Position numbers and translations under genes: made by a program. From Brasilonema sennae CENA114 (lineage in GTDB: Bacteria; Cyanobacteriota; Cyanobacteriia; Cyanobacteriales; Nostocaceae), in assembly GCF_006968745.1 (NCBI RefSeq), contig NZ_CP030118.1, positions 4,104,674-4,168,673 of the forward strand: DNA of 64,000 nucleotides, given 5' to 3'. The notes under the pieces are model-generated. The model worked only from the letters and a program-made list of their open reading frames with translations, was not told the DNA's origin and did no database searches. Position 1 is the first letter of the stretch; each line of letters starts with the position of its first letter. Below, piece by piece: positions 1 through 64,000 of the stretch.

Positions 1-174
1 TATAGATGTTTAGTTATAAAGGAGTCAACTAACAATATCTACAATCAGAGGTTTATCTTTTCCGGAAAATCACAATATTTTTTTTGCAGTAGGTTATAGG
101 CGCGTCTGGTACAGGTTCTAGGAATTGACGCTAAATTAGTGCTGGGTGTTTGAGACTATTTTGAGGATTTAGTT

Positions 175-516
175 ATGCGTCGAATGTCAGTAGCTACTTT
201 TTTCATCCTAGTGCTGAGCGTGTTTTTTACTACTGCAACACGTGCTGAGGAGCATCAACCCTTGACTAGCTTGGTGATGCGCGATCGGGTGATTACCATT
301 CACAATGGTTCAAACGGATTATCGTACACAGTCAGGACTCAAGATGGTGCTGTATTGGATGCTCAACTGAACGAAGCTCAACTACAAGCGAAGTATCCTG
401 ACGTATATGACACTGTTCGTCCAGCAATTGCAAATAGCGAAAAGACTGGTGGCTCAATGATTTGGGGTGGAATTTGGCGTGAAACTCACGCTCCATCTGA
501 TGTTTTACCTAAATAA
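175..516 (+). CDS. Small secreted protein of unknown function
   Basis: 113 residues. The N-terminus has two Arg, a hydrophobic stretch (about residues 7-20) and a likely signal-peptidase site after TRAEE, so it is probably exported. ATG at 184 is an alternative start that gives an equally good signal peptide. The mature part is hydrophilic, with no cysteines and no motif I recognise. A stem-loop follows 17 bases after the stop, which suggests a single-gene transcript. Function unknown. Confidence 0.6.
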   Translation: MRRMSVATFFILVLSVFFTTATRAEEHQPLTSLVMRDRVITIHNGSNGLSYTVRTQDGAVLDAQLNEAQLQAKYPDVYDTVRPAIANSEKTGGSMIWGGIWRETHAPSDVLPK

Positions 517-532
517 CGCCTAACAGGAGTTC

Positions 533-584
533 TGCGTAGATAAGAAAGCTCAGTTGCTTTCTTGGAGCTGGGCTTTACTACGCA
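533..584 (+). terminator. Nested stem-loop downstream of the small secreted gene
   Basis: Two nested inverted repeats: an outer TGCGTAG (533-539) with CTACGCA (578-584), and an inner AAGAAAGC (542-549) with GCTTTCTT (556-563). There is no clear U-tract, so it could be a factor-assisted terminator or a 3' stabilising structure. The rest of 585-763 shows nothing I can name. Confidence 0.35.
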
Positions 585-763
585 AAGAAACTTCTTAGAG
601 TATCACCTTTAAAAAATCCTGATATCGCAACAAAGTCAATCTGAATATCGACGAAGTAGACTAGGTAGACAACTCTTCATCATTTTGTATCAGCTTGTCA
701 TCGAGAAGAAGTTGGCATTACAGGTGCTCTATCGCCCAAGAATAGCTTTACTTCCATCAAGCA

Positions 764-1660
764 ATGCATTATCGATACACACGGCGATTGTTACTAGCTA
801 GCGGGATAGGTTTACTAGCTCTACTATTATCACCACTGATGTTCTACGGCTGGCGGTGTTTTCTGCGTCCCCCCCGCACGGATATGGAGCAAGTCTTGTT
901 TCGTGGAATTGTTTACAAACGTAATGCTCTTTCGACACCACGTCCAGCAATGATCCACATAGTCACCATTGACTTAAAAACACCAGGAGTTAAACCGTTT
1001 GTGACTCCAGGAGAACCAAAACCAAGCGATAGAGAAACAAGCGCACAGAAAACGTCTGATTTTCTGAAAAAATTTAAGCTGCAATTAGCAATCAATACCA
1101 GCTATTTCCATCATTTCTACGAAAAGTCCCCTTGGGATTACTATCCTCGCAGTGGTGATCCTTCCCATCCACTGGGCGAGGCTATCTCCAATGGATATCG
1201 TTATTCGTCACCCGAAGCAAATTTTCCTGTGTTGTGCTTTTCTGTCCAAAATCGTGTTCAAATCTTGAAAAGTAATAAGTGTCCTGAACGAACAGTTCAA
1301 GGTGTTGCAGGGAACCAGCTTTTGGTTTATGACGGTAAGCCAATTAATGAGAGTTCAGAAAAAGATAAGCCGTATCCACGTGTTGCGGCTGCTGTCAATC
1401 GAGAAGGGACAAAACTTTGGCTGATTGCAGTAGACGGGAAACAACCACTTTACAGTGAAGGAATTACAATGGCTGAATTAAGAAAAATTGTCGCCAGTTT
1501 GGGGGTTCATACAGCACTAAATTTAGATGGGGGTGGATCAACAACACTCGTGATGGGAACCAATAATGGTTCAAAGGTGTTAAACGCTCCAATACATACC
1601 AGAATACCAATGCGTCAGCGTCCTGTTGCTAACCATTTGGGATTTTTTGCGGCGGAATGA
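764..1660 (+). CDS. Phosphodiester glycosidase family protein (NAGPA-like, DUF2233)
   Basis: 298 residues. An N-terminal hydrophobic anchor (about residues 9-28) puts the rest outside the cytoplasmic membrane. The domain has the family landmarks: an INTSYF-type motif near residue 110 (AINTSYFHHF), a GNQLLV segment, and near the C-terminus the hallmark LNLDGGGSTTLVM followed by RPVANHLGFF. Relatives cleave N-acetylglucosamine-1-phosphodiester bonds, and bacterial members are usually annotated as exopolysaccharide- or cell-wall-linked. Substrate is unknown. No operon partner is evident; the next small ORF starts 70 bases later. Confidence 0.8.
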   Translation: MHYRYTRRLLLASGIGLLALLLSPLMFYGWRCFLRPPRTDMEQVLFRGIVYKRNALSTPRPAMIHIVTIDLKTPGVKPFVTPGEPKPSDRETSAQKTSDFLKKFKLQLAINTSYFHHFYEKSPWDYYPRSGDPSHPLGEAISNGYRYSSPEANFPVLCFSVQNRVQILKSNKCPERTVQGVAGNQLLVYDGKPINESSEKDKPYPRVAAAVNREGTKLWLIAVDGKQPLYSEGITMAELRKIVASLGVHTALNLDGGGSTTLVMGTNNGSKVLNAPIHTRIPMRQRPVANHLGFFAAE

Positions 1661-1729
1661 GTTCTACACTTTCCTTGTTGCGTTAATGGGAATTCTAATT
1701 GCAAGACACTCCAAATAGAGGAAAGCTTT

Positions 1730-1909
1730 ATGAAAAAAGATTTTGAAGGAATTGATTACACACAAGCGAAAACTTCAGCGCAAGTCGAGAGTGAAAAGCC
1801 AGATTTAGTGCAAACAGACAGGAGTTTTGTTGTCAGAGAAATTGAACACTCCAACAAAGAACAAATCAGATCTATCGATTTAAGCAAACTTGAAGCATTT
1901 AACGAGTGA
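1730..1909 (+). CDS. Small hydrophilic hypothetical protein (59 aa)
   Basis: Starts MKKDFEGIDYTQAK and ends SKLEAFNE. It is preceded by AGAGGAAAGCTTT, a credible Shine-Dalgarno at normal spacing, which is the main support for reality. The protein is charged, has no transmembrane segment or cysteine, and I recognise no family. Region 1910-2144 has no further feature. Confidence 0.45.
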   Translation: MKKDFEGIDYTQAKTSAQVESEKPDLVQTDRSFVVREIEHSNKEQIRSIDLSKLEAFNE

Positions 1910-2144
1910 AAGAGCCTGAACTATTGTAACTGGAAGCTTACGACAACAAACAAGGAAATCGTTACCCCACATCGAAACTACTTGAAAAGTAAGTTTTCAA
2001 ATTTCGTGATCATAAACAAGGAACTCTAAGTTTGAGTGTAATCAGGAAATTTGAAAGTACTCAAAAACAGAATCCAAATTTACCCCCATCTTTCCCATCC
2101 ACAGCTTTGTAGGTAAGGAGAGTGGGGATTTCTTTTGTTTGATA

Positions 2145-3113
2145 TCAAAAGTATGGTTTTGCTATCTCTTGAACTACCGTGAGGAATTGGCGCAGCAAGA
2201 TCGAATCGGTCGGTGCTGGCTGTAACAATGCCTTGAGATCTGCCCGTCGCCACACCACCGCAATTGCCCTTGCAAACGGGGTGTCTTGAAGTTCTCGGTA
2301 CACCACTCCTTGACGTTGAAGCGTTTGCACGTTGTCCGGTAGAATCGAGACGCCTACACCTGCCGCTACTAAGCTAAGGTTGATCACCATCCAAGTGGCT
2401 TTGACGGTTTCCAGCAATATTGGCTTGAATCCCCGAAGCTCAAATTGCGATAAGACGACTTCGTAGGAGGGCACTGCATCAAGTGGTGGCAAAATGAGCG
2501 GTTCGTGCTTGAGTGCTTCAAGTGGAATGTACTCAAGCGCAGCAAGCGGATGATGTTCTGGTAATGCAACCACAAAGGACTCTTGCACAATCGGGAGAAA
2601 GTTCACAGTTGAATCATCTGAGTAAGGATTGGGCAGATGTTCAAATCCAACGTCGATCGAGCCATCCCGTAGTCCTTGCATCATTTCCTCAATCGTCATC
2701 GTTCGCAGTTCCAATTCCACATTCGGATAACGATCGCGAAAGGTTTTGAGAATGTCGGGAAGTAAACTATTTGCGATCGCAGTGTTCACCACCACTACCA
2801 GCTTGCCAATTTCGCCACGACTCGCTTCCTGTGCGCGTGTCACCGCCTGTTCGAGCGCAGTAGTGGCAATTGTTAGTTCGGCGAGAAACACTTTTCCCGC
2901 CGTCGTCAACACTGGAGGGCGACGAGTGCGATCAAACAGTTCTACGCTCAACGCTGCTTCCAATGCTGCGATCGTCTTGCTGAGGTAAGACTGTTCCACA
3001 TTCAGGCGTTCAGCCGCTTTGCTAAAGCTCTTTTTCTCGCCCGTTTCGGCAACAAGCTCCATAAAATAATGTAGCTGTCGCATTTCAAGCTGATTCCAAG
3101 ATCGGAGGGACAT
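2145..3113 (-). CDS. LysR family transcriptional regulator
   Basis: 322 residues with the standard layout. An N-terminal winged helix-turn-helix (about residues 11-70) contains SFSKAAERLNVEQSYLSKTI and the following LFDRTRR. A linker helix leads to a periplasmic-binding-protein-like effector domain (about 100-310), including GVGVSILPDN near the end. The Met at 3083 (MRQLHYFMEL) is a typical LysR start and may be the true one; neither start has a strong RBS. It is transcribed away from the TenA/PqqC-like gene at 3235, the usual arrangement for a LysR regulator and its target. Two palindromes in the shared promoter support that. The effector is unknown. Confidence 0.9.
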   Translation of the reverse strand: MSLRSWNQLEMRQLHYFMELVAETGEKKSFSKAAERLNVEQSYLSKTIAALEAALSVELFDRTRRPPVLTTAGKVFLAELTIATTALEQAVTRAQEASRGEIGKLVVVVNTAIANSLLPDILKTFRDRYPNVELELRTMTIEEMMQGLRDGSIDVGFEHLPNPYSDDSTVNFLPIVQESFVVALPEHHPLAALEYIPLEALKHEPLILPPLDAVPSYEVVLSQFELRGFKPILLETVKATWMVINLSLVAAGVGVSILPDNVQTLQRQGVVYRELQDTPFARAIAVVWRRADLKALLQPAPTDSILLRQFLTVVQEIAKPYF

Positions 3114-3123
3114 TGCACATAAA

Positions 3124-3179
3124 TAGTATGATTAAAATGTCATACTAAGATAATCAAAATCCTCTTACTATCATAGTAA
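3124..3179. promoter_or_regulatory. Two palindromes in the divergent LysR promoter region
   Basis: First site: TAGTATGA (3124-3131) and TCATACTA (3140-3147), a perfect 8-base inverted repeat with an 8-base spacer. Second site: TTACTAT (3165-3171), C, ATAGTAA (3173-3179). Both carry the same ACTAT/ATAGT-like half-sites. They sit between the LysR start and the divergent gene, where LysR proteins normally bind as recall and activation sites. Binding is inferred from position and symmetry. Confidence 0.55.
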
Positions 3180-3234
3180 TAATCTTTTAAGCTTGCTTTC
3201 ATGAAACCATTACTTGCAACTAGGAGAAAGTTTT

Positions 3235-4005
3235 ATGAAAGAGCCGGCGATCACTCTGACTTCTAGCCGCTTAAATCGAGACATCGAACTACCGCCTGCG
3301 GTGAAAGCGCAAGAAGCAGCAATCAGTTCTCGAACAGTCGCTTATTGTGACGAAGTCCTTAATCGCAGCCGTTTTTTTTGCCTGCTCAAAGATTACGCCA
3401 TTACTCCAGCAATGATGCAATATGCCTTTCTCCAGTATTATTTTTGGCGCGATCAGCTGCATCAGTGGTTTGGCTTGTGCATCGTTAAAGCTGGTAGTTG
3501 CACTGATCCAGATCACAAATCTGCCATTATGTCTCTAGCAGATCACACCTTTACAGATTTGCAAGACGATCATAGTGAGATGTATGTGGAATTTCTTCAC
3601 GAGCTTGGATTGAGTGATACTGAAATTGTGGCAGCGAGGCGAAGTGCTGCAACTACATCGTATGAACGTTCATTTTTCGATGAATTCGGCTACGGAACCG
3701 ACAACTTTTACGAAGCCCTAGCAGCGCTGAGTGCTAGGGAACTATGCGTGTCAATCCGAAATGCCAGACTTCTTCAATCTTACTTTGATGCTCGTGGCAT
3801 GAAACACCCGACTTGGTTGAGCTTACACGCGGAATTAGAGGTGAATCATTTCCAAGATTCTATTCGTCCAGTGCTGACTCGTTATGAGGGGGATTCAGTC
3901 AAACTGAGTAGCGTAATCAAAGCCGTCGAGCGTGGGATTGATCGACACGTACAATATTTCGAGGATCTGCTGCTTGAGTACGAATCCCAAGCCAATGCTG
4001 TTTAG
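3235..4005 (+). CDS. TenA/PqqC/CADD-like heme-oxygenase-fold protein
   Basis: 256 residues from ATG 3235, chosen because AGGAG lies about 9 bases upstream; an in-frame ATG at 3214 has no RBS. The protein is all-helical and matches the HDO/TenA-PqqC superfamily. Candidate metal or ligand residues are in DQLHQWFGL, DDHSEMYVEF, HAELEVNHFQDS and IDRHVQYFEDL. Family members include PqqC, TenA thiaminase, the chlamydial CADD protein and non-heme di-iron oxygenases. A CADD-like protein is known in Nostoc, which fits the host. Which reaction this one catalyses cannot be told. It is probably regulated by the divergent LysR gene. Confidence 0.7.
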   Translation: MKEPAITLTSSRLNRDIELPPAVKAQEAAISSRTVAYCDEVLNRSRFFCLLKDYAITPAMMQYAFLQYYFWRDQLHQWFGLCIVKAGSCTDPDHKSAIMSLADHTFTDLQDDHSEMYVEFLHELGLSDTEIVAARRSAATTSYERSFFDEFGYGTDNFYEALAALSARELCVSIRNARLLQSYFDARGMKHPTWLSLHAELEVNHFQDSIRPVLTRYEGDSVKLSSVIKAVERGIDRHVQYFEDLLLEYESQANAV

Positions 4006-4039
4006 GACACTACTCATTTATGTAAGTGGATTTTGACGA

Positions 4040-4152
4040 TATAGCAGTCCTAAATGATTCGTGAAACTCTCTTTTATTCTCCTCTGCGTCCTCTGCGTCT
4101 CTGCGGTTAATTCAATCAAAGCCTTTTTCACAAATCAAATAAGATTGCTATA
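4040..4152. mobile_element. MITE-like element with TATAGCA inverted ends
   Basis: 113 bases bounded by imperfect inverted repeats: TATAGCAGTCCTAAATGATT at the left and the complement of AATCAAATAAGATTGCTATA at the right, extending into GTGAAA on both sides. The interior contains the CTCTGCGTCCTCTGCGTCTC repeat common in cyanobacteria. The TA ends suggest mobilisation by an IS630/Tc1-type transposase (inference). Half-copies of the same end occur near 7534 and at 21087-21116. Confidence 0.6.
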
Positions 4153-4276
4153 GTAAAACGGATTTTCACGTCTGTAAGCGATCGCTTCATCCACAGACTA
4201 CTGCAAGAACATTTTGCCGCAAAAGACTTCGCTATAATCCCGTTATAAAAATAGACAATAACAAGCATACGGCATT

Positions 4277-5268
4277 TTGCCGTATAGAATAATGAAGTGT
4301 GGATTAAGGAATCCCAGAAGAACATACCCCAGTATTCAAAAATATAAAAAAAAGTCTAAATTCAAGGCAGCAAATCCAGTTGATGAGTTGGTGCAACAAG
4401 TGCGATCGCGCTGTTGTGAGAAACTTCAAAATCTGTACAGTAAAATTCAATTGTTGAATCGCCAGCAAATCGATGTAGATATACTTTACGTCGATGTCTA
4501 CGTGCTAGAAAAGTTAACCAGCGAATCATATGCAACTATCCCTAGTTTAATCGAAAGTTTAAACTTACGGGATGACTTTGACCGATTGGGGCTAAGCAAA
4601 AGAGGAAAGCGATCGCCTGGTTTAGATGCAGCTACACAATACTCCAGGTTGATGGTGTTAGGGAAACCGGGTTCAGGTAAAAGCACTTTCTTACGACATT
4701 TAGCAGTAGCTAATTGCAAAAGGGAGTTTTTAGAGAATTATATCCCAGTTTTTATTGAACTAAGATTTATTGCAAATGTCAGCGAGTTTCACTTGCCAAA
4801 CTACATTCATCAAGAATTTGGACTAGCAGATAAAAGGCAAACGGAAGAAATTTTGCAGCAAGGCAAGGTTTTGATTTTCTTGGATAGATTGGATGAAATA
4901 TCCACCCAGCTTCGACGAAAAATACAAGACCAAATTATTTCATTTTCTAGATATTATTATAAAAACCGTTTTGTTATTACTTGTAGAACGCAGACAAGCG
5001 AGTATATATTACCGGGATTTGAGTACGTCGAAGTAGCAGATTTTAACCCACGGCAAGTCGAATATTTTGTCCAAAACTGGTTTTTTGCATTGGCTGAAAC
5101 ACAACAACAAGGAATAGAATTGACGGAAAAGTTACAAAGTTGAGATTACCTGAAAATAAGCAAACAGCAGACTTAGCGGTTACTCCTATTTTCTTGAGCT
5201 TAACTTGCTACAGAAAAACAAACGGAAGTTTTCAAACGTTACCATACACTCAACTGGATCATACTTGA
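4277..5268 (+). pseudogene. NACHT-domain STAND NTPase, frameshifted and truncated
   Basis: The first frame (4277-5143, 288 codons) has an N-terminal helical region, then a NACHT NTPase with P-loop LGKPGSGKST, a Walker B-like KVLIFLDRLDEI and FVITCRTQ, ending in the DFNPRQVEYFVQNW segment that follows NACHT domains. After EKLQ it stops at 5141. The family sequence clearly resumes in the -1-shifted frame from about 5137 (LRLPENKQTADLAVTPIFL) and stops again at 5266. A further NACHT-tail-like stretch (about 5290-5400) is also broken, and the C-terminal sensor repeats are absent. In relatives the NACHT ATPase is the switch of an NLR-like sensor, sometimes antiviral. This copy is almost certainly dead unless frameshifting rescues it. 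Confidence 0.75.
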
Positions 5269-5388
5269 TTGTTTGAATAGTGGTTGCAATGTTAGCCAGG
5301 AAGTCAAGCAGGAAATACAGGATACTTTACTATTACCAATCGCCGAAATCGAAAAACGCAAACAATTTGCTTCGCTACAAACAGACGC

Positions 5389-5823
5389 TCAAGACGGCAC
5401 TTGCACTCGTTGAGCTAAATCTTGTCCAAGCCGAGTGAAGTGGCTTGGATTCAGCGTGAGTAGTATATCAACCTCAGCTTTGAGAGCAGCTTGAGCAATT
5501 AGCGCATCAAAAATTCCGCCACCCGGAAGATTTAGCCTAACCATACAGGCAATCGCTTGTTGGTAATCATCAGCAGTGAGCGGAATTGCTTCAAACAAAT
5601 GGAGGTTCTCATTGATCAACCGTTGGGCGATCACGGGAGAAATTGGCGGTTTTACAGGTAAGCGAGTCAGAACGGAATAGAGTTCAGCAAGGGTATGGGT
5701 TGAGAGGTAGCCATCAATTTCCTTTTCTTGTACCCCTTGCAACCACGGTAGACAAACACCATGTCGAGGATGGCTTACTTCAAACGCTGCTACTAATACA
5801 GATGTGTCAAACAGGGCTTTCAT
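5389..5823 (-). CDS. VapC-like PIN-domain ribonuclease toxin
   Basis: 144 residues. PIN acidic residues are visible: LFDTSVLVAAFE at the N-terminus (first Asp), LAELYSVLTRLP (Glu near 47), GGGIFDALIAQAAL (Asp near 101), and the ILLTLNPSHF strand near the end. PIN toxins are Mg-dependent RNases that cut tRNA or mRNA and are held inactive by the partner antitoxin. The start overlaps the end of the upstream antitoxin gene by 17 bases, the usual translationally coupled TA layout. The target RNA is unknown. Its 3' end runs into the decayed NACHT region. Confidence 0.85.
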   Translation of the reverse strand: MKALFDTSVLVAAFEVSHPRHGVCLPWLQGVQEKEIDGYLSTHTLAELYSVLTRLPVKPPISPVIAQRLINENLHLFEAIPLTADDYQQAIACMVRLNLPGGGIFDALIAQAALKAEVDILLTLNPSHFTRLGQDLAQRVQVPS

Positions 5824-6073
5824 AATCTGCGATTAAGCCACTGAGTCGTTCTTCTCGCATTTGATTAACAGAGGTTTCCAGATTGCCAATTGGGGTGGAT
5901 TGAACGACTAAGGCAGTTCCAACCCGGTATACCTGGGGTTCAGCATTCAGTAAATTTTCAATCGCGGCTTTCAAAAACGCTTCAGGTGTCATGCCCTGTG
6001 CTGCGGCTTGAGCTATCAAACGATCTTCAATTTCTGGAGCTAATTCAAGGGTAATTGTCATAGAATCATCCAA
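5807..6073 (-). CDS. VapB-like antitoxin
   Basis: 88 residues. The N-terminal half (ITLELAPEIEDRLIAQAAAQ, then GMTPEAFLKAAIENLL) looks like a ribbon-helix-helix DNA-binding segment. The C-terminal tail is less ordered and probably wraps the toxin. ATG at 6061 (MTITLELAPE) is an equally plausible start. Such antitoxins repress their own operon with the toxin bound. It lies directly upstream of, and overlaps, the PIN toxin. Confidence 0.75.
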   Translation of the reverse strand: MDDSMTITLELAPEIEDRLIAQAAAQGMTPEAFLKAAIENLLNAEPQVYRVGTALVVQSTPIGNLETSVNQMREERLSGLIADYESPV

Positions 6074-6144
6074 TCTCCATCGATTTAGAAAAACCGAGTC
6101 TTTGCTTAACCTCTTCCCAGTTTGTTTCTATGTTCCTATTGTAG

Positions 6145-6165
6145 GGGCACAGCAATGCTGTGCCC
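6145..6165. repeat. Perfect short palindrome
   Basis: GGGCACAGCA and TGCTGTGCCC flank a single A. It lies between the aminotransferase 3' end and the antitoxin start. There is no U-tract, so it is more likely a dispersed cyanobacterial palindrome than an intrinsic terminator. Confidence 0.5.
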
Positions 6166-6243
6166 TCATACTTTACTTTATAAATTAAGCGATCGCAGTT
6201 GTTGAAAAAGCATCGTTGTCTGCAGATGCTGGGCAATTATGAA

Positions 6244-7395
6244 CTACCGCTGCTCATGCAAAACCTGTTGCAGTGCTTCTAAAAGTCGATCAACACTTTC
6301 CTTACGACTGTTGAAGCCCATGAGTCCAACGCGCCAAACTTGACCTGCGAGTTCGCCAAGACCACCCCCAACTTCGATATTATGTTCATTGAGCAACTGC
6401 CGTGCAACTGCTTTACCATCTACTCCTTGTGGAATCCGGACGGTGGTGAGAGTGGGTAATCGGAACTGTTTGTCAACGTGCAAACTCAGTCCAAAGTTCT
6501 CTAACCTCTCCCAAAGATACTCTACGTTCTTTTGATGGCGTTGCCAAGAATTTTCTATTCCCTCTTCGGCAATCAAGCGCAGTGCTTCTCGCAGAGCGTA
6601 GTATAAGTTAATGGGCGCTGTATGATGATAGGTGCGTTCTTCGCCCCAATACTTGCTCAACAACGTCATATCCAAATACCAGTTCGCTACCTTGGTTTGA
6701 CGCCGATGCAATTTCTCGATCGCACGAGGACCTAACGTCAATGGCGAAGCACCAGGAGGACAACCCAACCCTTTCTGGCTACAGCTATAAGCTACATCAA
6801 CTCCCCATTCATCCAAAAGCAAAGGAACTCCACCTAAACTGGTGACAGTATCTATCAACAGCAAACAGCCGAATTCACGACACAACTCACCAACTCCTTC
6901 GAGTGGTTGACGTGCTCCTGTGGAGGTTTCTGCATGGACAAGAGCTAAAATAGCTGGACGATGAGTTTGTAGGGCAGTTCGCAACTCATCCAGCGAGAAG
7001 ACTTGTCCCCAAGGTTTTGTGATGGTTCGGACATCGGCATCATATCGAGAAGCCATCTCAACTAAGCGATTGCCAAAATACCCAGCAACACCAATCAAAA
7101 CTACATCTGTTGGTTCTATTGTATTGGCGATCGCCGCTTCCATTGCTGCTGATCCTGTGCCGCTGATTGCGATCGTCCACTGATTTTTGGTTTGCCACAC
7201 GTAGCGTAGCAAAGACTGAATTTCATCCATCAGCTCCAGAAAAGCTGGATCAAGATGCCCAACTGGGGGAGTATTCATTGCTTCCAGAACTGTGGGATGG
7301 GCATTTGAGGGTCCTGGTCCCAACAGTAGGCGGGATGGTATCGTCAGGGGTGAAAGTTGTAACCGCTCGTTGTTGTCGATAGAGAGTGTTTGCAT
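6244..7395 (-). CDS. Class V PLP aminotransferase (alanine/serine-glyoxylate aminotransferase family)
   Basis: 383 residues, the usual family length. Landmarks are the N-terminal LLGPGPSNAHPTVLEAMNTP, the substrate-loop region GHLDPAFLELMDEI, ISGTGSAAMEAAI around the cofactor phosphate, the LLIDTVTSLGGVPL strand with the PLP-ring Asp, and the Schiff-base lysine in YSCSQKGLGCPPG (about residue 204). Family members transaminate glyoxylate to glycine using alanine or serine. In oxygenic phototrophs this supports photorespiratory glyoxylate disposal. Older cyanobacterial annotations call some homologues a soluble hydrogenase small subunit, which is misleading. No operon partner. Confidence 0.88.
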   Translation of the reverse strand: MQTLSIDNNERLQLSPLTIPSRLLLGPGPSNAHPTVLEAMNTPPVGHLDPAFLELMDEIQSLLRYVWQTKNQWTIAISGTGSAAMEAAIANTIEPTDVVLIGVAGYFGNRLVEMASRYDADVRTITKPWGQVFSLDELRTALQTHRPAILALVHAETSTGARQPLEGVGELCREFGCLLLIDTVTSLGGVPLLLDEWGVDVAYSCSQKGLGCPPGASPLTLGPRAIEKLHRRQTKVANWYLDMTLLSKYWGEERTYHHTAPINLYYALREALRLIAEEGIENSWQRHQKNVEYLWERLENFGLSLHVDKQFRLPTLTTVRIPQGVDGKAVARQLLNEHNIEVGGGLGELAGQVWRVGLMGFNSRKESVDRLLEALQQVLHEQR

Positions 7396-7804
7396 AATTA
7401 TTTTTTCTACAGAACTCCGTACAGTTTATGTTAAGCGTTCGGGTGTTGCCTGCGATGCACTGAGCTTGTCGAAGTGTTCCCTCTTCCCTCTTCCCTAGCG
7501 AGACTAGTAACTTCATAAACCAAACCAGATTCCTATAGCAGATTTGATTTGTTGGCTTGACATAACATTCAAATTACGTTAACGATTCTCAAAACTCAGT
7601 TTATTTGTTGTTACCCAAATTGCTCTTGTGCGAGTGGTTCATCCAATTGGGTGAATGCGAAATTAAACTGAAAAATATAACCTGAAAGAAGAACAAGTTC
7701 GGAAAATTTTGTTTGGCTGGTATCCAAATACAGGAAAAACCGCCAAAGAGCCGATAATGGACTTGCGTGATACATTTATTACTTGATGATAAAAAGGTCA
7801 GAGT
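7396..7804. other. Intergenic region with repeat fragments
   Basis: No gene seen. 7451-7482 carries TGCGATGCACTGAGCTTGTC plus GAAGTGTTCCCT. The same 32-base sequence is inserted inside the giant kinase gene at 36666-36697, and its first 17 bases recur at 29870. Around 7534-7553 is one end of the TATAGCA MITE family. The rest is AT-rich and probably carries the promoters of the two flanking divergent genes. Confidence 0.5.
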
Positions 7805-10800
7805 GTGAATGAAACCGTGAAAGCGCTGCATACACCAAATTCCCAACAAGGAACTTTACCCCTGCTGGAAAAAATTGCTGCCAATTTGCCAGGGATGATT
7901 TTTCAATTCCTGAAGCGGCAGGATGGATCTCAGTTTGTGATATATGCCAGTTCTGGGTGTAAAGAACTGTTTGAATTGGAACCAGAAATGCTACAGGCGG
8001 ACTTTCAAGTACTCAACAAACTGACTCATCCTCAGGATATCAAAGCGTTTGAAGAATCTATTGCTGCTTGTTGTGCTACAGGAGAACCTTGGCATTGGGA
8101 AGGTCGCATCATCACTCCTAGTGGTAAACTCAAGTGGATTCAAGGAACTTCTCGCTATGAAAAACAACCATGTGGAGATGTGATTTGGGATGGTTTGCTC
8201 ATAGATATTACAGATCGCAAGTTGGCGGAGGAAAAATTACGAGAAAGTGAAGCACGCTATAAGGCGATTTTAAATGCTATCCCTGATTTGATGTTTCGCA
8301 TCAGTCGCGATGGCAAGTATCTTGACTTTAAAGGTGAGGGAGCAAATGTCACTATTCCCAGACATGAAATTGTTGGGAAGACTTTACAGGAATTATTACC
8401 TCCAGATGTTGCTTTAAAAAGCCAAGAGGCTATTGCCAAGGCTTTGGATTCAAAAACTTTACAAACCTGTGAATATCAACTGCCAACGCCTTTGGGAATC
8501 AGAGATTATGAGGCGCGAGTGGTTGTCAGCGGACAAGATGAAGTTGTGGCAATTGTACGGGATATTACAGAACGCAAACAAACGGAAGTTACTTTGAGAA
8601 ATTTGGCTCAAAAGTTTGCGACAGTTTTTCATTGTAGTCCTAATCCGATCTCGATCAGCACTCTTGCAGAAGGACGCTACATAGAAGTTAATGATAGTTT
8701 TGTCAAACAGTCGGGCTATGAACGAGAGGAAGTTATTGATCGGACTGATTTTGATTTACATATTTGGGTGAATCAAAGCGATCGCACCACTGTGTTACAA
8801 GAATTGCAAAAACATGGGGTTGTTCGCAACATGGAATTTGAATTCCGCCGCAAGTCTGGTGAGAGACGTACGGGACTATTTTCAGCCGAAGTCATTCATT
8901 TAGATGGCATCCCCTGCTTACTATCAGTGAATCACGACATCAGCGAACGCAAAAAAGCAGAACTTGCCTTACGCGAGTCGGAGGAAAAGTTTTCTAAAGC
9001 CTTTTGTTCTAGTCCTAACCCAATTACTATCTTGACTCTTAAAGATGGACGCTACCTTGAAGTTAACGATGCTTTTGTCCAAATCACTGGCTTTTCCAGA
9101 GAAGAAGTCATTGGTCGTACCCGCAATGAGTTAAATCTGTGGGTTAGTTGTCATGGTAATACCATAAAAGCGCTAAAAGAGCAAGGATTTATTCGCAATT
9201 TAGAAATAGAACTTTACACAAAGTCTGGTGAACTCAGAGTGGCGCTGTTTTCAGCCGAGGTGATTACTTTGGGTGGAGAGCCTTGTATGCTTTGTGTGAC
9301 CAATGATATAACAGAACGCAAGCAGGCGGAAGAATTACTGCGGCTGTCTTCAAAACGCGATCGCCTCTTAACTCAAACACTATCGCGAATTCGTCAATCG
9401 CTGAATCTAGACCAAATTCTGCAAACGACTGTTAACGAAGTTCGGCAATTTTTAGAAGCGGATCGAGTTTTCATTGCGTTGAATGATACGAATCTTTACT
9501 CAGGAATCTTTGCTGAATCAGTAGATCCCAAATATCCATCAGTCCTGAATTGGAAAAATGAGGATAAAACTTTTATAGAAGAACTCAAAACAATTTTGAG
9601 AAGTAACCGGGTGCGTATAGTAGAGGATACCACAAAAATATCAGGATCCGCGAAATTAAAAGGGCTGTACAAACAATTCCAAATCAGAGCTAACTTAGCT
9701 GTACCGATTATGCAAGGTAAGGAATTGTTTGGCGCGTTGATTGCGAACCAATGCAGCAAACCACGCCATTGGAGTGCGATAGAAATTGACTTGCTGCAGC
9801 AGATGTCTGAACAAGTGGCGATCGCCATTCAGCAGGCACAACTTTATCAAAAACTAGAGCAATTTAACACAAATTTGGAGCGTCAAGTAGAAGAGCGTAC
9901 TGCACAGCTACAGCAAAAAATGCTGGAACTCCAAGAATTAAACAGCGTCAAAGATGTTGTTTTGCACACCGTTTCCCATGAACTGCGGACTTCAGTTATG
10001 GGTAATTTGATGGTATTGAATAATTTACTTAATAGAGGACAACAAGAAAACACCTCTGTGCGCAAGTCCACGATTTTGAGGGGAGTAAACAAGGCACTCC
10101 GGGGAGGACACCCAGAGGTTGAGGGAAATATCCCAAGACTTGGAAACCATGCCTCCGTACTCAAGTTCCCTCGGTTGAGGGGAATGTCTATAGACAAAAA
10201 TAACTCTTTGTGCTTATCCCCACCTTCTGGGCTAACTGCATTCTCTATCCCAGTATCTGGCTCAATTATTGAACGGATGATTCAAGGAAACGATCGCCAA
10301 CTGGAAATGATAGAATCACTGCTGGAACTACATTCAAGCGAAGCACAGGGAATTGTCCTCCATCGTGAGGTAGTTTCTTTTCACTCATTGATTGATAAAA
10401 TGATCAAAGACTTGCAGCCAATGCTGACACAGCAAAAATCAAGTGTGAAAAATTTGGTTGCAGACGATTTACCATCAGTGATTGTCGATCCAGGTCAACT
10501 GCAAAAGGTTTTTGTCAACTTATTAACTTATAGTTGGCAACACAATCCACCAGGAGTCAAGTTTACCCTCAAAGCCACAGTTGAGACAGGAAGGATTCGC
10601 TTACAGATTCAAGATGACGGCGTGAGTATGAGTAAATTGGAGTGCGATCGCCTCTTCGATTTGTATGTACGCGCACCGCAAGCCCCATGTTCCACAAGAA
10701 TTGGCTTAAAAATGTATCTTTGTCGGCAAATTATTAAAGCACACGGTGGTGAAATTGGCGTTAGTTGCAACCGGAAACGCGGTTTAACTTTTTACTTCAC

Positions 10801-10825
10801 ATTACCTCTAGCAATCTCGTCTTAA
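7805..10825 (+). CDS. Multi-PAS/GAF histidine kinase with eroded ATP-binding site
   Basis: 1006 residues from a GTG start. Four PAS/PAC modules (about 25-145, 150-265, 270-390, 400-510), three ending DITERK-like and one DISERK, are followed by a GAF domain (about 525-690), a coiled coil, and a HisKA helix with the phospho-acceptor His in VSHELRTS (about 724). Compared with its neighbour at 10912, about 190 bases are inserted in frame between the two dimerisation helices. The ATPase domain is degenerate: the N-box reads NLLTYSWQHN where the neighbour has NLIVNAVKHN, the G1 box DDGVSM replaces DNGVGM, and G2 is RIGLKMYL instead of LGLGLYL. Loss of the Mg-binding Asn suggests a pseudokinase, perhaps a regulator of its paralogue. 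No transmembrane segment. Confidence 0.85.
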   Translation: MNETVKALHTPNSQQGTLPLLEKIAANLPGMIFQFLKRQDGSQFVIYASSGCKELFELEPEMLQADFQVLNKLTHPQDIKAFEESIAACCATGEPWHWEGRIITPSGKLKWIQGTSRYEKQPCGDVIWDGLLIDITDRKLAEEKLRESEARYKAILNAIPDLMFRISRDGKYLDFKGEGANVTIPRHEIVGKTLQELLPPDVALKSQEAIAKALDSKTLQTCEYQLPTPLGIRDYEARVVVSGQDEVVAIVRDITERKQTEVTLRNLAQKFATVFHCSPNPISISTLAEGRYIEVNDSFVKQSGYEREEVIDRTDFDLHIWVNQSDRTTVLQELQKHGVVRNMEFEFRRKSGERRTGLFSAEVIHLDGIPCLLSVNHDISERKKAELALRESEEKFSKAFCSSPNPITILTLKDGRYLEVNDAFVQITGFSREEVIGRTRNELNLWVSCHGNTIKALKEQGFIRNLEIELYTKSGELRVALFSAEVITLGGEPCMLCVTNDITERKQAEELLRLSSKRDRLLTQTLSRIRQSLNLDQILQTTVNEVRQFLEADRVFIALNDTNLYSGIFAESVDPKYPSVLNWKNEDKTFIEELKTILRSNRVRIVEDTTKISGSAKLKGLYKQFQIRANLAVPIMQGKELFGALIANQCSKPRHWSAIEIDLLQQMSEQVAIAIQQAQLYQKLEQFNTNLERQVEERTAQLQQKMLELQELNSVKDVVLHTVSHELRTSVMGNLMVLNNLLNRGQQENTSVRKSTILRGVNKALRGGHPEVEGNIPRLGNHASVLKFPRLRGMSIDKNNSLCLSPPSGLTAFSIPVSGSIIERMIQGNDRQLEMIESLLELHSSEAQGIVLHREVVSFHSLIDKMIKDLQPMLTQQKSSVKNLVADDLPSVIVDPGQLQKVFVNLLTYSWQHNPPGVKFTLKATVETGRIRLQIQDDGVSMSKLECDRLFDLYVRAPQAPCSTRIGLKMYLCRQIIKAHGGEIGVSCNRKRGLTFYFTLPLAISS
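10057..10255. repeat. In-frame insertion within the kinase HisKA region
   Basis: About 190 bases with no counterpart in the adjacent paralogous kinase. The encoded residues are low-complexity and Pro/Gly/Arg-rich. The segment contains complementary pieces such as GGTTGAGGGAAATATCCC and CCCTCGGTTGAGGGG, typical of an inserted repeat. The reading frame stays open. Boundaries are approximate, placed by comparison with the paralogue (SILERMVQSSDRQ against SIIERMIQGNDRQ). Confidence 0.55.
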
Positions 10826-10911
10826 GATAATAAGTATCTGATTGAGTTGTTTGGAATTTAAGAGGTGATGAATACAGATCATCCGCAGTCCAAGTTAAAT
10901 AAGAGGGTGCG

Positions 10912-13122
10912 ATGCCAAAAATGAAGAAGGCAAAAGCCTTCCTTGCTGTGGGAAGATTTGCTCAGAGGTTAAAGGCAACTGTATTTCAAACAGTACAAAA
11001 GTCTTGGAAAAAAGCTTCTGTCTTCACCAGTTCTCTACCGAGTTATGCTATCGCATCGGATTACGAAGCTTGGCGCGATCGCTTTTTATGGCAGAGATTA
11101 CATCTGGCGTTGTGGGTTGCGATCGTCTTAGTCTTGACTTTTGCCTTCCGAGATGTTTACGATGCCTTATTTCACCTCAAGGAGTTGGCAAATATTCCCA
11201 AGGAAGCCAAACGCCTTTTTTTTGTCCTGTATGCTGCGATGGTGCTGAGTTTATTAAGCTGTTTGGCTATCCATAAAACTCAATTCGGTCGTCGTTATCC
11301 AGGGTTTGTGTTTCTTGGGTTAGGCTGGTCGATAACTATTGTCGAACAAATTTGGGCAACACTCAACAATTTCGCTCTACCAGATATTTTCGCTTGGTTC
11401 GTGATGTTCCTTAGCCAAGCCACCCTCATCCCGGTACGCTTTCCCTTACATCTTGTTTCTCAGTTGGGTGTACTGATATATTATTTTGGCGTGAATACAG
11501 CACTGGGACTCAAGCAACCGCCACCGGATAGTAATAAGCCAATTTACAGTGTGACGATGAGCTTAGCTCTGTTTTGGTTCTGTTTTATCTGTAATTTTGG
11601 CGTTTATCTGTATGATCGTTTGCAACGTTCTGAATTTTCTGCCCACAAAGAACTAGAGACAGCATATCAGAAACTAGGAGCGACAGAAGAAAAATACCGC
11701 AGCATTTTTGAAAACGCAGTCGAAGGGATTTTCCAAAGTACACCAGACGGACGTTACATTACGGCAAATCCGGCGCTAGCACGTATTTATGGATATTCTT
11801 TTCCAGAAGAAGTCATAGCAAACTTGACTGACATTGAAAATCAACTGTATGTTGCTCCCAATCGTCGTACAGAGTTCATGCGCTTAATTGAAGAGCATGG
11901 CAGCGTGTCCGAATTTGAATCTCAAATATATCGCAAAGACGGCAGTATTGTCTGGATTTCCGAAAAAGCATACGCCGTGCGTGATCAAAACGGAAAACTT
12001 CTTTACTACGAAGGAGTGATTTCAGATATTACCAAGCGCAAGCAAGTGGAAGAAGCGCTACAGGAACAATTAAATTTTTTACAAGTATTAGTTAATACGA
12101 TTCCTACCCCTGTGTTCTATCAGAATGCTCAAGGTTTATATGTTGGGTGTAATAAAGCTTTTGAGGAAGACTTCGGTTTGAGTCAAAAGAAGATTCTGGG
12201 GAAGACAGTGTATGAAATTGCACCAGAAGAGTTAGCGCAGAAATACTATCAAGCTGATAAAGAACTATTAGAACAAGGGGGAGTTCAAACTTCTGAAGGC
12301 TCTGTTATTTATAAGGATAACACAAAACATGATGTCATTTTTTATAAAGCAACTTTTTCCAAGGCAGATGGAACGCTTGGCGGTTTGGTGGGAGTGATTT
12401 TGGACATCAGCCAACGCAAACGGACTGAGGAAGCATTACGAGTCTTTTTCCATGCAGTTTCTCATGACTTACGCAACCCAGTATTGGGAACTTTGATGGT
12501 GCTGAAAAATTTGCTTTCTCATCCAGAAGAAAAAATATTGCTTCCTCGCTCAATTTTAGAGCGGATGGTGCAAAGTAGCGATCGCCAATTGAACTTAATT
12601 AACTCGTTGATGGAAGCCCATGTTAGCGAAGTGCAAGGTATTGTTTTACAACCCCAAACTCTACAATTGCACACAGTGGTCGAAGCTGCGATTGCAGATT
12701 TAGAGCCAATGTTGAAAGAAAATCAAGCTTTCCTAACAAATTTAGTTTCAGATGTTTTACCCTCAGTCAATGCCGATTCTACACAACTGTGGCGAGTGTA
12801 TTCTAACTTAATTGTTAATGCTGTTAAACATAATCCTCCTGGATTAAGTATTACTCTTGATGCGATCGCCCTGGGTGATAAGGTATGTTGCACTGTTGCT
12901 GATAATGGTGTTGGTATGAGTCAGCAGCAGAGTCAGCATCTATTTGATCTTTATTTTCGGGGTAATAATGTTCGCAATTCTTTAAGTTTAGGATTGGGGC
13001 TGTATCTGTGTCGGCAAATTATTACCGCACACGGTGGGGAAATTGGTGTGAAAAGTGATTTGGGAAAAGGGGCGACTTTCTGGTTTACTTTGCCGTTAGA
13101 GGATAGTGTCAAGTCTGCTTAA
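10912..13122 (+). CDS. Membrane PAS-PAS sensor histidine kinase
   Basis: 736 residues. ATG is preceded by AGAGGG. An N-terminal membrane domain of about six hydrophobic segments (residues 55-235) is followed by a short coiled coil, PAS/PAC 1 (about 255-375, ending DITKRK) and PAS/PAC 2 (about 385-505, ending DISQRK). HisKA has its His in AVSHDLRNP (about 518). The ATPase domain has an intact N-box (NLIVNAVKHN), G1 (DNGVGM) and G2 (LGLGLYL). It starts 87 bases after the preceding kinase, to which its C-terminal half is clearly paralogous, so the pair probably arose by duplication and may be co-transcribed. No response regulator is adjacent, so the partner is unknown. A terminator follows. Confidence 0.9.
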   Translation: MPKMKKAKAFLAVGRFAQRLKATVFQTVQKSWKKASVFTSSLPSYAIASDYEAWRDRFLWQRLHLALWVAIVLVLTFAFRDVYDALFHLKELANIPKEAKRLFFVLYAAMVLSLLSCLAIHKTQFGRRYPGFVFLGLGWSITIVEQIWATLNNFALPDIFAWFVMFLSQATLIPVRFPLHLVSQLGVLIYYFGVNTALGLKQPPPDSNKPIYSVTMSLALFWFCFICNFGVYLYDRLQRSEFSAHKELETAYQKLGATEEKYRSIFENAVEGIFQSTPDGRYITANPALARIYGYSFPEEVIANLTDIENQLYVAPNRRTEFMRLIEEHGSVSEFESQIYRKDGSIVWISEKAYAVRDQNGKLLYYEGVISDITKRKQVEEALQEQLNFLQVLVNTIPTPVFYQNAQGLYVGCNKAFEEDFGLSQKKILGKTVYEIAPEELAQKYYQADKELLEQGGVQTSEGSVIYKDNTKHDVIFYKATFSKADGTLGGLVGVILDISQRKRTEEALRVFFHAVSHDLRNPVLGTLMVLKNLLSHPEEKILLPRSILERMVQSSDRQLNLINSLMEAHVSEVQGIVLQPQTLQLHTVVEAAIADLEPMLKENQAFLTNLVSDVLPSVNADSTQLWRVYSNLIVNAVKHNPPGLSITLDAIALGDKVCCTVADNGVGMSQQQSQHLFDLYFRGNNVRNSLSLGLGLYLCRQIITAHGGEIGVKSDLGKGATFWFTLPLEDSVKSA

Positions 13123-13130
13123 TTATTCAA

Positions 13131-13170
13131 ATCCCCGATTTCGTAAGAATTGTCGGGGATCTTGTTTTTT
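13131..13170 (+). terminator. Rho-independent terminator after the kinase pair
   Basis: ATCCCCGA (13131-13138) pairs with TCGGGGAT (13153-13160), followed by CTTGTTTTTT. It begins 8 bases after the stop codon. Confidence 0.8.
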
Positions 13171-13316
13171 CACGAATCAAGGTACAGCACAAGGGATCGC
13201 ATGATCTCCCTCAGGGGTAAACGAAATCTACGATTAGTCAAGAGTCAGAGCGTAAATTTTTCACGATTTGAATAACACTCCATACTAATGACTGATGACT
13301 AGAAGTCACCAGAGCA

Positions 13317-13829
13317 TCAATCCGCTGACTGTAAGCACTTCTCTAAGTGTGGCTGCAGTAGACTTTGGTGGAATGATTTTAAAACGAAACGATTGAAAAG
13401 TCCAGAGTTTGCTACCCAAATAATGCTAGCAGCGGCTAACCCTGCGGTGACTCCCATCAAAAGCGCTATGCCTCTTCTGCGTTTTGATTTTTTGACTCGT
13501 TTTTTTATTAATTTGGGAACCCCTGGAGTCCCGACTCCAACTGGATTCAATGGATTGTTTCTAGGTTGCGCCCCTTCGTGTATAAGGCTGATGAGTGTAT
13601 CTGGGATTGCACTTGGCGGCGTTGTAACTGTTGGTACTTGAGGAATTTCTTTTTGAGGCAATGGTGTTTGGGAAGGCAAGCGCTCAGAACGATCCAAAAT
13701 TACATTAAGATCAGCGAAGAGTTCATCCATCAAGCCATCAGCATAGGTTTCTATGGACCAGGGTTCGTTAGGGATGAATTCTTCGGATTGTTCTGGAAGA
13801 ATGAGATAGGTATTGGCGTTTTGTGACAT
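13317..13829 (-). CDS. Hypothetical single-pass membrane protein
   Basis: 170 residues. A long polar, Pro-rich N-terminal region (about 1-110) is followed by a very basic stretch (LIKKRVKKSKRRR) and one transmembrane segment (IALLMGVTAGLAAASIIWVA, about 121-140), then a short tail. The positive-inside rule places the N-terminal region in the cytoplasm. No family recognised. It lies tail-to-tail with the kinase pair. Confidence 0.55.
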   Translation of the reverse strand: MSQNANTYLILPEQSEEFIPNEPWSIETYADGLMDELFADLNVILDRSERLPSQTPLPQKEIPQVPTVTTPPSAIPDTLISLIHEGAQPRNNPLNPVGVGTPGVPKLIKKRVKKSKRRRGIALLMGVTAGLAAASIIWVANSGLFNRFVLKSFHQSLLQPHLEKCLQSAD

Positions 13830-13928
13830 GGCGTTCTTGACTACTAACTCCTAGCAAGATAATTATTGTTCCCCCTGTGTCCGCGAATAAAACCTGAGAT
13901 GAAACCCGTCTAATCTCTCGTGTTAAAA

Positions 13929-14054
13929 CAGTTATCAGTTATCAGTTATCAGTTATCAGTTATCAGTTACCAGTTACCAGTTACCAGTTTTCACTGTTCA
14001 CTGTTCACTGTTCACTGTTCACTGTTTACTGTTCACTGTTCACTGTTCACTGTT
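13929..14054. repeat. Short tandem heptamer repeats (STRR)
   Basis: Successive 7-base units: a run of TTATCAG, then TTACCAG, then CACTGTT (one variant TTACTGTT). Arrays like this are typical of filamentous cyanobacteria. Located between the mnmG 3' end and the membrane-protein gene. The units abut with no unique spacers, so it is not CRISPR. Confidence 0.9.
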
Positions 14055-14202
14055 AAATATCACGAGTAGATTTCAGGTAGATTTGAGATTCTGATTGAAT
14101 ATGGAGACTGCGAATGATGTCACGGTGTTAATTTCATGTCATCACCGATACTAGTCTCTTCATATTTCACTTATAACTATACTCCCTCTTTTGGAATTGT
14201 TT

Positions 14203-16122
14203 TCAAGCTAACACCGAAAATTCCTTCCCAGATTTGGTTTTATGCAATTCTAGATAAATTAATAAAGCATTCACATCCGCTGGATTCACCCCACCAATAC
14301 GAGCTGCTTGCCCTATTGTCAATGGTTTAACCTTGGTCAGTTTTTCCCGCGCTTCTTTAGAAAGAGTTTCAATCGCCTGGTAGTTTAAGTCTGCAGGTAA
14401 CTGGCGGTGTGCTTGACGGGCAATTTGGTCAATCTGATTTTGTTGTCTTTGCAGGTAGCCAGAATACTTGATGTCAATTTCTGCACCTTCTTTTTCCGCA
14501 CGTTCAAGATTGGGGTTTCCCAGTCCGTATGTGTTGAGATCTACGTAATGAAATCCCGGACGGCGTAACAAGTCAGCTAGGGTAATCGAACCTTTGATTG
14601 CTTGTTGTGTGGTTTGGGCGATCGCCTGCCCAATTTCATCATGTTCCTTCACCCGTGTCCCATACAACCGTTCTTTTTCCGCCGCAATCTTTTCTTGCTT
14701 GCGAGTAAAAAGTTCCCAACGTCGGTCATCAATTAAGCCGATTTCCCGTCCTAATGGTGTCAACCGCTGGTCGGAATTATCAGAACGAAGTATCAATCTA
14801 TATTCAGACCTGCTCGTGAGCATACGGTAAGGCTCCCGTAAGTCTTTGGTACACAAGTCATCAACCAGTGTACCGATGTAACTTTGCTCACGGGCAAAAA
14901 CAATCATTTCTTGACAGCGAGCAAAGCGAGCAGCATTAATTCCAGCAACAAGCCCTTGAGCTGCCGCTTCTTCGTATCCTGTTGTGCCGTTAATCTGTCC
15001 AGCGCAGAACAGCCCTTCTACCTTTTTCGTCATCAGCGTGGGATAACACTGAGTCGCAGGTAAATAATCATACTCTACAGCATAAGCTGGGCGGAGCATA
15101 ACGCACTTTTCCAACCCAGTCAGACTCCGTAACATGTGGAGTTGCAAATTTTCCGGCAACCCTGTAGAAAACCCTTGAATATACAGTTCCGGAATATCTC
15201 TTCCTTCAGGTTCAATAAAAATTTGGTGGCTTTCCTTATCAGCAAAGCGGACTATCTTATCTTCTATACTGGGACAATAACGTGGTCCTTTGGCATCCAC
15301 CCATCCGCCATAAACTGGTGAAAGTTGCAGATTTTCCTGAATCAAGCGATGCGTTTCAGGTGTCGTGCGCGTGATATGACAAGGAAGTTGTTCGCGTTCT
15401 ACCCAAACTTCTGGGTCAAAGCTAAACCAACGGACATCTTCATCTCCAGGCTGTGGAATCATCTTACTGTAGTCAACAGACCGTTTGTCTACTCGTGCCG
15501 GGGTTCCTGTTTTCAGTCGTCCTGTTTCAAACCCCAAACGATTGAGAGTTTCCGTCAAACCGACAGCAGCAAATTCTCCAGCGCGTCCTGCCTCCATCGA
15601 CTTATTACCAACCCAAATCCGTCCCCCCAAGAACGTCCCCGTCGTCAAGATAACTGCTTTGCACTCAAACGCCACACCAAAATATGTTTGAACACCAACC
15701 ACTTCATCGTTTGCGCCCAACACCAAATCTGTGACCATTCCTTCGCGGATGATTAAGTTGTCTTGGTTCTCGACAATTCCTTTCATTACCGCTGCATATT
15801 CTCTTTTATCTGTTTGAGCACGCAACGCCCAAACAGCAGGTCCTCGCGAAGAATTTAGAATACGCTTTTGCAAATAAGTCCTATCTGCTATTTTGCCAAT
15901 TTCTCCGCCGAGTGCATCCACCTCATGAGTCAACTGCGATTTCGCTGGACCACCCACTGCTGGGTTACAGGGTTGCCAAGCAATTTTATCCAAGTTGAGT
16001 GTCAACAGCAAAGTTCGACAGCCGAGGCGTGCAGCAGCAAGGGCGGCTTCACAACCAGAGTGACCTGCACCGACGACGATGACATCATAAGCGTCTTGGA
16101 ATTCAATAGTGTGCATGGTCAT
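14203..16122 (-). CDS. mnmG: MnmG (GidA), tRNA U34 carboxymethylaminomethyl synthase FAD subunit
   Basis: 639 residues, full family length. The N-terminal FAD dinucleotide-binding motif reads [83 protein letters not shown] and the C-terminal tRNA-binding helical region ([19 protein letters not shown]) all match. With MnmE it installs the 5-carboxymethylaminomethyl group at wobble uridine in the cytoplasm. ATG 16116 (MHTIEF) is an alternative start. Convergent with neighbours; no operon. Confidence 0.97.
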
Positions 16123-16293
16123 ACTTTAAACAAGCATATAGTCAATTTCAATATTAGCTGATAGAGTGCTTGCATCGCTGAAAACTGAATATGGAAATGT
16201 CAGATAAATCACTCTGTTCTATCTACGTTTTTTCTTTTTAGTAGCCGTCATGAACTGCCGAACCAGAACACATGAAAATTTCTCTTTTCTTGT

Positions 16294-16321
16294 GAGTTCT
16301 GAGTTCTGAGTTCTGAGTTCT
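16294..16321. repeat. Heptamer tandem repeat GAGTTCT x4
   Basis: Four perfect tandem copies of GAGTTCT upstream of the VanY-like peptidase gene. This is an STRR of the type found in filamentous cyanobacteria. Confidence 0.9.
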
Positions 16322-16363
16322 ATTTTCAAGTCAGAGTGATATACAGCTAATATAGCAACCTTA

Positions 16364-17275
16364 ATGAGGATGTACCTACCGAGTGCGAAGATGAAAATAA
16401 AAACTTTTTTAAAGAAGGCTTTTTTTTACATGATGATTGCTTTTCTTTCTTGTGCATTAGTCGCAAGTCATGGAATAAGCCGCGACAAGTTAATGGCAGA
16501 TGTTCCAACCCTGAAAAATTGTGTCAGTACTCCATCTTTAGAGAATAACAGAATCTTAACTCAATCTTGTACAAATATTCCTCAAACACTCATCTCTCCA
16601 ACTCCCAGTCAGCCATTTACTCCCAACCAAAACTTAACTGAAAAAGATAGATTCTTATCAGCAGTTACAAATAAGTTACTAAAAATTCCCACTCCTCATA
16701 CATTTGAATATATACTATTACGTGCTTATGGCTCAGTATTTGTCAACCAAGATCCGCAAATTAAACTTCCACCAAAAGTTCTCTTTACTAACGACCAGGA
16801 AACCAAACAATTTCAATCGACTTTAACACTAACTCAAGTGAAGAATACGAGCCAGTGTTATTTACAAAAGTCAGCAGCAGACGCTTTCGACCAAGCACGT
16901 TCACAAGTACAAATCCCTTTAAAATCAGGTTATGGTGCTAGTGATTGTAGTCGCAGTTTCGCCACTAATTTGAGATTTTGGCAAAAATATGCAGATAATA
17001 AGACTTTAGAACAAGTGCGTCAAGGAAAAGAAACAAAAATCCTTGGTCTAGTTGCACCACCTGGAGCATCACAACATCTTTGGGGCTTAGCTATTGATTT
17101 GAGAGTCACCACTGAAGCCCAAAAACAGGCTCTCAATCAATATGGCTGGTATCGGACTGTAGAGAATGATATACCCCATTGGACTTATGTAGGTTTACCA
17201 CCTGAGAAATTGACTGAGTTTGGCTTTCAAAATAAAGTAGTAGAAAATGTTACTTATTGGCTAACACCATTATAA
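16364..17275 (+). CDS. M15B (VanY-like) D,D-carboxypeptidase family protein
   Basis: 303 residues. A signal peptide or anchor follows the internal Met at 16391 (MKIKTFLKKAFFYMMIAFLS), which may be the real start. A Pro/Thr/Asn-rich linker precedes the peptidase domain. Zn-site signatures are GASQHLWGLAIDLRV (SxHxxGxAxD type) near residue 242 and the final His in IPHWTYVGL. Upstream, SGYGASDCSRSFATNLRFW matches the lid region. M15B enzymes trim the terminal D-Ala of peptidoglycan peptides in the periplasm. Four Cys suggest disulphides. Confidence 0.82.
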   Translation: MRMYLPSAKMKIKTFLKKAFFYMMIAFLSCALVASHGISRDKLMADVPTLKNCVSTPSLENNRILTQSCTNIPQTLISPTPSQPFTPNQNLTEKDRFLSAVTNKLLKIPTPHTFEYILLRAYGSVFVNQDPQIKLPPKVLFTNDQETKQFQSTLTLTQVKNTSQCYLQKSAADAFDQARSQVQIPLKSGYGASDCSRSFATNLRFWQKYADNKTLEQVRQGKETKILGLVAPPGASQHLWGLAIDLRVTTEAQKQALNQYGWYRTVENDIPHWTYVGLPPEKLTEFGFQNKVVENVTYWLTPL

Positions 17276-17338
17276 TTAGAATTAAGTTTTGTAATTTTAT
17301 GGAATAATCAGCACAAAAGTGCCACGTTGCCAAAATCG

Positions 17339-18739
17339 ATGCAGAAACAACCTGATAAGATACTAGCTGCTGTGGAACACGAAACAGCACGGCTAAACAG
17401 ACTTTATCAGTATGAAATACTCGACACGCCTGCTGAAGCGGACTTTGATGATTTGACTAAATTGGCAGCACAGATTTGTCAAACCCCAGTGGCGTTAATT
17501 GTTTTTGTAGATGCATACCGACAGTGGTTCAAATCAAAGGTTGGTATGGAAATTACGAATGCCCCACTTGAGGCTGGTTTCTGCCCATATACTGTCCAAA
17601 AAGGTGATACGTTAATCATTCCAGACACTTTAGCTGATCCACCATTTGCCAAGAATCCAGTCGTTGTCTCACCGCCTCACGTTCGGTTTTATGCAGGAAT
17701 ACCCCTGATCACAGAAGAAAATTATTCGATAGGTACACTCTGTGTACTCGACTTTGTACCGCGTCAACTTGAACAACAACAAATTGAAGCACTACAAACT
17801 CTCAGTCGTCAAGTGGTGGCGCAATTAGAGCAACGGCTTTTGACTCGTCGAATCACTCAAAAAAATCAGCAGCTAGACCAAGCTTTAAAAGAACTCACTC
17901 ATACACAAACCCAACTGATGCACAACGAAAAAATGGTCAGTTTGGGTCATTTAGTTGCGGGTATTGCCCATGAAATTAACAATACACTCAATTTTATCTA
18001 TGCTAATTTGCCCTACGCCAATCAATACACAAAAGATTTGCTAAGCCTAATTAAACTTTACCATAAATACTATCCCAATCCAGTGGTGGAAATTGAAGCT
18101 GCAACGACGGCGATTGACTTCAACTTCATTGAGGAAGACGTATCCAAACTTATGTCCTCAATGACAATTGGATCTGAGCGCATTCACCAAATTGTCTTAC
18201 AATTGCGGAACTTCTCACGGGTTGAGGAAACCGAGAAAACAGCGGTGAATATTCACGAGAATCTTGAAAATACACTGTTACTCCTTGGACACCGCCTAAA
18301 AGGTACATCAGAGTATCCGAAGATCACAGTTATAAAAGAGTACGGTCACCTGCCTGAAATAGAATGCTATGCTGGACAGTTGAACCAGGTGTTTATGAAT
18401 ATTCTGACTAATGCAATTGATTCCCTTCGCAGCAATCTCAAGTCAACGATAAACGACCAGCCTACCTTTGAGTGGAATCCATGTATTTGGATCAAAACGG
18501 AAGTCTTAGATTTTGATTATGTTGTGATCCAAATTGCTGACAATGGACCAGGTATGACGCAGAAGACATGCTCAATGATTTTTGATCCCTTCTTTACCAC
18601 GAAACCTGTCGGTTATGGTACAGGTTTGGGTTTGTCGATTAGTTATCAAATTATCAACAACTGTGGCGGACAATTGACGTGTGTTTCAGCACCCGGACAA
18701 GGTGCTAAGTTTGTCATCAAGCTGCCAATTGGTGCTTGA
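17339..18739 (+). CDS. GAF-domain sensor histidine kinase
   Basis: 466 residues from ATG 17339; an in-frame TTG at 17327 is possible, and neither has a good RBS. The N-terminal GAF domain (about 15-165) begins with the common RLNRLYQYEILDTPAEADFD and has FYAGIPLITEENYSIGTLCV. A coiled coil precedes HisKA with its His in VAGIAHEINNTLNFI (about 210). The ATPase is complete: N-box MNILTNAIDSL, G1 ADNGPGM, F-box PFFTTKP, G2 GTGLGLSIS. Cytoplasmic and soluble. No receiver domain or adjacent response regulator. The ligand of the GAF domain is unknown and no chromophore cysteine is obvious. Confidence 0.88.
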   Translation: MQKQPDKILAAVEHETARLNRLYQYEILDTPAEADFDDLTKLAAQICQTPVALIVFVDAYRQWFKSKVGMEITNAPLEAGFCPYTVQKGDTLIIPDTLADPPFAKNPVVVSPPHVRFYAGIPLITEENYSIGTLCVLDFVPRQLEQQQIEALQTLSRQVVAQLEQRLLTRRITQKNQQLDQALKELTHTQTQLMHNEKMVSLGHLVAGIAHEINNTLNFIYANLPYANQYTKDLLSLIKLYHKYYPNPVVEIEAATTAIDFNFIEEDVSKLMSSMTIGSERIHQIVLQLRNFSRVEETEKTAVNIHENLENTLLLLGHRLKGTSEYPKITVIKEYGHLPEIECYAGQLNQVFMNILTNAIDSLRSNLKSTINDQPTFEWNPCIWIKTEVLDFDYVVIQIADNGPGMTQKTCSMIFDPFFTTKPVGYGTGLGLSISYQIINNCGGQLTCVSAPGQGAKFVIKLPIGA

Positions 18740-18785
18740 ATAATTACTACAATGAAAAAAGCACCTAACCTCTGGAGTTCTAGCA

Positions 18786-19361
18786 GTGGGCTTATTTGAC
18801 GATTTTAATCGGTTTTTGGAAAACCGTTTGGAGGAATTCTTGCGTAATAATCCGCATTTGGAGTTGGAAGCGCTGTTGGAGCAGCTGCGCGAGCAAGAGG
18901 AAGACACATTGAAGCTCATTGCAGATTTACAATTGCAGGAGAAGCGATCGCAAGAACAAATTCTCTCCACAGCTCAAGAAATCCAAAGGTGGCATATCCG
19001 TGTAGAAAAGGCAAAATCTCTGAATAGACAGGACTTAGCGGCGGCTGCAGCACAACGAGAAGCCGCACTCTTGCGCGAAGGAAACCAGCTTTGGGGACAA
19101 ATGCAAGGAGTGAAAGAACGCATCACCCAAGCCAAGGAACTATTGCGCAAAATTCAACAACGGCGACAGGAAGTGCAAGCCAAAGCAGCCCAAGCTCAAA
19201 CAGCCCGTGCTAAGACTAAGGCGCAGCAGCCCTCAGAAACTAGCGGTTGGTGGGGTGCGACTAGCGGCTCTTTTAGTGGACATGACGATTTAGAGGAGAA
19301 GTTTCGCCGGTGGGAAACTGAGGAAGAGTTAGAACAAATGAAGCGAAAGATGGGGAAATAA
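18786..19361 (+). CDS. TIGR04376-like coiled-coil protein
   Basis: 191 residues from GTG 18786. It begins GLFDDFNRFLENRLEEFL and is predominantly Glu/Gln/Lys/Arg-rich coiled coil up to about residue 140, with an Ala/Gln-rich stretch and a C-terminal RWETEEELEQMKRKMGK helix. It resembles a conserved cyanobacterial family (TIGR04376, recalled rather than searched). No enzymatic motif. The layout loosely recalls PspA/IM30-type coiled coils, but I do not claim that role. Confidence 0.6.
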   Translation: MGLFDDFNRFLENRLEEFLRNNPHLELEALLEQLREQEEDTLKLIADLQLQEKRSQEQILSTAQEIQRWHIRVEKAKSLNRQDLAAAAAQREAALLREGNQLWGQMQGVKERITQAKELLRKIQQRRQEVQAKAAQAQTARAKTKAQQPSETSGWWGATSGSFSGHDDLEEKFRRWETEEELEQMKRKMGK

Positions 19362-19437
19362 CAATTCAAAATTCGCTCATTCAAAATTCAAGACAGCTTG
19401 AGTTGGATTTCAATCCCCAACTCAAGGCGTTTTCTAA

Positions 19438-19890
19438 CAAAAATAAACCTAGGAAATAGGACATAAATTTATATTTATTGTGCTTTGGAATTATATAAGC
19501 ATGGTAAAATACAAACACAAAAGCGCTCAAAGTTTTAAAATCTGAGGGCGCTTTTGTTTAGTGATTATTGATTAACTAAAACTATGAAATAAAGTTTTTC
19601 CGAGATTAAGCTCATTCATATGAATAATCTTATAAAAAATCTTCCAATCAAGGAACTGCTTAAACTGCAGGCGCTTGCAAGGCAGCGGATAGCAGAGGAA
19701 TTAGCCCAGAAGATGCAAGAATAACCGCAAGTAACAAGAGGATTTGGAAAAGGATTTGATAGAAAGCGACGCAAATAAACGATAAAGCTTGTTTAGTTGC
19801 TATTGATGTTATGGCTCTTTGGTAGTATCCAGCATTTTTGAAGTTGGGTAAATCACGCGCATTGAATGTGCAGCTAAATATGGGGGTTTT
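19438..19890 (+). repeat. Degenerate first copy of a tandem hairpin/ORF/transposase-tail module
   Basis: It begins AACAAAAATAAACCTAGGAAA, repeated almost exactly at 19891. It contains a stem-loop with arms ACAAAAGCGC (19517-19526) and GCGCTTTTGT (19548-19557), a 34-codon ORF (19620-19724) matching the start of the 20044 protein, scraps matching its middle (CGATAAAGCTTGTT, GGTGTTATGG-like), and a broken YPAFLKLGKS transposase-tail match ending GGTTTTGT. The intact second copy is 19891-20940. Confidence 0.65.
19620..19724 (+). pseudogene. Truncated copy of the 20044 protein (34 codons)
   Basis: MNNLIKNLPIKELLKLQ, then ALARQRIAEELAQKMQE, then stop. It parallels NPTIQQLLEIEADASRQIAQ and QLADKKQE in the 20044 protein. 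The DNA downstream still resembles the longer gene but the frame is lost. Confidence 0.55.
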
Positions 19891-20043
19891 GTAACAAAAA
19901 TAAACCTGAGAAATACGACTTAAATTTATATTTCTTGTGCTTTTTGATTATAAAAGCATGGTATAATACAAAAAACAAAAGCGCCCGCTGTCTTGCAAAC
20001 TTGAGCGCTTTTGTTCAGTAAACTTATCAATTTAACTAAAGTC

Positions 20044-20760
20044 ATGATAACAAATTTTGACTCAACTGCGATCGCTTCTAAAGAAAATTTACAAAAAAAT
20101 CCTACAATTCAGCAACTGCTTGAGATAGAGGCGGATGCAAGTCGGCAGATAGCACAGCAATTGGCGGATAAGAAGCAAGAGTGCGGCAAGAACAAGCGCA
20201 AGTGGCAAGAGTATTTGCAAAAAAACGGTTTAACAGAACGCGACGCGAAGAAACGGATAAAGCTTGTTCGGTTGCCATTGGTGTTATGGCAGGTTGGGAC
20301 AATCATGGCGCTTCAGCTAGTTACACCCATGATGGAACCTGTACGAGATTACTTTACGGCTACTGGTGATGAAGTGACTCAAGAAGCTGTGCAAGCCAAG
20401 ATGGACGATGTGAAGCAGATGCGCAAAATGGAGCGCGAACTACTGGCGCAAGAGGAAGAAGTCAGTGTCTGGAAAATGGATAAGAATGGGCGACGGTATT
20501 GGGAAAGTGGGAAAAGTTATGATCAAGAGGCGGGAGTTGTATTGGAGGAATTAGTCAAAGAAACTGGGAAACTTCCTCAAACGATAATTTCTGAAGCGCT
20601 TTTGCTGAGGTTTGATGGTGGCGTGAGTGTCTCGCGCTTGGTGAATGACAACATCCTTAATGGTGATGATATAGCAGAATTCAAAAGTCAGGAGTCAGGC
20701 TTAAGAGAGCATCAGCCGACGGGAGTCAGGAGTCAAACAGCTTTCATATCTGGCGCGTGA
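20044..20760 (+). CDS. Hypothetical protein of the duplicated hairpin module
   Basis: 238 residues from ATG 20044. Very hydrophilic and helical, rich in Lys/Arg/Gln/Glu in the first 90 residues (KKQECGKNKRKWQEYLQKNG, KKRIKLVRLP), with one moderately hydrophobic stretch (VLWQVGTIMALQLVTPMM). The last 25 or so codons include two AGTCAGGAGTCA-type repeat units, so the natural C-terminus may have been replaced by repeat sequence. It is preceded by a stem-loop with arms AACAAAAGCGC (19974-19984) and GCGCTTTTGTT (20005-20015), and followed by a Y1-transposase-like tail. No family recognised; possibly cargo of the element. Confidence 0.5.
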   Translation: MITNFDSTAIASKENLQKNPTIQQLLEIEADASRQIAQQLADKKQECGKNKRKWQEYLQKNGLTERDAKKRIKLVRLPLVLWQVGTIMALQLVTPMMEPVRDYFTATGDEVTQEAVQAKMDDVKQMRKMERELLAQEEEVSVWKMDKNGRRYWESGKSYDQEAGVVLEELVKETGKLPQTIISEALLLRFDGGVSVSRLVNDNILNGDDIAEFKSQESGLREHQPTGVRSQTAFISGA

Positions 20761-20820
20761 AGTCTAGGTTGTGTACCTCTTACGTGTTGCAAACTGCTGT
20801 AATTTCTGTGCAAACAGGAA

Positions 20821-20981
20821 GGTATAACGGCACGAACGTTCTTGTTGAGTCATGATGGGTTGACTCAATGGCATCCAGCTTTTTTGGAGTTGGGGAAATC
20901 TTTGTCAGAATGTGCAGCTAAATATCGGGGGGTTTTGTAACAAATATAAACCACAGCCAAAACCAACAAAAAGCTATCACT
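20821..20981 (+). pseudogene. Transposase C-terminal remnant (Y1/IS200-RAYT-like)
   Basis: One frame reads SHDGLTQWHPAFLELGKSLS then ECAAKYRG. A one-base insertion in a G-run at about 20935 breaks it, after which the adjacent frame gives GFCNKYKPQPKPTKK. This WHPAFLELGKS...KYRGFC...YKPKPKP pattern is what I recall from the C-terminus of cyanobacterial Y1/RAYT-like transposases. A second, more decayed copy lies at about 19823-19890. Confidence 0.5.
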
Positions 20982-21020
20982 TAAGCCTTAGGGGCACGCT
21001 GCTTTGAATGTGACAAACAA

Positions 21021-21052
21021 GATCCCCAACAACTTTTACGAAGTCGGGGATC
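21021..21052. repeat. Stem-loop GATCCCC...GGGGATC
   Basis: Arms at 21021-21027 and 21046-21052, similar in sequence to the terminator at 13131 but without a U-tract. It lies in the gene-free stretch between the transposase remnant and the membrane-protein gene. Confidence 0.45.
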
Positions 21053-21086
21053 TGTGGCTTTCAATTTATGCGCTACGCACAGGCAC

Positions 21087-21116
21087 TTTCACACAAATCA
21101 AATAGGATTGCTATAG
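21087..21116. repeat. Half-copy of the TATAGCA MITE
   Basis: CACAAATCAAATAGGATTGC then TATAG repeats the right end of the element at 4040-4152 with one or two differences. It is immediately downstream of the minus-strand gene ending at 21122. Confidence 0.55.
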
Positions 21117-21121
21117 TACGT

Positions 21122-21385
21122 TTAACTTTTTGTTTCAGATTTTTGTAATTCTTCAACAGAATCCGAAATTGTAAAGGAAGGTGAATCATCAAGCAAAATT
21201 TGTTGGGGTGATGCTTCGCTTGCATGACTTAAGTAGGAGCCAAAAAGCTTATCGTAATTAGAAGCAACAGCTAGAAATGTTCCACCTAATATGTATATAG
21301 GAAGCGGTAAGTTGAATTCTTTCACCCAATCAAACAGTTCTGCTAGGGCAAACAGTACCAAAAAGCAGGCTAGCCAAACTCTCAT
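21122..21385 (-). CDS. Small two-helix membrane protein
   Basis: 87 residues. Two hydrophobic segments (VWLACFLVLFALAELF, about 3-18, and LPIYILGGTFLAVAS, about 28-42) are followed by a polar, Ser/Glu-rich tail with no motif. It looks like a conserved cyanobacterial membrane protein of unknown function. No partner gene. Confidence 0.55.
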   Translation of the reverse strand: MRVWLACFLVLFALAELFDWVKEFNLPLPIYILGGTFLAVASNYDKLFGSYLSHASEASPQQILLDDSPSFTISDSVEELQKSETKS

Positions 21386-21645
21386 GTTTCTACCCCTGAG
21401 ATTTTAACAACTTTATTAATTTTGACGCTTCCACTCCGAAGTGAAAACATGGCGTTCCGCTGGTTTTCATCAACAACGTGCTTCAAAATATATCTATTAT
21501 AAAGATATTAGCCTGAAAACCCAAAAGGGATGTAACTACAAAGCACGGCACAAGATACAAGCACTACTACCGCCTTCCGACGCTCACGGCGCGGAGCTAT
21601 TCAACCTAACCAGTCCAAAATCCATAAGTTAAGATCCAAAATTGA

Positions 21646-22569
21646 ATGACTGACGCATTTGCACCACTTGTCGGACAACAGCAAGCAGTGGAATTACTGT
21701 TACAGGCTGTAGCAAAAAAACGTATTGCTCCAGCATATTTGTTTGTCGGTTCAGATGGTGTAGGACGGAGTTTAGCAGCACGGTGCTTTGTGGAATTGCT
21801 CTTCAGTCCACATCAAAACCGGGTGCGTCAAGGTAACCACCCAGATTTGTTGTGGGTGCAGCCAACTTATTTGCATCAAGGACAACGACTCACAGCAACA
21901 GAAGCAGCAGAAAAAGGACTTAAGCGCAGAGCACCGGCTACAATTCGCTTAGAACAAATTCGGGAAATTACTGGATTTGTAAGCCGTTCGCCGTTGGAAG
22001 CACCAAGACAAGTGGTTGTGCTGGATCAAGCAGAAACTATGGCGGAAGCTGCAGCAAATGCTTTGCTCAAGACTTTGGAAGAACCCGGACAGACAACGCT
22101 GATTTTAATCGCGCCTTCAGTTGAGTCTGTATTGTCAACATTGGTGTCGCGCTGTCAGCGAATTCCTTTCTATCGTTTGGATGCAACTGCAATGGCTCAA
22201 GTTCTGACACAAACAGGGCATGAGGAAGTTTTGCAGCATCCAGCAGTGTTGAGTGTTGCGGCTGGCAGTCCGGGAGATGCGATCGCATCCTACCAACAAC
22301 TGCAAGTTATTCCCCCTGAACTACTCAAAACCCTGACCAAAGTCCCTTCATCTTACCGTGAGGCTTTGCAATTAGCTAAACAAATTGATAAAGATTTAGA
22401 TACAGAAGCTCAATTGTGGTTAGTTGATTATCTGCAACAATTTTACTGGCAACACAAGCGTCAACCAAGCATGATTCAACAGTTAGAACAAGCTCGCAAA
22501 TCTTTGCTTTGCTATGCTCAGCCGCGCCTTGTTTGGGAATGCACACTTTTATCATTTGTCATTCATTAG
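21646..22569 (+). CDS. holB: DNA polymerase III subunit delta'
   Basis: 307 residues. Clamp-loader AAA+ fold: FAPLVGQQQAVELLLQAVAK, a P-loop region reading GSDGVGRSLAARCFVE (Arg replaces the P-loop Lys, fitting a non-hydrolysing delta' subunit), the VVLDQAETMAEAAANALLKT switch, LKTLEEPG and LVSRCQRIPF (sensor 1/SRC region). Together with the tau/gamma and delta subunits it loads the beta clamp. The Cys zinc cluster of E. coli delta' is not evident. A repeat array follows the stop codon. Confidence 0.9.
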   Translation: MTDAFAPLVGQQQAVELLLQAVAKKRIAPAYLFVGSDGVGRSLAARCFVELLFSPHQNRVRQGNHPDLLWVQPTYLHQGQRLTATEAAEKGLKRRAPATIRLEQIREITGFVSRSPLEAPRQVVVLDQAETMAEAAANALLKTLEEPGQTTLILIAPSVESVLSTLVSRCQRIPFYRLDATAMAQVLTQTGHEEVLQHPAVLSVAAGSPGDAIASYQQLQVIPPELLKTLTKVPSSYREALQLAKQIDKDLDTEAQLWLVDYLQQFYWQHKRQPSMIQQLEQARKSLLCYAQPRLVWECTLLSFVIH

Positions 22570-22589
22570 ACTTCGTGGAAGTTGTAGGG

Positions 22590-22746
22590 AACGCTTAACG
22601 CTTAACGCTTAACGCTTAACAGCTCTATTAGCCATTCGTTGAAATCAGTAACTATCATGTACTTCCGCACACCCTTACACCCCTACACTCCTACACCCTT
22701 ACACACGCCAGATACCTAGGTCGGGAGACCCTCATCAAGTACTGGC
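22590..22746. repeat. Repeat cluster between holB and trxA
   Basis: Four perfect AACGCTT heptamers (22590-22617), then ACACCCTT/ACACCCCT-type tandem units (about 22668-22706), then a GCCAGATAC...GTACTGGC palindromic repeat (22707-22746) related to those at 26766, 27356, 43857 and 48836. Confidence 0.8.
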
Positions 22747-22770
22747 TCCCCTACACTCATCTTCAAGCTA

Positions 22771-22798
22771 GTAGAGACGTTACATACAACGTCTCTAC
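22771..22798. repeat. Perfect palindrome GTAGAGACGTT...AACGTCTCTAC
   Basis: Eleven-base arms (22771-22781 and 22788-22798) around ACATAC. This hairpin is abundant in filamentous cyanobacterial genomes. It sits 13 bases beyond the trxA 3' end and between convergent genes, so it may help end both transcripts, but there is no U-tract. Confidence 0.7.
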
Positions 22799-22810
22799 CT
22801 TCAAAGCCAA

Positions 22811-23128
22811 TTAAATCGATGTCGTTAAACGTTGCACTAACTGCGGTGTTTGCAGCACACCCTCAATCCGATCCACTGGCTGACCCTGCTTAAATAGTAC
22901 CAGCGTTGGTAGAGCATAAATTTCATATTGACTTGCTAATTCTGGATATTTTTCAGTATCAATTTTGACAATTTGTATGCGTCCTTGGAGCTGAGCGTTA
23001 ACTTGCTCTAAAATTGGAGCCATCATATGACAAGGTCCACACCAATCTGCATAAAAGTCTACCAACACTGGTACATCTGCACCAGACAGCATCTCCTCAA
23101 AGCTGTTGAATTCTTTTTTAGTCGCCAT
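22811..23128 (-). CDS. trxA: Thioredoxin
   Basis: 105 residues with the canonical active site DWCGPCHMMAP, the cis-Pro region YALPTLVLFKQGQP and the VDFYAD strand. A cytoplasmic dithiol-disulphide oxidoreductase. His after the CGPC motif (CGPCH) differs from the more usual CGPCK/R, so this may be an m-type variant. Divergent from fabG with a 150-base shared upstream region. Confidence 0.95.
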   Translation of the reverse strand: MATKKEFNSFEEMLSGADVPVLVDFYADWCGPCHMMAPILEQVNAQLQGRIQIVKIDTEKYPELASQYEIYALPTLVLFKQGQPVDRIEGVLQTPQLVQRLTTSI

Positions 23129-23267
23129 GTGACACGTACCACTTTTCTAGTGTTTGACTGTTTGATTTTTCAATAGTAGTTCCCAAGAGCGCTTATCTGT
23201 CAAATCCTAGATTGTTTTTATTCTTGATGCACAATCAACCTATGATAATTAGCGCTACGGATCATAG

Positions 23268-24044
<777 letters not shown>

Positions 24045-24073
24045 CACTCGCTTTGCTCAAATTCAAAATCACC

Positions 24074-24247
24074 GTAAGCGCAAGCGCACGCCAAGGGCGA
24101 ACGCGCAGCGTGCCCTACGGGCATAGATTGGAGTCTCCGGAGGAGACGCTGCGCGAACGGAGGAAACCTCCGCTCCAACTTCTCTCAAAATGCAAAATTC
24201 AAAATTAAATTTCTTTTTTTGAACTTTGAACTTTGAACTTTGAATTT
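24074..24247. repeat. Compound palindromic repeats plus heptamer array
   Basis: 24074-24180 carries GTAAGCGCAAGCGCACGCCA, GAACGCGCAGCGTGCCC and GGAGTCTCCGGAGGAGAC/GGAGGAAACCTCC modules, seen again near 26690, 29310 and 29890. 24221-24247 is a TTTGAAC-type heptamer array. Confidence 0.75.
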
Positions 24248-24325
24248 ATTATGACGACTCATGAGTCCAAAAAGCTAATAGTAGAATAAAGTACAGAAAA
24301 GCTGTATGGAACGGAGGAACGGAAA

Positions 24326-25168
24326 TTGGATGAACTAAGGGTAGCACTAGAGCTAGCAAGCGACGAAGAATTGCAAGATCTAACGGCAATTCTGTTTAGT
24401 CGTAAGTTTAATCCTCTAGATTATGTTCACACACCGGAACCTATAGAAGTGCAAAGCAAAGGTCGCAAAGCTTGGCTAGATGCACTAGAGCAACGCTTTC
24501 GTTTTTTGGCAGCAGATGGGATCACGGTTCTGCGGGGACGCAGCCGTCAGGTGACTTACCGACAAGCGCTGATTCAAGTGTGTAAATATTTGAAAATGCC
24601 TTATTCTAGTCAACTGACAACAGTTGATTTAGAAGCTGAGGTATTTCTGCACCTGTTGGGGCAGGTGTGGAGAAAATTGCCACAAAAGGACAAGCAAAAA
24701 TTGACTGTGCGCATACAACGTCAGCTAGCAAAAGCAGAATTAACAGAACCGCTACCACTGACATTGCAGCGAGATCCCTTGGGATTACTTCTCAAAGGCG
24801 GTAGCGCCCTTGCTGTCACCTCCGTTCTCCAGCCAGTGTTGCTCAAACAAATTGCTCGTCAATTTGCGATGCACTTTGCGACATATCAAGTTGCCAAAGA
24901 AGCCGTGATTCAAGGTTCTGGAGCAGCAGCAAATCAGTTTCAAAATTATGCCACACTGCAGATGGCAAAGCGGGGTATGACTGTTAATGCCGCTCGTTAT
25001 GGAGTCACTCGCAGTGTGTTTGCCTTTTTAGGACCAGTGATGTGGAGTTGGTTTCTTGCGGACTTGGGGTGGAGAGCGATCGCCACTAACTACGGTCGGA
25101 TTATACCTACCATCTTTGCCTTAGCTCAAATTCGTTTGACTCGTGCTGAATGTTGGGAACCTGCTTGA
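24326..25168 (+). CDS. YaaW family protein
   Basis: 280 residues. The start is TTG 24326, supported by GGAGG eight bases upstream and the absence of any nearby in-frame ATG. An N-terminal helical region (LRVALELASDEELQDLTAIL) is followed by a DLEAEVFLHLLGQVWRKLP segment and a hydrophobic C-terminal half. It ends in the family-typical WFLADLGWRAIATNYGRIIP and IFALAQIRLTR. YaaW proteins are conserved but lack an assigned function; the C-terminal hydrophobic stretches suggest membrane association. The stop overlaps the start of the O-antigen ligase gene by 19 bases, so the two are probably co-translated. Confidence 0.75.
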   Translation: MDELRVALELASDEELQDLTAILFSRKFNPLDYVHTPEPIEVQSKGRKAWLDALEQRFRFLAADGITVLRGRSRQVTYRQALIQVCKYLKMPYSSQLTTVDLEAEVFLHLLGQVWRKLPQKDKQKLTVRIQRQLAKAELTEPLPLTLQRDPLGLLLKGGSALAVTSVLQPVLLKQIARQFAMHFATYQVAKEAVIQGSGAAANQFQNYATLQMAKRGMTVNAARYGVTRSVFAFLGPVMWSWFLADLGWRAIATNYGRIIPTIFALAQIRLTRAECWEPA

Positions 25169-26562
25169 AAACAGCTTTTCGTCATCCCAACCCTAGTTTG
25201 CAATCTTCTTGGAACTATGCCCAACTGGGAATACTCGTCTTCCCATTGCTTCCGTTTCTCGGCGCTGTGGGTATAGTTTTAGCAATCTTGGGAGGTTGGT
25301 TCACTCAATACCGCGCAATTATTCGCCGTCCCCTGCACTGGGGATTTGCGCTTCTGAGTGTCTTCATGCTGATCACCGTTAGTTTTGCCAACGACAAAAC
25401 AGCGGCTTTCCTGGGTTTATTTAATTTCTTACCGTACTTTTTAGTTTTCGTTAGCTTTAGCACGCTTATTCAGACGCCTGTACAATTGCGGCAGATGTCT
25501 TGGATTTTGGTGCTTGGTTCTCTACCAGTGGTGATTCTCGGATTTGGGCAGTTGTTTTTAAACTGGTCTTCTAAAATAAGAATTTTGTGGTTTGTGGTGG
25601 AATGGGAGATAGAACCTGGAGGACAACCAGTAGGTCGCATGGCTTCCGTATTCATGTACGCCAACATCAATGCTTGTTATCTGATGATAGTTTTCATCCT
25701 AGGGATAGGGTTGTGGTTGGAAAGCTATCGGCGGATGAGGAGACGGGCAGACAAGCCCAAAGACCACCCAGGGAGAAACACAGTGACACAGGGAGGGAAA
25801 CTTCCTACATTCCCTCACTCCTTGACTCCCTCACTGCTTGACTCTGCTGGCTTCGCCTTCTTCTTCTTGACGGTGGCGATGATTGCCATTTTTGTGGCGT
25901 TGATTTTGACTGACTCGCGCAATGCTTGGGCGATCGCCATTTTTGCTTGTTTAGCTTATGCGGTTTACGAAGGGTGGCACATTCTTGTGGCTGGTGTTGC
26001 TGGTATCGTCGCCAGCGTGCTTTGTGCTGCTTTTGCTCCTTTGGCTATAGCTCAATTGTTTCGTAAGGTTGTTCCCGCGTTCTTTTGGGCACGTTTAAAC
26101 GACCAACTATATCCTGATAGACCAATCGCCTTACTTCGCAAAACACAGTGGCAATTTGCGTTGTCTTTAACTCAGCAACGTCCTTGGACAGGTTGGGGTT
26201 TACGCAATTTTACTCCTCTGTACGATGCACAGATGCATATTTGGTTAGGACATCCCCACAATTTGTTTTTAATGCTATTTGCGGAAACTGGTTTTCCCAC
26301 GACTCTTTTATTCTGTGGCTTACTCGTTTGGATATTTATTGGGGGTGTCCAAGTGTTGCAAAAGTTAAAATCTGTAGATCAGGCAGAAGATAAATTGATA
26401 TGTTTCAGTTATCTTCTGGTATTTGTGGGCTGGGTGTTATTTAACACAGCAGACGTCAGCTTATTCGATTTTCGCCTCAATACGCTCTCGTGGTTATTGT
26501 TAGCTGCTATTTCTGGAGTTGTCTATCGCCATAACTATCACCAAAGGCTTGCGGTGAAATAA
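25150..26562 (+). CDS. O-antigen ligase family membrane protein
   Basis: 470 residues, about ten transmembrane segments. Family landmarks include the large loop with RPWTGWGLRNFTPLYDAQMH and LGHPHNLFLMLFAETGFP in the second half (Wzy_C/O-antigen ligase motif GxG...HNxxL). Such proteins join sugar chains to lipid carriers or other acceptors, or polymerise glycans; the cyanobacterial set also includes IctB-like members, so substrate is open. Between two membrane segments, about residues 195-235 are encoded by repeat-like DNA (25740-25850) and look like an inserted loop. Confidence 0.78.
   Translation: MLGTCLKTAFRHPNPSLQSSWNYAQLGILVFPLLPFLGAVGIVLAILGGWFTQYRAIIRRPLHWGFALLSVFMLITVSFANDKTAAFLGLFNFLPYFLVFVSFSTLIQTPVQLRQMSWILVLGSLPVVILGFGQLFLNWSSKIRILWFVVEWEIEPGGQPVGRMASVFMYANINACYLMIVFILGIGLWLESYRRMRRRADKPKDHPGRNTVTQGGKLPTFPHSLTPSLLDSAGFAFFFLTVAMIAIFVALILTDSRNAWAIAIFACLAYAVYEGWHILVAGVAGIVASVLCAAFAPLAIAQLFRKVVPAFFWARLNDQLYPDRPIALLRKTQWQFALSLTQQRPWTGWGLRNFTPLYDAQMHIWLGHPHNLFLMLFAETGFPTTLLFCGLLVWIFIGGVQVLQKLKSVDQAEDKLICFSYLLVFVGWVLFNTADVSLFDFRLNTLSWLLLAAISGVVYRHNYHQRLAVK
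25740..25850. repeat. Repeat-like insertion inside the O-antigen ligase gene
   Basis: Contains GACTCCCTCACT-like near-tandem units (CCCTCACTCCTTGACTCCCT) and CACAGGGAGGGAAACTTCC. It encodes a hydrophilic loop (KPKDHPGRNTVTQGGK...) between hydrophobic segments and leaves the frame open. Limits are approximate. Confidence 0.45.
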
Positions 26563-26574
26563 AAACTTATAGGG

Positions 26575-26870
26575 ATGGCTGGCTGAAAACTCCGGAGGAA
26601 CAGCCACGTAGTGAAGGCAGCTTTCCGGGGGAAGCTTCCCCCCCAAACGTGCCGCCCATATTCCGTGCTTTAGACCGGAGACGCCAGAACAAGCGTGAGG
26701 GAGACCCCTTCGGGTATGCGCAAAGCGCACGCCTTACGGCGTTCGCGCAGCGTGCGCTTTGCGCTTACGCCAGATGCCTGGCTGTCGGGAAACCCTCCCG
26801 CAGCACTGGTCTCACCTCATCAAGTACTGGCTCATGAAAGCCGCCGACGCAGGATTTATCCTGGCTTGAT
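26575..26870. repeat. Dense block of palindromic repeats, no gene
   Basis: Consecutive modules: CCGGGGGAAGCTTCCCCCCC, CGGAGACGCC...GCGTGAGGGAGACC, GCGCAAAGCGCACGCC/GCGTGCGCTTTGCGC inverted units, and GCCTGGCTGTCGGGAAACCC with TCCCGCAGCACTGG. Several are shared with 24.1, 27.35 and 29.9 kb. ORFs here are repeat translations, not genes. Confidence 0.75.
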
Positions 26871-26906
26871 ACAATCTTTGCTTACTCGACATACTTCCCT
26901 TTATAC

Positions 26907-27595
26907 TGGAGTTTAGACTAATCCATGACAAAATGGCTCAGCAGCACTGAGTTGACAAGCTACACAGCTGAAAATATGAAAACCAAAAGGTCAAGCTGAC
27001 TTTGCTGGTTCTTTCTTTGGCTTAGGAGTAGTTTTTTTAACTGTAGGGTAACGAATTCTACGCAGCCGGGGTTTGCCAGTAGTCCAGCCAGGGGACTTTC
27101 CACGGGGTTTGGGTGCAGGTACAGTCGCCAAAATTCAGACAATTCAGGCATGTCCATTCCTACCCATGCAAGCCATAAAGGTTTAGATTGATTAACTGCA
27201 TCTTCATTCAAACGCTGCACTTGAATCCAATACATTTTTATCTTGGCAGATTGTTGAAAGTGAAGATTACGCCACAAATGCAATCGTAGCAACCCTAAGT
27301 TTGGATCTTTGAGTTCTACAAATTGATCAGCCGTCCACCCTTCGGGTTCGCAGTCGCCTGGCTGTCGGGAAACCCTCCCGCAGCGCTGTCTCACCAAGTT
27401 TCGCTGTCGTTGAGCTTGAATTTATCCCCGTGGATACGGGGACGACCTACCCCTGTATAAGCTTTTGGCTCACCATAAAGTAGACGATTTGAGCGCAGTG
27501 AGCAGAATAAAATTTTCATCAACCCTTCAAAACGTCCAGCCATAGGATGATACATCCTCTCTTACTCAAGAGGCATATTATCACCTTCTGATATT
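26907..27595 (-). mobile_element. Internally deleted IS copy A (NF041680-type transposase remnant)
   Basis: The outer end TGGAGTTTAGACTAA (26907-26921) matches the end of copy B and the MITE at 30406. Reading leftward from about 27595, the minus strand encodes transposase pieces: GRPRIHGDKFKLNDSETW, then after a repeat insertion TADQFVELKDPNLGLLRLHL and WLAWVGMDMPELSEFWRLYL. An internal deletion with a frame change then gives PKPRGKSPGW...RRIRYPTVKK and the stop near 26998. The family name (NF041680) is recalled, not searched. No active transposase can be made from it. Confidence 0.7.
27344..27398. repeat. Palindromic repeat inserted in transposase copy A
   Basis: CAGTCGCCTGGCTGTCGGGA then AACCCTCCCGCAGCGCTGTC interrupts the transposase reading frame between DSETW and TADQF. 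Nearly the same unit is at 26775-26812. Confidence 0.65.
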
Positions 27596-27813
27596 AGTGA
27601 GATAGATTTATATTTTTATCCGGAGCGAATTATAGATAACAAGAAATCTAAGTAAACAAAAATAATTATTTTTGTTTATAATAAAACCTAAAAAAAGTTA
27701 ATTACAACCCAGAATAAACAGAATAATATTGACATTAATGAATAGCTAAGTAGTTAGCAAAAAAGCTAACTTTTACCTAGATAAACGCTTTATTTCCCAA
27801 GAATAGAATCACT

Positions 27814-29184
27814 ATGATCACTCCAAATCAACTAATTTACTCTGACAAACTAGAAGCCAAAAATATCTACAATGTAGCGATTCTAGGTGCTGGTCCAGCA
27901 GGTCTGGCATCGGTGGCCGGTCTAAAAAATCATAATGAAGTCATAATAATTGAGTATGGTATGCATACACACAAACGCTCTCATACCAATGCCTGCCACC
28001 TAGGTGTTGGAGTTGGTGGTGCAGGACTTTTTTCAGATGGAAAATTTAGTTATTACCCTGCTGGAACAGCCGTATATCAGTTGAGCAAAAAAAATGTAAT
28101 TACAGAGGCTCATCAATGGGTTGAGGGCATAATGGCTAAATATGGCATTGAAAGTAGCACTATTGCAGATATGAAATTTGAAAAGCAAGATTTTACTTCT
28201 AAAATTATGGAAAAGAAGTATCCTTCATTCTATGCATCCTTACAGCAAAGAAAGAACTTGATGCTTGACATTGCTGATATTAAAAACAAAGCTCATTTGC
28301 TAACTGATACAAAAGTTTTAGAAATAGATAAGTTGGGTTCGGTATACATTATTAAGACACAAGATGTTAGAACAGGTATTGTTGATACTGTGAAAGCAAA
28401 GAAAATAATCATAGCAACTGGTAGGTTTGGAACTAAAGAACTAAAAAATATGCTAGAAAATAATATTAAGTTACCTTTCCGCTATCTTAGGACGGAGTTT
28501 GGTATTCGTCTTGAATCTTCTAGCGACATAGGTTTTTTATCCCGCAAGGACAACCCTGATGTGAAATTTATATGGAGAAACAAATTTGGTGAGGTTAGAA
28601 CTTTTTGTACATGCAGGAATGGTGAAATTTGGAGTATCCCTTATCAAAACGATCTATCAGCTCTATCTGGACGTTCTGATGGTCCGAAAAGTGGATTTTC
28701 TAACTTTGGTCTCTTAGTCCGCATCAATTCAGATACTGAATTAGGAAAGTCAGTTATGGAGAAAGTTATTAACAATGATGCAATTAAAAATCAAGAAAGC
28801 ATTGTACAAAGCTTGCATAGTTTTCTTGGTCGCAACATTCAAGATACAATTGATGAGTATAAAGACTTTAAAGATATAGTAGCTGAAAGACCTTGGTTTC
28901 CTAAAAACAAGTTTAAGAAAGGAAATATCAGAAAGCTATTAGGGAAAGAATGTAGTGAACTATTAACCATTGCTATTAATCATTTACTAGATATGTCTCC
29001 GGACATGGATCGTAAGGATGTGCCGCGCAGTCACATTGGATATAGTGAGTGTAAAAAAAATCAAAGGAGGGCTGCGGTTGTAGCAGACACCTCCCAACGG
29101 AAGATGAGAGAAGCACAACCAACTCTGATCAACCGTTATGGATGTTTTTGCACGATGACGCGAATTTCGTCAAGCCGCATATAA
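27814..29184 (+). CDS. FAD-dependent oxidoreductase, 3' end replaced by IS sequence
   Basis: 456 codons. The N-terminal Rossmann motif NVAILGAGPAGLASVAGLKN is followed by EVIIIEYG and a CHLGVGVGGAGLFSDGKFSY segment, matching the NAD(P)/FAD-dependent dehydrogenase group (COG2509-like), with IIIATGRFG later. The C-terminal GD motif that normally completes the FAD site is missing. After GYSECKKNQRR (about 29050) the sequence becomes transposase DNA, so the protein is probably truncated and its last 40 or so residues are foreign. The gene is much more AT-rich than its neighbours and lies between inverted IS remnants, suggesting horizontal arrival. The substrate is unknown. Confidence 0.65.
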   Translation: MITPNQLIYSDKLEAKNIYNVAILGAGPAGLASVAGLKNHNEVIIIEYGMHTHKRSHTNACHLGVGVGGAGLFSDGKFSYYPAGTAVYQLSKKNVITEAHQWVEGIMAKYGIESSTIADMKFEKQDFTSKIMEKKYPSFYASLQQRKNLMLDIADIKNKAHLLTDTKVLEIDKLGSVYIIKTQDVRTGIVDTVKAKKIIIATGRFGTKELKNMLENNIKLPFRYLRTEFGIRLESSSDIGFLSRKDNPDVKFIWRNKFGEVRTFCTCRNGEIWSIPYQNDLSALSGRSDGPKSGFSNFGLLVRINSDTELGKSVMEKVINNDAIKNQESIVQSLHSFLGRNIQDTIDEYKDFKDIVAERPWFPKNKFKKGNIRKLLGKECSELLTIAINHLLDMSPDMDRKDVPRSHIGYSECKKNQRRAAVVADTSQRKMREAQPTLINRYGCFCTMTRISSSRI

Positions 29185-29788
29185 ATGTTTGTGTAGAGCT
29201 AAAGATGCAACATTTGAGTTAATGGATGCAGTATTGCTAACGCGCAATGCTTACAGCTTGGCAGATTTGTCAATGTCTCCGGTATTCCGTCGTCAGTGGT
29301 CGAGCATCTACGTTCGCGCAGCGTGTCCCCTTGGGACTCAGCAATACAAGATACCAGACCGCAACGAAACAAGTTGATGCGGCTCCCAAACTTTCTACTC
29401 CAAAGCAATGCGACCGTTGGAGTGACCTGATGCCACTAACGACTTGGGAACTGTGGCTTGCTCGTGATATCGTTAATGATCGTCCGCTTCCCTGGCAAAA
29501 ACCAATCACTAAGCTCACGCCTGGAAGAGTTGCACAAGCTATGGGAGGAGTTTTAGCGTGGATTTCTACTCCTACCCAACCTCCAAAAACACAAGGGTTA
29601 TCTCCTGGTTGGAAACCGGGACAATTACGTCAACGTAGAATCCGATACCCTATTGTTAAAAAGCGTACTTCTAAAACCCCGAAACAACAACAAGAAACCG
29701 CTTAATTTTTAGTTTTTTTGATTTTTACATACGAGATTTCTTTACTCAGCATCGCTGAGTCATTTTGAGCTTTCTAGTCTAAACTCCA
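29053..29788 (+). mobile_element. Internally deleted IS copy B (same transposase family)
   Basis: N-terminal pieces: MREAQPTLINRYG, then in another frame FRQAAYKCLCRAKDATFELM and DAVLLTRNAYSLADLSMSPV. A 30-base repeat insertion follows (29311-29340), then IQDTRPQRNKLM fused by an internal deletion and frame change to KLSTPKQCDRWSDLMPLTTW, WLARDIVNDRPLPWQKP and RRIRYPIVKKRTSK (stop 29705). The element ends with TAGTCTAAACTCCA (29775-29788). It is inverted relative to copy A. The exact 5' limit within 29040-29110 is uncertain. Confidence 0.7.
29311..29340. repeat. 30-base repeat inserted in transposase copy B
   Basis: CGTTCGCGCAGCGTGTCCCC then TTGGGACTCA, splitting IY from AIQDTRPQRN. The same sequence with one difference stands at about 29993-30020. 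Confidence 0.6.
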
Positions 29789-29791
29789 GTT

Positions 29792-30078
29792 TATAGCAGT
29801 TGCCAGGTAGATTAGGACATGAACTAATAAGAAAATACGGACACCACCAGACCATCAAGCCTATTAAGCGCGATGCACTGAGCTTGCGTTGCCCTGAGCT
29901 TTGTCGTAAGCGCAAGCGCACGCCAAGGCGAACGCGTAGCGAGTCCGTTCGGCTTTGCCGTGCCCGTAAGCGCAAAGTGCACGAATCGAGCGAACGCGCA
30001 GCGTGTCCCTTTGGGACTCAGGGCTCAGGACTCAGGGTCGAAGTGTTCCCTGTTAAGCGTTAAGCGTTCCCTGCTATA
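29792..30078. repeat. TATAGC MITE broken by nested repeats
   Basis: It starts TATAGCAGTTGCCAGGTAGA as in the complete element at 32278-32396 and ends TAAGCGTTCCCTGCTATAG, also as there. About 170 bases of other repeats sit between: GCGATGCACTGAGCTTG at 29870, GCGCAAGCGCACGCCAAGGC and GCGCAGCGTGTCCCTTTGGG. Confidence 0.6.
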
Positions 30079-30405
30079 GCTCATTGCTCACTGTCTAGAT
30101 TTTTCCGAAGATACACTGTTGTTTCTAAAGTTACAGATTCATAAAATTACTCTTATACGACTGTGACTGTGTATGTGGATCATCCCGCATTTTGTCACAT
30201 TCGCTGATTGTTGGGAAGATGTAGGAATAGCTTTTTATAGTGTTTTCCTGCATGACGGGCATCTCTTGTAGATGCCCTTACTTTTTTAAGAAGAACTCAT
30301 ACCATTTTGGATTTTAGATTTACCGATTGTCAAAGAGTTACTGGTAATCGCTTAATGCATTCCATCTGTCCCAAACATTTTTTGAATTGGTATCAGACGT
30401 GAAAT
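30079..30405. other. Gene-free stretch with one hairpin
   Basis: GGGCATCT (30257-30264) pairs with AGATGCCC (30270-30277), followed by TTACTTTTTT, a terminator-like structure with no clear upstream gene. I see nothing else here. Confidence 0.4.
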
Positions 30406-30554
30406 TGGAGTTTAGACTAATTTTGGATCTCAAACCGCCAAAGCCTTATCCACCAGAGGCTTTTCCAATTTATGACTGCTTTAGGATTCCGAAATCTAAA
30501 ATGCTTGCTATACAAGGGTTGTAGTCTAATAAATAGAATTTAGTCTAAACTCCA
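30406..30554. mobile_element. 149-bp MITE sharing ends with the IS remnants
   Basis: Perfect 15-base terminal inverted repeats, TGGAGTTTAGACTAA (30406-30420) and TTAGTCTAAACTCCA (30540-30554), the same ends as IS copies A and B. No coding capacity. Probably mobilised in trans by the NF041680-type transposase. No target duplication is obvious. Confidence 0.75.
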
Positions 30555-30582
30555 GGTGAAAGCGTCAACGTTTCGACTTCGC

Positions 30583-32070
30583 TCAACGTAAATGATTAAT
30601 TCTGCTAGCAATCGCCCCAGGGGATTTGATCTGACTTGTGATTTTATGAATGCGTTCTTTAAATTTTTGTGCTTTTTGCTCATCAGGAATTTCTGCCATC
30701 AAAGTTTCTATAAGTTGGGTTGGAGTTAACCTTGGGTGTTCGTTTAAAGCATCTTTGATAAGAATGACGCTAGCAAAAGGACCAACAAAACTAATTAGTT
30801 CTCGCCGACAACGATCTAAAAACTCTGGATCGCTAATTGCAGGATAATTTCCAAGGGCTTGGTATGAACTGCTAGAAGCTGAGTTAGGTTCAACAGCAAG
30901 TTGGAGGCGATTTCTAAACTCTTGTGCCTTTTGTGGATCAAAAATTTCCCTAGCTAGCGCTTCGCTAAATTCCTTTTGGGCTATCTGTGGGCTTTGGTTC
31001 AAAGTGTTTGTCATCAAAACACTGGCGATAGGACCAACAAAACTAGTTAATTCTCGCCCGACAAACTCTAAAAATTCTGGGTTGAGAGAGACTGGTGTTT
31101 GTGTATGCGATTGAATATTTGTTTGGCTGTTTTGCTTTTCCTGCCCGTGTGTAGTGTTAGTTTGAATTTGCGGTGTTTTTGGTAACGGACTCGAAACCCC
31201 ACCAAGTGACAATGATGAGTTATTATCATTAAGTTCAATGAAAACTTCTTTTGCTGATTGGTAGCGCTCTATTGGTACTTCTGCCAACATTTTTTCTAGT
31301 ATGCGAGCTAGAGAGTCACTGATATTGGCATAGGAGCGCCATTGCCAGTTTAGAGAACCATCCATCAACACATGTGGCATTCTTCCAGTCAAAAGGATAA
31401 CCGCAGAAACAGCAAGTGAGTAAATATCACTTGAGGGGTAGGAACATCCTATACGTAGCTGTTCTGGTGCAGAGTAGCCAATTTTCCCCACTACTGAATT
31501 CTGAGCTGAGTATTGATGATTTGGAGATTGGGCTGATAATATCTGAGTCAATTTCTCCTTAACCGCCCCAAAGTCAATCAGCATGGGTTTAGATTCGTTA
31601 TGGCGAAGCATAACATTTTCCAGTGAAATATCCCGGTGAAGAATCTTGCGATCGTGGATATATTCCAAAACTGGCAACATATCTAGTAGCCATGCTCTGA
31701 CTTCAGTTTCGGAAAATGGTCTACCTTTGTTTGAAAGACGTTCCGATAAAATTTCTGAGTAATTTTTGCCATCAATATATTCTAGGACAATAAACAGCCG
31801 TTCGTTCTCCGTCAACCAAGCCATAAATGTGGGAATTTGGGGATGCTGAATTTGGTATAAAACTTTAGCTTCCCGCTCAAATAACTCCCTAGATTTACGA
31901 ATAATCTTTGGTTTCGTGGTTGTAGGTACAAACTCTTTGAGAACACAGGCTTCATCAAAACGCTGAGTATCAAATGCTAAGTAAGTTCGTCCAAACCCCC
32001 CTTGTCCAAGAATCTTCTTAATCAGATAACGGTTATTGATTAAAGTTCCTGGATTTATTTGTGCAGTCAT
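30583..32070 (-). CDS. Serine/threonine protein kinase with duplicated C-terminal domain
   Basis: 495 residues. The kinase domain (about 13-275) has a Gly-rich loop ILGQGGFGRTYLAFD, Lys in ACVLKEF, catalytic loop LHRDISLENVML, DFG in MLIDFGAVKEK and an APE-like SAPEQL. Ser replaces the usual Lys in the HRDxKP motif, as in the HRDIS-type bacterial kinases, so this is not evidence of inactivity. A polar linker leads to two copies of a roughly 60-residue helical unit: PEFLEFVGRELTSFVGPIAS (from about 328) and PEFLDRCRRELISFVGPFAS (from about 413), each ending DPQKAQEFRNRL or DEQKAQKFKERI. These resemble small domains attached to other bacterial signalling proteins. Soluble; no adjacent phosphatase. 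Confidence 0.88.
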   Translation of the reverse strand: MTAQINPGTLINNRYLIKKILGQGGFGRTYLAFDTQRFDEACVLKEFVPTTTKPKIIRKSRELFEREAKVLYQIQHPQIPTFMAWLTENERLFIVLEYIDGKNYSEILSERLSNKGRPFSETEVRAWLLDMLPVLEYIHDRKILHRDISLENVMLRHNESKPMLIDFGAVKEKLTQILSAQSPNHQYSAQNSVVGKIGYSAPEQLRIGCSYPSSDIYSLAVSAVILLTGRMPHVLMDGSLNWQWRSYANISDSLARILEKMLAEVPIERYQSAKEVFIELNDNNSSLSLGGVSSPLPKTPQIQTNTTHGQEKQNSQTNIQSHTQTPVSLNPEFLEFVGRELTSFVGPIASVLMTNTLNQSPQIAQKEFSEALAREIFDPQKAQEFRNRLQLAVEPNSASSSSYQALGNYPAISDPEFLDRCRRELISFVGPFASVILIKDALNEHPRLTPTQLIETLMAEIPDEQKAQKFKERIHKITSQIKSPGAIASRINHLR

Positions 32071-32277
32071 TTTAAGTTCTTATTTAATTATGAATACGAT
32101 TTTTGATTTCATAGGGTTAGAAATTCAAAATTATGCATTCATTTTAGAAAAACAGGAAAAAAAGTGACCAAAACTAGGGGTGTAGGGGCAAACGCACCTA
32201 AATTAGTCTTGACAAAAACTATTTTATGTCTTATTACGTCCTTCTCTTGAGAGCGTTGGTAAGTAAAAATATTCTTT

Positions 32278-32396
32278 TATAGCCGTTGCCAGGTAGATTA
32301 GGACATGAACTAATGAGAAAATACGGACATCACGAGATTTTCAACCCTGTTAAGCGTTCCCTGCTATATGTCCTAATAGAGTTGGCGACTGCTATA
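32278..32396. mobile_element. 119-bp TATAGC-type MITE
   Basis: Imperfect inverted ends of about 29 bases: TATAGCCGTTGCCA....ATTAGGACAT on the left, and on the right the complement of TATAGCAGTCGCCA....ATTAGGACAT. TA ends again suggest an IS630/Tc1-like mobiliser. An interrupted second copy lies at 29792. Confidence 0.65.
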
Positions 32397-32412
32397 CTAA
32401 AAAATATTTTAT

Positions 32413-32476
32413 ACAATATCCGACTTGATCGGACTTCAAGATCCGACTTTGCCGACTAGCCCATAAGGGTGTCTAT
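32413..32476. repeat. Third copy of the GTCGGA-rich arm
   Basis: ATCCGACTTGATCGGACTTC and AAGATCCGACTTTGCCGACT, then AGCCCATAAGGGTGT. It matches, with about seven differences, the right arm of the long inverted repeat at 34250-34569, in the same orientation as that arm. Confidence 0.6.
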
Positions 32477-32746
32477 TTAGTAACTTTGCATACAACTAGC
32501 AAATATCAGACTTATGTAGATAAAAATTTTCGACAAGGTATAATCGACCTTAAAGATCAAAGAATTTCAGGGTGCGACAATAACCTTCTTTAATCACTTT
32601 TGAGAATAAAAATCGATGGCTGTTTGTAGTAAGCGCTGACTACTAACCTAGACAAAAGTCTCTAAATACAGGGATAACAGATTTTTATATGACAAGAGTA
32701 ATCAAAGAGGAATAAATACCTTATCAATACAGATGCATACTCACCC

Positions 32747-33901
32747 ATGTTCTTTGAAACAGCACTGCAACTTATAGAAGCTAACCTTGAAACCAAGACG
32801 GGGAAACATCTGACATCCCCAGAAAAAGAAATCCTCAAAGCTGCTTGGAACAACGAACCATATAACACAGTCGCCGATAGCTTATACTTGAGTGTGGGGT
32901 ATATCAAAGACTTAGCTTATCCCTTGTGGCAGCAGCTTTCAGACTTATTCGAGAAAAAAGTCACCAAGAATAACTTTCGCAATATACTCACTGAGCAAAG
33001 TGCCAAATCCATTCTCACTCCAACAGAAATCGCAGCCTGCGATATTGAGCAAAATTTAGATCCCAAAGGCAATATATTAATTCTTGATGATGTGGTAGAG
33101 AACTTGCAGGTGCTCACAGAGATATTAACCAAAAAAGGTTACAAAGTTCGCTGCGTTACCAACGCTGTGATGGCATTCAAGACAATCAACCATAACCCGC
33201 CTGATGTGATTTTGTTGGATATTAAAATGCCTTCGATGGATGGCTACCAAGTTTGCGCAACACTGAAAGCCGATGTCGAATCCGCACAAATACCCGTTAT
33301 TTTCTTAAGCGCCCTAGAAGAAACTATCGATAAAATTAAAGCCTTTGAAATAGGGGGATTGGACTATATCACAAAACCCTTTGAGCCTGAAGAAGTCATT
33401 GCCCGAATACAAACCCAACTCACTATCCAACAACAAAAGCGCCAACTACGAGAAGAAATTCAGCAACATCAACAAACCGCAGAAATTCTCTACCAATCTC
33501 GCGCCCTCCTCGCGAGTGTATTAGACACTTCCCGAGATGGAATTGCAGCTATGCAGGTGGTAAGAGATATGACTACTGGGGAAGTAGAAGACTTTCGCTA
33601 TCTGGTAGTTAATCCCGCACTAGCCAAATTATTGGGCAAAAAACGAGAAGATCTGATGGGTACATCCATGCAGAAAACACGATTTAATCAACTCATTCCT
33701 AGATTATTTGATTTATTAGCCCAGGTCGTAGAAACAGGACAAGCACTAGAGCAAAAGTTTTACTGGTCAAATGATAATATTCAAAAATGGTATGACTTGA
33801 CTGCTATTAAATTGGGAGATGGCTGTTCAATTAACATCCGTCAAATTTCAGAAATCCACCAGATGAATTCTCCGTTGACGCAAATAGCGAATTTGGTTTG
33901 A
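32747..33901 (+). CDS. vMAP-type HTH / response-regulator receiver / PAS protein
   Basis: 384 residues. The N-terminal helical domain (about 1-90: ALQLIEANLETKTGKHLTSP, EKEILKAAWNNEPYNTVADS, LYLSVGYIKD) matches the winged-HTH module found at the start of many cyanobacterial vMAP and STAND-ATPase proteins. A receiver domain follows (about 104-220): ILILDDVVENLQVL, phospho-acceptor Asp in ILLDIKMPSMDG, Lys in DYITKPF. After a coiled coil comes a C-terminal PAS-like domain (about 255-370, SVLDTSRDGIAAMQVV). No output enzyme. It probably receives phosphate from an unlinked kinase and passes it by protein contact. The fusion of this HTH to a receiver is unusual. Confidence 0.72.
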   Translation: MFFETALQLIEANLETKTGKHLTSPEKEILKAAWNNEPYNTVADSLYLSVGYIKDLAYPLWQQLSDLFEKKVTKNNFRNILTEQSAKSILTPTEIAACDIEQNLDPKGNILILDDVVENLQVLTEILTKKGYKVRCVTNAVMAFKTINHNPPDVILLDIKMPSMDGYQVCATLKADVESAQIPVIFLSALEETIDKIKAFEIGGLDYITKPFEPEEVIARIQTQLTIQQQKRQLREEIQQHQQTAEILYQSRALLASVLDTSRDGIAAMQVVRDMTTGEVEDFRYLVVNPALAKLLGKKREDLMGTSMQKTRFNQLIPRLFDLLAQVVETGQALEQKFYWSNDNIQKWYDLTAIKLGDGCSINIRQISEIHQMNSPLTQIANLV

Positions 33902-33940
33902 TAACTTCAGTCAATCGAAAAGTTTTTGTTCACGGGTGCG

Positions 33941-34036
33941 TTAAACGTTTGCGATTTTTTCTTTCAAGTCAAATGGATTTTTACCTATAGCTCCGGGACC
34001 TTTTCCACCATGACCAGGATCAATACATACTTTCAT
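33941..34036 (-). pseudogene. 5' remnant of an N-acetylmuramoyl-L-alanine amidase gene (31 codons)
   Basis: A strong RBS (AAGGAGGTAAGCA) precedes ATG 34036. The peptide starts MKVCIDPGHGGKGPGAIGKN and then PFDLKEKIANV before TAA. DPGHGG with the first Zn-binding His is the start of an Amidase_3 domain, but the rest of the roughly 180-residue enzyme is absent. Either a truncated pseudogene or a retained leader/micro-ORF. Confidence 0.6.
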
Positions 34037-34184
34037 TGCTTACCTCCTTGTAATTCAAATTCAAGAAACAATAAATGTAGTGTAGGAAAAAAGTAATCAA
34101 AGAGTTGAATATATTATTCATAAAAAAATATTTATCTTGATTTTGCGTTGTCGTTCGACTATTTGTAAGACTTGTAGTAGTCAT
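34020..34184 (-). CDS. Possible small protein overlapping the amidase remnant
   Basis: 54 codons from ATG 34184, with AAGGAG eight bases upstream. It starts MTTTSLTNSRTTTQNQDK and has a hydrophobic run IFNSLITFFLHYIYCFLN. It overlaps the amidase start by 17 bases in another frame, as if translationally coupled. No family; may be chance. Confidence 0.25.
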   Translation of the reverse strand: MTTTSLTNSRTTTQNQDKYFFMNNIFNSLITFFLHYIYCFLNLNYKEVSNESMY

Positions 34185-34249
34185 AGTCATAGCTCCTTTT
34201 AGGCAGTAGCAAAAGTCCTCGATCTACTATTTGTATTTACATTACCAAT

Positions 34250-34569
34250 CTCACACCTTTGTATGCTAGTCGGTAAAGTCGGATCTTAAAGTCGGATCTA
34301 GTCGGAAAATTTTTCTTAATCGATTTGAACTCTACCCCTCATGACTCGTAAATGTTCCGGGGGAGGGTAGAAGTGCGATCATCTTTCAGACGGGCGCTGC
34401 GCAAACTCTTTTTTCCTTTCACGAAATAAATTTATGTCGCTCCTGGTATCTTCTAGATAGCGGGTTTCTCAACGATTATTTTCCCAGCAAAGTTTATGTG
34501 AAAATAAGATTTTCCGACCTGATCCGACTTTAAGATCCGACTTTACCGACTAGCATACAAAGGTGTGAG
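34250..34569. repeat. Long inverted repeat, about 65-base arms
   Basis: The left arm (about 34250-34315) begins CTCACACCTTTGTATGCTAG and continues TCGGTAAAGTCGGATCTTAA. The right arm (about 34505-34569) is its near-perfect complement ending GCATACAAAGGTGTGAG. The roughly 190-base centre has no ORF. MITE-like or a structured RNA. A third arm copy is at 32413. Confidence 0.7.
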
Positions 34570-34650
34570 TCTGATAAGTATATATATAACCAGCAAATAC
34601 AGTTGGTTAATCTATTTAGAGACGGGGTTGGAAGGGATTTTAGAAGGTTT

Positions 34651-34809
34651 TTATGTAATTCTTTCCGCCTGACTTTTACAGTAGTTTTCACATAAATGGA
34701 TCATACCCTTTTTAAAGGCGCAATTATGTGCTTCCTCATGACTATGGTCTATTGACCTGAAAATTGCTGTAAGTAAAATCGCCGAAATCAGTAGGAGCAG
34801 TTTACCAAT
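34651..34809 (-). other. Possible tiny membrane peptide without a clear start
   Basis: An open frame reads GKLLLLISAILLTAIFRSID, then HSHEEAHNCAFKKGMIHLCE and NYCKSQAERIT, then stop. A hydrophobic helix followed by a His/Cys-rich tail looks protein-like, but no ATG, GTG or TTG precedes it in frame (only ATT at 34809). Possibly a decayed gene. Confidence 0.2.
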
Positions 34810-34882
34810 ATTGTGTGTAATTGCCGACTATATCCAATTGGAAGGCTCCTGAAAATCAACCATTGATGTGATTAGAGGAAAA

Positions 34883-35314
34883 ATGATGAAAACTTTTGCT
34901 AAGTTCGCTCTATCTTTGTGTCTAGCTGTAATGGTGTCTTTGTTTTGGATGACTGATTCTCTAGTAGCTAGTGCTACTCCACTATCAGTTGGCACTACAC
35001 TTGCTGCTGCTTCAACACAATCAGCCGTCAAAGTTGATTTTATTGGACTAAACTCATCACTAAACACAAAAGCAGAAGTTAAGGCGATTCAAGAAGCCCT
35101 GAATAAAGTGGCAACAAAAGCTGGTTTTAAAGCAATTCAGGTAGATGGTGTTTTTGGACCAAACACAGAAAAAGCTGTGAAGAAGTTTCAGGAGCATAAG
35201 GGTCTATTATCAGATGGGAAAGTAGGCAAAAGAACAGTAACTGCATTAGAAATATCGTGGAAATCGTTGCCAAAGTTGGCTCAGGCATTAGGAATACCGT
35301 CTAATGTTGCATAA
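34883..35314 (+). CDS. Secreted peptidoglycan-binding (PG_binding_1) domain protein
   Basis: 143 residues from ATG 34883 (AGAGGAAAA just upstream; the codon after it is also ATG). Signal peptide about 1-30 (FAKFALSLCLAVMVSLFWM...SATP). The single domain (about 55-125) has VKAIQEALNKVA, IQVDGVFGPNTEKAVKKFQE and SDGKVGKRTVTAL, the repeats of the peptidoglycan-binding fold. No catalytic domain is attached, so it may anchor or modulate wall enzymes. An amidase remnant lies 0.85 kb upstream on the other strand. Confidence 0.82.
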   Translation: MMKTFAKFALSLCLAVMVSLFWMTDSLVASATPLSVGTTLAAASTQSAVKVDFIGLNSSLNTKAEVKAIQEALNKVATKAGFKAIQVDGVFGPNTEKAVKKFQEHKGLLSDGKVGKRTVTALEISWKSLPKLAQALGIPSNVA

Positions 35315-35361
35315 GTTGGTTCATCAACAACGACAGTGCTGAGTTAAAGAATGATTGTTAG

Positions 35362-35408
35362 GCTGAGGGTAATATGTGAGCTTTTTAGCTTACATATTAC
35401 CCTTCAGC
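35362..35408 (+). terminator. Long stem-loop after the peptidoglycan-binding gene
   Basis: GCTGAGGGTAATATGTGAGC pairs with GCTTACATATTACCCTTCAGC around TTTTTA: about 19 base pairs with one bulge and one wobble. It lies 48 bases past the stop. No U-tract follows. Region 35409-35639 has nothing else recognisable. Confidence 0.55.
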
Positions 35409-35639
35409 ATTATTAGAACACTCTCAAACCAAATCTTCAAGCTCACATTGATCTACAGAATCGTGATATTTTTCATATATTAAGCTGCTTGAAAGGTAAA
35501 CAAGCTTTTTATTGGGACGGATGCACGAAAAAAGTTTTGCAAAAGTTGTGCAAAAAATTACCTAAATCAAATAATAATGTGTAGCTATCGAGATTTTTTG
35601 GATTTATATAATTTGATTTAACAGCAACTGTATTGGAAA

Positions 35640-38600
35640 CTATTCAGTTAAATACAAAATCTTATCAAACTGAAACTTATTCATCCAATCCCTAAGAGTC
35701 ATGATCTCAAAACTATAAAATGCAGGAATTTCGTCAATGAGTCGAGCAACCAATTCCGCATCAGCATCAAGAGCAGCGTCATGCAATTTAACAATCCATT
35801 GCTTGGGCATTTCTGCTAGTAAATCAGATAAATTAAACGCTTCTTCCGGCATGTCACCTGGTCGTTTAGAGAGTTCTATATACTCATAAAGATAGCTCAC
35901 TCCCAGATATTTTTTCATCACATCAAAAAGGATTTGTTCTTGAAATGGTTTTCGCACAAAATCATCACAACCAGCCGACAAAATAACCACCTTTTCTTCT
36001 TCTAACGCACTGGCTGAAAGAGCAATCACAACAGTGGCTTGACCTTTTGTCGTGCTTTTAATGCGTTTAGTAGCTTCAAAACCATCTATAACGGGCATTT
36101 GCATATCCATCCAAATCAGATGGGGAGACCATGATTCCCAAATTTCAATAGCTTCTTGACCATTAGTAGCTTCTTGTAGCGCAAAACCAACAGGTTGGAA
36201 GAGTCTAACTAATAATTGACGATTATATGTATCATCATCCACCACGAGTAAGCGATATTTTGGCTGGTTGGGAGCGAGCGAAATAACACGACGCTTTTGG
36301 GGTTGCTTGTCAATTTCGCTCGGCTCAACGTTCCCGACTTGAATATCAAATTGAAATGTTGTACCTGCTTTTAAGAAAGTAGTTGTGTCATCGTTAAATT
36401 CCCTAATAGGATTTTCAGGATGGAAAATTTTTCCACCACTAATAACTGTTATTTCACCACCCATTAAACGGATAAATTGACGGCTAATAACTAATCCTAA
36501 TCCCGTTCCTTGTTGCAGCTTTTGTCCTGATGTAGTTTGTACAAAGGGTTGGAATAGTTGAGCAAATTCGCTTGGTTCAATACCAATACCCGTGTCTTGA
36601 ACTTCAAAGGTAATTGAGTATTGAGCGTTCAAAAGAGGTGAATTTTTCCCTATTTCTTGTTCCCTGCGATGCACTGAGCTTGTCGAAGTGTTCCCTGTTA
36701 AACGTTCCCTATTTCCTGTTTCCACCTTGACTGATACACTTCCAGAATCAGTAAACTTAATCGCATTACCGATGATATTAATCAGCACTTGTCGCAACTT
36801 AACTTCATCTGTGCAAATATATTGATCAACATCAGCAGCGCATTCAAATTGTAACTGTAAGCCCTTATCTTTGGCTGACAAAAGAAATATATTTTCTAAA
36901 TCTATTAGGAAAGTTTTGAGATTGAAATTATTTAAGGATAGCGTCATGCGTCCCGCTTCAATTTTGGATAAGTCAAGCACCTGGTTGATGAGAGTTAGCA
37001 AGTGTTCTCCACTGCGATGAATGTTCTTGAGGTTTTCTTGTTGTTTCGGTGAGAGATTTGTGTCTTGGTTCATCAGTTGAGAAAAGCCCAAAATAGCATT
37101 CAAAGGAGTTCGTAATTCGTGACTCATGTTAGCGATAAAAATACTTTTAGCAAGGTTCGCAGCTTCTGCTAACTCTTTCGCCTTTGCGAGTTCTGCTTCT
37201 GTTTGCAAGCGGGTGACAACTTCCGACTCTAACTGTGCATTAGCTTGCGCCAGTTCGGTTGTACGTTCATGCACTTTTAGTTCTAAGGTTTGGTTGTAGT
37301 TTGTCATTAATGCTTCGGCTTGCTTTCGCACAGTTATATCTTGAAAAACAGCGATCGGATACTCCACTGCACCACTACAATCAAAAATTGGCGTGCTGGT
37401 CACTTCTAGAAAAATGATACGATCAGTTTGGTGTAGTTCTAAATCGTCTGCTGTGACTTTTTCACCCCCCAGACTACGCATGATAGGTAGTTCTGCAGTT
37501 GGGTAGATTTGTCCCGTACCTGCTCGATAAACATGGTATTGTTCTGATAATTGCTCTTTAGTAGCTGTTGGGAAATCTTGAATGTTAAGTAACTGCTGGG
37601 AAGTTTGATTGGTGTAGATGAGTTTTCCTGTGAGATCGCGGATAGAGATTCCCACTGGAATGGCATTTAAGAATTGATTGAGACGGTTTTGATTTGACTG
37701 GACTTGAGCATAAAGTCTGGCGTTGGTAATGGCGATCGCTGCTTGAGTAGATAGCAGTTGAATGATTTCTAATCGCTGTGGTGTAAATACGTGAGTGGCT
37801 AAATTATTTTCTAAGTAAACAGCGCCAATCAGTTGTCCATGATTCAGCACAGGAAAACACAAAATAGATTTAGGCTGGCGTACTGTGATGTAGGAGTCAT
37901 AGAGATTTTGAATTTTTAGCTTCCTGGTTTCTACTTGCGAATGCGGATTTTGAATTTGATTAAATGCGTCACCCAAAACAATAGTTTCTTTAGTGCGGGC
38001 AACATAATAAATAATAGACGTAGGTAAACAAGTTTCAATAGCAATAGACTGCAATACTGTAATCTGCTCATTTTCAGTGTTACCTGATGCTTCTACCCTG
38101 AGTTCACCATCTTTTTCTAAAATTAAATAACCAGTTTGTGCCCCAGCATTTTCCAACAAGATTTTCATCAAAGTAGAAAGCAGTTTATTTAACTCAATTT
38201 CGCTGGTAATAGCAAAGGATGCTTTCATCAATGTTGCTATATCTAAAGCTGACTCTAAATTATTGCCAGTTGACCGATTTGGTAGACTGGTGCGTGTGTC
38301 AATGAAGGTATTTTCTGTTGTTACTTTTTGGAAAAATTTTGGATAGCGTGACTCTAAATCTTCAACTTTAGCTATTGCTCCCCACAGTTCATAACAGTAG
38401 TGAGCTTCTTGAAAATAAGTTTGAGCAATTTTCTCTTTACCCCATGCAAGGTAAAACTTAGCAGCTAGTTCATTGGCTAGGGCTTCTTCGTTGAGGTATT
38501 CATTTTGTTTGGCAAGAGCAATAGCTTTTTCATAATAGTCTATTGCCTTGAGGTTTTTACCAGAAACTCGATGTCGCTCTGCTTCCACTAGATAGAATTT

Positions 38601-41600
38601 ATGCAGGTGAGTCATGGGAGCAAAATACGCCCATTTTTTGAGCTTTTTCTGGTTCGATCTAACCTTATGGAGGACAAGTTTTTGTTCAGAGGAGGAGATA
38701 TCAGTATAGATAGCAAGATGGACTAAAGAATTGTAGAAGTGAGACAGAGGAATTGTTCCTAAAGCACTGTCAAGATTTTTTTCGACTAACTGAGCATTTT
38801 CTAAAGCTTGCTGATAGTCTTGAAAAAGATAACCGAGAACTAATTTGTAAAAATAGAGGGCATGACAGATATTCTGAGCATTTGCTTCTAAATGTAGGGG
38901 TAACATTTTGATTTCGTCATAGCTTTCACCAATTAAACTGCACTTCTTTTCAGTGCGTCCTATCAAGTTCAATACAAGCTGTCGATTGAGTTGGTTATAA
39001 TAAAAAGCTGTTTTTTGTTTGAGTTGGCTGAGGGTATGACTGTACGTTGCCATCTCTTGCTCGATTGTTGCCAAGTCCTTACCCAATACATAGGAATGGT
39101 AGGAGTATACGCAGGCTGAATAAGCGGCATATTCTAAATCTCCAGTCTCCAAACCAATCGAGTAAGCATCCAACAAAGGGGTTAAGGTATTCCTAAGATG
39201 CTCTTTCCAATGATTGATAAAGTAATTAACGATAAATAACGTCCTAGCTTTGAGTTCTTTATCATTAAACTTATCGAGCAACCTAAGAGCCAATTGACCG
39301 AATTGATAACCAGTTTCAATATCTCCTACAGCTTCACCACAAAGAATTAATCCGTAAGCGGCATAACCATAGGCAGACACAGAAGTATTGCCGTATTTGA
39401 GTGATAGATTGACCTGTTTCAACACCAGCAGCCCAAGCAGTTCAGGTGAGGCAAAGTAGGCAGCAGAGGCTACACGCGATAGGATACGCATAGCTGCTAG
39501 CTTGTAAGGGTTCGTCATTGCTGGCAGGTTGATTAAATCTTCGACTCGTTTCCCTACCAAAGCTAACTTTGTCCTCACCAGTTCAAGTAAAATATCTAAT
39601 TTATTTGGCTTTTTTGGAAAGCTAATTCCCAACAGCTTCAAGACTGAAAGTCCCGTCTTGATCCCTTCCAATGGTTTATTGTAGACTGTGCAAGCTTGAA
39701 TCTTTACTTCATATATCTTCACTTTATCCAAAAGTGTTCTGGCTTGTTGTAGTACAACAAAAGCTAATCTCTCCATTTCCTCAAAGTCGCCACTCAAGAT
39801 AGCAGCTTCTGCTGCTTCCACATAGACTGTCAGAGTTAGATCATACTGACGAATCCAGCTATCTACCGAAAGACAATTCATGCCAATTCTTAAGTAGTTC
39901 CAAGCTGGTTTCCAAGCGGCTGAAGCCTTCGCTTTTTGACCAGCCATGAGATTTAATTGAGCGAGTTTATCCTTTTCTAACTGAACGTCTATTGCTTCAA
40001 TACCGAAGTTGAGTTGATTGACAATATCAAAAATCTTTTGTTGGAGTACCTCTTGCGGGGTATTTTTGCACAAAAATTGCCCGACTTTCCAGTGAACGGC
40101 TTGTTTGTTGTCTGGAGGAATTAGGGAATAGGCAGCTTGCTGAATGCGATCATGAGCAAATTTATAAATAATTTTTAATTCGTTCAATTCTCGGTCTGTT
40201 TGAAGAAATTTGTAATCATCTCCGACAGGTAATATCAATCCCGCTTGCATGGCATCCCATAATTCATTAGTCGTTTCTTTTTGAGGTTTTTCATTAATAA
40301 TTGACAGCGTTTTCACATCAAATTGGTTTCCAATACAAGCGGCTAACCGTAAAACGTTTTGTGTTGACTCTGATAAGCTTTGAATCTTTTCACACATTAA
40401 TTCCACAACATTATCAGTAATATTTCGAGATATAATTTGTTTTAAATCCCAAGACCAAGCCCGAGAATTACTATCATATTTGAGTAATTTTTCCGTATAA
40501 AGTGACTTCAAAAACTCTTTAATAAAGAAGGGATTTCCCTGTGTTTTTTCCCAAACCAACTCGGCTAATCTTTGAGTAGGGAGGCACTCAGCCTTTAACG
40601 TATCTGCAATGAATTCATTCACCTGGTTTAAATTTAGGGGTGAAAGAGAAAGATGGTTAATGAGTGCCCCCTGGTTGTTCATTTCAGATAAAGTCAGCAT
40701 AACAGGATGAGTTGCGCTGACTTCGTTATCTCGATAAGCTCCAATCAAAAATAGATATTTAGTGTTAGTATGAATCATTATCTGTTGAAGCAATTGCAGC
40801 GTGGCGCTGTCTGTCCATTGAAGATCATCTAGAAATAGAACGAGGGGATGCTGTTTTTGACTACATACCTGGATCAAGTTTTGAAAAACTAAATTAAACC
40901 GATTTTGTGCTTCTATTGGAGGAAATTTGGGTACGAGATGCTGTTTGCCAATAATCAGTTCAATTTCTGGAATGACATCAATAATAATTTGTGCGTTGAC
41001 TCCTAATACTGCTACAATCTTCTGCTGCCAGTGTTGTAACTGAGCTTCAGTTTCGGTCAGCAATTGTCGCACTAATTCTTGGAATGCAGCAATTAAAGCT
41101 TGATAAGGAATATCGCGGTTAAGCTGGTCAAATTTACCCGCAATAAAGTATCCGCGTTTTTGAGTAATGATCTGGTAAATTTCTTGGACTAAAGCTGATT
41201 TTCCAATTCCAGCAGATCCAGAAATGAGCATAAGTTCTGTTTGTCCTTGCGTGACTCGCTCAAAGGCAGTAAATAAGGACTCAATTTGTGATTTTCTGCC
41301 GTAGAGTTTTTCAGGAATTTGTAAGTTATCATTAATATCTTGGCATCCCAAAGTAAAAGTTTTGATTTCACCTGTTTGATATTGAGTCAGACAAGTTTCT
41401 AAATCTCCCTTGATTCCCCAAGCGCTCTGATATCGCTCGTCTGCTGTTTTTGCCATTAACTTCATGACAATTTCTGAGATATTCAAGGGAATGTCTGCAT
41501 TAACTGCATGAGGAGGTATCGGTTGTTTAGCAATATGGCAATGTATCAACTCAAGTGCATCCACAGATTCAAATGGAACCTGAGTAGTGAGCAATTCATA

Positions 41601-42197
41601 AAAAGTGACACCAAGAGAATAGAAATCGGTGCGGTAATCGAGCGATCGATTCATCCTGCCTGTTTGTTCTGGAGAAATATAAGCTAATGTTCCTTCTATA
41701 ACATTAGGACTTTTGAGGCTGGTATTCTCTTTTAAGAAAATGCTAGACAAGCCAAAATCAATTAATTTTAATTGTCCAGTTTGAGGATTTAAGACAATAT
41801 TGGATGGATTAATATCTTTGTGAATGATATTAATTTGATGAAGTTGTCCTAAGATATTTGTTATTTGGATAGCAATGCAGAGAAACTCTGCTAAAGAAAA
41901 GGGACGCTGTTCCAGCAGTATTTTTAAAGATTCGGCTCCAAAATCTTCTAACAATATAAATTGTGTGTTCTGGTATTTTCTTAACTCGTAGGCTTTAATC
42001 GTTCCCTCTAAATTGAGATGACTAGTGATTTCGTATTCTTGCTGATATCGATAAAGTTCGGCAGGCGTGGGATAATCCTCTTTAAGAAGTTTTAAAATCA
42101 AAGGTTGCTGATTCTTCTTGAAGACAGCTTTGTAAACGAGAGTATTAGCACTTTCGTAGATTTTGCTGACAATTGTAATATCTGGCAATGAAATCAT
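35640..42197 (-). CDS. Giant Ser/Thr kinase - AAA ATPase - GAF - PAS - histidine kinase - receiver protein
   Basis: 2185 residues. Order: protein-kinase domain (about 10-270; HKDINPSNIVL catalytic loop, DFG as LIDFGLSS), AAA_16/STAND-like ATPase (about 295-560; P-loop GSAGIGKSALVQE, Walker B LVLFLDDLQW), a long helical TPR-like region (about 600-1290), GAF (about 1325-1480), PAS (about 1500-1620), coiled coil, HisKA with His in NMSHELRTPLNAI (about 1689), ATPase (N-box INIIGNAIKFT, G1 DTGIGI, G2 GTGLGLVIS), and a receiver (about 1985-2100; Asp in MDMQMPVIDG, Lys in FVRKPF). This matches the cyanobacterial HstK-type hybrid family, which joins eukaryote-like and two-component signalling. A repeat is inserted in frame in the ATPase domain between strand and G1 box. 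No transmembrane helix. Confidence 0.9.
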   Translation of the reverse strand: MISLPDITIVSKIYESANTLVYKAVFKKNQQPLILKLLKEDYPTPAELYRYQQEYEITSHLNLEGTIKAYELRKYQNTQFILLEDFGAESLKILLEQRPFSLAEFLCIAIQITNILGQLHQINIIHKDINPSNIVLNPQTGQLKLIDFGLSSIFLKENTSLKSPNVIEGTLAYISPEQTGRMNRSLDYRTDFYSLGVTFYELLTTQVPFESVDALELIHCHIAKQPIPPHAVNADIPLNISEIVMKLMAKTADERYQSAWGIKGDLETCLTQYQTGEIKTFTLGCQDINDNLQIPEKLYGRKSQIESLFTAFERVTQGQTELMLISGSAGIGKSALVQEIYQIITQKRGYFIAGKFDQLNRDIPYQALIAAFQELVRQLLTETEAQLQHWQQKIVAVLGVNAQIIIDVIPEIELIIGKQHLVPKFPPIEAQNRFNLVFQNLIQVCSQKQHPLVLFLDDLQWTDSATLQLLQQIMIHTNTKYLFLIGAYRDNEVSATHPVMLTLSEMNNQGALINHLSLSPLNLNQVNEFIADTLKAECLPTQRLAELVWEKTQGNPFFIKEFLKSLYTEKLLKYDSNSRAWSWDLKQIISRNITDNVVELMCEKIQSLSESTQNVLRLAACIGNQFDVKTLSIINEKPQKETTNELWDAMQAGLILPVGDDYKFLQTDRELNELKIIYKFAHDRIQQAAYSLIPPDNKQAVHWKVGQFLCKNTPQEVLQQKIFDIVNQLNFGIEAIDVQLEKDKLAQLNLMAGQKAKASAAWKPAWNYLRIGMNCLSVDSWIRQYDLTLTVYVEAAEAAILSGDFEEMERLAFVVLQQARTLLDKVKIYEVKIQACTVYNKPLEGIKTGLSVLKLLGISFPKKPNKLDILLELVRTKLALVGKRVEDLINLPAMTNPYKLAAMRILSRVASAAYFASPELLGLLVLKQVNLSLKYGNTSVSAYGYAAYGLILCGEAVGDIETGYQFGQLALRLLDKFNDKELKARTLFIVNYFINHWKEHLRNTLTPLLDAYSIGLETGDLEYAAYSACVYSYHSYVLGKDLATIEQEMATYSHTLSQLKQKTAFYYNQLNRQLVLNLIGRTEKKCSLIGESYDEIKMLPLHLEANAQNICHALYFYKLVLGYLFQDYQQALENAQLVEKNLDSALGTIPLSHFYNSLVHLAIYTDISSSEQKLVLHKVRSNQKKLKKWAYFAPMTHLHKFYLVEAERHRVSGKNLKAIDYYEKAIALAKQNEYLNEEALANELAAKFYLAWGKEKIAQTYFQEAHYCYELWGAIAKVEDLESRYPKFFQKVTTENTFIDTRTSLPNRSTGNNLESALDIATLMKASFAITSEIELNKLLSTLMKILLENAGAQTGYLILEKDGELRVEASGNTENEQITVLQSIAIETCLPTSIIYYVARTKETIVLGDAFNQIQNPHSQVETRKLKIQNLYDSYITVRQPKSILCFPVLNHGQLIGAVYLENNLATHVFTPQRLEIIQLLSTQAAIAITNARLYAQVQSNQNRLNQFLNAIPVGISIRDLTGKLIYTNQTSQQLLNIQDFPTATKEQLSEQYHVYRAGTGQIYPTAELPIMRSLGGEKVTADDLELHQTDRIIFLEVTSTPIFDCSGAVEYPIAVFQDITVRKQAEALMTNYNQTLELKVHERTTELAQANAQLESEVVTRLQTEAELAKAKELAEAANLAKSIFIANMSHELRTPLNAILGFSQLMNQDTNLSPKQQENLKNIHRSGEHLLTLINQVLDLSKIEAGRMTLSLNNFNLKTFLIDLENIFLLSAKDKGLQLQFECAADVDQYICTDEVKLRQVLINIIGNAIKFTDSGSVSVKVETGNRERLTGNTSTSSVHRREQEIGKNSPLLNAQYSITFEVQDTGIGIEPSEFAQLFQPFVQTTSGQKLQQGTGLGLVISRQFIRLMGGEITVISGGKIFHPENPIREFNDDTTTFLKAGTTFQFDIQVGNVEPSEIDKQPQKRRVISLAPNQPKYRLLVVDDDTYNRQLLVRLFQPVGFALQEATNGQEAIEIWESWSPHLIWMDMQMPVIDGFEATKRIKSTTKGQATVVIALSASALEEEKVVILSAGCDDFVRKPFQEQILFDVMKKYLGVSYLYEYIELSKRPGDMPEEAFNLSDLLAEMPKQWIVKLHDAALDADAELVARLIDEIPAFYSFEIMTLRDWMNKFQFDKILYLTE
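36655..36725. repeat. Repeat inserted in frame in the giant kinase ATPase domain
   Basis: 36666-36697 is the same 32-base sequence as 7451-7482 (TGCGATGCACTGAGCTTGTC, then GAAGTGTTCCCT), flanked by TTCCCTGTT/TTTCCTGTT units. It encodes the foreign-looking RERLTGNTSTSSVHRREQE between VKVETG and the SITFEVQDTGIGI strand, in a surface loop just before the G1 box. Confidence 0.7.
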
Positions 42198-42544
42198 ATT
42201 TGGGATTATTTATGCTTACATTAACTCTCTCAAAGTGCTCGAAAATCCTCTCAGATTGGCTATGATATTTACACCAAGTATCTTGGTGTTCAAGCTGATG
42301 TCAAAATTCGGTAGATTAGCAAGTTATTAGAGAAGCCACTGCTGCGGCAAAACTTAAACCAAAACCCTCTGTTAAAGAATTTGATGGTAGATTTATCTAA
42401 GAGATTCTCAGGGTTTTCTTCTGAGTCAGTAGCCCAAAGCACGACAAAAAAATACTACCATTAGATAGCTTCACATTTTGACACCTGAGGTAGTTCTTTC
42501 AAGAAACACGCTTAACAAGGAATAGGGAAAAAAGTGTTTATTTG
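42198..42544. other. Intergenic region upstream of the giant kinase
   Basis: No gene, strong hairpin or known motif seen. Presumably holds the giant-kinase promoter at its left end and the insertion flank of the IS607-type element at its right. Confidence 0.3.
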
Positions 42545-42757
42545 ATTCATAACGGGTGGTGCGCCGCCTGGGGGGCGCTTTCAACAAGCCAAGTTTAGGC
42601 AGTACAACAAACCGTTACACAACACCTATCCAAAGCTACTCATAACTAGACTTTTCTATGACAGACTACTTGTACTAATTAATTCGCTTTGGACTTCGTT
42701 TACTTCTTGCTTCAACCTGGAAGTGTCGGCACTAACCAGTCCACAAGCTAACCTCGC
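42545..42757 (-). ncRNA. Putative omega RNA / right end of the TnpB element
   Basis: About 200 non-coding bases directly downstream of the tnpB stop, where TnpB guide RNAs are normally encoded. Near the distal end, on the minus strand, is GAAAGCGCCCCCCAGGCGGC then GCACCACCCG, a GC-rich stem that stands out from AT-rich surroundings and probably marks the element end. By analogy the guide would be the following bases (about 42530-42550). Position-based inference only. Confidence 0.4.
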
Positions 42758-43843
42758 CTAACTGGCGATTTTGGACAAATTGATTGCGGCGTTTAAGTCA
42801 CGGTCGATGACAAATCCGCAATGATCGCATTCAAACACTCGTTCTTTCAAAGTGAGTGTTTCTTTTTTAGTTCCACAGTTTGAGCAAGTCTTGGAACTGG
42901 GAAACCACCTATCAGCCACAACTAACCTTGAACCATACAGTTCGCATTTATAAGTTAGCTGACGACGAAATTCAAAGAAGGACATATCGGCAATAGCTTT
43001 AGCTAGTTTATGATTAGCCAACATTCCTGATACATTGAGGTCTTCAATGACTATTGTGCCGTGGTTCTTGGCAAGTAGTGTTGTCAGTTTATGCAGAGTA
43101 TCTTTGCGGATGTTGGCTATTTTTCGATGTAACCTAGCTATTTCTAATTGCGCTTTCTTCCAGTTATTTGAACCAACGACTTTATGTCGATTAAACCACT
43201 GTATTCTAGATAACTTAGCCTCATATTTCTTGTAGGACTTAGCACCTACAACTACCTCACAAGTTGAGAGAGTCGCCAACACTTTGATCCCTAAATCAAC
43301 GCCTACAACGTCTTTTTGACAAGACTCTTGAACATCGACCTCAAACCGGAAACTAATAAACCATCTGTCGGCTTTACGAGATATCGTTACTGATTTCGGT
43401 TTTATTTGTGGTAGTCGCTCATAAGTTTTGAGGACGCCAATCACTGGCACCTGAATTTTGTTATTACCAAGAATCTTCACTGTACCTTCAAGCGTGAAAG
43501 AGTCGCGTTGACCTTTCTTTTTGAATTTGGGGACGCCAGCAGTTTTCTTAAAGCAACGTTTCCAAGATTCACGCAGCCCCATTAATGCTTGTTGTGGTGT
43601 AGACTTGCTGACTTCGTAATACCATTCGTATTCACTTTTTACTAGTACTACTAACCATTTATGCAAGTCAATAGCAGAAGGAAACTTAATCTTTGAATCT
43701 GGATTAGCTTTGTTGTGAGCCAATATTTGCTTAGTCAAACCCAAGCCCCAATTCCAAGCATGACGAGCTACTCCACAATGTTTTGCAAAGGCTGTGCGTT
43801 GCGCTTTATTCAGTTTCAATTCAGTCTTGAAACCTAACAACAT
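42758..43843 (-). CDS. tnpB: TnpB RNA-guided endonuclease of an IS607/IS605-type element
   Basis: 361 residues, near-complete. The RuvC triad looks intact: Asp in GVDLGIKVLATLS, Glu in IVIEDLNVSGM and Asp in VIDRDLNAAINLS. The four-Cys zinc ribbon CSNCGTKKETL...FECDHCG is present. The N-terminal wedge region begins LLGFKTELKLNKAQRTAFAK. TnpB uses an RNA from the element's right end to cut at the empty site and favour transposon retention. Its ATG directly abuts the stop of the upstream recombinase remnant (TAAATG), as in IS607 elements. With the recombinase broken, this TnpB is probably domesticated or dying, though its own frame is clean. Confidence 0.88.
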   Translation of the reverse strand: MLLGFKTELKLNKAQRTAFAKHCGVARHAWNWGLGLTKQILAHNKANPDSKIKFPSAIDLHKWLVVLVKSEYEWYYEVSKSTPQQALMGLRESWKRCFKKTAGVPKFKKKGQRDSFTLEGTVKILGNNKIQVPVIGVLKTYERLPQIKPKSVTISRKADRWFISFRFEVDVQESCQKDVVGVDLGIKVLATLSTCEVVVGAKSYKKYEAKLSRIQWFNRHKVVGSNNWKKAQLEIARLHRKIANIRKDTLHKLTTLLAKNHGTIVIEDLNVSGMLANHKLAKAIADMSFFEFRRQLTYKCELYGSRLVVADRWFPSSKTCSNCGTKKETLTLKERVFECDHCGFVIDRDLNAAINLSKIAS

Positions 43844-44065
43844 TTACTTTACCACGCCAGGTGCTTCAACCGGGGGAACCCCGGCAACGCACTGGCTCTC
43901 CTTAACTACTTGAGTCATACCATCAATCAATTTTTTGTTTTTCTTACTTCTAGAACCGTAAAGACGGGCACCGAACACAGTTATCAGTTCAATCATGTCT
44001 TGGACTAGTTCCTGCTCAAACGTTACCTCCTCATTTGATTTGTTAATAGTGCATCTGCCGTTCCA
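43844..44065 (-). pseudogene. C-terminal remnant of IS607-type serine recombinase (TnpA)
   Basis: The frame reads TINKSNEEVTFEQELVQDMI then ELITVFGARLYGSRSKKNKK, LIDGMTQVVKES, the characteristic C-terminus of IS607 recombinases. The resolvase catalytic domain is missing. The final 18 or so codons are encoded by an inserted GCCAGTGC...GCACCTGGC palindromic repeat (43857-43899), after which TAA touches the tnpB ATG. Confidence 0.75.
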
Positions 44066-44252
44066 TTGTAGCGACTGGGGTAGGCGAGTAGTTGCACAAG
44101 CGCATTGAGTGGATATTCACCCTACACATATGCACCGCGAGTTACCTCACGGTGCATATTTACACTCAAGCGATTTTGCGTAGTCTAAATTAACGATTTG
44201 GAGTTATGAATAATAATCTTATGATTCCTCTTGCTCCATCCACTTCCCCGCT

Positions 44253-44453
44253 TTATCGAAGTAACCTTGTTACCCTAACGTCATATTCAGTGCCTTTTGG
44301 ATGCTCACTTCTGGCTTGAAACAATGCCATGCCATCAGCTTTTTGTTTTGACTCTGCGTCGATTTCGTATCGTGTCGTCCCGTTTTGACAGGTATTGTTC
44401 GTCTGGTCAAAAAATTCCTTAATATCCACCAATACTTCGTAGGTATGAATCAT
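44253..44453 (-). CDS. Small hypothetical protein
   Basis: 66 residues from ATG 44453 (GGAGG seven bases upstream; an upstream ATG at 44486 is less likely). MIHTYEVLVDIKEFFDQTNN, then a DAESKQKADGMALFQARSEH segment. A compact alpha/beta pattern of the small cyanobacterial hypothetical type. No known domain. Confidence 0.55.
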   Translation of the reverse strand: MIHTYEVLVDIKEFFDQTNNTCQNGTTRYEIDAESKQKADGMALFQARSEHPKGTEYDVRVTRLLR

Positions 44454-44630
44454 TTTGGCACCTCCGAATGTGCTGTGTGTAAACAATACAGACAGAATCT
44501 ACTATCTGAATTATGAATCTTTGAAAAGCGCCAGTCGTCAAACAAATACAATTCTTTATCCTTATTAAAAAAGGTTATCAATACTTTTAAATACTAAAAA
44601 ATTAAGCACTTCTTCAGTCTGAACAAAAGC

Positions 44631-44945
44631 TTACCGATAAATGTCACAGTTCAAGCTGCGAAATGTGGAAGGTAAAGGTGTGAGGCTACACCAATCTGGT
44701 ACTAATCTGATTTCGCCTACCGAACCTAGACCAGTTTCGGGAACAACAGCATCATAGATGACAGGAATCCCTTCTTGTCCTGCGGATATACCCACACCAT
44801 GTTCAAAGTAGTGGGACAGCATTCCCAAATGAACCGCTTTGCCACGAATGATGTTGGCATTGTCGCACCACAAAATGCGGACGAAATAAATACCAGCATC
44901 TTGAAGAGATTTTTTAACTTGCTCAAATGTATGGTTTTCAGTCAT
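44631..44945 (-). pseudogene. Glutamine synthetase N-terminal fragment
   Basis: 104 codons. Residues 1-92 match the beta-grasp domain of a GS-family enzyme ([53 protein letters not shown]). After SLTPLP the homology ends and a short unrelated tail reaches a stop. The whole catalytic domain (about 330 residues) is absent, so no enzyme activity is expected. It lies next to mobile-element debris, consistent with deletion. Confidence 0.75.
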
Positions 44946-45296
44946 AGAAAGGGCGTTGAGTTGTCAGCTAGCCCGAAAAAATATTACCATTGCAATTTCA
45001 GTAATTCTCAAGGACGTATCCTCAAAACCCTTGAGTCACTCAGCCTTTATCGAAGCTGTTCACAAAAATATAAAATTGTTGAAATATACTCATTATCCTT
45101 AGTACATTTGCGGGGATAGATATTAAGTTTTTCTGGCTCCAAGATATGGTAATGAGTAAGGCATAGTGTTTGAAATACCCTTGACATCAGCTTTAGCGAC
45201 AAAACTGAGAGAACTTTTCACAGCTTAACAATGTCATCGTAAGTTTACAAACATAGTATAAAGAATTGGGTGGATAACAAAAATACAGTCAACAAT
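44946..45296. other. Intergenic region upstream of glgP
   Basis: No gene or repeat recognised. It must contain the glgP promoter, but I cannot assign a convincing -10/-35 pair. Confidence 0.3.
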
Positions 45297-45318
45297 AACT
45301 ATAGCCAAAGCTATAGTT
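45297..45318 (+). promoter_or_regulatory. Hairpin immediately upstream of the glgP start
   Basis: AACTATAGC (45297-45305), CAAA, GCTATAGTT (45310-45318): a perfect 9-bp stem with a 4-base loop ending 10 bases before the ATG. No purine-rich RBS is visible, so this stem covers the normal ribosome-binding position and may regulate translation, or be an operator. Confidence 0.4.
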
Positions 45319-45328
45319 TCGCTAACCT

Positions 45329-47905
45329 ATGCAGCCGATTCGCACTTTTAATGTTTCCCCTTCACTACCGCAGCGACTTGAGCCACTGCGGAAGCTGGCA
45401 TATAACCTGCACTGGGATTGGAACGTTGAGACGAAAGACTTATTCCGACGCTTAGATCCTGACTTATGGGAATCTAGCCGTCATAACCCGGTTTTGATGC
45501 TCGGTACCATTAGTCAAGCGCGTCTGTTGGAAGTCGTGGAAGATGAAGGCTTCCTGGCACAGATGGATCGAGCCGCGCGCCAGTTAGAGGATTATTTGCA
45601 AGAGCGTACCTGGTATGAAAAACAAAGAGTTGGTCATGCCTCAGATGAGAAAGGACAAGAATACTACGCCTATTTCTCGGCTGAGTTTGGGCTTGTAGAT
45701 TGTTTGCCAGTCTATTCTGGAGGCTTGGGAGTTCTTGCTGGGGATCACCTCAAATCTGCTAGCGATTTAGGGCTACCTTTGGTTGGTGTGGGTCTACTCT
45801 ACCAGCAAGGCTATTTTGCTCAATATCTGAACGCTGATGGTTGGCAGCAGGAACGCTACCCAATCAACGACTTTTATAATATGACTTTGCACCTAGAACG
45901 CAATCCTGATGGCTCAGAATTGCGGATTTCGGTCGATTATCCAGGACGTACTGTTTATGCTAGAGTTTGGCGTGTACAAGTGGGATCAGTTCCCCTGTAT
46001 ATGCTCGACACTAACATTGAACCCAATAATTCTTACGACCACAACATCACAGACCAGCTTTACGGTGGGGATATCGATATGCGTATCCACCAAGAAATTA
46101 TGCTGGGGATCGGTGGTGTGCGAATGCTAAAAGCCCTTGGATACAACATCACCGCGTATCATATGAATGAAGGTCACGCGGCATTCTCTGCCCTAGAACG
46201 TATCCGCATTCTTCTTCAAGAAGAAGGGCTGAGTTATCCCCAAGCCAAACAGGTGGTGGCTTCCAGTAATATCTTTACAACTCACACACCAGTACCGGCG
46301 GGAATTGACTTGTTCCCCCCAGACAAAATGTTGTACTACCTGGGACATTACGCTGATGTCTTTGGCTTAACTAAAGAACAATATTTGGCTTTGGGACGCG
46401 AAAATACTAAAGATTCGTCTGCGCCTTTTAGTATGGCAGTCCTGGCACTGAAAATGGCGACATTCTCTAACGGTGTGGCACAACTGCATGGTGTGGTGTC
46501 ACGCCAAATGTTTAAGAGTTTGTGGCAAAATGTGCCCACAGAGGAAGTGCCGATCAAAGCAATTACGAACGGCGTTCATGCTCGCAGTTGTGTTGCTAAA
46601 TCTACACAGGAGTTGTACGATCGCTACCTAGGACCAAGCTGGTCATCCGCACCGACTGATAACCCTTTGTGGGAACGCATGGACGCGATCCCCGATGAAG
46701 AGTTGTGGCGTAATCACGAGCGCTGCCGCTTAGATATGATTGTCTATGTGCGGGAGCATCTGGTGAAGCATTTGCGAGACCGTGGGGCTTCTGCCTCAGA
46801 AATTGCCTCTGCACAAGAAGTTCTTGACCCCAAAGTTCTCACCATTGGCTTTGCCCGTCGCTTTGCAACCTACAAACGTGCTACTCTGTGGATGCGGGAT
46901 GTTGAGCGAATTAAGCGGATTTTGTTGGCCAACAAAGACCGTAAGGTGCAGTTTGTGATCTCTGGTAAAGCACACCCCAAGGATATTCCTGGTAAGGAAC
47001 TTATCCGCGAGATCAATCACTTCATCGACGAACAGGGTTTGCAAAAGCAGATTGTGTTTGTCCCCAACTACGATATTTATATATCTCGGTTGATGGTTGC
47101 TGGTTGTGATATCTGGTTAAACACTCCGCGCCGTCCACGGGAAGCTTCTGGTACAAGTGGCATGAAGGCAGCTATGAATGGTTTGCCGAATTTAAGCGTA
47201 CTAGATGGTTGGTGGGATGAAGCTGATTATGTTCGTACTGGTTGGGCGATTGGACATGGAGAAATGTATGATGATCCCAATTACCAAGATGAAATAGAGG
47301 CAAATGCTTTTTACGATTTGCTGGAAAATGAAGTTGTCCCTCTGTTTTACGACCGGGATGTTGATGGTTTGCCTCGCCACTGGGTTGACAAAATGAAGGA
47401 TGCAATCCGGTTAAATTGTCCGTTCTTTAACACGGCACGGATGGTGCGAGAATATGCAGAACGCGCTTATTTCCCCGCAAGCGATCGCTTCCACACTCTG
47501 ACTGCTGATAAATACGCCCCAGCGAAAGAACTAGCTGATTGGCAACAGAATCTCACTGCACACTGGTTCGACATCAAAATAAAAGATGTTAACGTATCCT
47601 CTGGAGCAGATATTGAGGTTAACCAAATTGTTAACGTCAAAGCCAAAGTTGATCTGGCAACTTTGACGAACAATGATGTACAGGTGGAACTCTACCAAGG
47701 TGCCATTGATGCTGATGGCGGTATTGTCAACGGTGTTCCTGTGGTCATGGATTACCAAGGAGAGGATAAGGATGGCTTAAGTACTTACACCGTGGATATA
47801 TTGTATAATACATCTGGTTACCAAGGCTTATCTTTGCGAGTTTTACCAAAACACAAAGACCTCTCTAGTCCTTATGAGCCAAGGTTAATTGTTTGGGCAC
47901 AGTAA
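45329..47905 (+). CDS. glgP: Alpha-glucan (glycogen) phosphorylase
   Basis: 858 residues. Belongs to the shorter-N-terminus TIGR02094-type phosphorylases: begins RTFNVSPSLPQRLEPLRKLA, with YFSAEFGLVDCLPVYSGGLG, VVGVGLLYQQGYF-like segment, AYHMNEGHAAF, FTTHTPVPAGIDLF, WLNTPRRPREASGTSGMKAA (PLP-binding Lys) and NGLPNLSVLDGWWDEADY. It releases glucose-1-phosphate from glycogen in the cytoplasm, mobilising carbon reserves in the dark. The C-terminal 110 residues form an extra beta-rich domain (VNVKAKVDLATLTNNDVQVE). Single gene. Confidence 0.94.
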   Translation: MQPIRTFNVSPSLPQRLEPLRKLAYNLHWDWNVETKDLFRRLDPDLWESSRHNPVLMLGTISQARLLEVVEDEGFLAQMDRAARQLEDYLQERTWYEKQRVGHASDEKGQEYYAYFSAEFGLVDCLPVYSGGLGVLAGDHLKSASDLGLPLVGVGLLYQQGYFAQYLNADGWQQERYPINDFYNMTLHLERNPDGSELRISVDYPGRTVYARVWRVQVGSVPLYMLDTNIEPNNSYDHNITDQLYGGDIDMRIHQEIMLGIGGVRMLKALGYNITAYHMNEGHAAFSALERIRILLQEEGLSYPQAKQVVASSNIFTTHTPVPAGIDLFPPDKMLYYLGHYADVFGLTKEQYLALGRENTKDSSAPFSMAVLALKMATFSNGVAQLHGVVSRQMFKSLWQNVPTEEVPIKAITNGVHARSCVAKSTQELYDRYLGPSWSSAPTDNPLWERMDAIPDEELWRNHERCRLDMIVYVREHLVKHLRDRGASASEIASAQEVLDPKVLTIGFARRFATYKRATLWMRDVERIKRILLANKDRKVQFVISGKAHPKDIPGKELIREINHFIDEQGLQKQIVFVPNYDIYISRLMVAGCDIWLNTPRRPREASGTSGMKAAMNGLPNLSVLDGWWDEADYVRTGWAIGHGEMYDDPNYQDEIEANAFYDLLENEVVPLFYDRDVDGLPRHWVDKMKDAIRLNCPFFNTARMVREYAERAYFPASDRFHTLTADKYAPAKELADWQQNLTAHWFDIKIKDVNVSSGADIEVNQIVNVKAKVDLATLTNNDVQVELYQGAIDADGGIVNGVPVVMDYQGEDKDGLSTYTVDILYNTSGYQGLSLRVLPKHKDLSSPYEPRLIVWAQ

Positions 47906-47944
47906 AGAAGTAAAAAGAAAAAGTTAAAAGTAAAAAAAATACTT

Positions 47945-48670
47945 TTAACTTTTGGAGGGGATGACAATGTAACCTGTGGTGCGATCGCCAAGAACCAGGT
48001 TACGTTGCTCCCCCCAAAACCACCAGTATGCAGCGACATAAGCACAAATGAGGCTATCGAGTTTGTCTTCGACTTGTTTGAGGGCTGCGCCTGTGGTGGG
48101 AATTTCGGAAAGAAACGAACCATCAAGACACAGAGGAGGTTGGAGAGAGGGTAAGATTTCTGTGATGTAATGGTGGAGTTTGATGAGTTCGAGGCGGCGA
48201 TCGCTCAAGCGTCCTTTTTTATATTTAAGAATTCGTTCTAAGCCAAATAAATTAACTATGGCTGGATGAGGAAAGACTTCTATTTGATATCTGCCTGGTT
48301 TTTGTGGTTCGATAGTTGGTGCGTGGGCAAAACCACGGGCTTCTAATTCTAAGCCAAATTTTACTGTTCTTTCTGCAAAGGGTAGGCCCAGATTTGCTGG
48401 ATAGCATCCAGCGTGATACTTGCCAAAGTGTTTGTGAGTGAGTTTGTCGGGTAAGCGACTTCCAGTAGCGTTGGGAATGAGGGTGGGTGCATCTACACCG
48501 ATGATGGCGGGTTCTTCTGGTGTAACGCAAGTATCAATCCAAGTTAATATGTCTGCAATAGATTCTTTGCGGTCTAAATCTTGTATTTGCAGTTTTCCGT
48601 CTATGAATTGTAAGTAGCATAAACCGCTGGGTTGGGATTTCCAGCCTAGGTCAATTCCGAGAAATTTCAT
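47945..48670 (-). CDS. DUF429 family protein (RNase H-like fold)
   Basis: 241 residues. Begins FLGIDLGWKSQPSGLCYL with the first conserved Asp of an RNase H-like fold; IIGVDAPTLIPNATGSR supplies the second Asp; IEVFPHPAIVNLFGL and LDSLICAYVAAYWW are family-conserved. Function of DUF429 is unknown; a nuclease-like active site is suggested by the fold. Convergent with glgP, 40 bases apart. Confidence 0.8.
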   Translation of the reverse strand: MKFLGIDLGWKSQPSGLCYLQFIDGKLQIQDLDRKESIADILTWIDTCVTPEEPAIIGVDAPTLIPNATGSRLPDKLTHKHFGKYHAGCYPANLGLPFAERTVKFGLELEARGFAHAPTIEPQKPGRYQIEVFPHPAIVNLFGLERILKYKKGRLSDRRLELIKLHHYITEILPSLQPPLCLDGSFLSEIPTTGAALKQVEDKLDSLICAYVAAYWWFWGEQRNLVLGDRTTGYIVIPSKS

Positions 48671-48719
48671 TGTTGGATTAATTGTTTTCTCTTAAGAGGA
48701 TGTTTGTAAAGTATTCATT

Positions 48720-48930
48720 CATACTACCCTAGGCGACTGGAAGTCGCGGCTATACAGACAAAACCCGCCTGCGCGGGTTTACTCCCTTCCCACCAGAAAA
48801 ATACCTATTTTTGAACCGCAGAGGCGCAGAGGAGCCAGTGCGTTGGGCGGGTTTCCCGACTTGAAGCACCTGGCGTGACACAGAGAGAGGAGTAAATTAT
48901 TATAGGTAATCTTAGACCGGGAAGGGAGTA
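48720..48930. repeat. Repeat cluster upstream of the caspase gene
   Basis: Hairpin AAACCCGC/GCGGGTTT (48761-48780); inverted pair ACTCCCTTCCC (48781-48791) and GGGAAGGGAGT (48919-48929); and between them the GCCAGTGCGTTGGGCGGGTT...GCACCTGGCG repeat (about 48836-48876), which also interrupts the IS607 recombinase remnant at 43857. No gene. Confidence 0.65.
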
Positions 48931-49082
48931 ATATCATGTCCGGATCAACACTTATAAAAAACCAAGAACCTCGATTTCTGTATAAGTCAGCCTTGCTGAC
49001 ACCTATAAGAAGTATGGAACAGTTCCATTGACTGCTCTTGTTTGGGAATTATTCTGGAAGTTGTTAGAAGGTGCAGCCTTAT

Positions 49083-51287
49083 ATGATTCAACAAAGTGCA
49101 AAATCTAGCTCCAAATTCTTCGCCTTATTGATTGGGGTTGATTGCTATTTACCGAACATGCTACCACAAGGAGCTTCTTACAACAGTCTTGCTGGTTGTG
49201 TGCGCGATATTAATCATGTCGAATCTTTCCTGAGAAACAAACTGCAAGTACCCCCAGCACATATTCTTAAACTTACAGCTTCCAACTCTGACAGTCCCAA
49301 CATACCGCAAGAGCCATCCGAACAGCTACCTACATATGACAATATCGTAGCTAAATTTAAGCAACTCACTGATTTAGCTGAACCTCAAGACCAAGTCTAC
49401 ATCCACTACTCCGGACATGGTGGACGTTCGACAACAATTTATCCTGATCTCAAAGGAAGCTACGGGGTAGATGAATCACTTGTCCCTACAGACATTGGCA
49501 ATCCAGAAGCTCGTTATCTTCGTGATCTAGAGTTGGCAACACTCTTACAAAATATGGTAGATAAAGGGTTAGTGGTTACACTAGTTCTGGATAGCTGTCA
49601 TTCTGGAGGAGCAACACGAGGAGGAGTCAATGATGCTAATATTCGCGGTTTAAATAAGAATATTATAGACACAACGCCACGACCAACAGAAAGCTTAGTT
49701 GCATCAACTGAAGAATTGATCCAAAACTGGCAACAATTAACACACGGACAACAAAACACTCGCAACGTAACTGCAGCTAGTGGTTGGTTGCCTGAACCTA
49801 AAGGATATGTTTTATTGGCTGCTTGTCGGGATAATGAGTCTGCTTATGAATATGCTTTCAATGGTAAAGAAAACAATGGTGCGTTAACTTATTGGTTATT
49901 AGACTCTCTACAGAAGTTGGGGAATGATTGTACCTTTAAGGTACTCCACGATCGCATCCTCGCAAAGATAAACAGTCAGTTTCAACAACAAACACCAATG
50001 CTGCAAGGAGAAGGCGATCGCCTGCTCTTCAGCGGTAAATCTACAAAACCACAATCTGCCATTCTTGTCAAGAAAGTTGATGTGGCTTCTAATCAGGTAC
50101 TCTTGCAAGCAGGCGAAGCACAAGGTTTGCGTAAAGGTGCGGAGTTTGCCATCTATCAATTAGGCATAACCGATTTTTCCCAAACTGATAAACGAGTCGC
50201 ACTGGCTAAAGTTGTAAAAGTGCGTGCAGAAGAATCTATTGCGGAAGTTACCAAAATCCTGCGTCAAGAACAAGCAGGTAACAACTTGCGTCTTTATATT
50301 CCTCCTTCTAAAGCGGGTAATTCAACACAGCAAACTCTCAGTCAAGGAATTATTGAAGATGGTGCTTCTGCTATACTACTGTCTCCTAGTGTCAAACTTG
50401 TCCGAAAGGTACGCCTGTTGCCTCCTTTAGAAAATCAGCAACTACCAAAAGAAATAGATTATAAAGAAGCATTGACAGCAGTCAAAGCCGCTAAAGAAAA
50501 CGTAGAAGGCAATGGTTGGGTAGAGTTCTTATCTAGTGATCAACCGAGTGATGAACCTGTCACCTATCAGGTATCTGTCAACGCTGAAGGGGAATATGAA
50601 ATTCTGGATGCAGGTGGAGAATTAATTAATTTGCGCCCTCCACTCAAAGTAGACGAACACAATGCTGCAGCTAGTGTCGTTAACCGCTTAGTGCATCTTT
50701 CCAAGTATCAAGCGACTTTACAACTAGACAACAACGACCCAATATCATCATTTGCAGGAAAACTAAAAGTTGACATCTGCCTACCAGGAGAAACCAGAGG
50801 TGAATTATTACCATTAAATGCTCCAGGTAACGTCCCAACTTTTGACGTAGATGAATCTGCAATACTGCGTATCCGCAATGAATCAACCAAAGTTCTCAAC
50901 ATTACCGTACTGGCTATTCAACCAGATTGGAGTATTTCCCAGCTACACCCAAAAGGGGCTGCTGCCTTTGAACCGTTAGATCCGGGCAGGGAGAAAATGA
51001 TTCGCATCCAGACAAGCCTTTGTGAAGGTTATAACGAAAGTGCCGATGTTCTCAAAGTTTTTGCCACAGTTGGTGCAACGAATTTCCGGTGTCTTGAACT
51101 ACCAGCACTAGACAAACCTCGTAGGGGAACACAGGTATTTAGAGCAACTAACCCACTTGAAGAATTATTAGCAGCAGTTGCAAGTGTTCAACCCCCAAAT
51201 AGAAATATAAGTGCTGCGGCTTATCCCAGTGACAAATGGACAACAGAACAGGTGAAACTGGTGGTGAAGAAGATTGTTAATTGTTAA
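49083..51287 (+). CDS. Caspase-family protease (orthocaspase/metacaspase-like)
   Basis: 734 residues from ATG 49083 (AGAAGG about 10 bases upstream; an in-frame GTG at 49071 adds four residues). N-terminal C14 domain (about 10-290): FFALLIGVDCYLPN, catalytic His in VYIHYSGHGGRS (about 111), catalytic Cys in VTLVLDSCHSGGATRG (about 170), VLLAACRDNESAYEY. The C-terminal 440 residues are beta-rich with DUF4384-like sections (ILRIRNESTKVLNITVLAIQ, WSISQLHPKGAAAFEPL). Cyanobacterial orthocaspases cleave after Arg/Lys and are linked to stress and cell death. No signal peptide. It lies 182 bases upstream of the CHAT-STAND-WD40 gene on the same strand. Confidence 0.88.
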   Translation: MIQQSAKSSSKFFALLIGVDCYLPNMLPQGASYNSLAGCVRDINHVESFLRNKLQVPPAHILKLTASNSDSPNIPQEPSEQLPTYDNIVAKFKQLTDLAEPQDQVYIHYSGHGGRSTTIYPDLKGSYGVDESLVPTDIGNPEARYLRDLELATLLQNMVDKGLVVTLVLDSCHSGGATRGGVNDANIRGLNKNIIDTTPRPTESLVASTEELIQNWQQLTHGQQNTRNVTAASGWLPEPKGYVLLAACRDNESAYEYAFNGKENNGALTYWLLDSLQKLGNDCTFKVLHDRILAKINSQFQQQTPMLQGEGDRLLFSGKSTKPQSAILVKKVDVASNQVLLQAGEAQGLRKGAEFAIYQLGITDFSQTDKRVALAKVVKVRAEESIAEVTKILRQEQAGNNLRLYIPPSKAGNSTQQTLSQGIIEDGASAILLSPSVKLVRKVRLLPPLENQQLPKEIDYKEALTAVKAAKENVEGNGWVEFLSSDQPSDEPVTYQVSVNAEGEYEILDAGGELINLRPPLKVDEHNAAASVVNRLVHLSKYQATLQLDNNDPISSFAGKLKVDICLPGETRGELLPLNAPGNVPTFDVDESAILRIRNESTKVLNITVLAIQPDWSISQLHPKGAAAFEPLDPGREKMIRIQTSLCEGYNESADVLKVFATVGATNFRCLELPALDKPRRGTQVFRATNPLEELLAAVASVQPPNRNISAAAYPSDKWTTEQVKLVVKKIVNC

Positions 51288-51357
51288 ATAGCTAACAGCT
51301 AATTTGTTCTATTGGCTGTTAGCTATTTAATAATAGTAGAACTTAGGCAGAAGAGAT

Positions 51358-51402
51358 CCCCTAACCCCCTTAAAAAGGGGGCTTTTAAGGGGGTTAGGGG
51401 GG
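51358..51402. repeat. Palindrome CCCTAACCCCCTTAAAA...TTTTAAGGGGGTTAGGG
   Basis: Arms of about 17 bases between the caspase and CHAT-STAND genes. This is a very common cyanobacterial dispersed repeat. It could attenuate readthrough between the two genes. Confidence 0.75.
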
Positions 51403-51469
51403 ATGGAAGTTTCGGGTTTTCAGTGCGTAAGTCCTCAATAGGCTAGCTCTAAAACCTTTTCCAGATACC

Positions 51470-54400
51470 ATGAACAACTACACCCATGTCAAAACCATTT
51501 TAATTCTGGCAGCAAATCCGACAAGTACCTCAAGGCTACGACTTGATCAAGAAGTACGAGAAATTGATGAAGGATTGCGACGCGCTAACAAACGAGCAGA
51601 ATTCAAGTTAGAGCAAAAATGGGCGGTACGTCAGCGTGACTTCTACCGCGCCATGTTAGATTATCAGCCGCAAATTGTTCACTTCTGCGGACACGGTGCT
51701 GGGCAAGATGGTATTCTTTTGCAAGATGAAACAGGACAGCCTGCATTAATCTCCGGCGAAGCACTGGGGAGCATGTTTAAGCTGTTTGCCACTAAAGGAG
51801 TTGAATGTGTCCTTTTAAACGCTTGTTACTCCCAAATGCAAGCAGAAGCAATTCGCCAACACGTCAATTATGTGATTGGCATGAATTCGACAGTAGGGGA
51901 TAAAGCAGCTGTTGGTTTTGCTGTGGCGTTTTATGATGCGATCGCCGCCGGGGAAGAGGTACAGTTTGCCTATGATCTTGGTTGTTCTCAAATGATTGGT
52001 TTTTTGGAACAGCAGACTCCAGTACTGAGCAAAAAACAGTTAATTATCCCCACAGCACCTCAAACAGAAGTCATTCCTCCCAACCCATATCAAGGATTGT
52101 CTGCATTTGGGGAAGAAGATGCAGCATTCTTTTTTGGACGTGATACATTTGTAAATAGCTTAGTGCAAGCAACTCGCTCTCAGTCGTTGGTAGCTGTGAT
52201 TGGTCCTAGTGGGAGTGGCAAATCTTCGGTGGTGTTTGCTGGACTAATTCCACAGTTGCGAGGTGAAGGAAATTGGGTGATTGAATCCTTTCGTCCTGGT
52301 AATCAGCCATTTTATCAGCTTGCTTCTGTATTCGTGCGTCAATTAGAACCACCAGAAATTAGTGAAACTGAAAAATTGCGAGCAGCGGCTGGACTAGCAG
52401 CAGATATACAGCAGGGTAAAGTGACATTGCAGCAGGTAGTGTCTAGCATTAGAGAACGTAACTCAGATAAACGTTTTCTGTTGTTTGCCGATCAATTTGA
52501 AGAACTCTACACCCTTTGCCAGAAGGAAGAACAAGAACGCTTTACTGATACGTTACTCGAAGCTATCCATCAGAAAATTCTCACACTGGTTTTCACTTTA
52601 CGAGCTGACTTCTACGGCTATGTTCTCTCCTACCGCCCTTTTCGGGATGCATTGCAGGAGTTTACACCCCAGCTGGTAAGTTCCATGAGTCGGCAGGAAC
52701 TACAAGCAGCGATCGCCCTACCAGCCCAAAAGCTAGAAGTGCAATTTGAAGCACAATTACAAGAGCGAATCTTGGATGATGTGGGACTTGAACCGGGCAA
52801 TTTACCACTGTTGGAATTTGCTCTTACCCGATTATGGTCAAAGCAGGAAAACCGATTGTTAACTCACCAAGCATATACTGAAATTGGCGGTGTGAAAAAG
52901 GCATTAGCTAATCATGCCCAGCAGGTTTATAGTCAACTTAGCCAAACAGAGCAAAAGCAGGCACAGCGAATTTTTGTACAATTAGTGCGTCCGGGGGAAG
53001 GAACGGAAGATACTCGACGGCTGGCTACACGCAAAGAAGTTGGGGAAGAGAATTGGGGATTGGTAAGTTATTTAGCAGGATACCAAGCCCGTTTAGTTGT
53101 TACGGGACGCGATGACAACTCAGGAGAAGATACAGTAGAAGTTGTCCATGAAGCGCTGATTCGGGAATGGATAACTCTGCGCGAGTGGATGAATGCTAAT
53201 CGTCAGTTTCGCGTTTGGCAAGAACGGTTAAAAGTAGCAATGCTGGAGTGCAAAAGTAGCAATCATGATTCTGGGGCGTTGTTGCGAGGTGTGCCGTTAA
53301 CTGTAGCAGATGATTGGTTGCAAAAACGCTCAGATGAAATGACGCAGGAAGAGCGAGACTTTATTCAGGCTAGCGCAAGTCAACGAGTTCGGGAGAAGCA
53401 AGAACGCGATCGCACAAGACAACTAACAATTATCACACTCAGTAGCTTTTCTGCGGTAGCTCTAATTATAGCAGGCGTCGCTGGTGTGGGCTGGTGGAGT
53501 GCGGCAATCAGTCAAATTAATTCTCTTACTAATACTTCAGATGTCCTGTTGAACTCAGATCGGACAAAAGCCTTAAAAGCAAGTTTAAAAGCTGTTGTGC
53601 AAATGCAACATACACCCTTGGTAGATGCTAATACCCGCACACAGGTAGAACTGACATTACTGAATACAGTTGACAATGTTGCCGCACCGAACACCTTAGG
53701 AGGGCATACAGACTCGGTTTATGGCACGAGCTTCAGCCCGGATGGCAAAATGCTCGCTTCGGCAAGTGGTGACAACACGGTGAAACTGTGGGATACCGCC
53801 ACGCTCAAAGAAATGAAAACCCTGAGTGGGCATACAGACTCGGTTTATGGCACGAGCTTCAGCCCGGATGGCAAAATGCTCGCTTCGGCAAGTGGTGACA
53901 ACACGGTGAAACTGTGGGATACCGCCACGCTCAAAGTAATTAAAACCCTCAGTGGGCATAGAGACTCGGTTAATGGCACGAGCTTCAGCCCGGATGGCAA
54001 AATGCTCGCTTCGGCAAGTGGTGACAACACGGTGAAACTGTGGGATACCGCCACGCTCAAAGAAATGAAAACCCTGAGTGGGCATACAGACTCGGTTTAT
54101 GGCACGAGCTTCAGCCCGGATGGCAAAATGCTCGCTTCGGCAAGTGGTGACAACACGGTGAAACTGTGGGATACCGCCACGCTCAAAGAAATGAAAACCC
54201 TGAGTGGGCATACAGACTCGGTTAATGGCACGAGCTTCAGCCCGGATGGCAAAATGCTCGCAACGGCCAGTGGTGACAACACGGTGAAACTGTGGGATAC
54301 CGCCACGCTCAAAGAAATGAAAACCCTGAGTGGGCATACAGACTCGGTTTATGGCACGAGCTTCAGCCCGGATGGCAAAATGCTCGCTTCGGCAAGTGGT

Positions 54401-54544
54401 GACAACACGGTAAGACTGTGGAGATGGGATTATGATAATTTACTCAGGGAAGGGTGCGCGTTCATGGGTGAGTATTTCAAAACTAATCCCAAGGATGATG
54501 ATGCTGGTGAAATTGGCAGTATGTGCCGCGCAGTCAGTCGTTAG
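51470..54544 (+). CDS. CHAT protease - STAND NTPase - TM - WD40 protein
   Basis: 1024 residues. CHAT domain (about 5-195): catalytic His in VHFCGHGAGQDG (about 71) and Cys in CVLLNACYSQMQ (about 118). nSTAND1-type NTPase (about 205-520): NPYQGLSAFGEEDAAFFFGR, P-loop GPSGSGKSSVV (about 246), Walker B-like LLFADQFEEL. A helical/winged region (VVHEALIREWITLREWM, GALLRGVPLTVADDWLQKRS), then one transmembrane helix (ITLSSFSAVALIIAGVAGVG, about 655) and six WD40 blades of exactly 126 bases each (from 53697). A short conserved tail follows (YDNLLREGC, FMGEYFKTNP). Reading: WD40 repeats sense a ligand, STAND oligomerises, CHAT cleaves. Target unknown. Six blades is one short of a usual propeller. Confidence 0.88.
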   Translation: MNNYTHVKTILILAANPTSTSRLRLDQEVREIDEGLRRANKRAEFKLEQKWAVRQRDFYRAMLDYQPQIVHFCGHGAGQDGILLQDETGQPALISGEALGSMFKLFATKGVECVLLNACYSQMQAEAIRQHVNYVIGMNSTVGDKAAVGFAVAFYDAIAAGEEVQFAYDLGCSQMIGFLEQQTPVLSKKQLIIPTAPQTEVIPPNPYQGLSAFGEEDAAFFFGRDTFVNSLVQATRSQSLVAVIGPSGSGKSSVVFAGLIPQLRGEGNWVIESFRPGNQPFYQLASVFVRQLEPPEISETEKLRAAAGLAADIQQGKVTLQQVVSSIRERNSDKRFLLFADQFEELYTLCQKEEQERFTDTLLEAIHQKILTLVFTLRADFYGYVLSYRPFRDALQEFTPQLVSSMSRQELQAAIALPAQKLEVQFEAQLQERILDDVGLEPGNLPLLEFALTRLWSKQENRLLTHQAYTEIGGVKKALANHAQQVYSQLSQTEQKQAQRIFVQLVRPGEGTEDTRRLATRKEVGEENWGLVSYLAGYQARLVVTGRDDNSGEDTVEVVHEALIREWITLREWMNANRQFRVWQERLKVAMLECKSSNHDSGALLRGVPLTVADDWLQKRSDEMTQEERDFIQASASQRVREKQERDRTRQLTIITLSSFSAVALIIAGVAGVGWWSAAISQINSLTNTSDVLLNSDRTKALKASLKAVVQMQHTPLVDANTRTQVELTLLNTVDNVAAPNTLGGHTDSVYGTSFSPDGKMLASASGDNTVKLWDTATLKEMKTLSGHTDSVYGTSFSPDGKMLASASGDNTVKLWDTATLKVIKTLSGHRDSVNGTSFSPDGKMLASASGDNTVKLWDTATLKEMKTLSGHTDSVYGTSFSPDGKMLASASGDNTVKLWDTATLKEMKTLSGHTDSVNGTSFSPDGKMLATASGDNTVKLWDTATLKEMKTLSGHTDSVYGTSFSPDGKMLASASGDNTVRLWRWDYDNLLREGCAFMGEYFKTNPKDDDAGEIGSMCRAVSR
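53697..54420 (+). repeat. Six near-identical 126-bp WD40 repeats (first CHAT-STAND gene)
   Basis: Each unit encodes [42 protein letters not shown]. Units differ by only a few bases, far less than expected for old repeats. They are also close to the units at 57655-58760. Because the unit is a multiple of three with few stops on either strand, it also creates a long spurious antisense frame. Confidence 0.9.
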
Positions 54545-54545
54545 C

Positions 54546-54692
54546 TCGACTTTATCCAAAATTAAGAACTTGTTGGAGTCAGAAATTGCCACTTGGGAGA
54601 AACAGCGTAATTCTCAACAAGCCAGTGTGAATTGGCGCTTTCAAACCACGGATGCACGGAGAAAGATGGAGCGGTTATACCCAACTGTTTGA
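54546..54692 (+). pseudogene. IS630-family transposase C-terminal remnant
   Basis: One frame reads LSKIKNLLESEIATWEKQRN, SQQASVNWRFQTTDARRKME, RLYPTV, stop. The VNWRF(Q/T)TTDAR.K..RLYP ending is the hallmark C-terminus of cyanobacterial IS630 transposases. No upstream catalytic DDE part is present; it abuts the stop of the CHAT-STAND gene. Confidence 0.75.
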
Positions 54693-56256
54693 CCTATCAA
54701 ACTTACTTTGGTGGACTACTAGTGCATAAGTTGATTTTGCTTGCAGCTAATTAAAGAAGGAAGGGCAGCAAATAAGTCTGGTTTACATAATCATCACAGA
54801 GAAATCTATGAGCAATGGTGATGGAAGAATGCATCATCAAATGAGCAAGACGGTTATTATAAATATGGGAAGCGGTGATTTATATCAGGGATTTCCCAGA
54901 GTAACAGCTCAGTTATGGAAAGAAGGTAATCTATTGCCAGAGCAGTTTCTTGGCAGCTTACCTCCAGCACCACATTTGGTTGAACTGTGTAGAAATTGGC
55001 AGTCAAATTATCAGAGTCTGTGCGATCGCCAACAGTTACGTTTTCAAGGCGAGGACGATGATGAACTCGAAATTGATGCAGATGGTGTCACCAACGTCTC
55101 TGTCCTGAGCTTTAATGATTTATGCCATAACCTACAACTAGGCATCAACCAGTGGCTAAGCTCCGATGACTATCTCAATATTAGTCTCCAACTGCGATCG
55201 CATCTACACCCACTAGAAGAAATTCGGGTGATGATGGAAACCAATGATGACTTGCTACGGCGATTACCCTGGCATCGCTACGATTTTTATCGGGATTATC
55301 CTCGGGCAGAAATGGCTCTTTGTCAATCCGAGTATAAACAAGCTCAATTATCACAACGACGCAACGGCGACAAAGTTAGAATTTTAGCTGTTTTGGGCAA
55401 TAGCAAGGGCATCGACTTGGAAGCAGAAACTAGATTTCTCCTCAGCTTACAAGATGCAGAAGTTGTGTTTAGAGTCAATCCCACACGTCAGGAATTAAAC
55501 ACACAACTTTGGGACGTGCGAGGCTGGGATATCCTCTTTTTTGCCGGACACAGTCGAACTGAGGGTAAAACAGGCAGAATTTATATCAATGAGAATAAGA
55601 CAAATAACAGCTTAACAATTGAACAATTAGAGGAAGCTCTCAAAGCAGCCATTGAAAAAGGTTTGCAATTAGCTATATTTAATTCTTGTGATGGGCTGGG
55701 ATTGGCGTTGGCTTTGGAGAACTTACATATTCCTAGCGTAATTGTCATGCGCGAGCCGGTGCCAAATCTTGTCGCACAGGAATTTTTTAAATATTTTCTG
55801 CAGGGTTTTGCACTTGAGCGGCTGTCATTTTATTTAGCAGTGCAACAAGCACGTAGAAAGCTACAAGGTTTGGAAGATGATTTTCCTGGTGCTTCTTGGT
55901 TGCCTGTAATTTGCATTAATCCAGCAGTAGAACCACCGACTTGGCTCAAGTTAGGTGGGATTCCCCCTTGTCCCTACCGAGGTTTATTTGCCTTCCGCGA
56001 GGAAGATGCACACCTATTCAAAGGGCGGGAACAGTTTACTCAACAATTGCTCCGTGCAGTGAAAAGAAAGCCGTTAGTAGCTGTGGTAGGTCCAAGTGGA
56101 AGTGGTAAATCTAGTGTAGTGTTTGCTGGATTAATTCCCCAGTTGCGGCTTGAAAACAATGTTCGGTGGCAAATTGTCTGGTTTCGTCCGGGTAACAATC
56201 CTATTGAAGCATTAGCAGTGGCGATTGCACCTCAAATGCATTCACTAACAACCGAG

Positions 56257-56325
56257 GCTTCGCATCACAGCGCTGGTTCTGTGGCTTCGCCACAGAACCA
56301 GAACAGGACGGGCAACATGCCCATC
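56257..56325. repeat. Hairpin repeat inserted in frame in the STAND domain
   Basis: CTGGTTCTGTGG (56273-56284), CTTCG, CCACAGAACCAG (56290-56301): a perfect 12-bp stem, followed by GACGGGCAACATGCCCATCC. It encodes SAGSVASPQNQNRTGNMPIP, absent from the paralogue at 51470, in a loop of the NTPase domain. Confidence 0.7.
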
Positions 56326-57654
56326 CCACAAGATAATGACGATAACCAGCGCTTAGTAGAAATGGAACTAGAAATTGCGCTGCGGCAAGACAAAAAAGCG
56401 TTATCTAAAGTAATAGAAAAAATTGTACAGCGTGGCGTACGCTTACTACTAATAGCTGACCAGTTTGAAGAACTTTACACCCTTAGCCCAGAGTCAGAAC
56501 GTCAGTTTTTGTTGGATGCATTGCTAACTGCAAGCGATCGCGCTCCCAAGTTTACTCTAGTTTTAACCTTGCGAGCCGACTTTTTCGGACATGCCCTATC
56601 TTATCGCCCATTGAGCGATGCCTTGCAGGGAGCAGTCCAGAACTTAGGACCAATGAGCCGTCAGGAATTGCGTAAAGCAATTGAAGAACCAGCAGCGCAA
56701 ATGCAAGTGGGTCTGGAAAAAGAGTTGACAAATAAACTCATTTCTGATGTTAAAGAACAATCAGGAAGCTTACCGTTGTTAGAGTTTGCCTTAACTGAGC
56801 TATGGTCAAAACAGAAATATGGGTTGCTGACTCATTCGGCTTACGAAGAAATTGGCGGCGTAGAGGAGGCTTTGGCTAATCATGCAGAGTCGGTTTATGC
56901 TGAGGTAGATGAAGCTGACCAAATCAGGACACAGCGGTTGTTCATGCAGTTAGTATGTTTAGGAGAAGGGGCAGAGGCTACTCGCAGAATAGCAACTCGT
57001 GATCAGGTAAACTTAGAAAACTGGGATTTAGTGACACGCTTAGCGTCAACGCGATTGGTGGTAACAAACCGCAACTCCTCCAATGAAGAAACCGTGGAAA
57101 TCGTGCATGAGGCGCTGATTAGAAGTTGGGGACGCTTACAGCATTGGATACAAGTAGACGGTGAATTTCGCCGTTGGCAAGAACAACTGCGGGCGACAAT
57201 GCGGCAATGGGAAACCAGCGGCTTTGATTCTGGGGCGCTGTTGCGGGGTGTGCCGTTAACTGTAGCAGAAGATTGGTTGCAAAAACGCTCAAATGAAATG
57301 ACGCAGCAAGAGCGAGACTTTATTCAGGCTAGCGCAAGTCAACGGGATCGGGAGAAGCTTGAACGCGATCGCCGCAGGCAACTAACAATTATCACACTAG
57401 GTAGCTTCTCTGCGGTAGCTCTAATTTTAGCAGGCGTTGCTGGCATGGGCTGGTGGAATGCCGCAATCAGTCAAATTACTTCTCTTACTATTACTTCAGA
57501 TGAGCTGCTAAACTCTGATGGGGCAAAAGCTTTAAAAGCAAGTTTAAAAGCTGTTGTGAAAATGCAACATACACCCTTGGTAGATGCTGATACCCGCACG
57601 CAAGTAGAACTGACATTACTGAATACAGTTGACAATGTCGCAGCACCTAACAAT

Positions 57655-58760
57655 TTGGGAGGACATACAAACACGGTTAATGGCGTCAACTTCAGCCCAG
57701 ATGGCAAAATCCTGGCAACTGTAAGTAGTGACAAGACGGTGAAACTGTGGAATCCCGCTACTGGTCAAGTCATTAAAACCCTGAGTGGGCATACAAACAT
57801 GGTTTCTGGCACGAGCTTCAGCCCGGATGGCAAAATCCTGGCAACTGCTAGTTGTGACAAGACGGTGAAACTGTGGGATACCGCCACGCTCAAAGAAATT
57901 AAAACCCTGAGTGGGCATACAAACTCGGTTTATGGCACGAGCTTCAGCCCGGATGGCAAAATCCTGGCAACTGCTAGTGGTGACAAGACGGTGAAACTGT
58001 GGGATACCGCCACGCTCAAAGAAATTAAAACCCTGAGTGGGCATACAAACTGGTTTGGGGCACGAGCTTCAGCCCGGATGGCAAAATGCTCGCAACGGCC
58101 AGTGGTGACAACACGGTGAAACTGTGGGATCCCGCTACGGTCAAGTCATTAAAACCCTGAGTGGGCATACAAACATGGTTTCTGGCACGAGCTTCAGCCC
58201 GGATGGCAAAATGCTGGCAACTGCTAGTTTAGACAAGACGGTGAAACTGTGGGATCCCACTACTGGTCAAGTCATTAAAACCCTGAGTGGGCATACAAAC
58301 ATGGTTTCTGGCACGAGCTTCAGCCCGGATGGCAAAATGCTGGCAACTGCTAGTTTAGACAAGACGGTGAAACTGTGGGATCCCACTACTGGTCAAGTCA
58401 TTAAAACCCTGAGTGGGCATACAAACATGGTTTCTGGGCACGAGCTTCAGCCCGGATGGCAAAATCCTGGCAACTGCTAGTGGTGATAAGACGGTGAAAC
58501 TGTGGGATACCGCCACGCTCAAAGAAATTAAAACCCTGAGTGGGCATACAGACGCGGTTGTTGGCACGAGCTTCAGCCCGGATGGCAAAATGTTGGCAAC
58601 TGCTAGTTATGACAACACGGTGAAACTGTGGGATACCGCCACGCTCAAAGAAATTAAAACCCTGAGTGGGCATACAGACGCGGTTGTTGGCACGAGCTTC
58701 AGCCCGGATGGCAAAATCCTGGCAACGGCAAGTTTTGACAAGACGGTGAGACTGTGGAGA
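57655..58760 (+). repeat. WD40 repeat array of the second CHAT-STAND gene
   Basis: Nine 126-base units (two with one base lost, one with one base gained) that alternate between [10 protein letters not shown] and NPATGQ/DPTTGQVIKT linkers. Long stretches such as GGCACGAGCTTCAGCCCGGA are identical to those in the first gene. Confidence 0.88.
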
Positions 58761-59131
58761 TTGGATTATGATAATTTACTTAGGGAAGGGTGCGTGTTCA
58801 TGGGTGAGTATTTCAAAACTAATCCCGATGATGCTGATGCTGAAATTGGCAATATGTGCGATCACCTACCAAATCGGCAGGAAGCTGGCTTTTCGGCATT
58901 TTTTAGCATGGGGCAATGAGTGCGATACTCACAATATAAAAACAAAAATATCCTGTGCGTTAGGCGTTAGCCGTAACCCAATAGCAATATTGGGGGAGGA
59001 CGGCAGTTTTGCGGGAAGAAAATCTACACCGCAAACCGCCTCGAAAATCCACACCCCAATTTGCCTCCCCTACGCTTAAAATTTCTTGAGGTACATAGCT
59101 TTATTTAAGCTTACCTACTTACTAGTTAAAT

Positions 59132-59980
59132 TTATCCTAATTCCAAACCAGTAATAGCAAAAACATTGTGCAAATTAATATTAGGTTGCTCTCCTTTGTA
59201 CATTCGTACACATTCATATGTATTCTTCATTTGATAATTTTCCAATAAGAGAATAGCGGCTTTATTGATATTAGGAACGTTTACATAAATAGTACTTCCT
59301 TCACTATAAGTAGCTAAAGCTAATAATAACTTTTCTGCTATATCTTCATTTTCCGCAAATAAAGGGGCAATTTTAAAGCTATCTATAGCTTTTCTAATCA
59401 CTCCATAACCTACCAAATCAGCATCGTTGATAATAGCGTAACCTTGCCCATGAGGTTGATTAATCCATGTTGAAAGAAAATCAGGACGATAACTAGGAAA
59501 ATATCGTCGATCATAATGACAAAGTTGATCAAAATCAATAGTTTTTAAATCTCTTACATCTGACGAGATTTTTCCGGTAATTATCCCTTGATAACCAAGA
59601 TGAGAATAAACCGGTTTAAAACCAAATTTTTGATACTTATTAACTTGTTGTAATATGGCATCTAAACCTGCTGGTTGATTAGAAATTAACTTCAATGCTT
59701 CTTGCCATGTTTTTAAACCAAATCCCTTTTTTCGTTCTTCGGGTTTAACAATATAAAAACCAATAAAATTAAATTCAGCACTATATCGTAAGACAGAAAT
59801 ACAACTAATAGGTTTACCGTTTAATTCTCCAATTAAAAACCCACCAGGATCGGCAATATAAAAATTATCAACATCATCAATACCCGGATTCCACCCCTCA
59901 GAAGCTACCCAACTTAAGGCAATTTTTAGATCATCTTTGGTCATGGGACGAACTCGAAAATTATCTTCTGTAATAGTCAT
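59132..59980 (-). CDS. GNAT family N-acetyltransferase, two-domain (YitH-like)
   Basis: 282 residues. The N-terminal GNAT domain (about 8-135) has the acetyl-CoA segment GFYIVKPEERKKGFGLKTWQ. The second half (about 150-280) is a GNAT_acetyltr_18-like C-terminal domain with SYRPDFLSTWINQPHGQGYA and ILLLENYQMKNTYECVRMYK. Members acetylate small amines or unknown substrates. No operon partner. A repeat-bearing intergenic stretch precedes it. Confidence 0.82.
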   Translation of the reverse strand: MTITEDNFRVRPMTKDDLKIALSWVASEGWNPGIDDVDNFYIADPGGFLIGELNGKPISCISVLRYSAEFNFIGFYIVKPEERKKGFGLKTWQEALKLISNQPAGLDAILQQVNKYQKFGFKPVYSHLGYQGIITGKISSDVRDLKTIDFDQLCHYDRRYFPSYRPDFLSTWINQPHGQGYAIINDADLVGYGVIRKAIDSFKIAPLFAENEDIAEKLLLALATYSEGSTIYVNVPNINKAAILLLENYQMKNTYECVRMYKGEQPNINLHNVFAITGLELG

Positions 59981-60263
59981 TTTTGCTGTTGAAAATTATA
60001 TTCTTCTGGTTTTAAAATTATCGTCGCATCTCGAATTATGGAGTGAATTCCATCTGCCACCACTAGCAATACGGTTCAGTTAAGGAATTTATTTGTTGAG
60101 CTAGGTAAGGGGAGTAGAGTTGCTGGGGGGAGAAAATAACTGATTTTTCTTCCCCTGCCTAAAGGTACTTATCCGAACTGTATTGGATGGTAGGCAATAG
60201 GTAGGGATGTGAGTACAACCTACCTTCATTATAACCAAATAAATCAAGCTTAAATTTCATCCG

Positions 60264-60311
60264 GTTAATAGCACGAGCTTCAGCCCGCATGGCAAAATGC
60301 TGGCTTCTGCT
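60264..60311 (+). repeat. Displaced fragment of a WD40 repeat unit
   Basis: GTTAATAGCACGAGCTTCAG then CCCGCATGGCAAAATGCTGG, then CTTCTGCT. It matches the WD40 unit of the CHAT-STAND genes ([16 protein letters not shown]) with few changes, but stands alone, 1.3 kb beyond the array, in non-coding DNA. The rest of 59981-60459 shows no gene. Confidence 0.65.
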
Positions 60312-60459
60312 ACCTCGCGCTTGCGCCCTTACAAACGATGTGGTTCATTTAGGTGAAAACTGCTTTAATATATCAACAGAGGCTTTATAAGCCTGAACTG
60401 GTTGAAAGTCATCTTGTCAATGGACAGCCACTAAAACGGTGTCATATTTAGAATACGTT

Positions 60460-60939
60460 ATGGAAATAAGGTTGTTTCGTACACAAGACACTGAGCAAAT
60501 AGCACAGCTATTCCACGAAACAGTGCGTGAAGTCAACATCCGCGATTACTCAAACAATCAAGTTAAAGCTTGGGCACCAGATGATATTGACTTTAGAAAT
60601 TGGTCAGAAGTTTGTTTAAAAATATTTACCTACGTTGCAGATGAAGAGGGAATAATTGTTGGTTTTGGGGAGCTAGAACCCAATGGTCATATTAATTGCT
60701 TTTACTGCCATAAAAACTATCAGCGTCGCGGAGTAGGGAGTCAAATCTATCAGGCAATTGAGGCAAAAGCATTGGAATTAGGGTTGGATCGGCTGTTTAC
60801 TGAAGCGAGTATTACTGCAAAGCCATTTTTCCAGCATATGGGATTCTCAGTTGTCAAAGAACAACAAGTGACTCGTCGGGGGGAAACTTTCACTAATTAT
60901 GTAATGGAGAAGTTTTTAACAAGTTCAGACATTGCGTAA
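60460..60939 (+). CDS. GNAT family N-acetyltransferase
   Basis: 159 residues from ATG 60460, which begins right at the first strand (MEIRLFRTQDTEQIAQLFHE); GTG 60439 is an upstream alternative. The acetyl-CoA motif is in CHKNYQRRGVGSQIYQAIEA, followed by LGLDRLFTEASITAKPFFQH and MGFSVVKEQQV. Resembles the YafP/PhnO-type small GNATs. The substrate is unknown. No linked genes. Confidence 0.85.
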   Translation: MEIRLFRTQDTEQIAQLFHETVREVNIRDYSNNQVKAWAPDDIDFRNWSEVCLKIFTYVADEEGIIVGFGELEPNGHINCFYCHKNYQRRGVGSQIYQAIEAKALELGLDRLFTEASITAKPFFQHMGFSVVKEQQVTRRGETFTNYVMEKFLTSSDIA

Positions 60940-61109
60940 TAGTAGCACAATAGATTGGCTCATTTATGATTTTCAAGTCAATCTTAATTGTGCCACCTTT
61001 AAGGTGCGTTTCCTCTGGAAGCCTCGCTTTGCAAGTCTTGCGCGTCTACGTTATTTCATTTCTATTTTGTGCGATCTATCCAAACAGATTAATGAATTTC
61101 AGCAACGTC

Positions 61110-61826
61110 CTATGTTTTAGAACGCACCATCAAACAATCATATTCAGTAACATAACCTTCAGGATTACGAAAGGCAGCAAATAAATCAGCAACCTCAAAA
61201 CCCAGGGATTCATAATACCTTAAGGCATCCAAATATGAAGGTATGTTAATGTAATTAGCCCGTACAGATATTTCAGATTGCAAACACAGAATTTTATCTA
61301 TGCACTTACTTGCACCCTTAACAACTTCAATGTCATATCCTTGAGTATCCATTTTTAGAAAGATACGCGGCTCAGGCACTAAAGTGAGAATATCATCCAA
61401 AAGAGAGTCTAGAGCCTTGATCTTGACTTCACAGGAATTAACAGTTTTTGGCATACTAGCATTAGGCACTAGAAATGAACTCAGTTCTGAATAGGTGTTC
61501 AAATTAAAGGTAGCCAAAGCATCCTCACTTCCAAGTCCCAAATCATATCCTCTCCAAAGGGTATCGTCTTTAAAGTTCTTTTGAAGAATGGGAAATATTT
61601 CTGGATGTGGCTCAAAACTAAGAATCTGTCCTTTATAGCCTAGTTTTCTGATGTTTTCTGCAAAGTAACCGATATTAGCTCCCACATCAAGAACACAATT
61701 AATTCTTAATTTCTTCAAAAGAGCCGCTAAGTAAATTTGGTAAGAAAATCGACCTATTTTTTCTTCTACAGATTTGGGTATTTTATAGCCTGCCGAAATC
61801 AAAGAATAAGCTATGTCTCTCAACAT
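61110..61826 (-). CDS. FkbM family SAM-dependent methyltransferase
   Basis: 238 residues. SAM motif I NCVLDVGANIGYFAENIRKL, SFEPHPEIFPILQKNF (acidic residue binding the ribose) and the family LKMDTQGYDIEVVKGASKCI. FkbM enzymes O-methylate sugars or natural products and often sit in polysaccharide clusters, but no glycosyltransferase is adjacent here, so the substrate is open. Starts MLRDIAYSLISAGYKIPK. Confidence 0.87.
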   Translation of the reverse strand: MLRDIAYSLISAGYKIPKSVEEKIGRFSYQIYLAALLKKLRINCVLDVGANIGYFAENIRKLGYKGQILSFEPHPEIFPILQKNFKDDTLWRGYDLGLGSEDALATFNLNTYSELSSFLVPNASMPKTVNSCEVKIKALDSLLDDILTLVPEPRIFLKMDTQGYDIEVVKGASKCIDKILCLQSEISVRANYINIPSYLDALRYYESLGFEVADLFAAFRNPEGYVTEYDCLMVRSKT

Positions 61827-62216
61827 TGTGCGACTTCCTTTAGCAACCTGGTAAATTTGTCAACAGTCAACAATAGACAGTGATCAAACCTCTGCTAAAT
61901 GCAAAAATAATAGATATTGACCTTTCCTTTGATGCGTGCAACGCAAATCAAAAGGTAATAGAAACAGAGGTTTTGAGGGATTGCTTCAATATACACAGAG
62001 TTATATTATCTTGTGCAATTGTTAGCGTCGAAATTCTAGCAATTACAAATACAGAAATGTTGAAGATAAATACAAAACTTTACAAGAATGGCTCCCTTAT
62101 AACGATTTGCATTTGAGTGCAATACATCTAAAGAGTTAAAAACCGCACCCTCGACGCAGATAAACGCAGATATGTATTTCATTTTGTCATAAATTTATCA
62201 ATCAATCCAGTTCACC
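61827..62216. other. Gene-free stretch
   Basis: AT-rich, no convincing ORF with RBS, hairpin or known repeat apart from a short CGCAGATAAACGCAGAT unit near 62155. Probably carries the FkbM promoter at its left end. Confidence 0.35.
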
Positions 62217-63056
62217 TCACATCAAATTTTGATTCTTCGTTTTCACTCGTTGATATAATTCCTCCATTGCTTCAATAAAAGAATTATCCTTTTGCCAAAA
62301 AGCGGGGAAATCACCCTGTTTCTTAATCAAAATTGCAGAGACAGCGCTGGGAGTTGCAACTTCTATTGTTTGAGGTAATCGCTTTGTTCCTAACCAAAAT
62401 TCTCTCGCACTTGGTTTTTGGTCAATCTGCTGTTTAGAAAGCTTTGTATACAAAGAAGTCGAGGCTTCTATCTTAACTTCTTTAGTATTGAGTTCCTCAG
62501 AAAGTGCTTTACCTAAAGGTGACTCAGCTAGTTTTGCTTGAAGTTCTGCTTTTGATAATCCCCGCAGTTCAAATAGCAAAAATGGATTCTGATCTAATTG
62601 GGAAGCAACGAGATAGTATACTCCAGCAATATGCTTGCAGGGATTAGCATAATCTGGACAAGAACATGAAGTTTTGAAGTCCTTTCTACTGTGAGGTAAT
62701 AGATATACTCCTAATTCTGAAAAAGAGTCTTCTATATTTTCTGGAACTTCGTTAAGCAGCAGTCGAGAAACGACACTTGCTTTAGATGAAAGTTGCTGGA
62801 GAATTTCATTCCAACGTGTTTTGGCAATGGGAGTAATTTCAATCGAAATATTGTATGTTGGTTCTTTGTAAACACCAAAGTATGGATTAACTGACCCTTT
62901 GACTATAGCCGTGATATAATTTTGCTCTATTTCAAAGCTCAACACTTTACCGCCACGGGCATAGGAACGTCCGCGTTGTAGTCTGGCGTCATCGGTAAAA
63001 GCTTCTAATGCGTTGATGAAGCGATCGCCCCACCAAGTTCGGCTAAATTTATTCAT
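62217..63056 (-). CDS. SWIM zinc-finger protein
   Basis: 279 residues. The SWIM finger is FKTSCSCPDYANPCKHIAGV (CxCx(n)CxH), about residues 127-146. The N-terminus (FSRTWWGDRFINALEAFTDD, RLQRGRSYARGGKV) is typical of SWIM proteins paired with SNF2 helicases. It begins 3 bases after the helicase stop, so the two are one transcript. SWIM fingers bind DNA or protein; the pair is common in cyanobacteria and is thought to act in chromatin-like remodelling or repair, but the function is not established. Confidence 0.88.
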   Translation of the reverse strand: MNKFSRTWWGDRFINALEAFTDDARLQRGRSYARGGKVLSFEIEQNYITAIVKGSVNPYFGVYKEPTYNISIEITPIAKTRWNEILQQLSSKASVVSRLLLNEVPENIEDSFSELGVYLLPHSRKDFKTSCSCPDYANPCKHIAGVYYLVASQLDQNPFLLFELRGLSKAELQAKLAESPLGKALSEELNTKEVKIEASTSLYTKLSKQQIDQKPSAREFWLGTKRLPQTIEVATPSAVSAILIKKQGDFPAFWQKDNSFIEAMEELYQRVKTKNQNLM

Positions 63057-63059
63057 AAA

Positions 63060-63998
63060 TCACTCCAAGATTGCGCTTCTATTGAGTGCAATGAGTTCTT
63101 GAAATGCATCATTGTCCAATTCTGTCAACCACGATTCATCACTACCAACAACAGCAGCAGAAAGTTTTTTCTTATCTTCAATCATTTGGTCAATTCTCTC
63201 TTCTAAAGTACCAATGGCAACAAATTTATGGACAAAAACATTCTTCTTTTGACCAATACGAAAAGCGCGGTCAGTTGCTTGGTTCTCAACCGCTGGGTTC
63301 CACCAACGATCAAAATGAAAAACATGGTTAGCTTTCGTAAGAGTAATACCAACGCCACCAGCTTTGAGAGATAATATAAAAATAGATGATTCTGTTTCTG
63401 GCTCTTGAAATTCTGCAATCATGTTCTCTCGTCTTTGGCGGCTAGTACCTCCGTGTAAATAGTATGTATTGCAGTGCAAAGTCTGTTTGAGATATTTTTC
63501 TACATTTTCGCAAATTTCAGTAAATTGACTAAAAATGAGGAGGCTTTCTCCTTCTGATAAAGCTTCTTCCACCATCTCGGCTAAACGACTCAATTTATGA
63601 GAACGTTCCGGTAGAAACTCACTTCCATCTTGTAAAAATTGTGCTGGATGGTTGCAAATCTGCTTTAATTTCATCAATGTAGAGAGAATTAATCCTTTGC
63701 GTTGAATCCCATCTGCTGTTTTCAGTTTTTCCTCTACATCTTTCACAACCACTTCGTAGAGTGAGGCTTGTTCCTTTGTCAAATTCGTGTAGAGTTTTTG
63801 TTCTACTTTATCTGGTAGATCATTGATGATAGATTGGTCAGTTTTGACACGCCGTAGAATCAATGGTTCAACTAACTTCTTCAGGGTAGTTGATTTTATT
63901 TTGTCATTCTCCTTTTGAATGGGAATCTCAAAAGACTTACGAAACTGTGCCTCTTTCCCCAAGTAACCAGGATTCAGAAAGTTAAAAATTGACCACAA
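63060..63998 (-). CDS. SNF2-family helicase, C-terminal part (partial at window edge)
   Basis: 312 residues visible; the start lies beyond 64000. Visible motifs: LVEPLILRRVKTD, LMKLKQICNHPAQF (SNF2 N-terminal lobe end), then helicase C lobe with LLIFSQFTEICENVEKYL, YYLHGGTSRQRRENMIAEFQ (motif IV/V), LSLKAGGVGITLTKANHVFH, DRWWNPAVENQATDRAFRIG (motifs V and VI). The P-loop and DExx motifs would be upstream, outside the window. It translocates on dsDNA and probably works with the adjoining SWIM protein. Confidence 0.93.
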   Translation of the reverse strand: MWSIFNFLNPGYLGKEAQFRKSFEIPIQKENDKIKSTTLKKLVEPLILRRVKTDQSIINDLPDKVEQKLYTNLTKEQASLYEVVVKDVEEKLKTADGIQRKGLILSTLMKLKQICNHPAQFLQDGSEFLPERSHKLSRLAEMVEEALSEGESLLIFSQFTEICENVEKYLKQTLHCNTYYLHGGTSRQRRENMIAEFQEPETESSIFILSLKAGGVGITLTKANHVFHFDRWWNPAVENQATDRAFRIGQKKNVFVHKFVAIGTLEERIDQMIEDKKKLSAAVVGSDESWLTELDNDAFQELIALNRSAILE

Positions 63999-64000
63999 AT

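Follow-up and report, generated by a model that had tools for sequence, protein, structure and literature searches.

The window analysed here is a stretch of 64,000 nt from the 8.2-Mb genome of Brasilonema sennae CENA114, and the locus in question consists of a response regulator gene, in which a helix-turn-helix (HTH) domain stands ahead of a receiver and a PAS-like domain, and a convergent gene for a large hybrid histidine kinase (Table 1). The earlier note on this DNA had read the regulator ORF as HTH, receiver and PAS, and this layout proved to be real. The receiver matches Pfam Response_reg (residues 110-222, E 3.8e-27), its model closely matches solved receivers in a fold search and the alignment reveals the full set of phosphorylation residues (D114, D115, D158, S188 and K210). 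The PAS_4 match at residues 282-360 (E 1e-4) remains marginally below the Pfam cut-off with 23.0 compared to 23.1 bits, but the beta-rich domain in the AlphaFold model fits this assignment. For residues 1-93, AlphaFold predicts five helices with a mean pLDDT of 87.7, while the model of the whole regulator has a mean pLDDT of 83.2 and a pTM of 0.45 and is unreliable in the relative placement of the domains. Pfam recognizes no catalytic output domain in the regulator, and residues 1-90 could be assigned neither to a Pfam family above threshold nor to any model of NCBIfam or PADLOC. A weak NB-ARC match at residues 61-136 (E 0.003) lies below the cut-off, straddles the border between HTH and receiver and was judged to be due to chance, and the PADLOC matches of the regulator (E 1e-6 and weaker), which are located on or beside the receiver, were rejected as evidence of a defence function. 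The gene is flanked by a MITE-like element with a 72-nt inverted repeat (34242-34313 and 34506-34577, 92% complementary, 192 nt between the arms), and a third arm related to this repeat is found upstream of the gene at 32419-32505.

Table 1. Features of the regulator-kinase locus (positions in the window)
Feature	Position	Strand	Extent	Basis
HTH-REC-PAS response regulator gene	32747..33901	+	384 aa	
N-terminal STAND-associated HTH, predicted NarL-like; five predicted helices, H5 to about residue 90	32747..33004	+	residues 1-86	
Receiver domain	33071..33421	+	residues 109-225	Pfam, conserved residues, fold search
Codon of predicted phosphoacceptor aspartate D158	33218..33220	+		sequence and alignment
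Long helix joining receiver and PAS	33386..33529	+	residues 214-261	AlphaFold model
PAS-like domain	33530..33844	+	residues 262-366	Pfam PAS_4 just below cut-off; AlphaFold model
Convergent hybrid kinase, proposed phosphodonor	35640..42197	-	2185 aa	Pfam; recurrent neighbour

The next large gene, at a distance of 1.7 kb from the regulator gene, encodes a protein that combines Ser/Thr kinase, AAA_16 ATPase, GAF, PAS, HisKA, HATPase_c and receiver domains with a conserved helical tail, and it is the gene listed previously as STAND-like at 35.6 kb. Clustering of the neighbouring genes demonstrated that this kinase recurs beside the regulator. To count these cases we used 32 distinct family members with a readable receiver, which remained from 36 aligned family ORFs after L052, L056, L059 and L073 had been dropped on account of receivers that run off the contig or lack parts. 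A histidine kinase adjoins the regulator in 18 of the 32 members, 17 of which were recognized by HMM match, while the 18th (L055) is represented by a 111-aa kinase C-terminus at the end of the contig. The convergent neighbour in L047 was considered as a kinase as well and rejected, since it is a ComEC-type competence protein. Throughout the 17 kinases compared, the last 560 residues are orthologous and the tail is common, with the other 16 being 48-69% identical to the kinase of the window. The front ends are of the Ser/Thr kinase-AAA_16 type in 11 loci (by phmmer), of the REC-PAS type in L050 and, judged by length and start, likewise in L051 and L058, and of the dCache-HAMP-PAS type in L071. 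In L049 and L099 the kinase gene, with a Ser/Thr kinase-AAA_16 front end, is located upstream of the regulator gene on the same strand. The distance between both genes is mostly below 1 kb, and apart from the 1.7 kb in the window it reaches 3.2 kb in L048, where the genes lie around an insertion. Since the linkage has been kept through sensor exchange and rearrangement, it argues for a working pair of regulator and kinase, and we consider the conserved partnership suggested by these observations to be the most useful new point of our analysis. About five further kinases of the same type are encoded in the same genome, and hence cross-talk is possible. The earlier suggestion that two-component signals feed into the HTH protein is thus supported, both by the intactness of the receiver and by the kinase that recurs next to the gene.

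When 84,980 species genomes were scanned using an HTH alignment, 37 loci were obtained, all of which are cyanobacterial, so that within the genomes searched the family is confined to cyanobacteria. HTH and receiver are present in 29 of these loci, some of which are cut by contig ends or interrupted. As for the others, L069 shows the HTH alone at a contig end, in L057, L066 and L067 the HTH is accompanied by PAS-GGDEF, encoded either by a single ORF or by two, L072 is an HTH-NB-ARC-WD40 protein and L074-L076 combine the HTH with a nuclease-like domain, which is PD_DExK according to PADLOC in L075. Identity to the window regulator amounts to 40-68% for full-length members, and residues 1-90 are conserved in the orthologues. 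The HTH is carried by 90 of 99 genomes of relatives, and among the loci read from these 99 the receiver form occurs in at least about 11 genomes. No description of an HTH-receiver-PAS family with its kinase was found in the literature searched, which is a weak negative as subscription papers fell mostly outside this search. Several loci display unusual gene structures. In L102 (7962-9177), HTH and receiver are encoded in two overlapping ORFs that meet at a proline run, either by a frameshift or by a split of the gene. A transposase-like insertion interrupts the regulator gene of L048 (8001-11600), whose PAS part resumes 3 kb further on, and L056 terminates near its contig end in the same odd letters as this interrupted regulator. 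The HTH-PAS-GGDEF protein of L057 (8001-9257) has no receiver, and an output role of its HTH is therefore unlikely; its GGDEF signature reads RGGQF and is possibly inactive.

The phosphorylation site of the receiver is intact in 26 of the 32 members and degenerate in six: D158 is replaced by glycine in L040, the acidic pair is lost in L061, and L064, L065 and both regulators of L063 have a glutamate in place of the aspartate together with a broken acidic pair. The two L063 genes, both with degenerate receivers, are arranged as a tandem duplication of the HTH-receiver-PAS gene (L063:6526-9176). Based on a list of kinases compiled by hand from neighbour readings, a kinase adjoins 18 of the 26 intact members versus none of the six degenerate ones (Fisher p 0.0033 with members counted as independent). 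However, the six degenerate receivers go back to about three independent losses, and a tree-aware test contains only two to three independent pairs, none of them in the opposite direction, a number with which significance is unreachable, so that the association of kinase adjacency and receiver integrity is suggestive only. The eight intact members that have no adjacent kinase speak against the pairing of kinase and regulator. The HTH of the degenerate members is 61-76% identical to that of the nearest intact member, i.e. about as similar as the rest of the protein.

The HTH of the regulator is homologous to that of NLR-like STAND proteins, as had been claimed before. Four other proteins of the same genome share it, giving five copies in total: an NB-ARC-WD40 protein (L006, the best match with 39% identity and E 5.2e-12) and three AAA_35 proteins, one of them with CHAT. 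We surveyed 69 HTH proteins, which are best-scoring or hand-picked matches and not a random sample, and 47 of them carry an NB-ARC, NACHT or AAA_35 NTPase. By phmmer against a few reference domains, with a Pfam check on nine proteins, 27 were classed as NB-ARC-type (seven with WD40), 18 as AAA_35, three as nuclease-like, three as receiver and one as GGDEF, while 17 matched none of them. Among these 17, L037 is a NACHT protein, L159 an NB-ARC protein and L191 contains DUF3102, and about ten are short and on reading appear to possess a second HTH. L029 and L183 harbour an FGE-sulfatase domain (by Pfam and by similarity, respectively), and the fusions of the HTH therefore comprise NB-ARC, AAA_35, NACHT, FGE-sulfatase, nuclease-like and GGDEF domains. 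The genes at 4.3, 35.6, 51.5 and 54.8 kb, pointed out earlier as STAND-like, do encode P-loop/STAND-type NTPase domains, but none of them bears the HTH, which occurs only once in the window; partners with the same HTH are hence not to be found there. A cluster at 49071-58119, made up of a Peptidase_C14 caspase-like protein followed by two CHAT-nSTAND1-WD40 proteins, likewise is devoid of the regulator's HTH.

The HTH had previously been labelled as vMAP-type. We take PF26355 to be the vMAP N-terminal HTH. None of the 20 VMAP-C loci read (out of 34 VMAP-C matches listed) carries the HTH of the regulator at E values up to 10, and the label is thus unsupported. Among the Pfam models searched, the window protein and its HTH likewise gave no match to an effector-associated domain (EAD) at E 1. 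One EAD-like trait is present, as the HTH occurs in multiple copies per genome that are joined to NTPases and varied effectors. In the parts of the 2020 STAND/vMAP paper available to us, EADs are described as more alike within one genome than to copies elsewhere (PMC7159879). The best match of our HTH outside the family within its own genome scores 48-49 bits and is outscored by at least 30 of the matches listed for other genomes. The HTH thus shows no own-genome similarity excess over the copies in other genomes, contrary to one published mark of homotypic adaptors, which speaks against the adaptor reading.

Searching the PDB with the HTH profile retrieved NarL-family response regulators (best 4zmr, E 7.2e-5). 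The best structural match of the HTH model is the NarL-DNA complex 1je8 (Z 7.0, rmsd 2.6, 64 residues aligned; a Z below 8 can mean a common arrangement only), many NarL/LuxR domains tie with NarL and sigma-4 domains come next (3vfz, Z 6.1). Foldseek alone found no match of the HTH model at E 0.001, and folds missing from the VIA-align list were not counted as evidence. The GerE model matches neither the window protein nor its HTH; the relative L191 matches it at E 2e-4, which is below the cut-off, and L006 shows a weak match to Sigma70_r4_2 (E 0.017). The HTH is thus predicted to adopt a NarL-like fold. An ordinary DNA-binding HTH, which the earlier note had named as the finding that would contradict it, is in part what emerged, as the profile finds the NarL family and the model resembles NarL.

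At one position of the recognition helix the HTH stands apart from LuxR-type domains. Position 55, which we take to be a base-contacting site in NarL, is aspartate or glutamate in 28/32 HTHs of the family, 23/27 of the NB-ARC type, 12/18 of the AAA_35 type and 13/17 others, versus 0/19 LuxR-type HTHs from this genome; it is a lysine in all three nuclease-fused HTHs. These controls are 19 of the 24 LuxR-type matches in the genome, the five partial or weak ones being left out. Tryptophan 61 is found in 31/32 family, 27/27 NB-ARC-type and 17/18 AAA_35-type HTHs and in 0/19 LuxR controls. The mean net charge of residues 19-69 amounts to -1.41 in the family (n = 32) compared to +1.42 in the LuxR controls (n = 19; Mann-Whitney p 8e-7, members counted as independent). 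The adjacent position 54 is basic (K or R) in all 32 members. The acidic position 55 and the net negative charge favour a protein rather than DNA as the more likely target of the HTH, and its fusions to NB-ARC, AAA_35, NACHT, FGE-sulfatase, nuclease-like and GGDEF domains as well as the receiver-less L057 protein also count towards this.

Upstream of the regulator, a divergent ECF-type sigma gene lies within 1 kb in 8 of the 29 loci whose upstream sequence extends for 1.5 kb or more (L040, L044, L046, L047, L053, L054, L061 and L064; Pfam check on L044), both in loci with and in loci without a kinase neighbour. This arrangement would also suit a transcription regulator. No sigma or anti-sigma gene was recognized beside the window regulator, the closest relative of the linked sigma factor in the window genome has only 29% identity, and upstream alignments inspected by eye revealed no operator-like block common to the clades. 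Sigma factors of cyanobacteria were surveyed in 2024, and in the portion accessible to us NB-ARC, WD40 and AAA_35 are named as accessory domains found on sigma-70 proteins (PMC11119718). In our view some of these cases may represent the HTH described here, read as sigma region 4, to which its relative in L006 bears a weak resemblance.

For a protein of this domain make-up, with an intact phosphorylation site, a STAND-type HTH and recurrent linkage to an orthologous kinase, we put forward, at close to even confidence, that it is the response regulator of the adjoining hybrid histidine kinase and that its HTH docks onto protein rather than DNA. The kinase would pass its phosphate to D158, and phosphorylation might be relayed via the long helix and then the PAS domain to alter how the N-terminal HTH is exposed or paired, with the PAS domain probably adding dimerization or a second input. 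As the only recognizable output of the regulator, the HTH would most likely dock onto protein partners; plausible candidates are other carriers of this HTH, for instance the NB-ARC-WD40 and AAA_35 NTPases encoded elsewhere in the genome. A more specific version appears unlikely to us, namely a phosphorelay-gated NLR adaptor, in which the regulator is phosphorylated by the Ser/Thr-His hybrid kinase, itself equipped with a STAND-like ATPase, and the HTH pairs with its counterpart on NB-ARC-WD40 or AAA_35 proteins and sets their activation threshold.

The strong rival to a protein adaptor is DNA binding, which we regard as a serious though somewhat less probable possibility: the protein would be a kinase-phosphorylated transcription regulator whose NarL/LuxR-like HTH has moved to the N-terminus and acts, for example, on the divergent sigma promoter where present. 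The NarL/LuxR fold and profile matches and the basic residue kept at position 54 speak for DNA and against a protein adaptor, and so does the precedent of the SARP/AfsR regulators, in which NB-ARC proteins carry N-terminal DNA-binding domains. The sigma gene next to eight regulators fits DNA binding as well, but this sigma factor lacks a close counterpart in the window genome, inspection by eye revealed no operator-like block common to the clades, a Z below 8 may reflect a common arrangement only, and in most members position 55 of the recognition helix is acidic in a domain of net negative charge on average, unlike in the LuxR controls. It is also conceivable, albeit improbable, that the HTH is an input or localization module by which the regulator is tethered to an NTPase with an HTH, while the receiver serves as a phosphate sink or tunes the kinase. 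The regulator has no catalytic output, L057 joins the HTH to PAS-GGDEF in the absence of a receiver and the members with degenerate receivers keep an HTH as similar as the rest of the protein, all of which is consistent with an input role; the docking is however purely hypothetical, and a phosphate sink needs no conserved HTH. We consider it very improbable that the protein acts as a PhyR-like sigma mimic whose sigma-region-4-type HTH competes for a sigma or anti-sigma factor. The HTH is related to the LuxR/sigma-4 group, as seen in the 3vfz and L006 matches, and an ECF-type sigma gene is linked at some loci, but the regulator has no sigma region 2 and the window gene has neither a recognized sigma or anti-sigma neighbour nor a close relative of the linked sigma factor elsewhere in its genome.

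Our preferred reading, a kinase-controlled regulator with a protein-docking HTH, points to an ordinary two-component signal that feeds the HTH adaptor family of STAND-type proteins. Little is established about the connection of NLR-like STAND proteins in bacteria with wider cell signalling, and a single-chain regulator that couples a phosphorylation switch to a STAND-protein HTH offers a direct experimental entry point. Moreover, filamentous cyanobacteria possess large dual Ser/Thr-His kinases, and for some of these the kinase linkage offers a regulator as partner.

When compared to known systems, the regulator resembles NarL/FixJ (LuxR-HTH) response regulators in its receiver, its related HTH fold and its proposed phosphorylation by a histidine kinase, but it differs from them in the N-terminal instead of C-terminal position of the HTH, the additional PAS domain, the failure to match the GerE model and the acidic residue of the recognition helix. 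The general stress regulator PhyR contains an N-terminal sigma-like/HTH module, composed of sigma regions 2 and 4, ahead of its receiver. The regulator shares this order of an HTH module and a receiver, whereas sigma region 2 is absent by Pfam, a PAS domain is added and the genomic context is different. The window kinase joins Ser/Thr kinase and histidine kinase modules like the dual HstK-type Ser/Thr-His kinases known in Anabaena, for which a response regulator with this HTH is not mentioned in the accessible part of the report (PMC2176072). Like the EADs of STAND/vMAP conflict systems, as far as these are covered in the available sections of PMC7159879 and PMC8195603, the HTH is a small, helical, non-enzymatic and usually terminal domain that is repeated and fused to NTPases or effector-like domains; unlike EADs, it has no Pfam EAD match, does not accompany VMAP-C and shows no similarity excess within the genome. 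Both papers, in the same sections, count receivers among the effectors, the 2020 paper with no histidine kinases among the vWA-associated effectors (PMC7159879) and the 2021 conflict-system paper with the receivers predicted to be kinase-independent (PMC8195603). The regulator family differs from these vWA/STAND-associated receivers in that it has a linked kinase.
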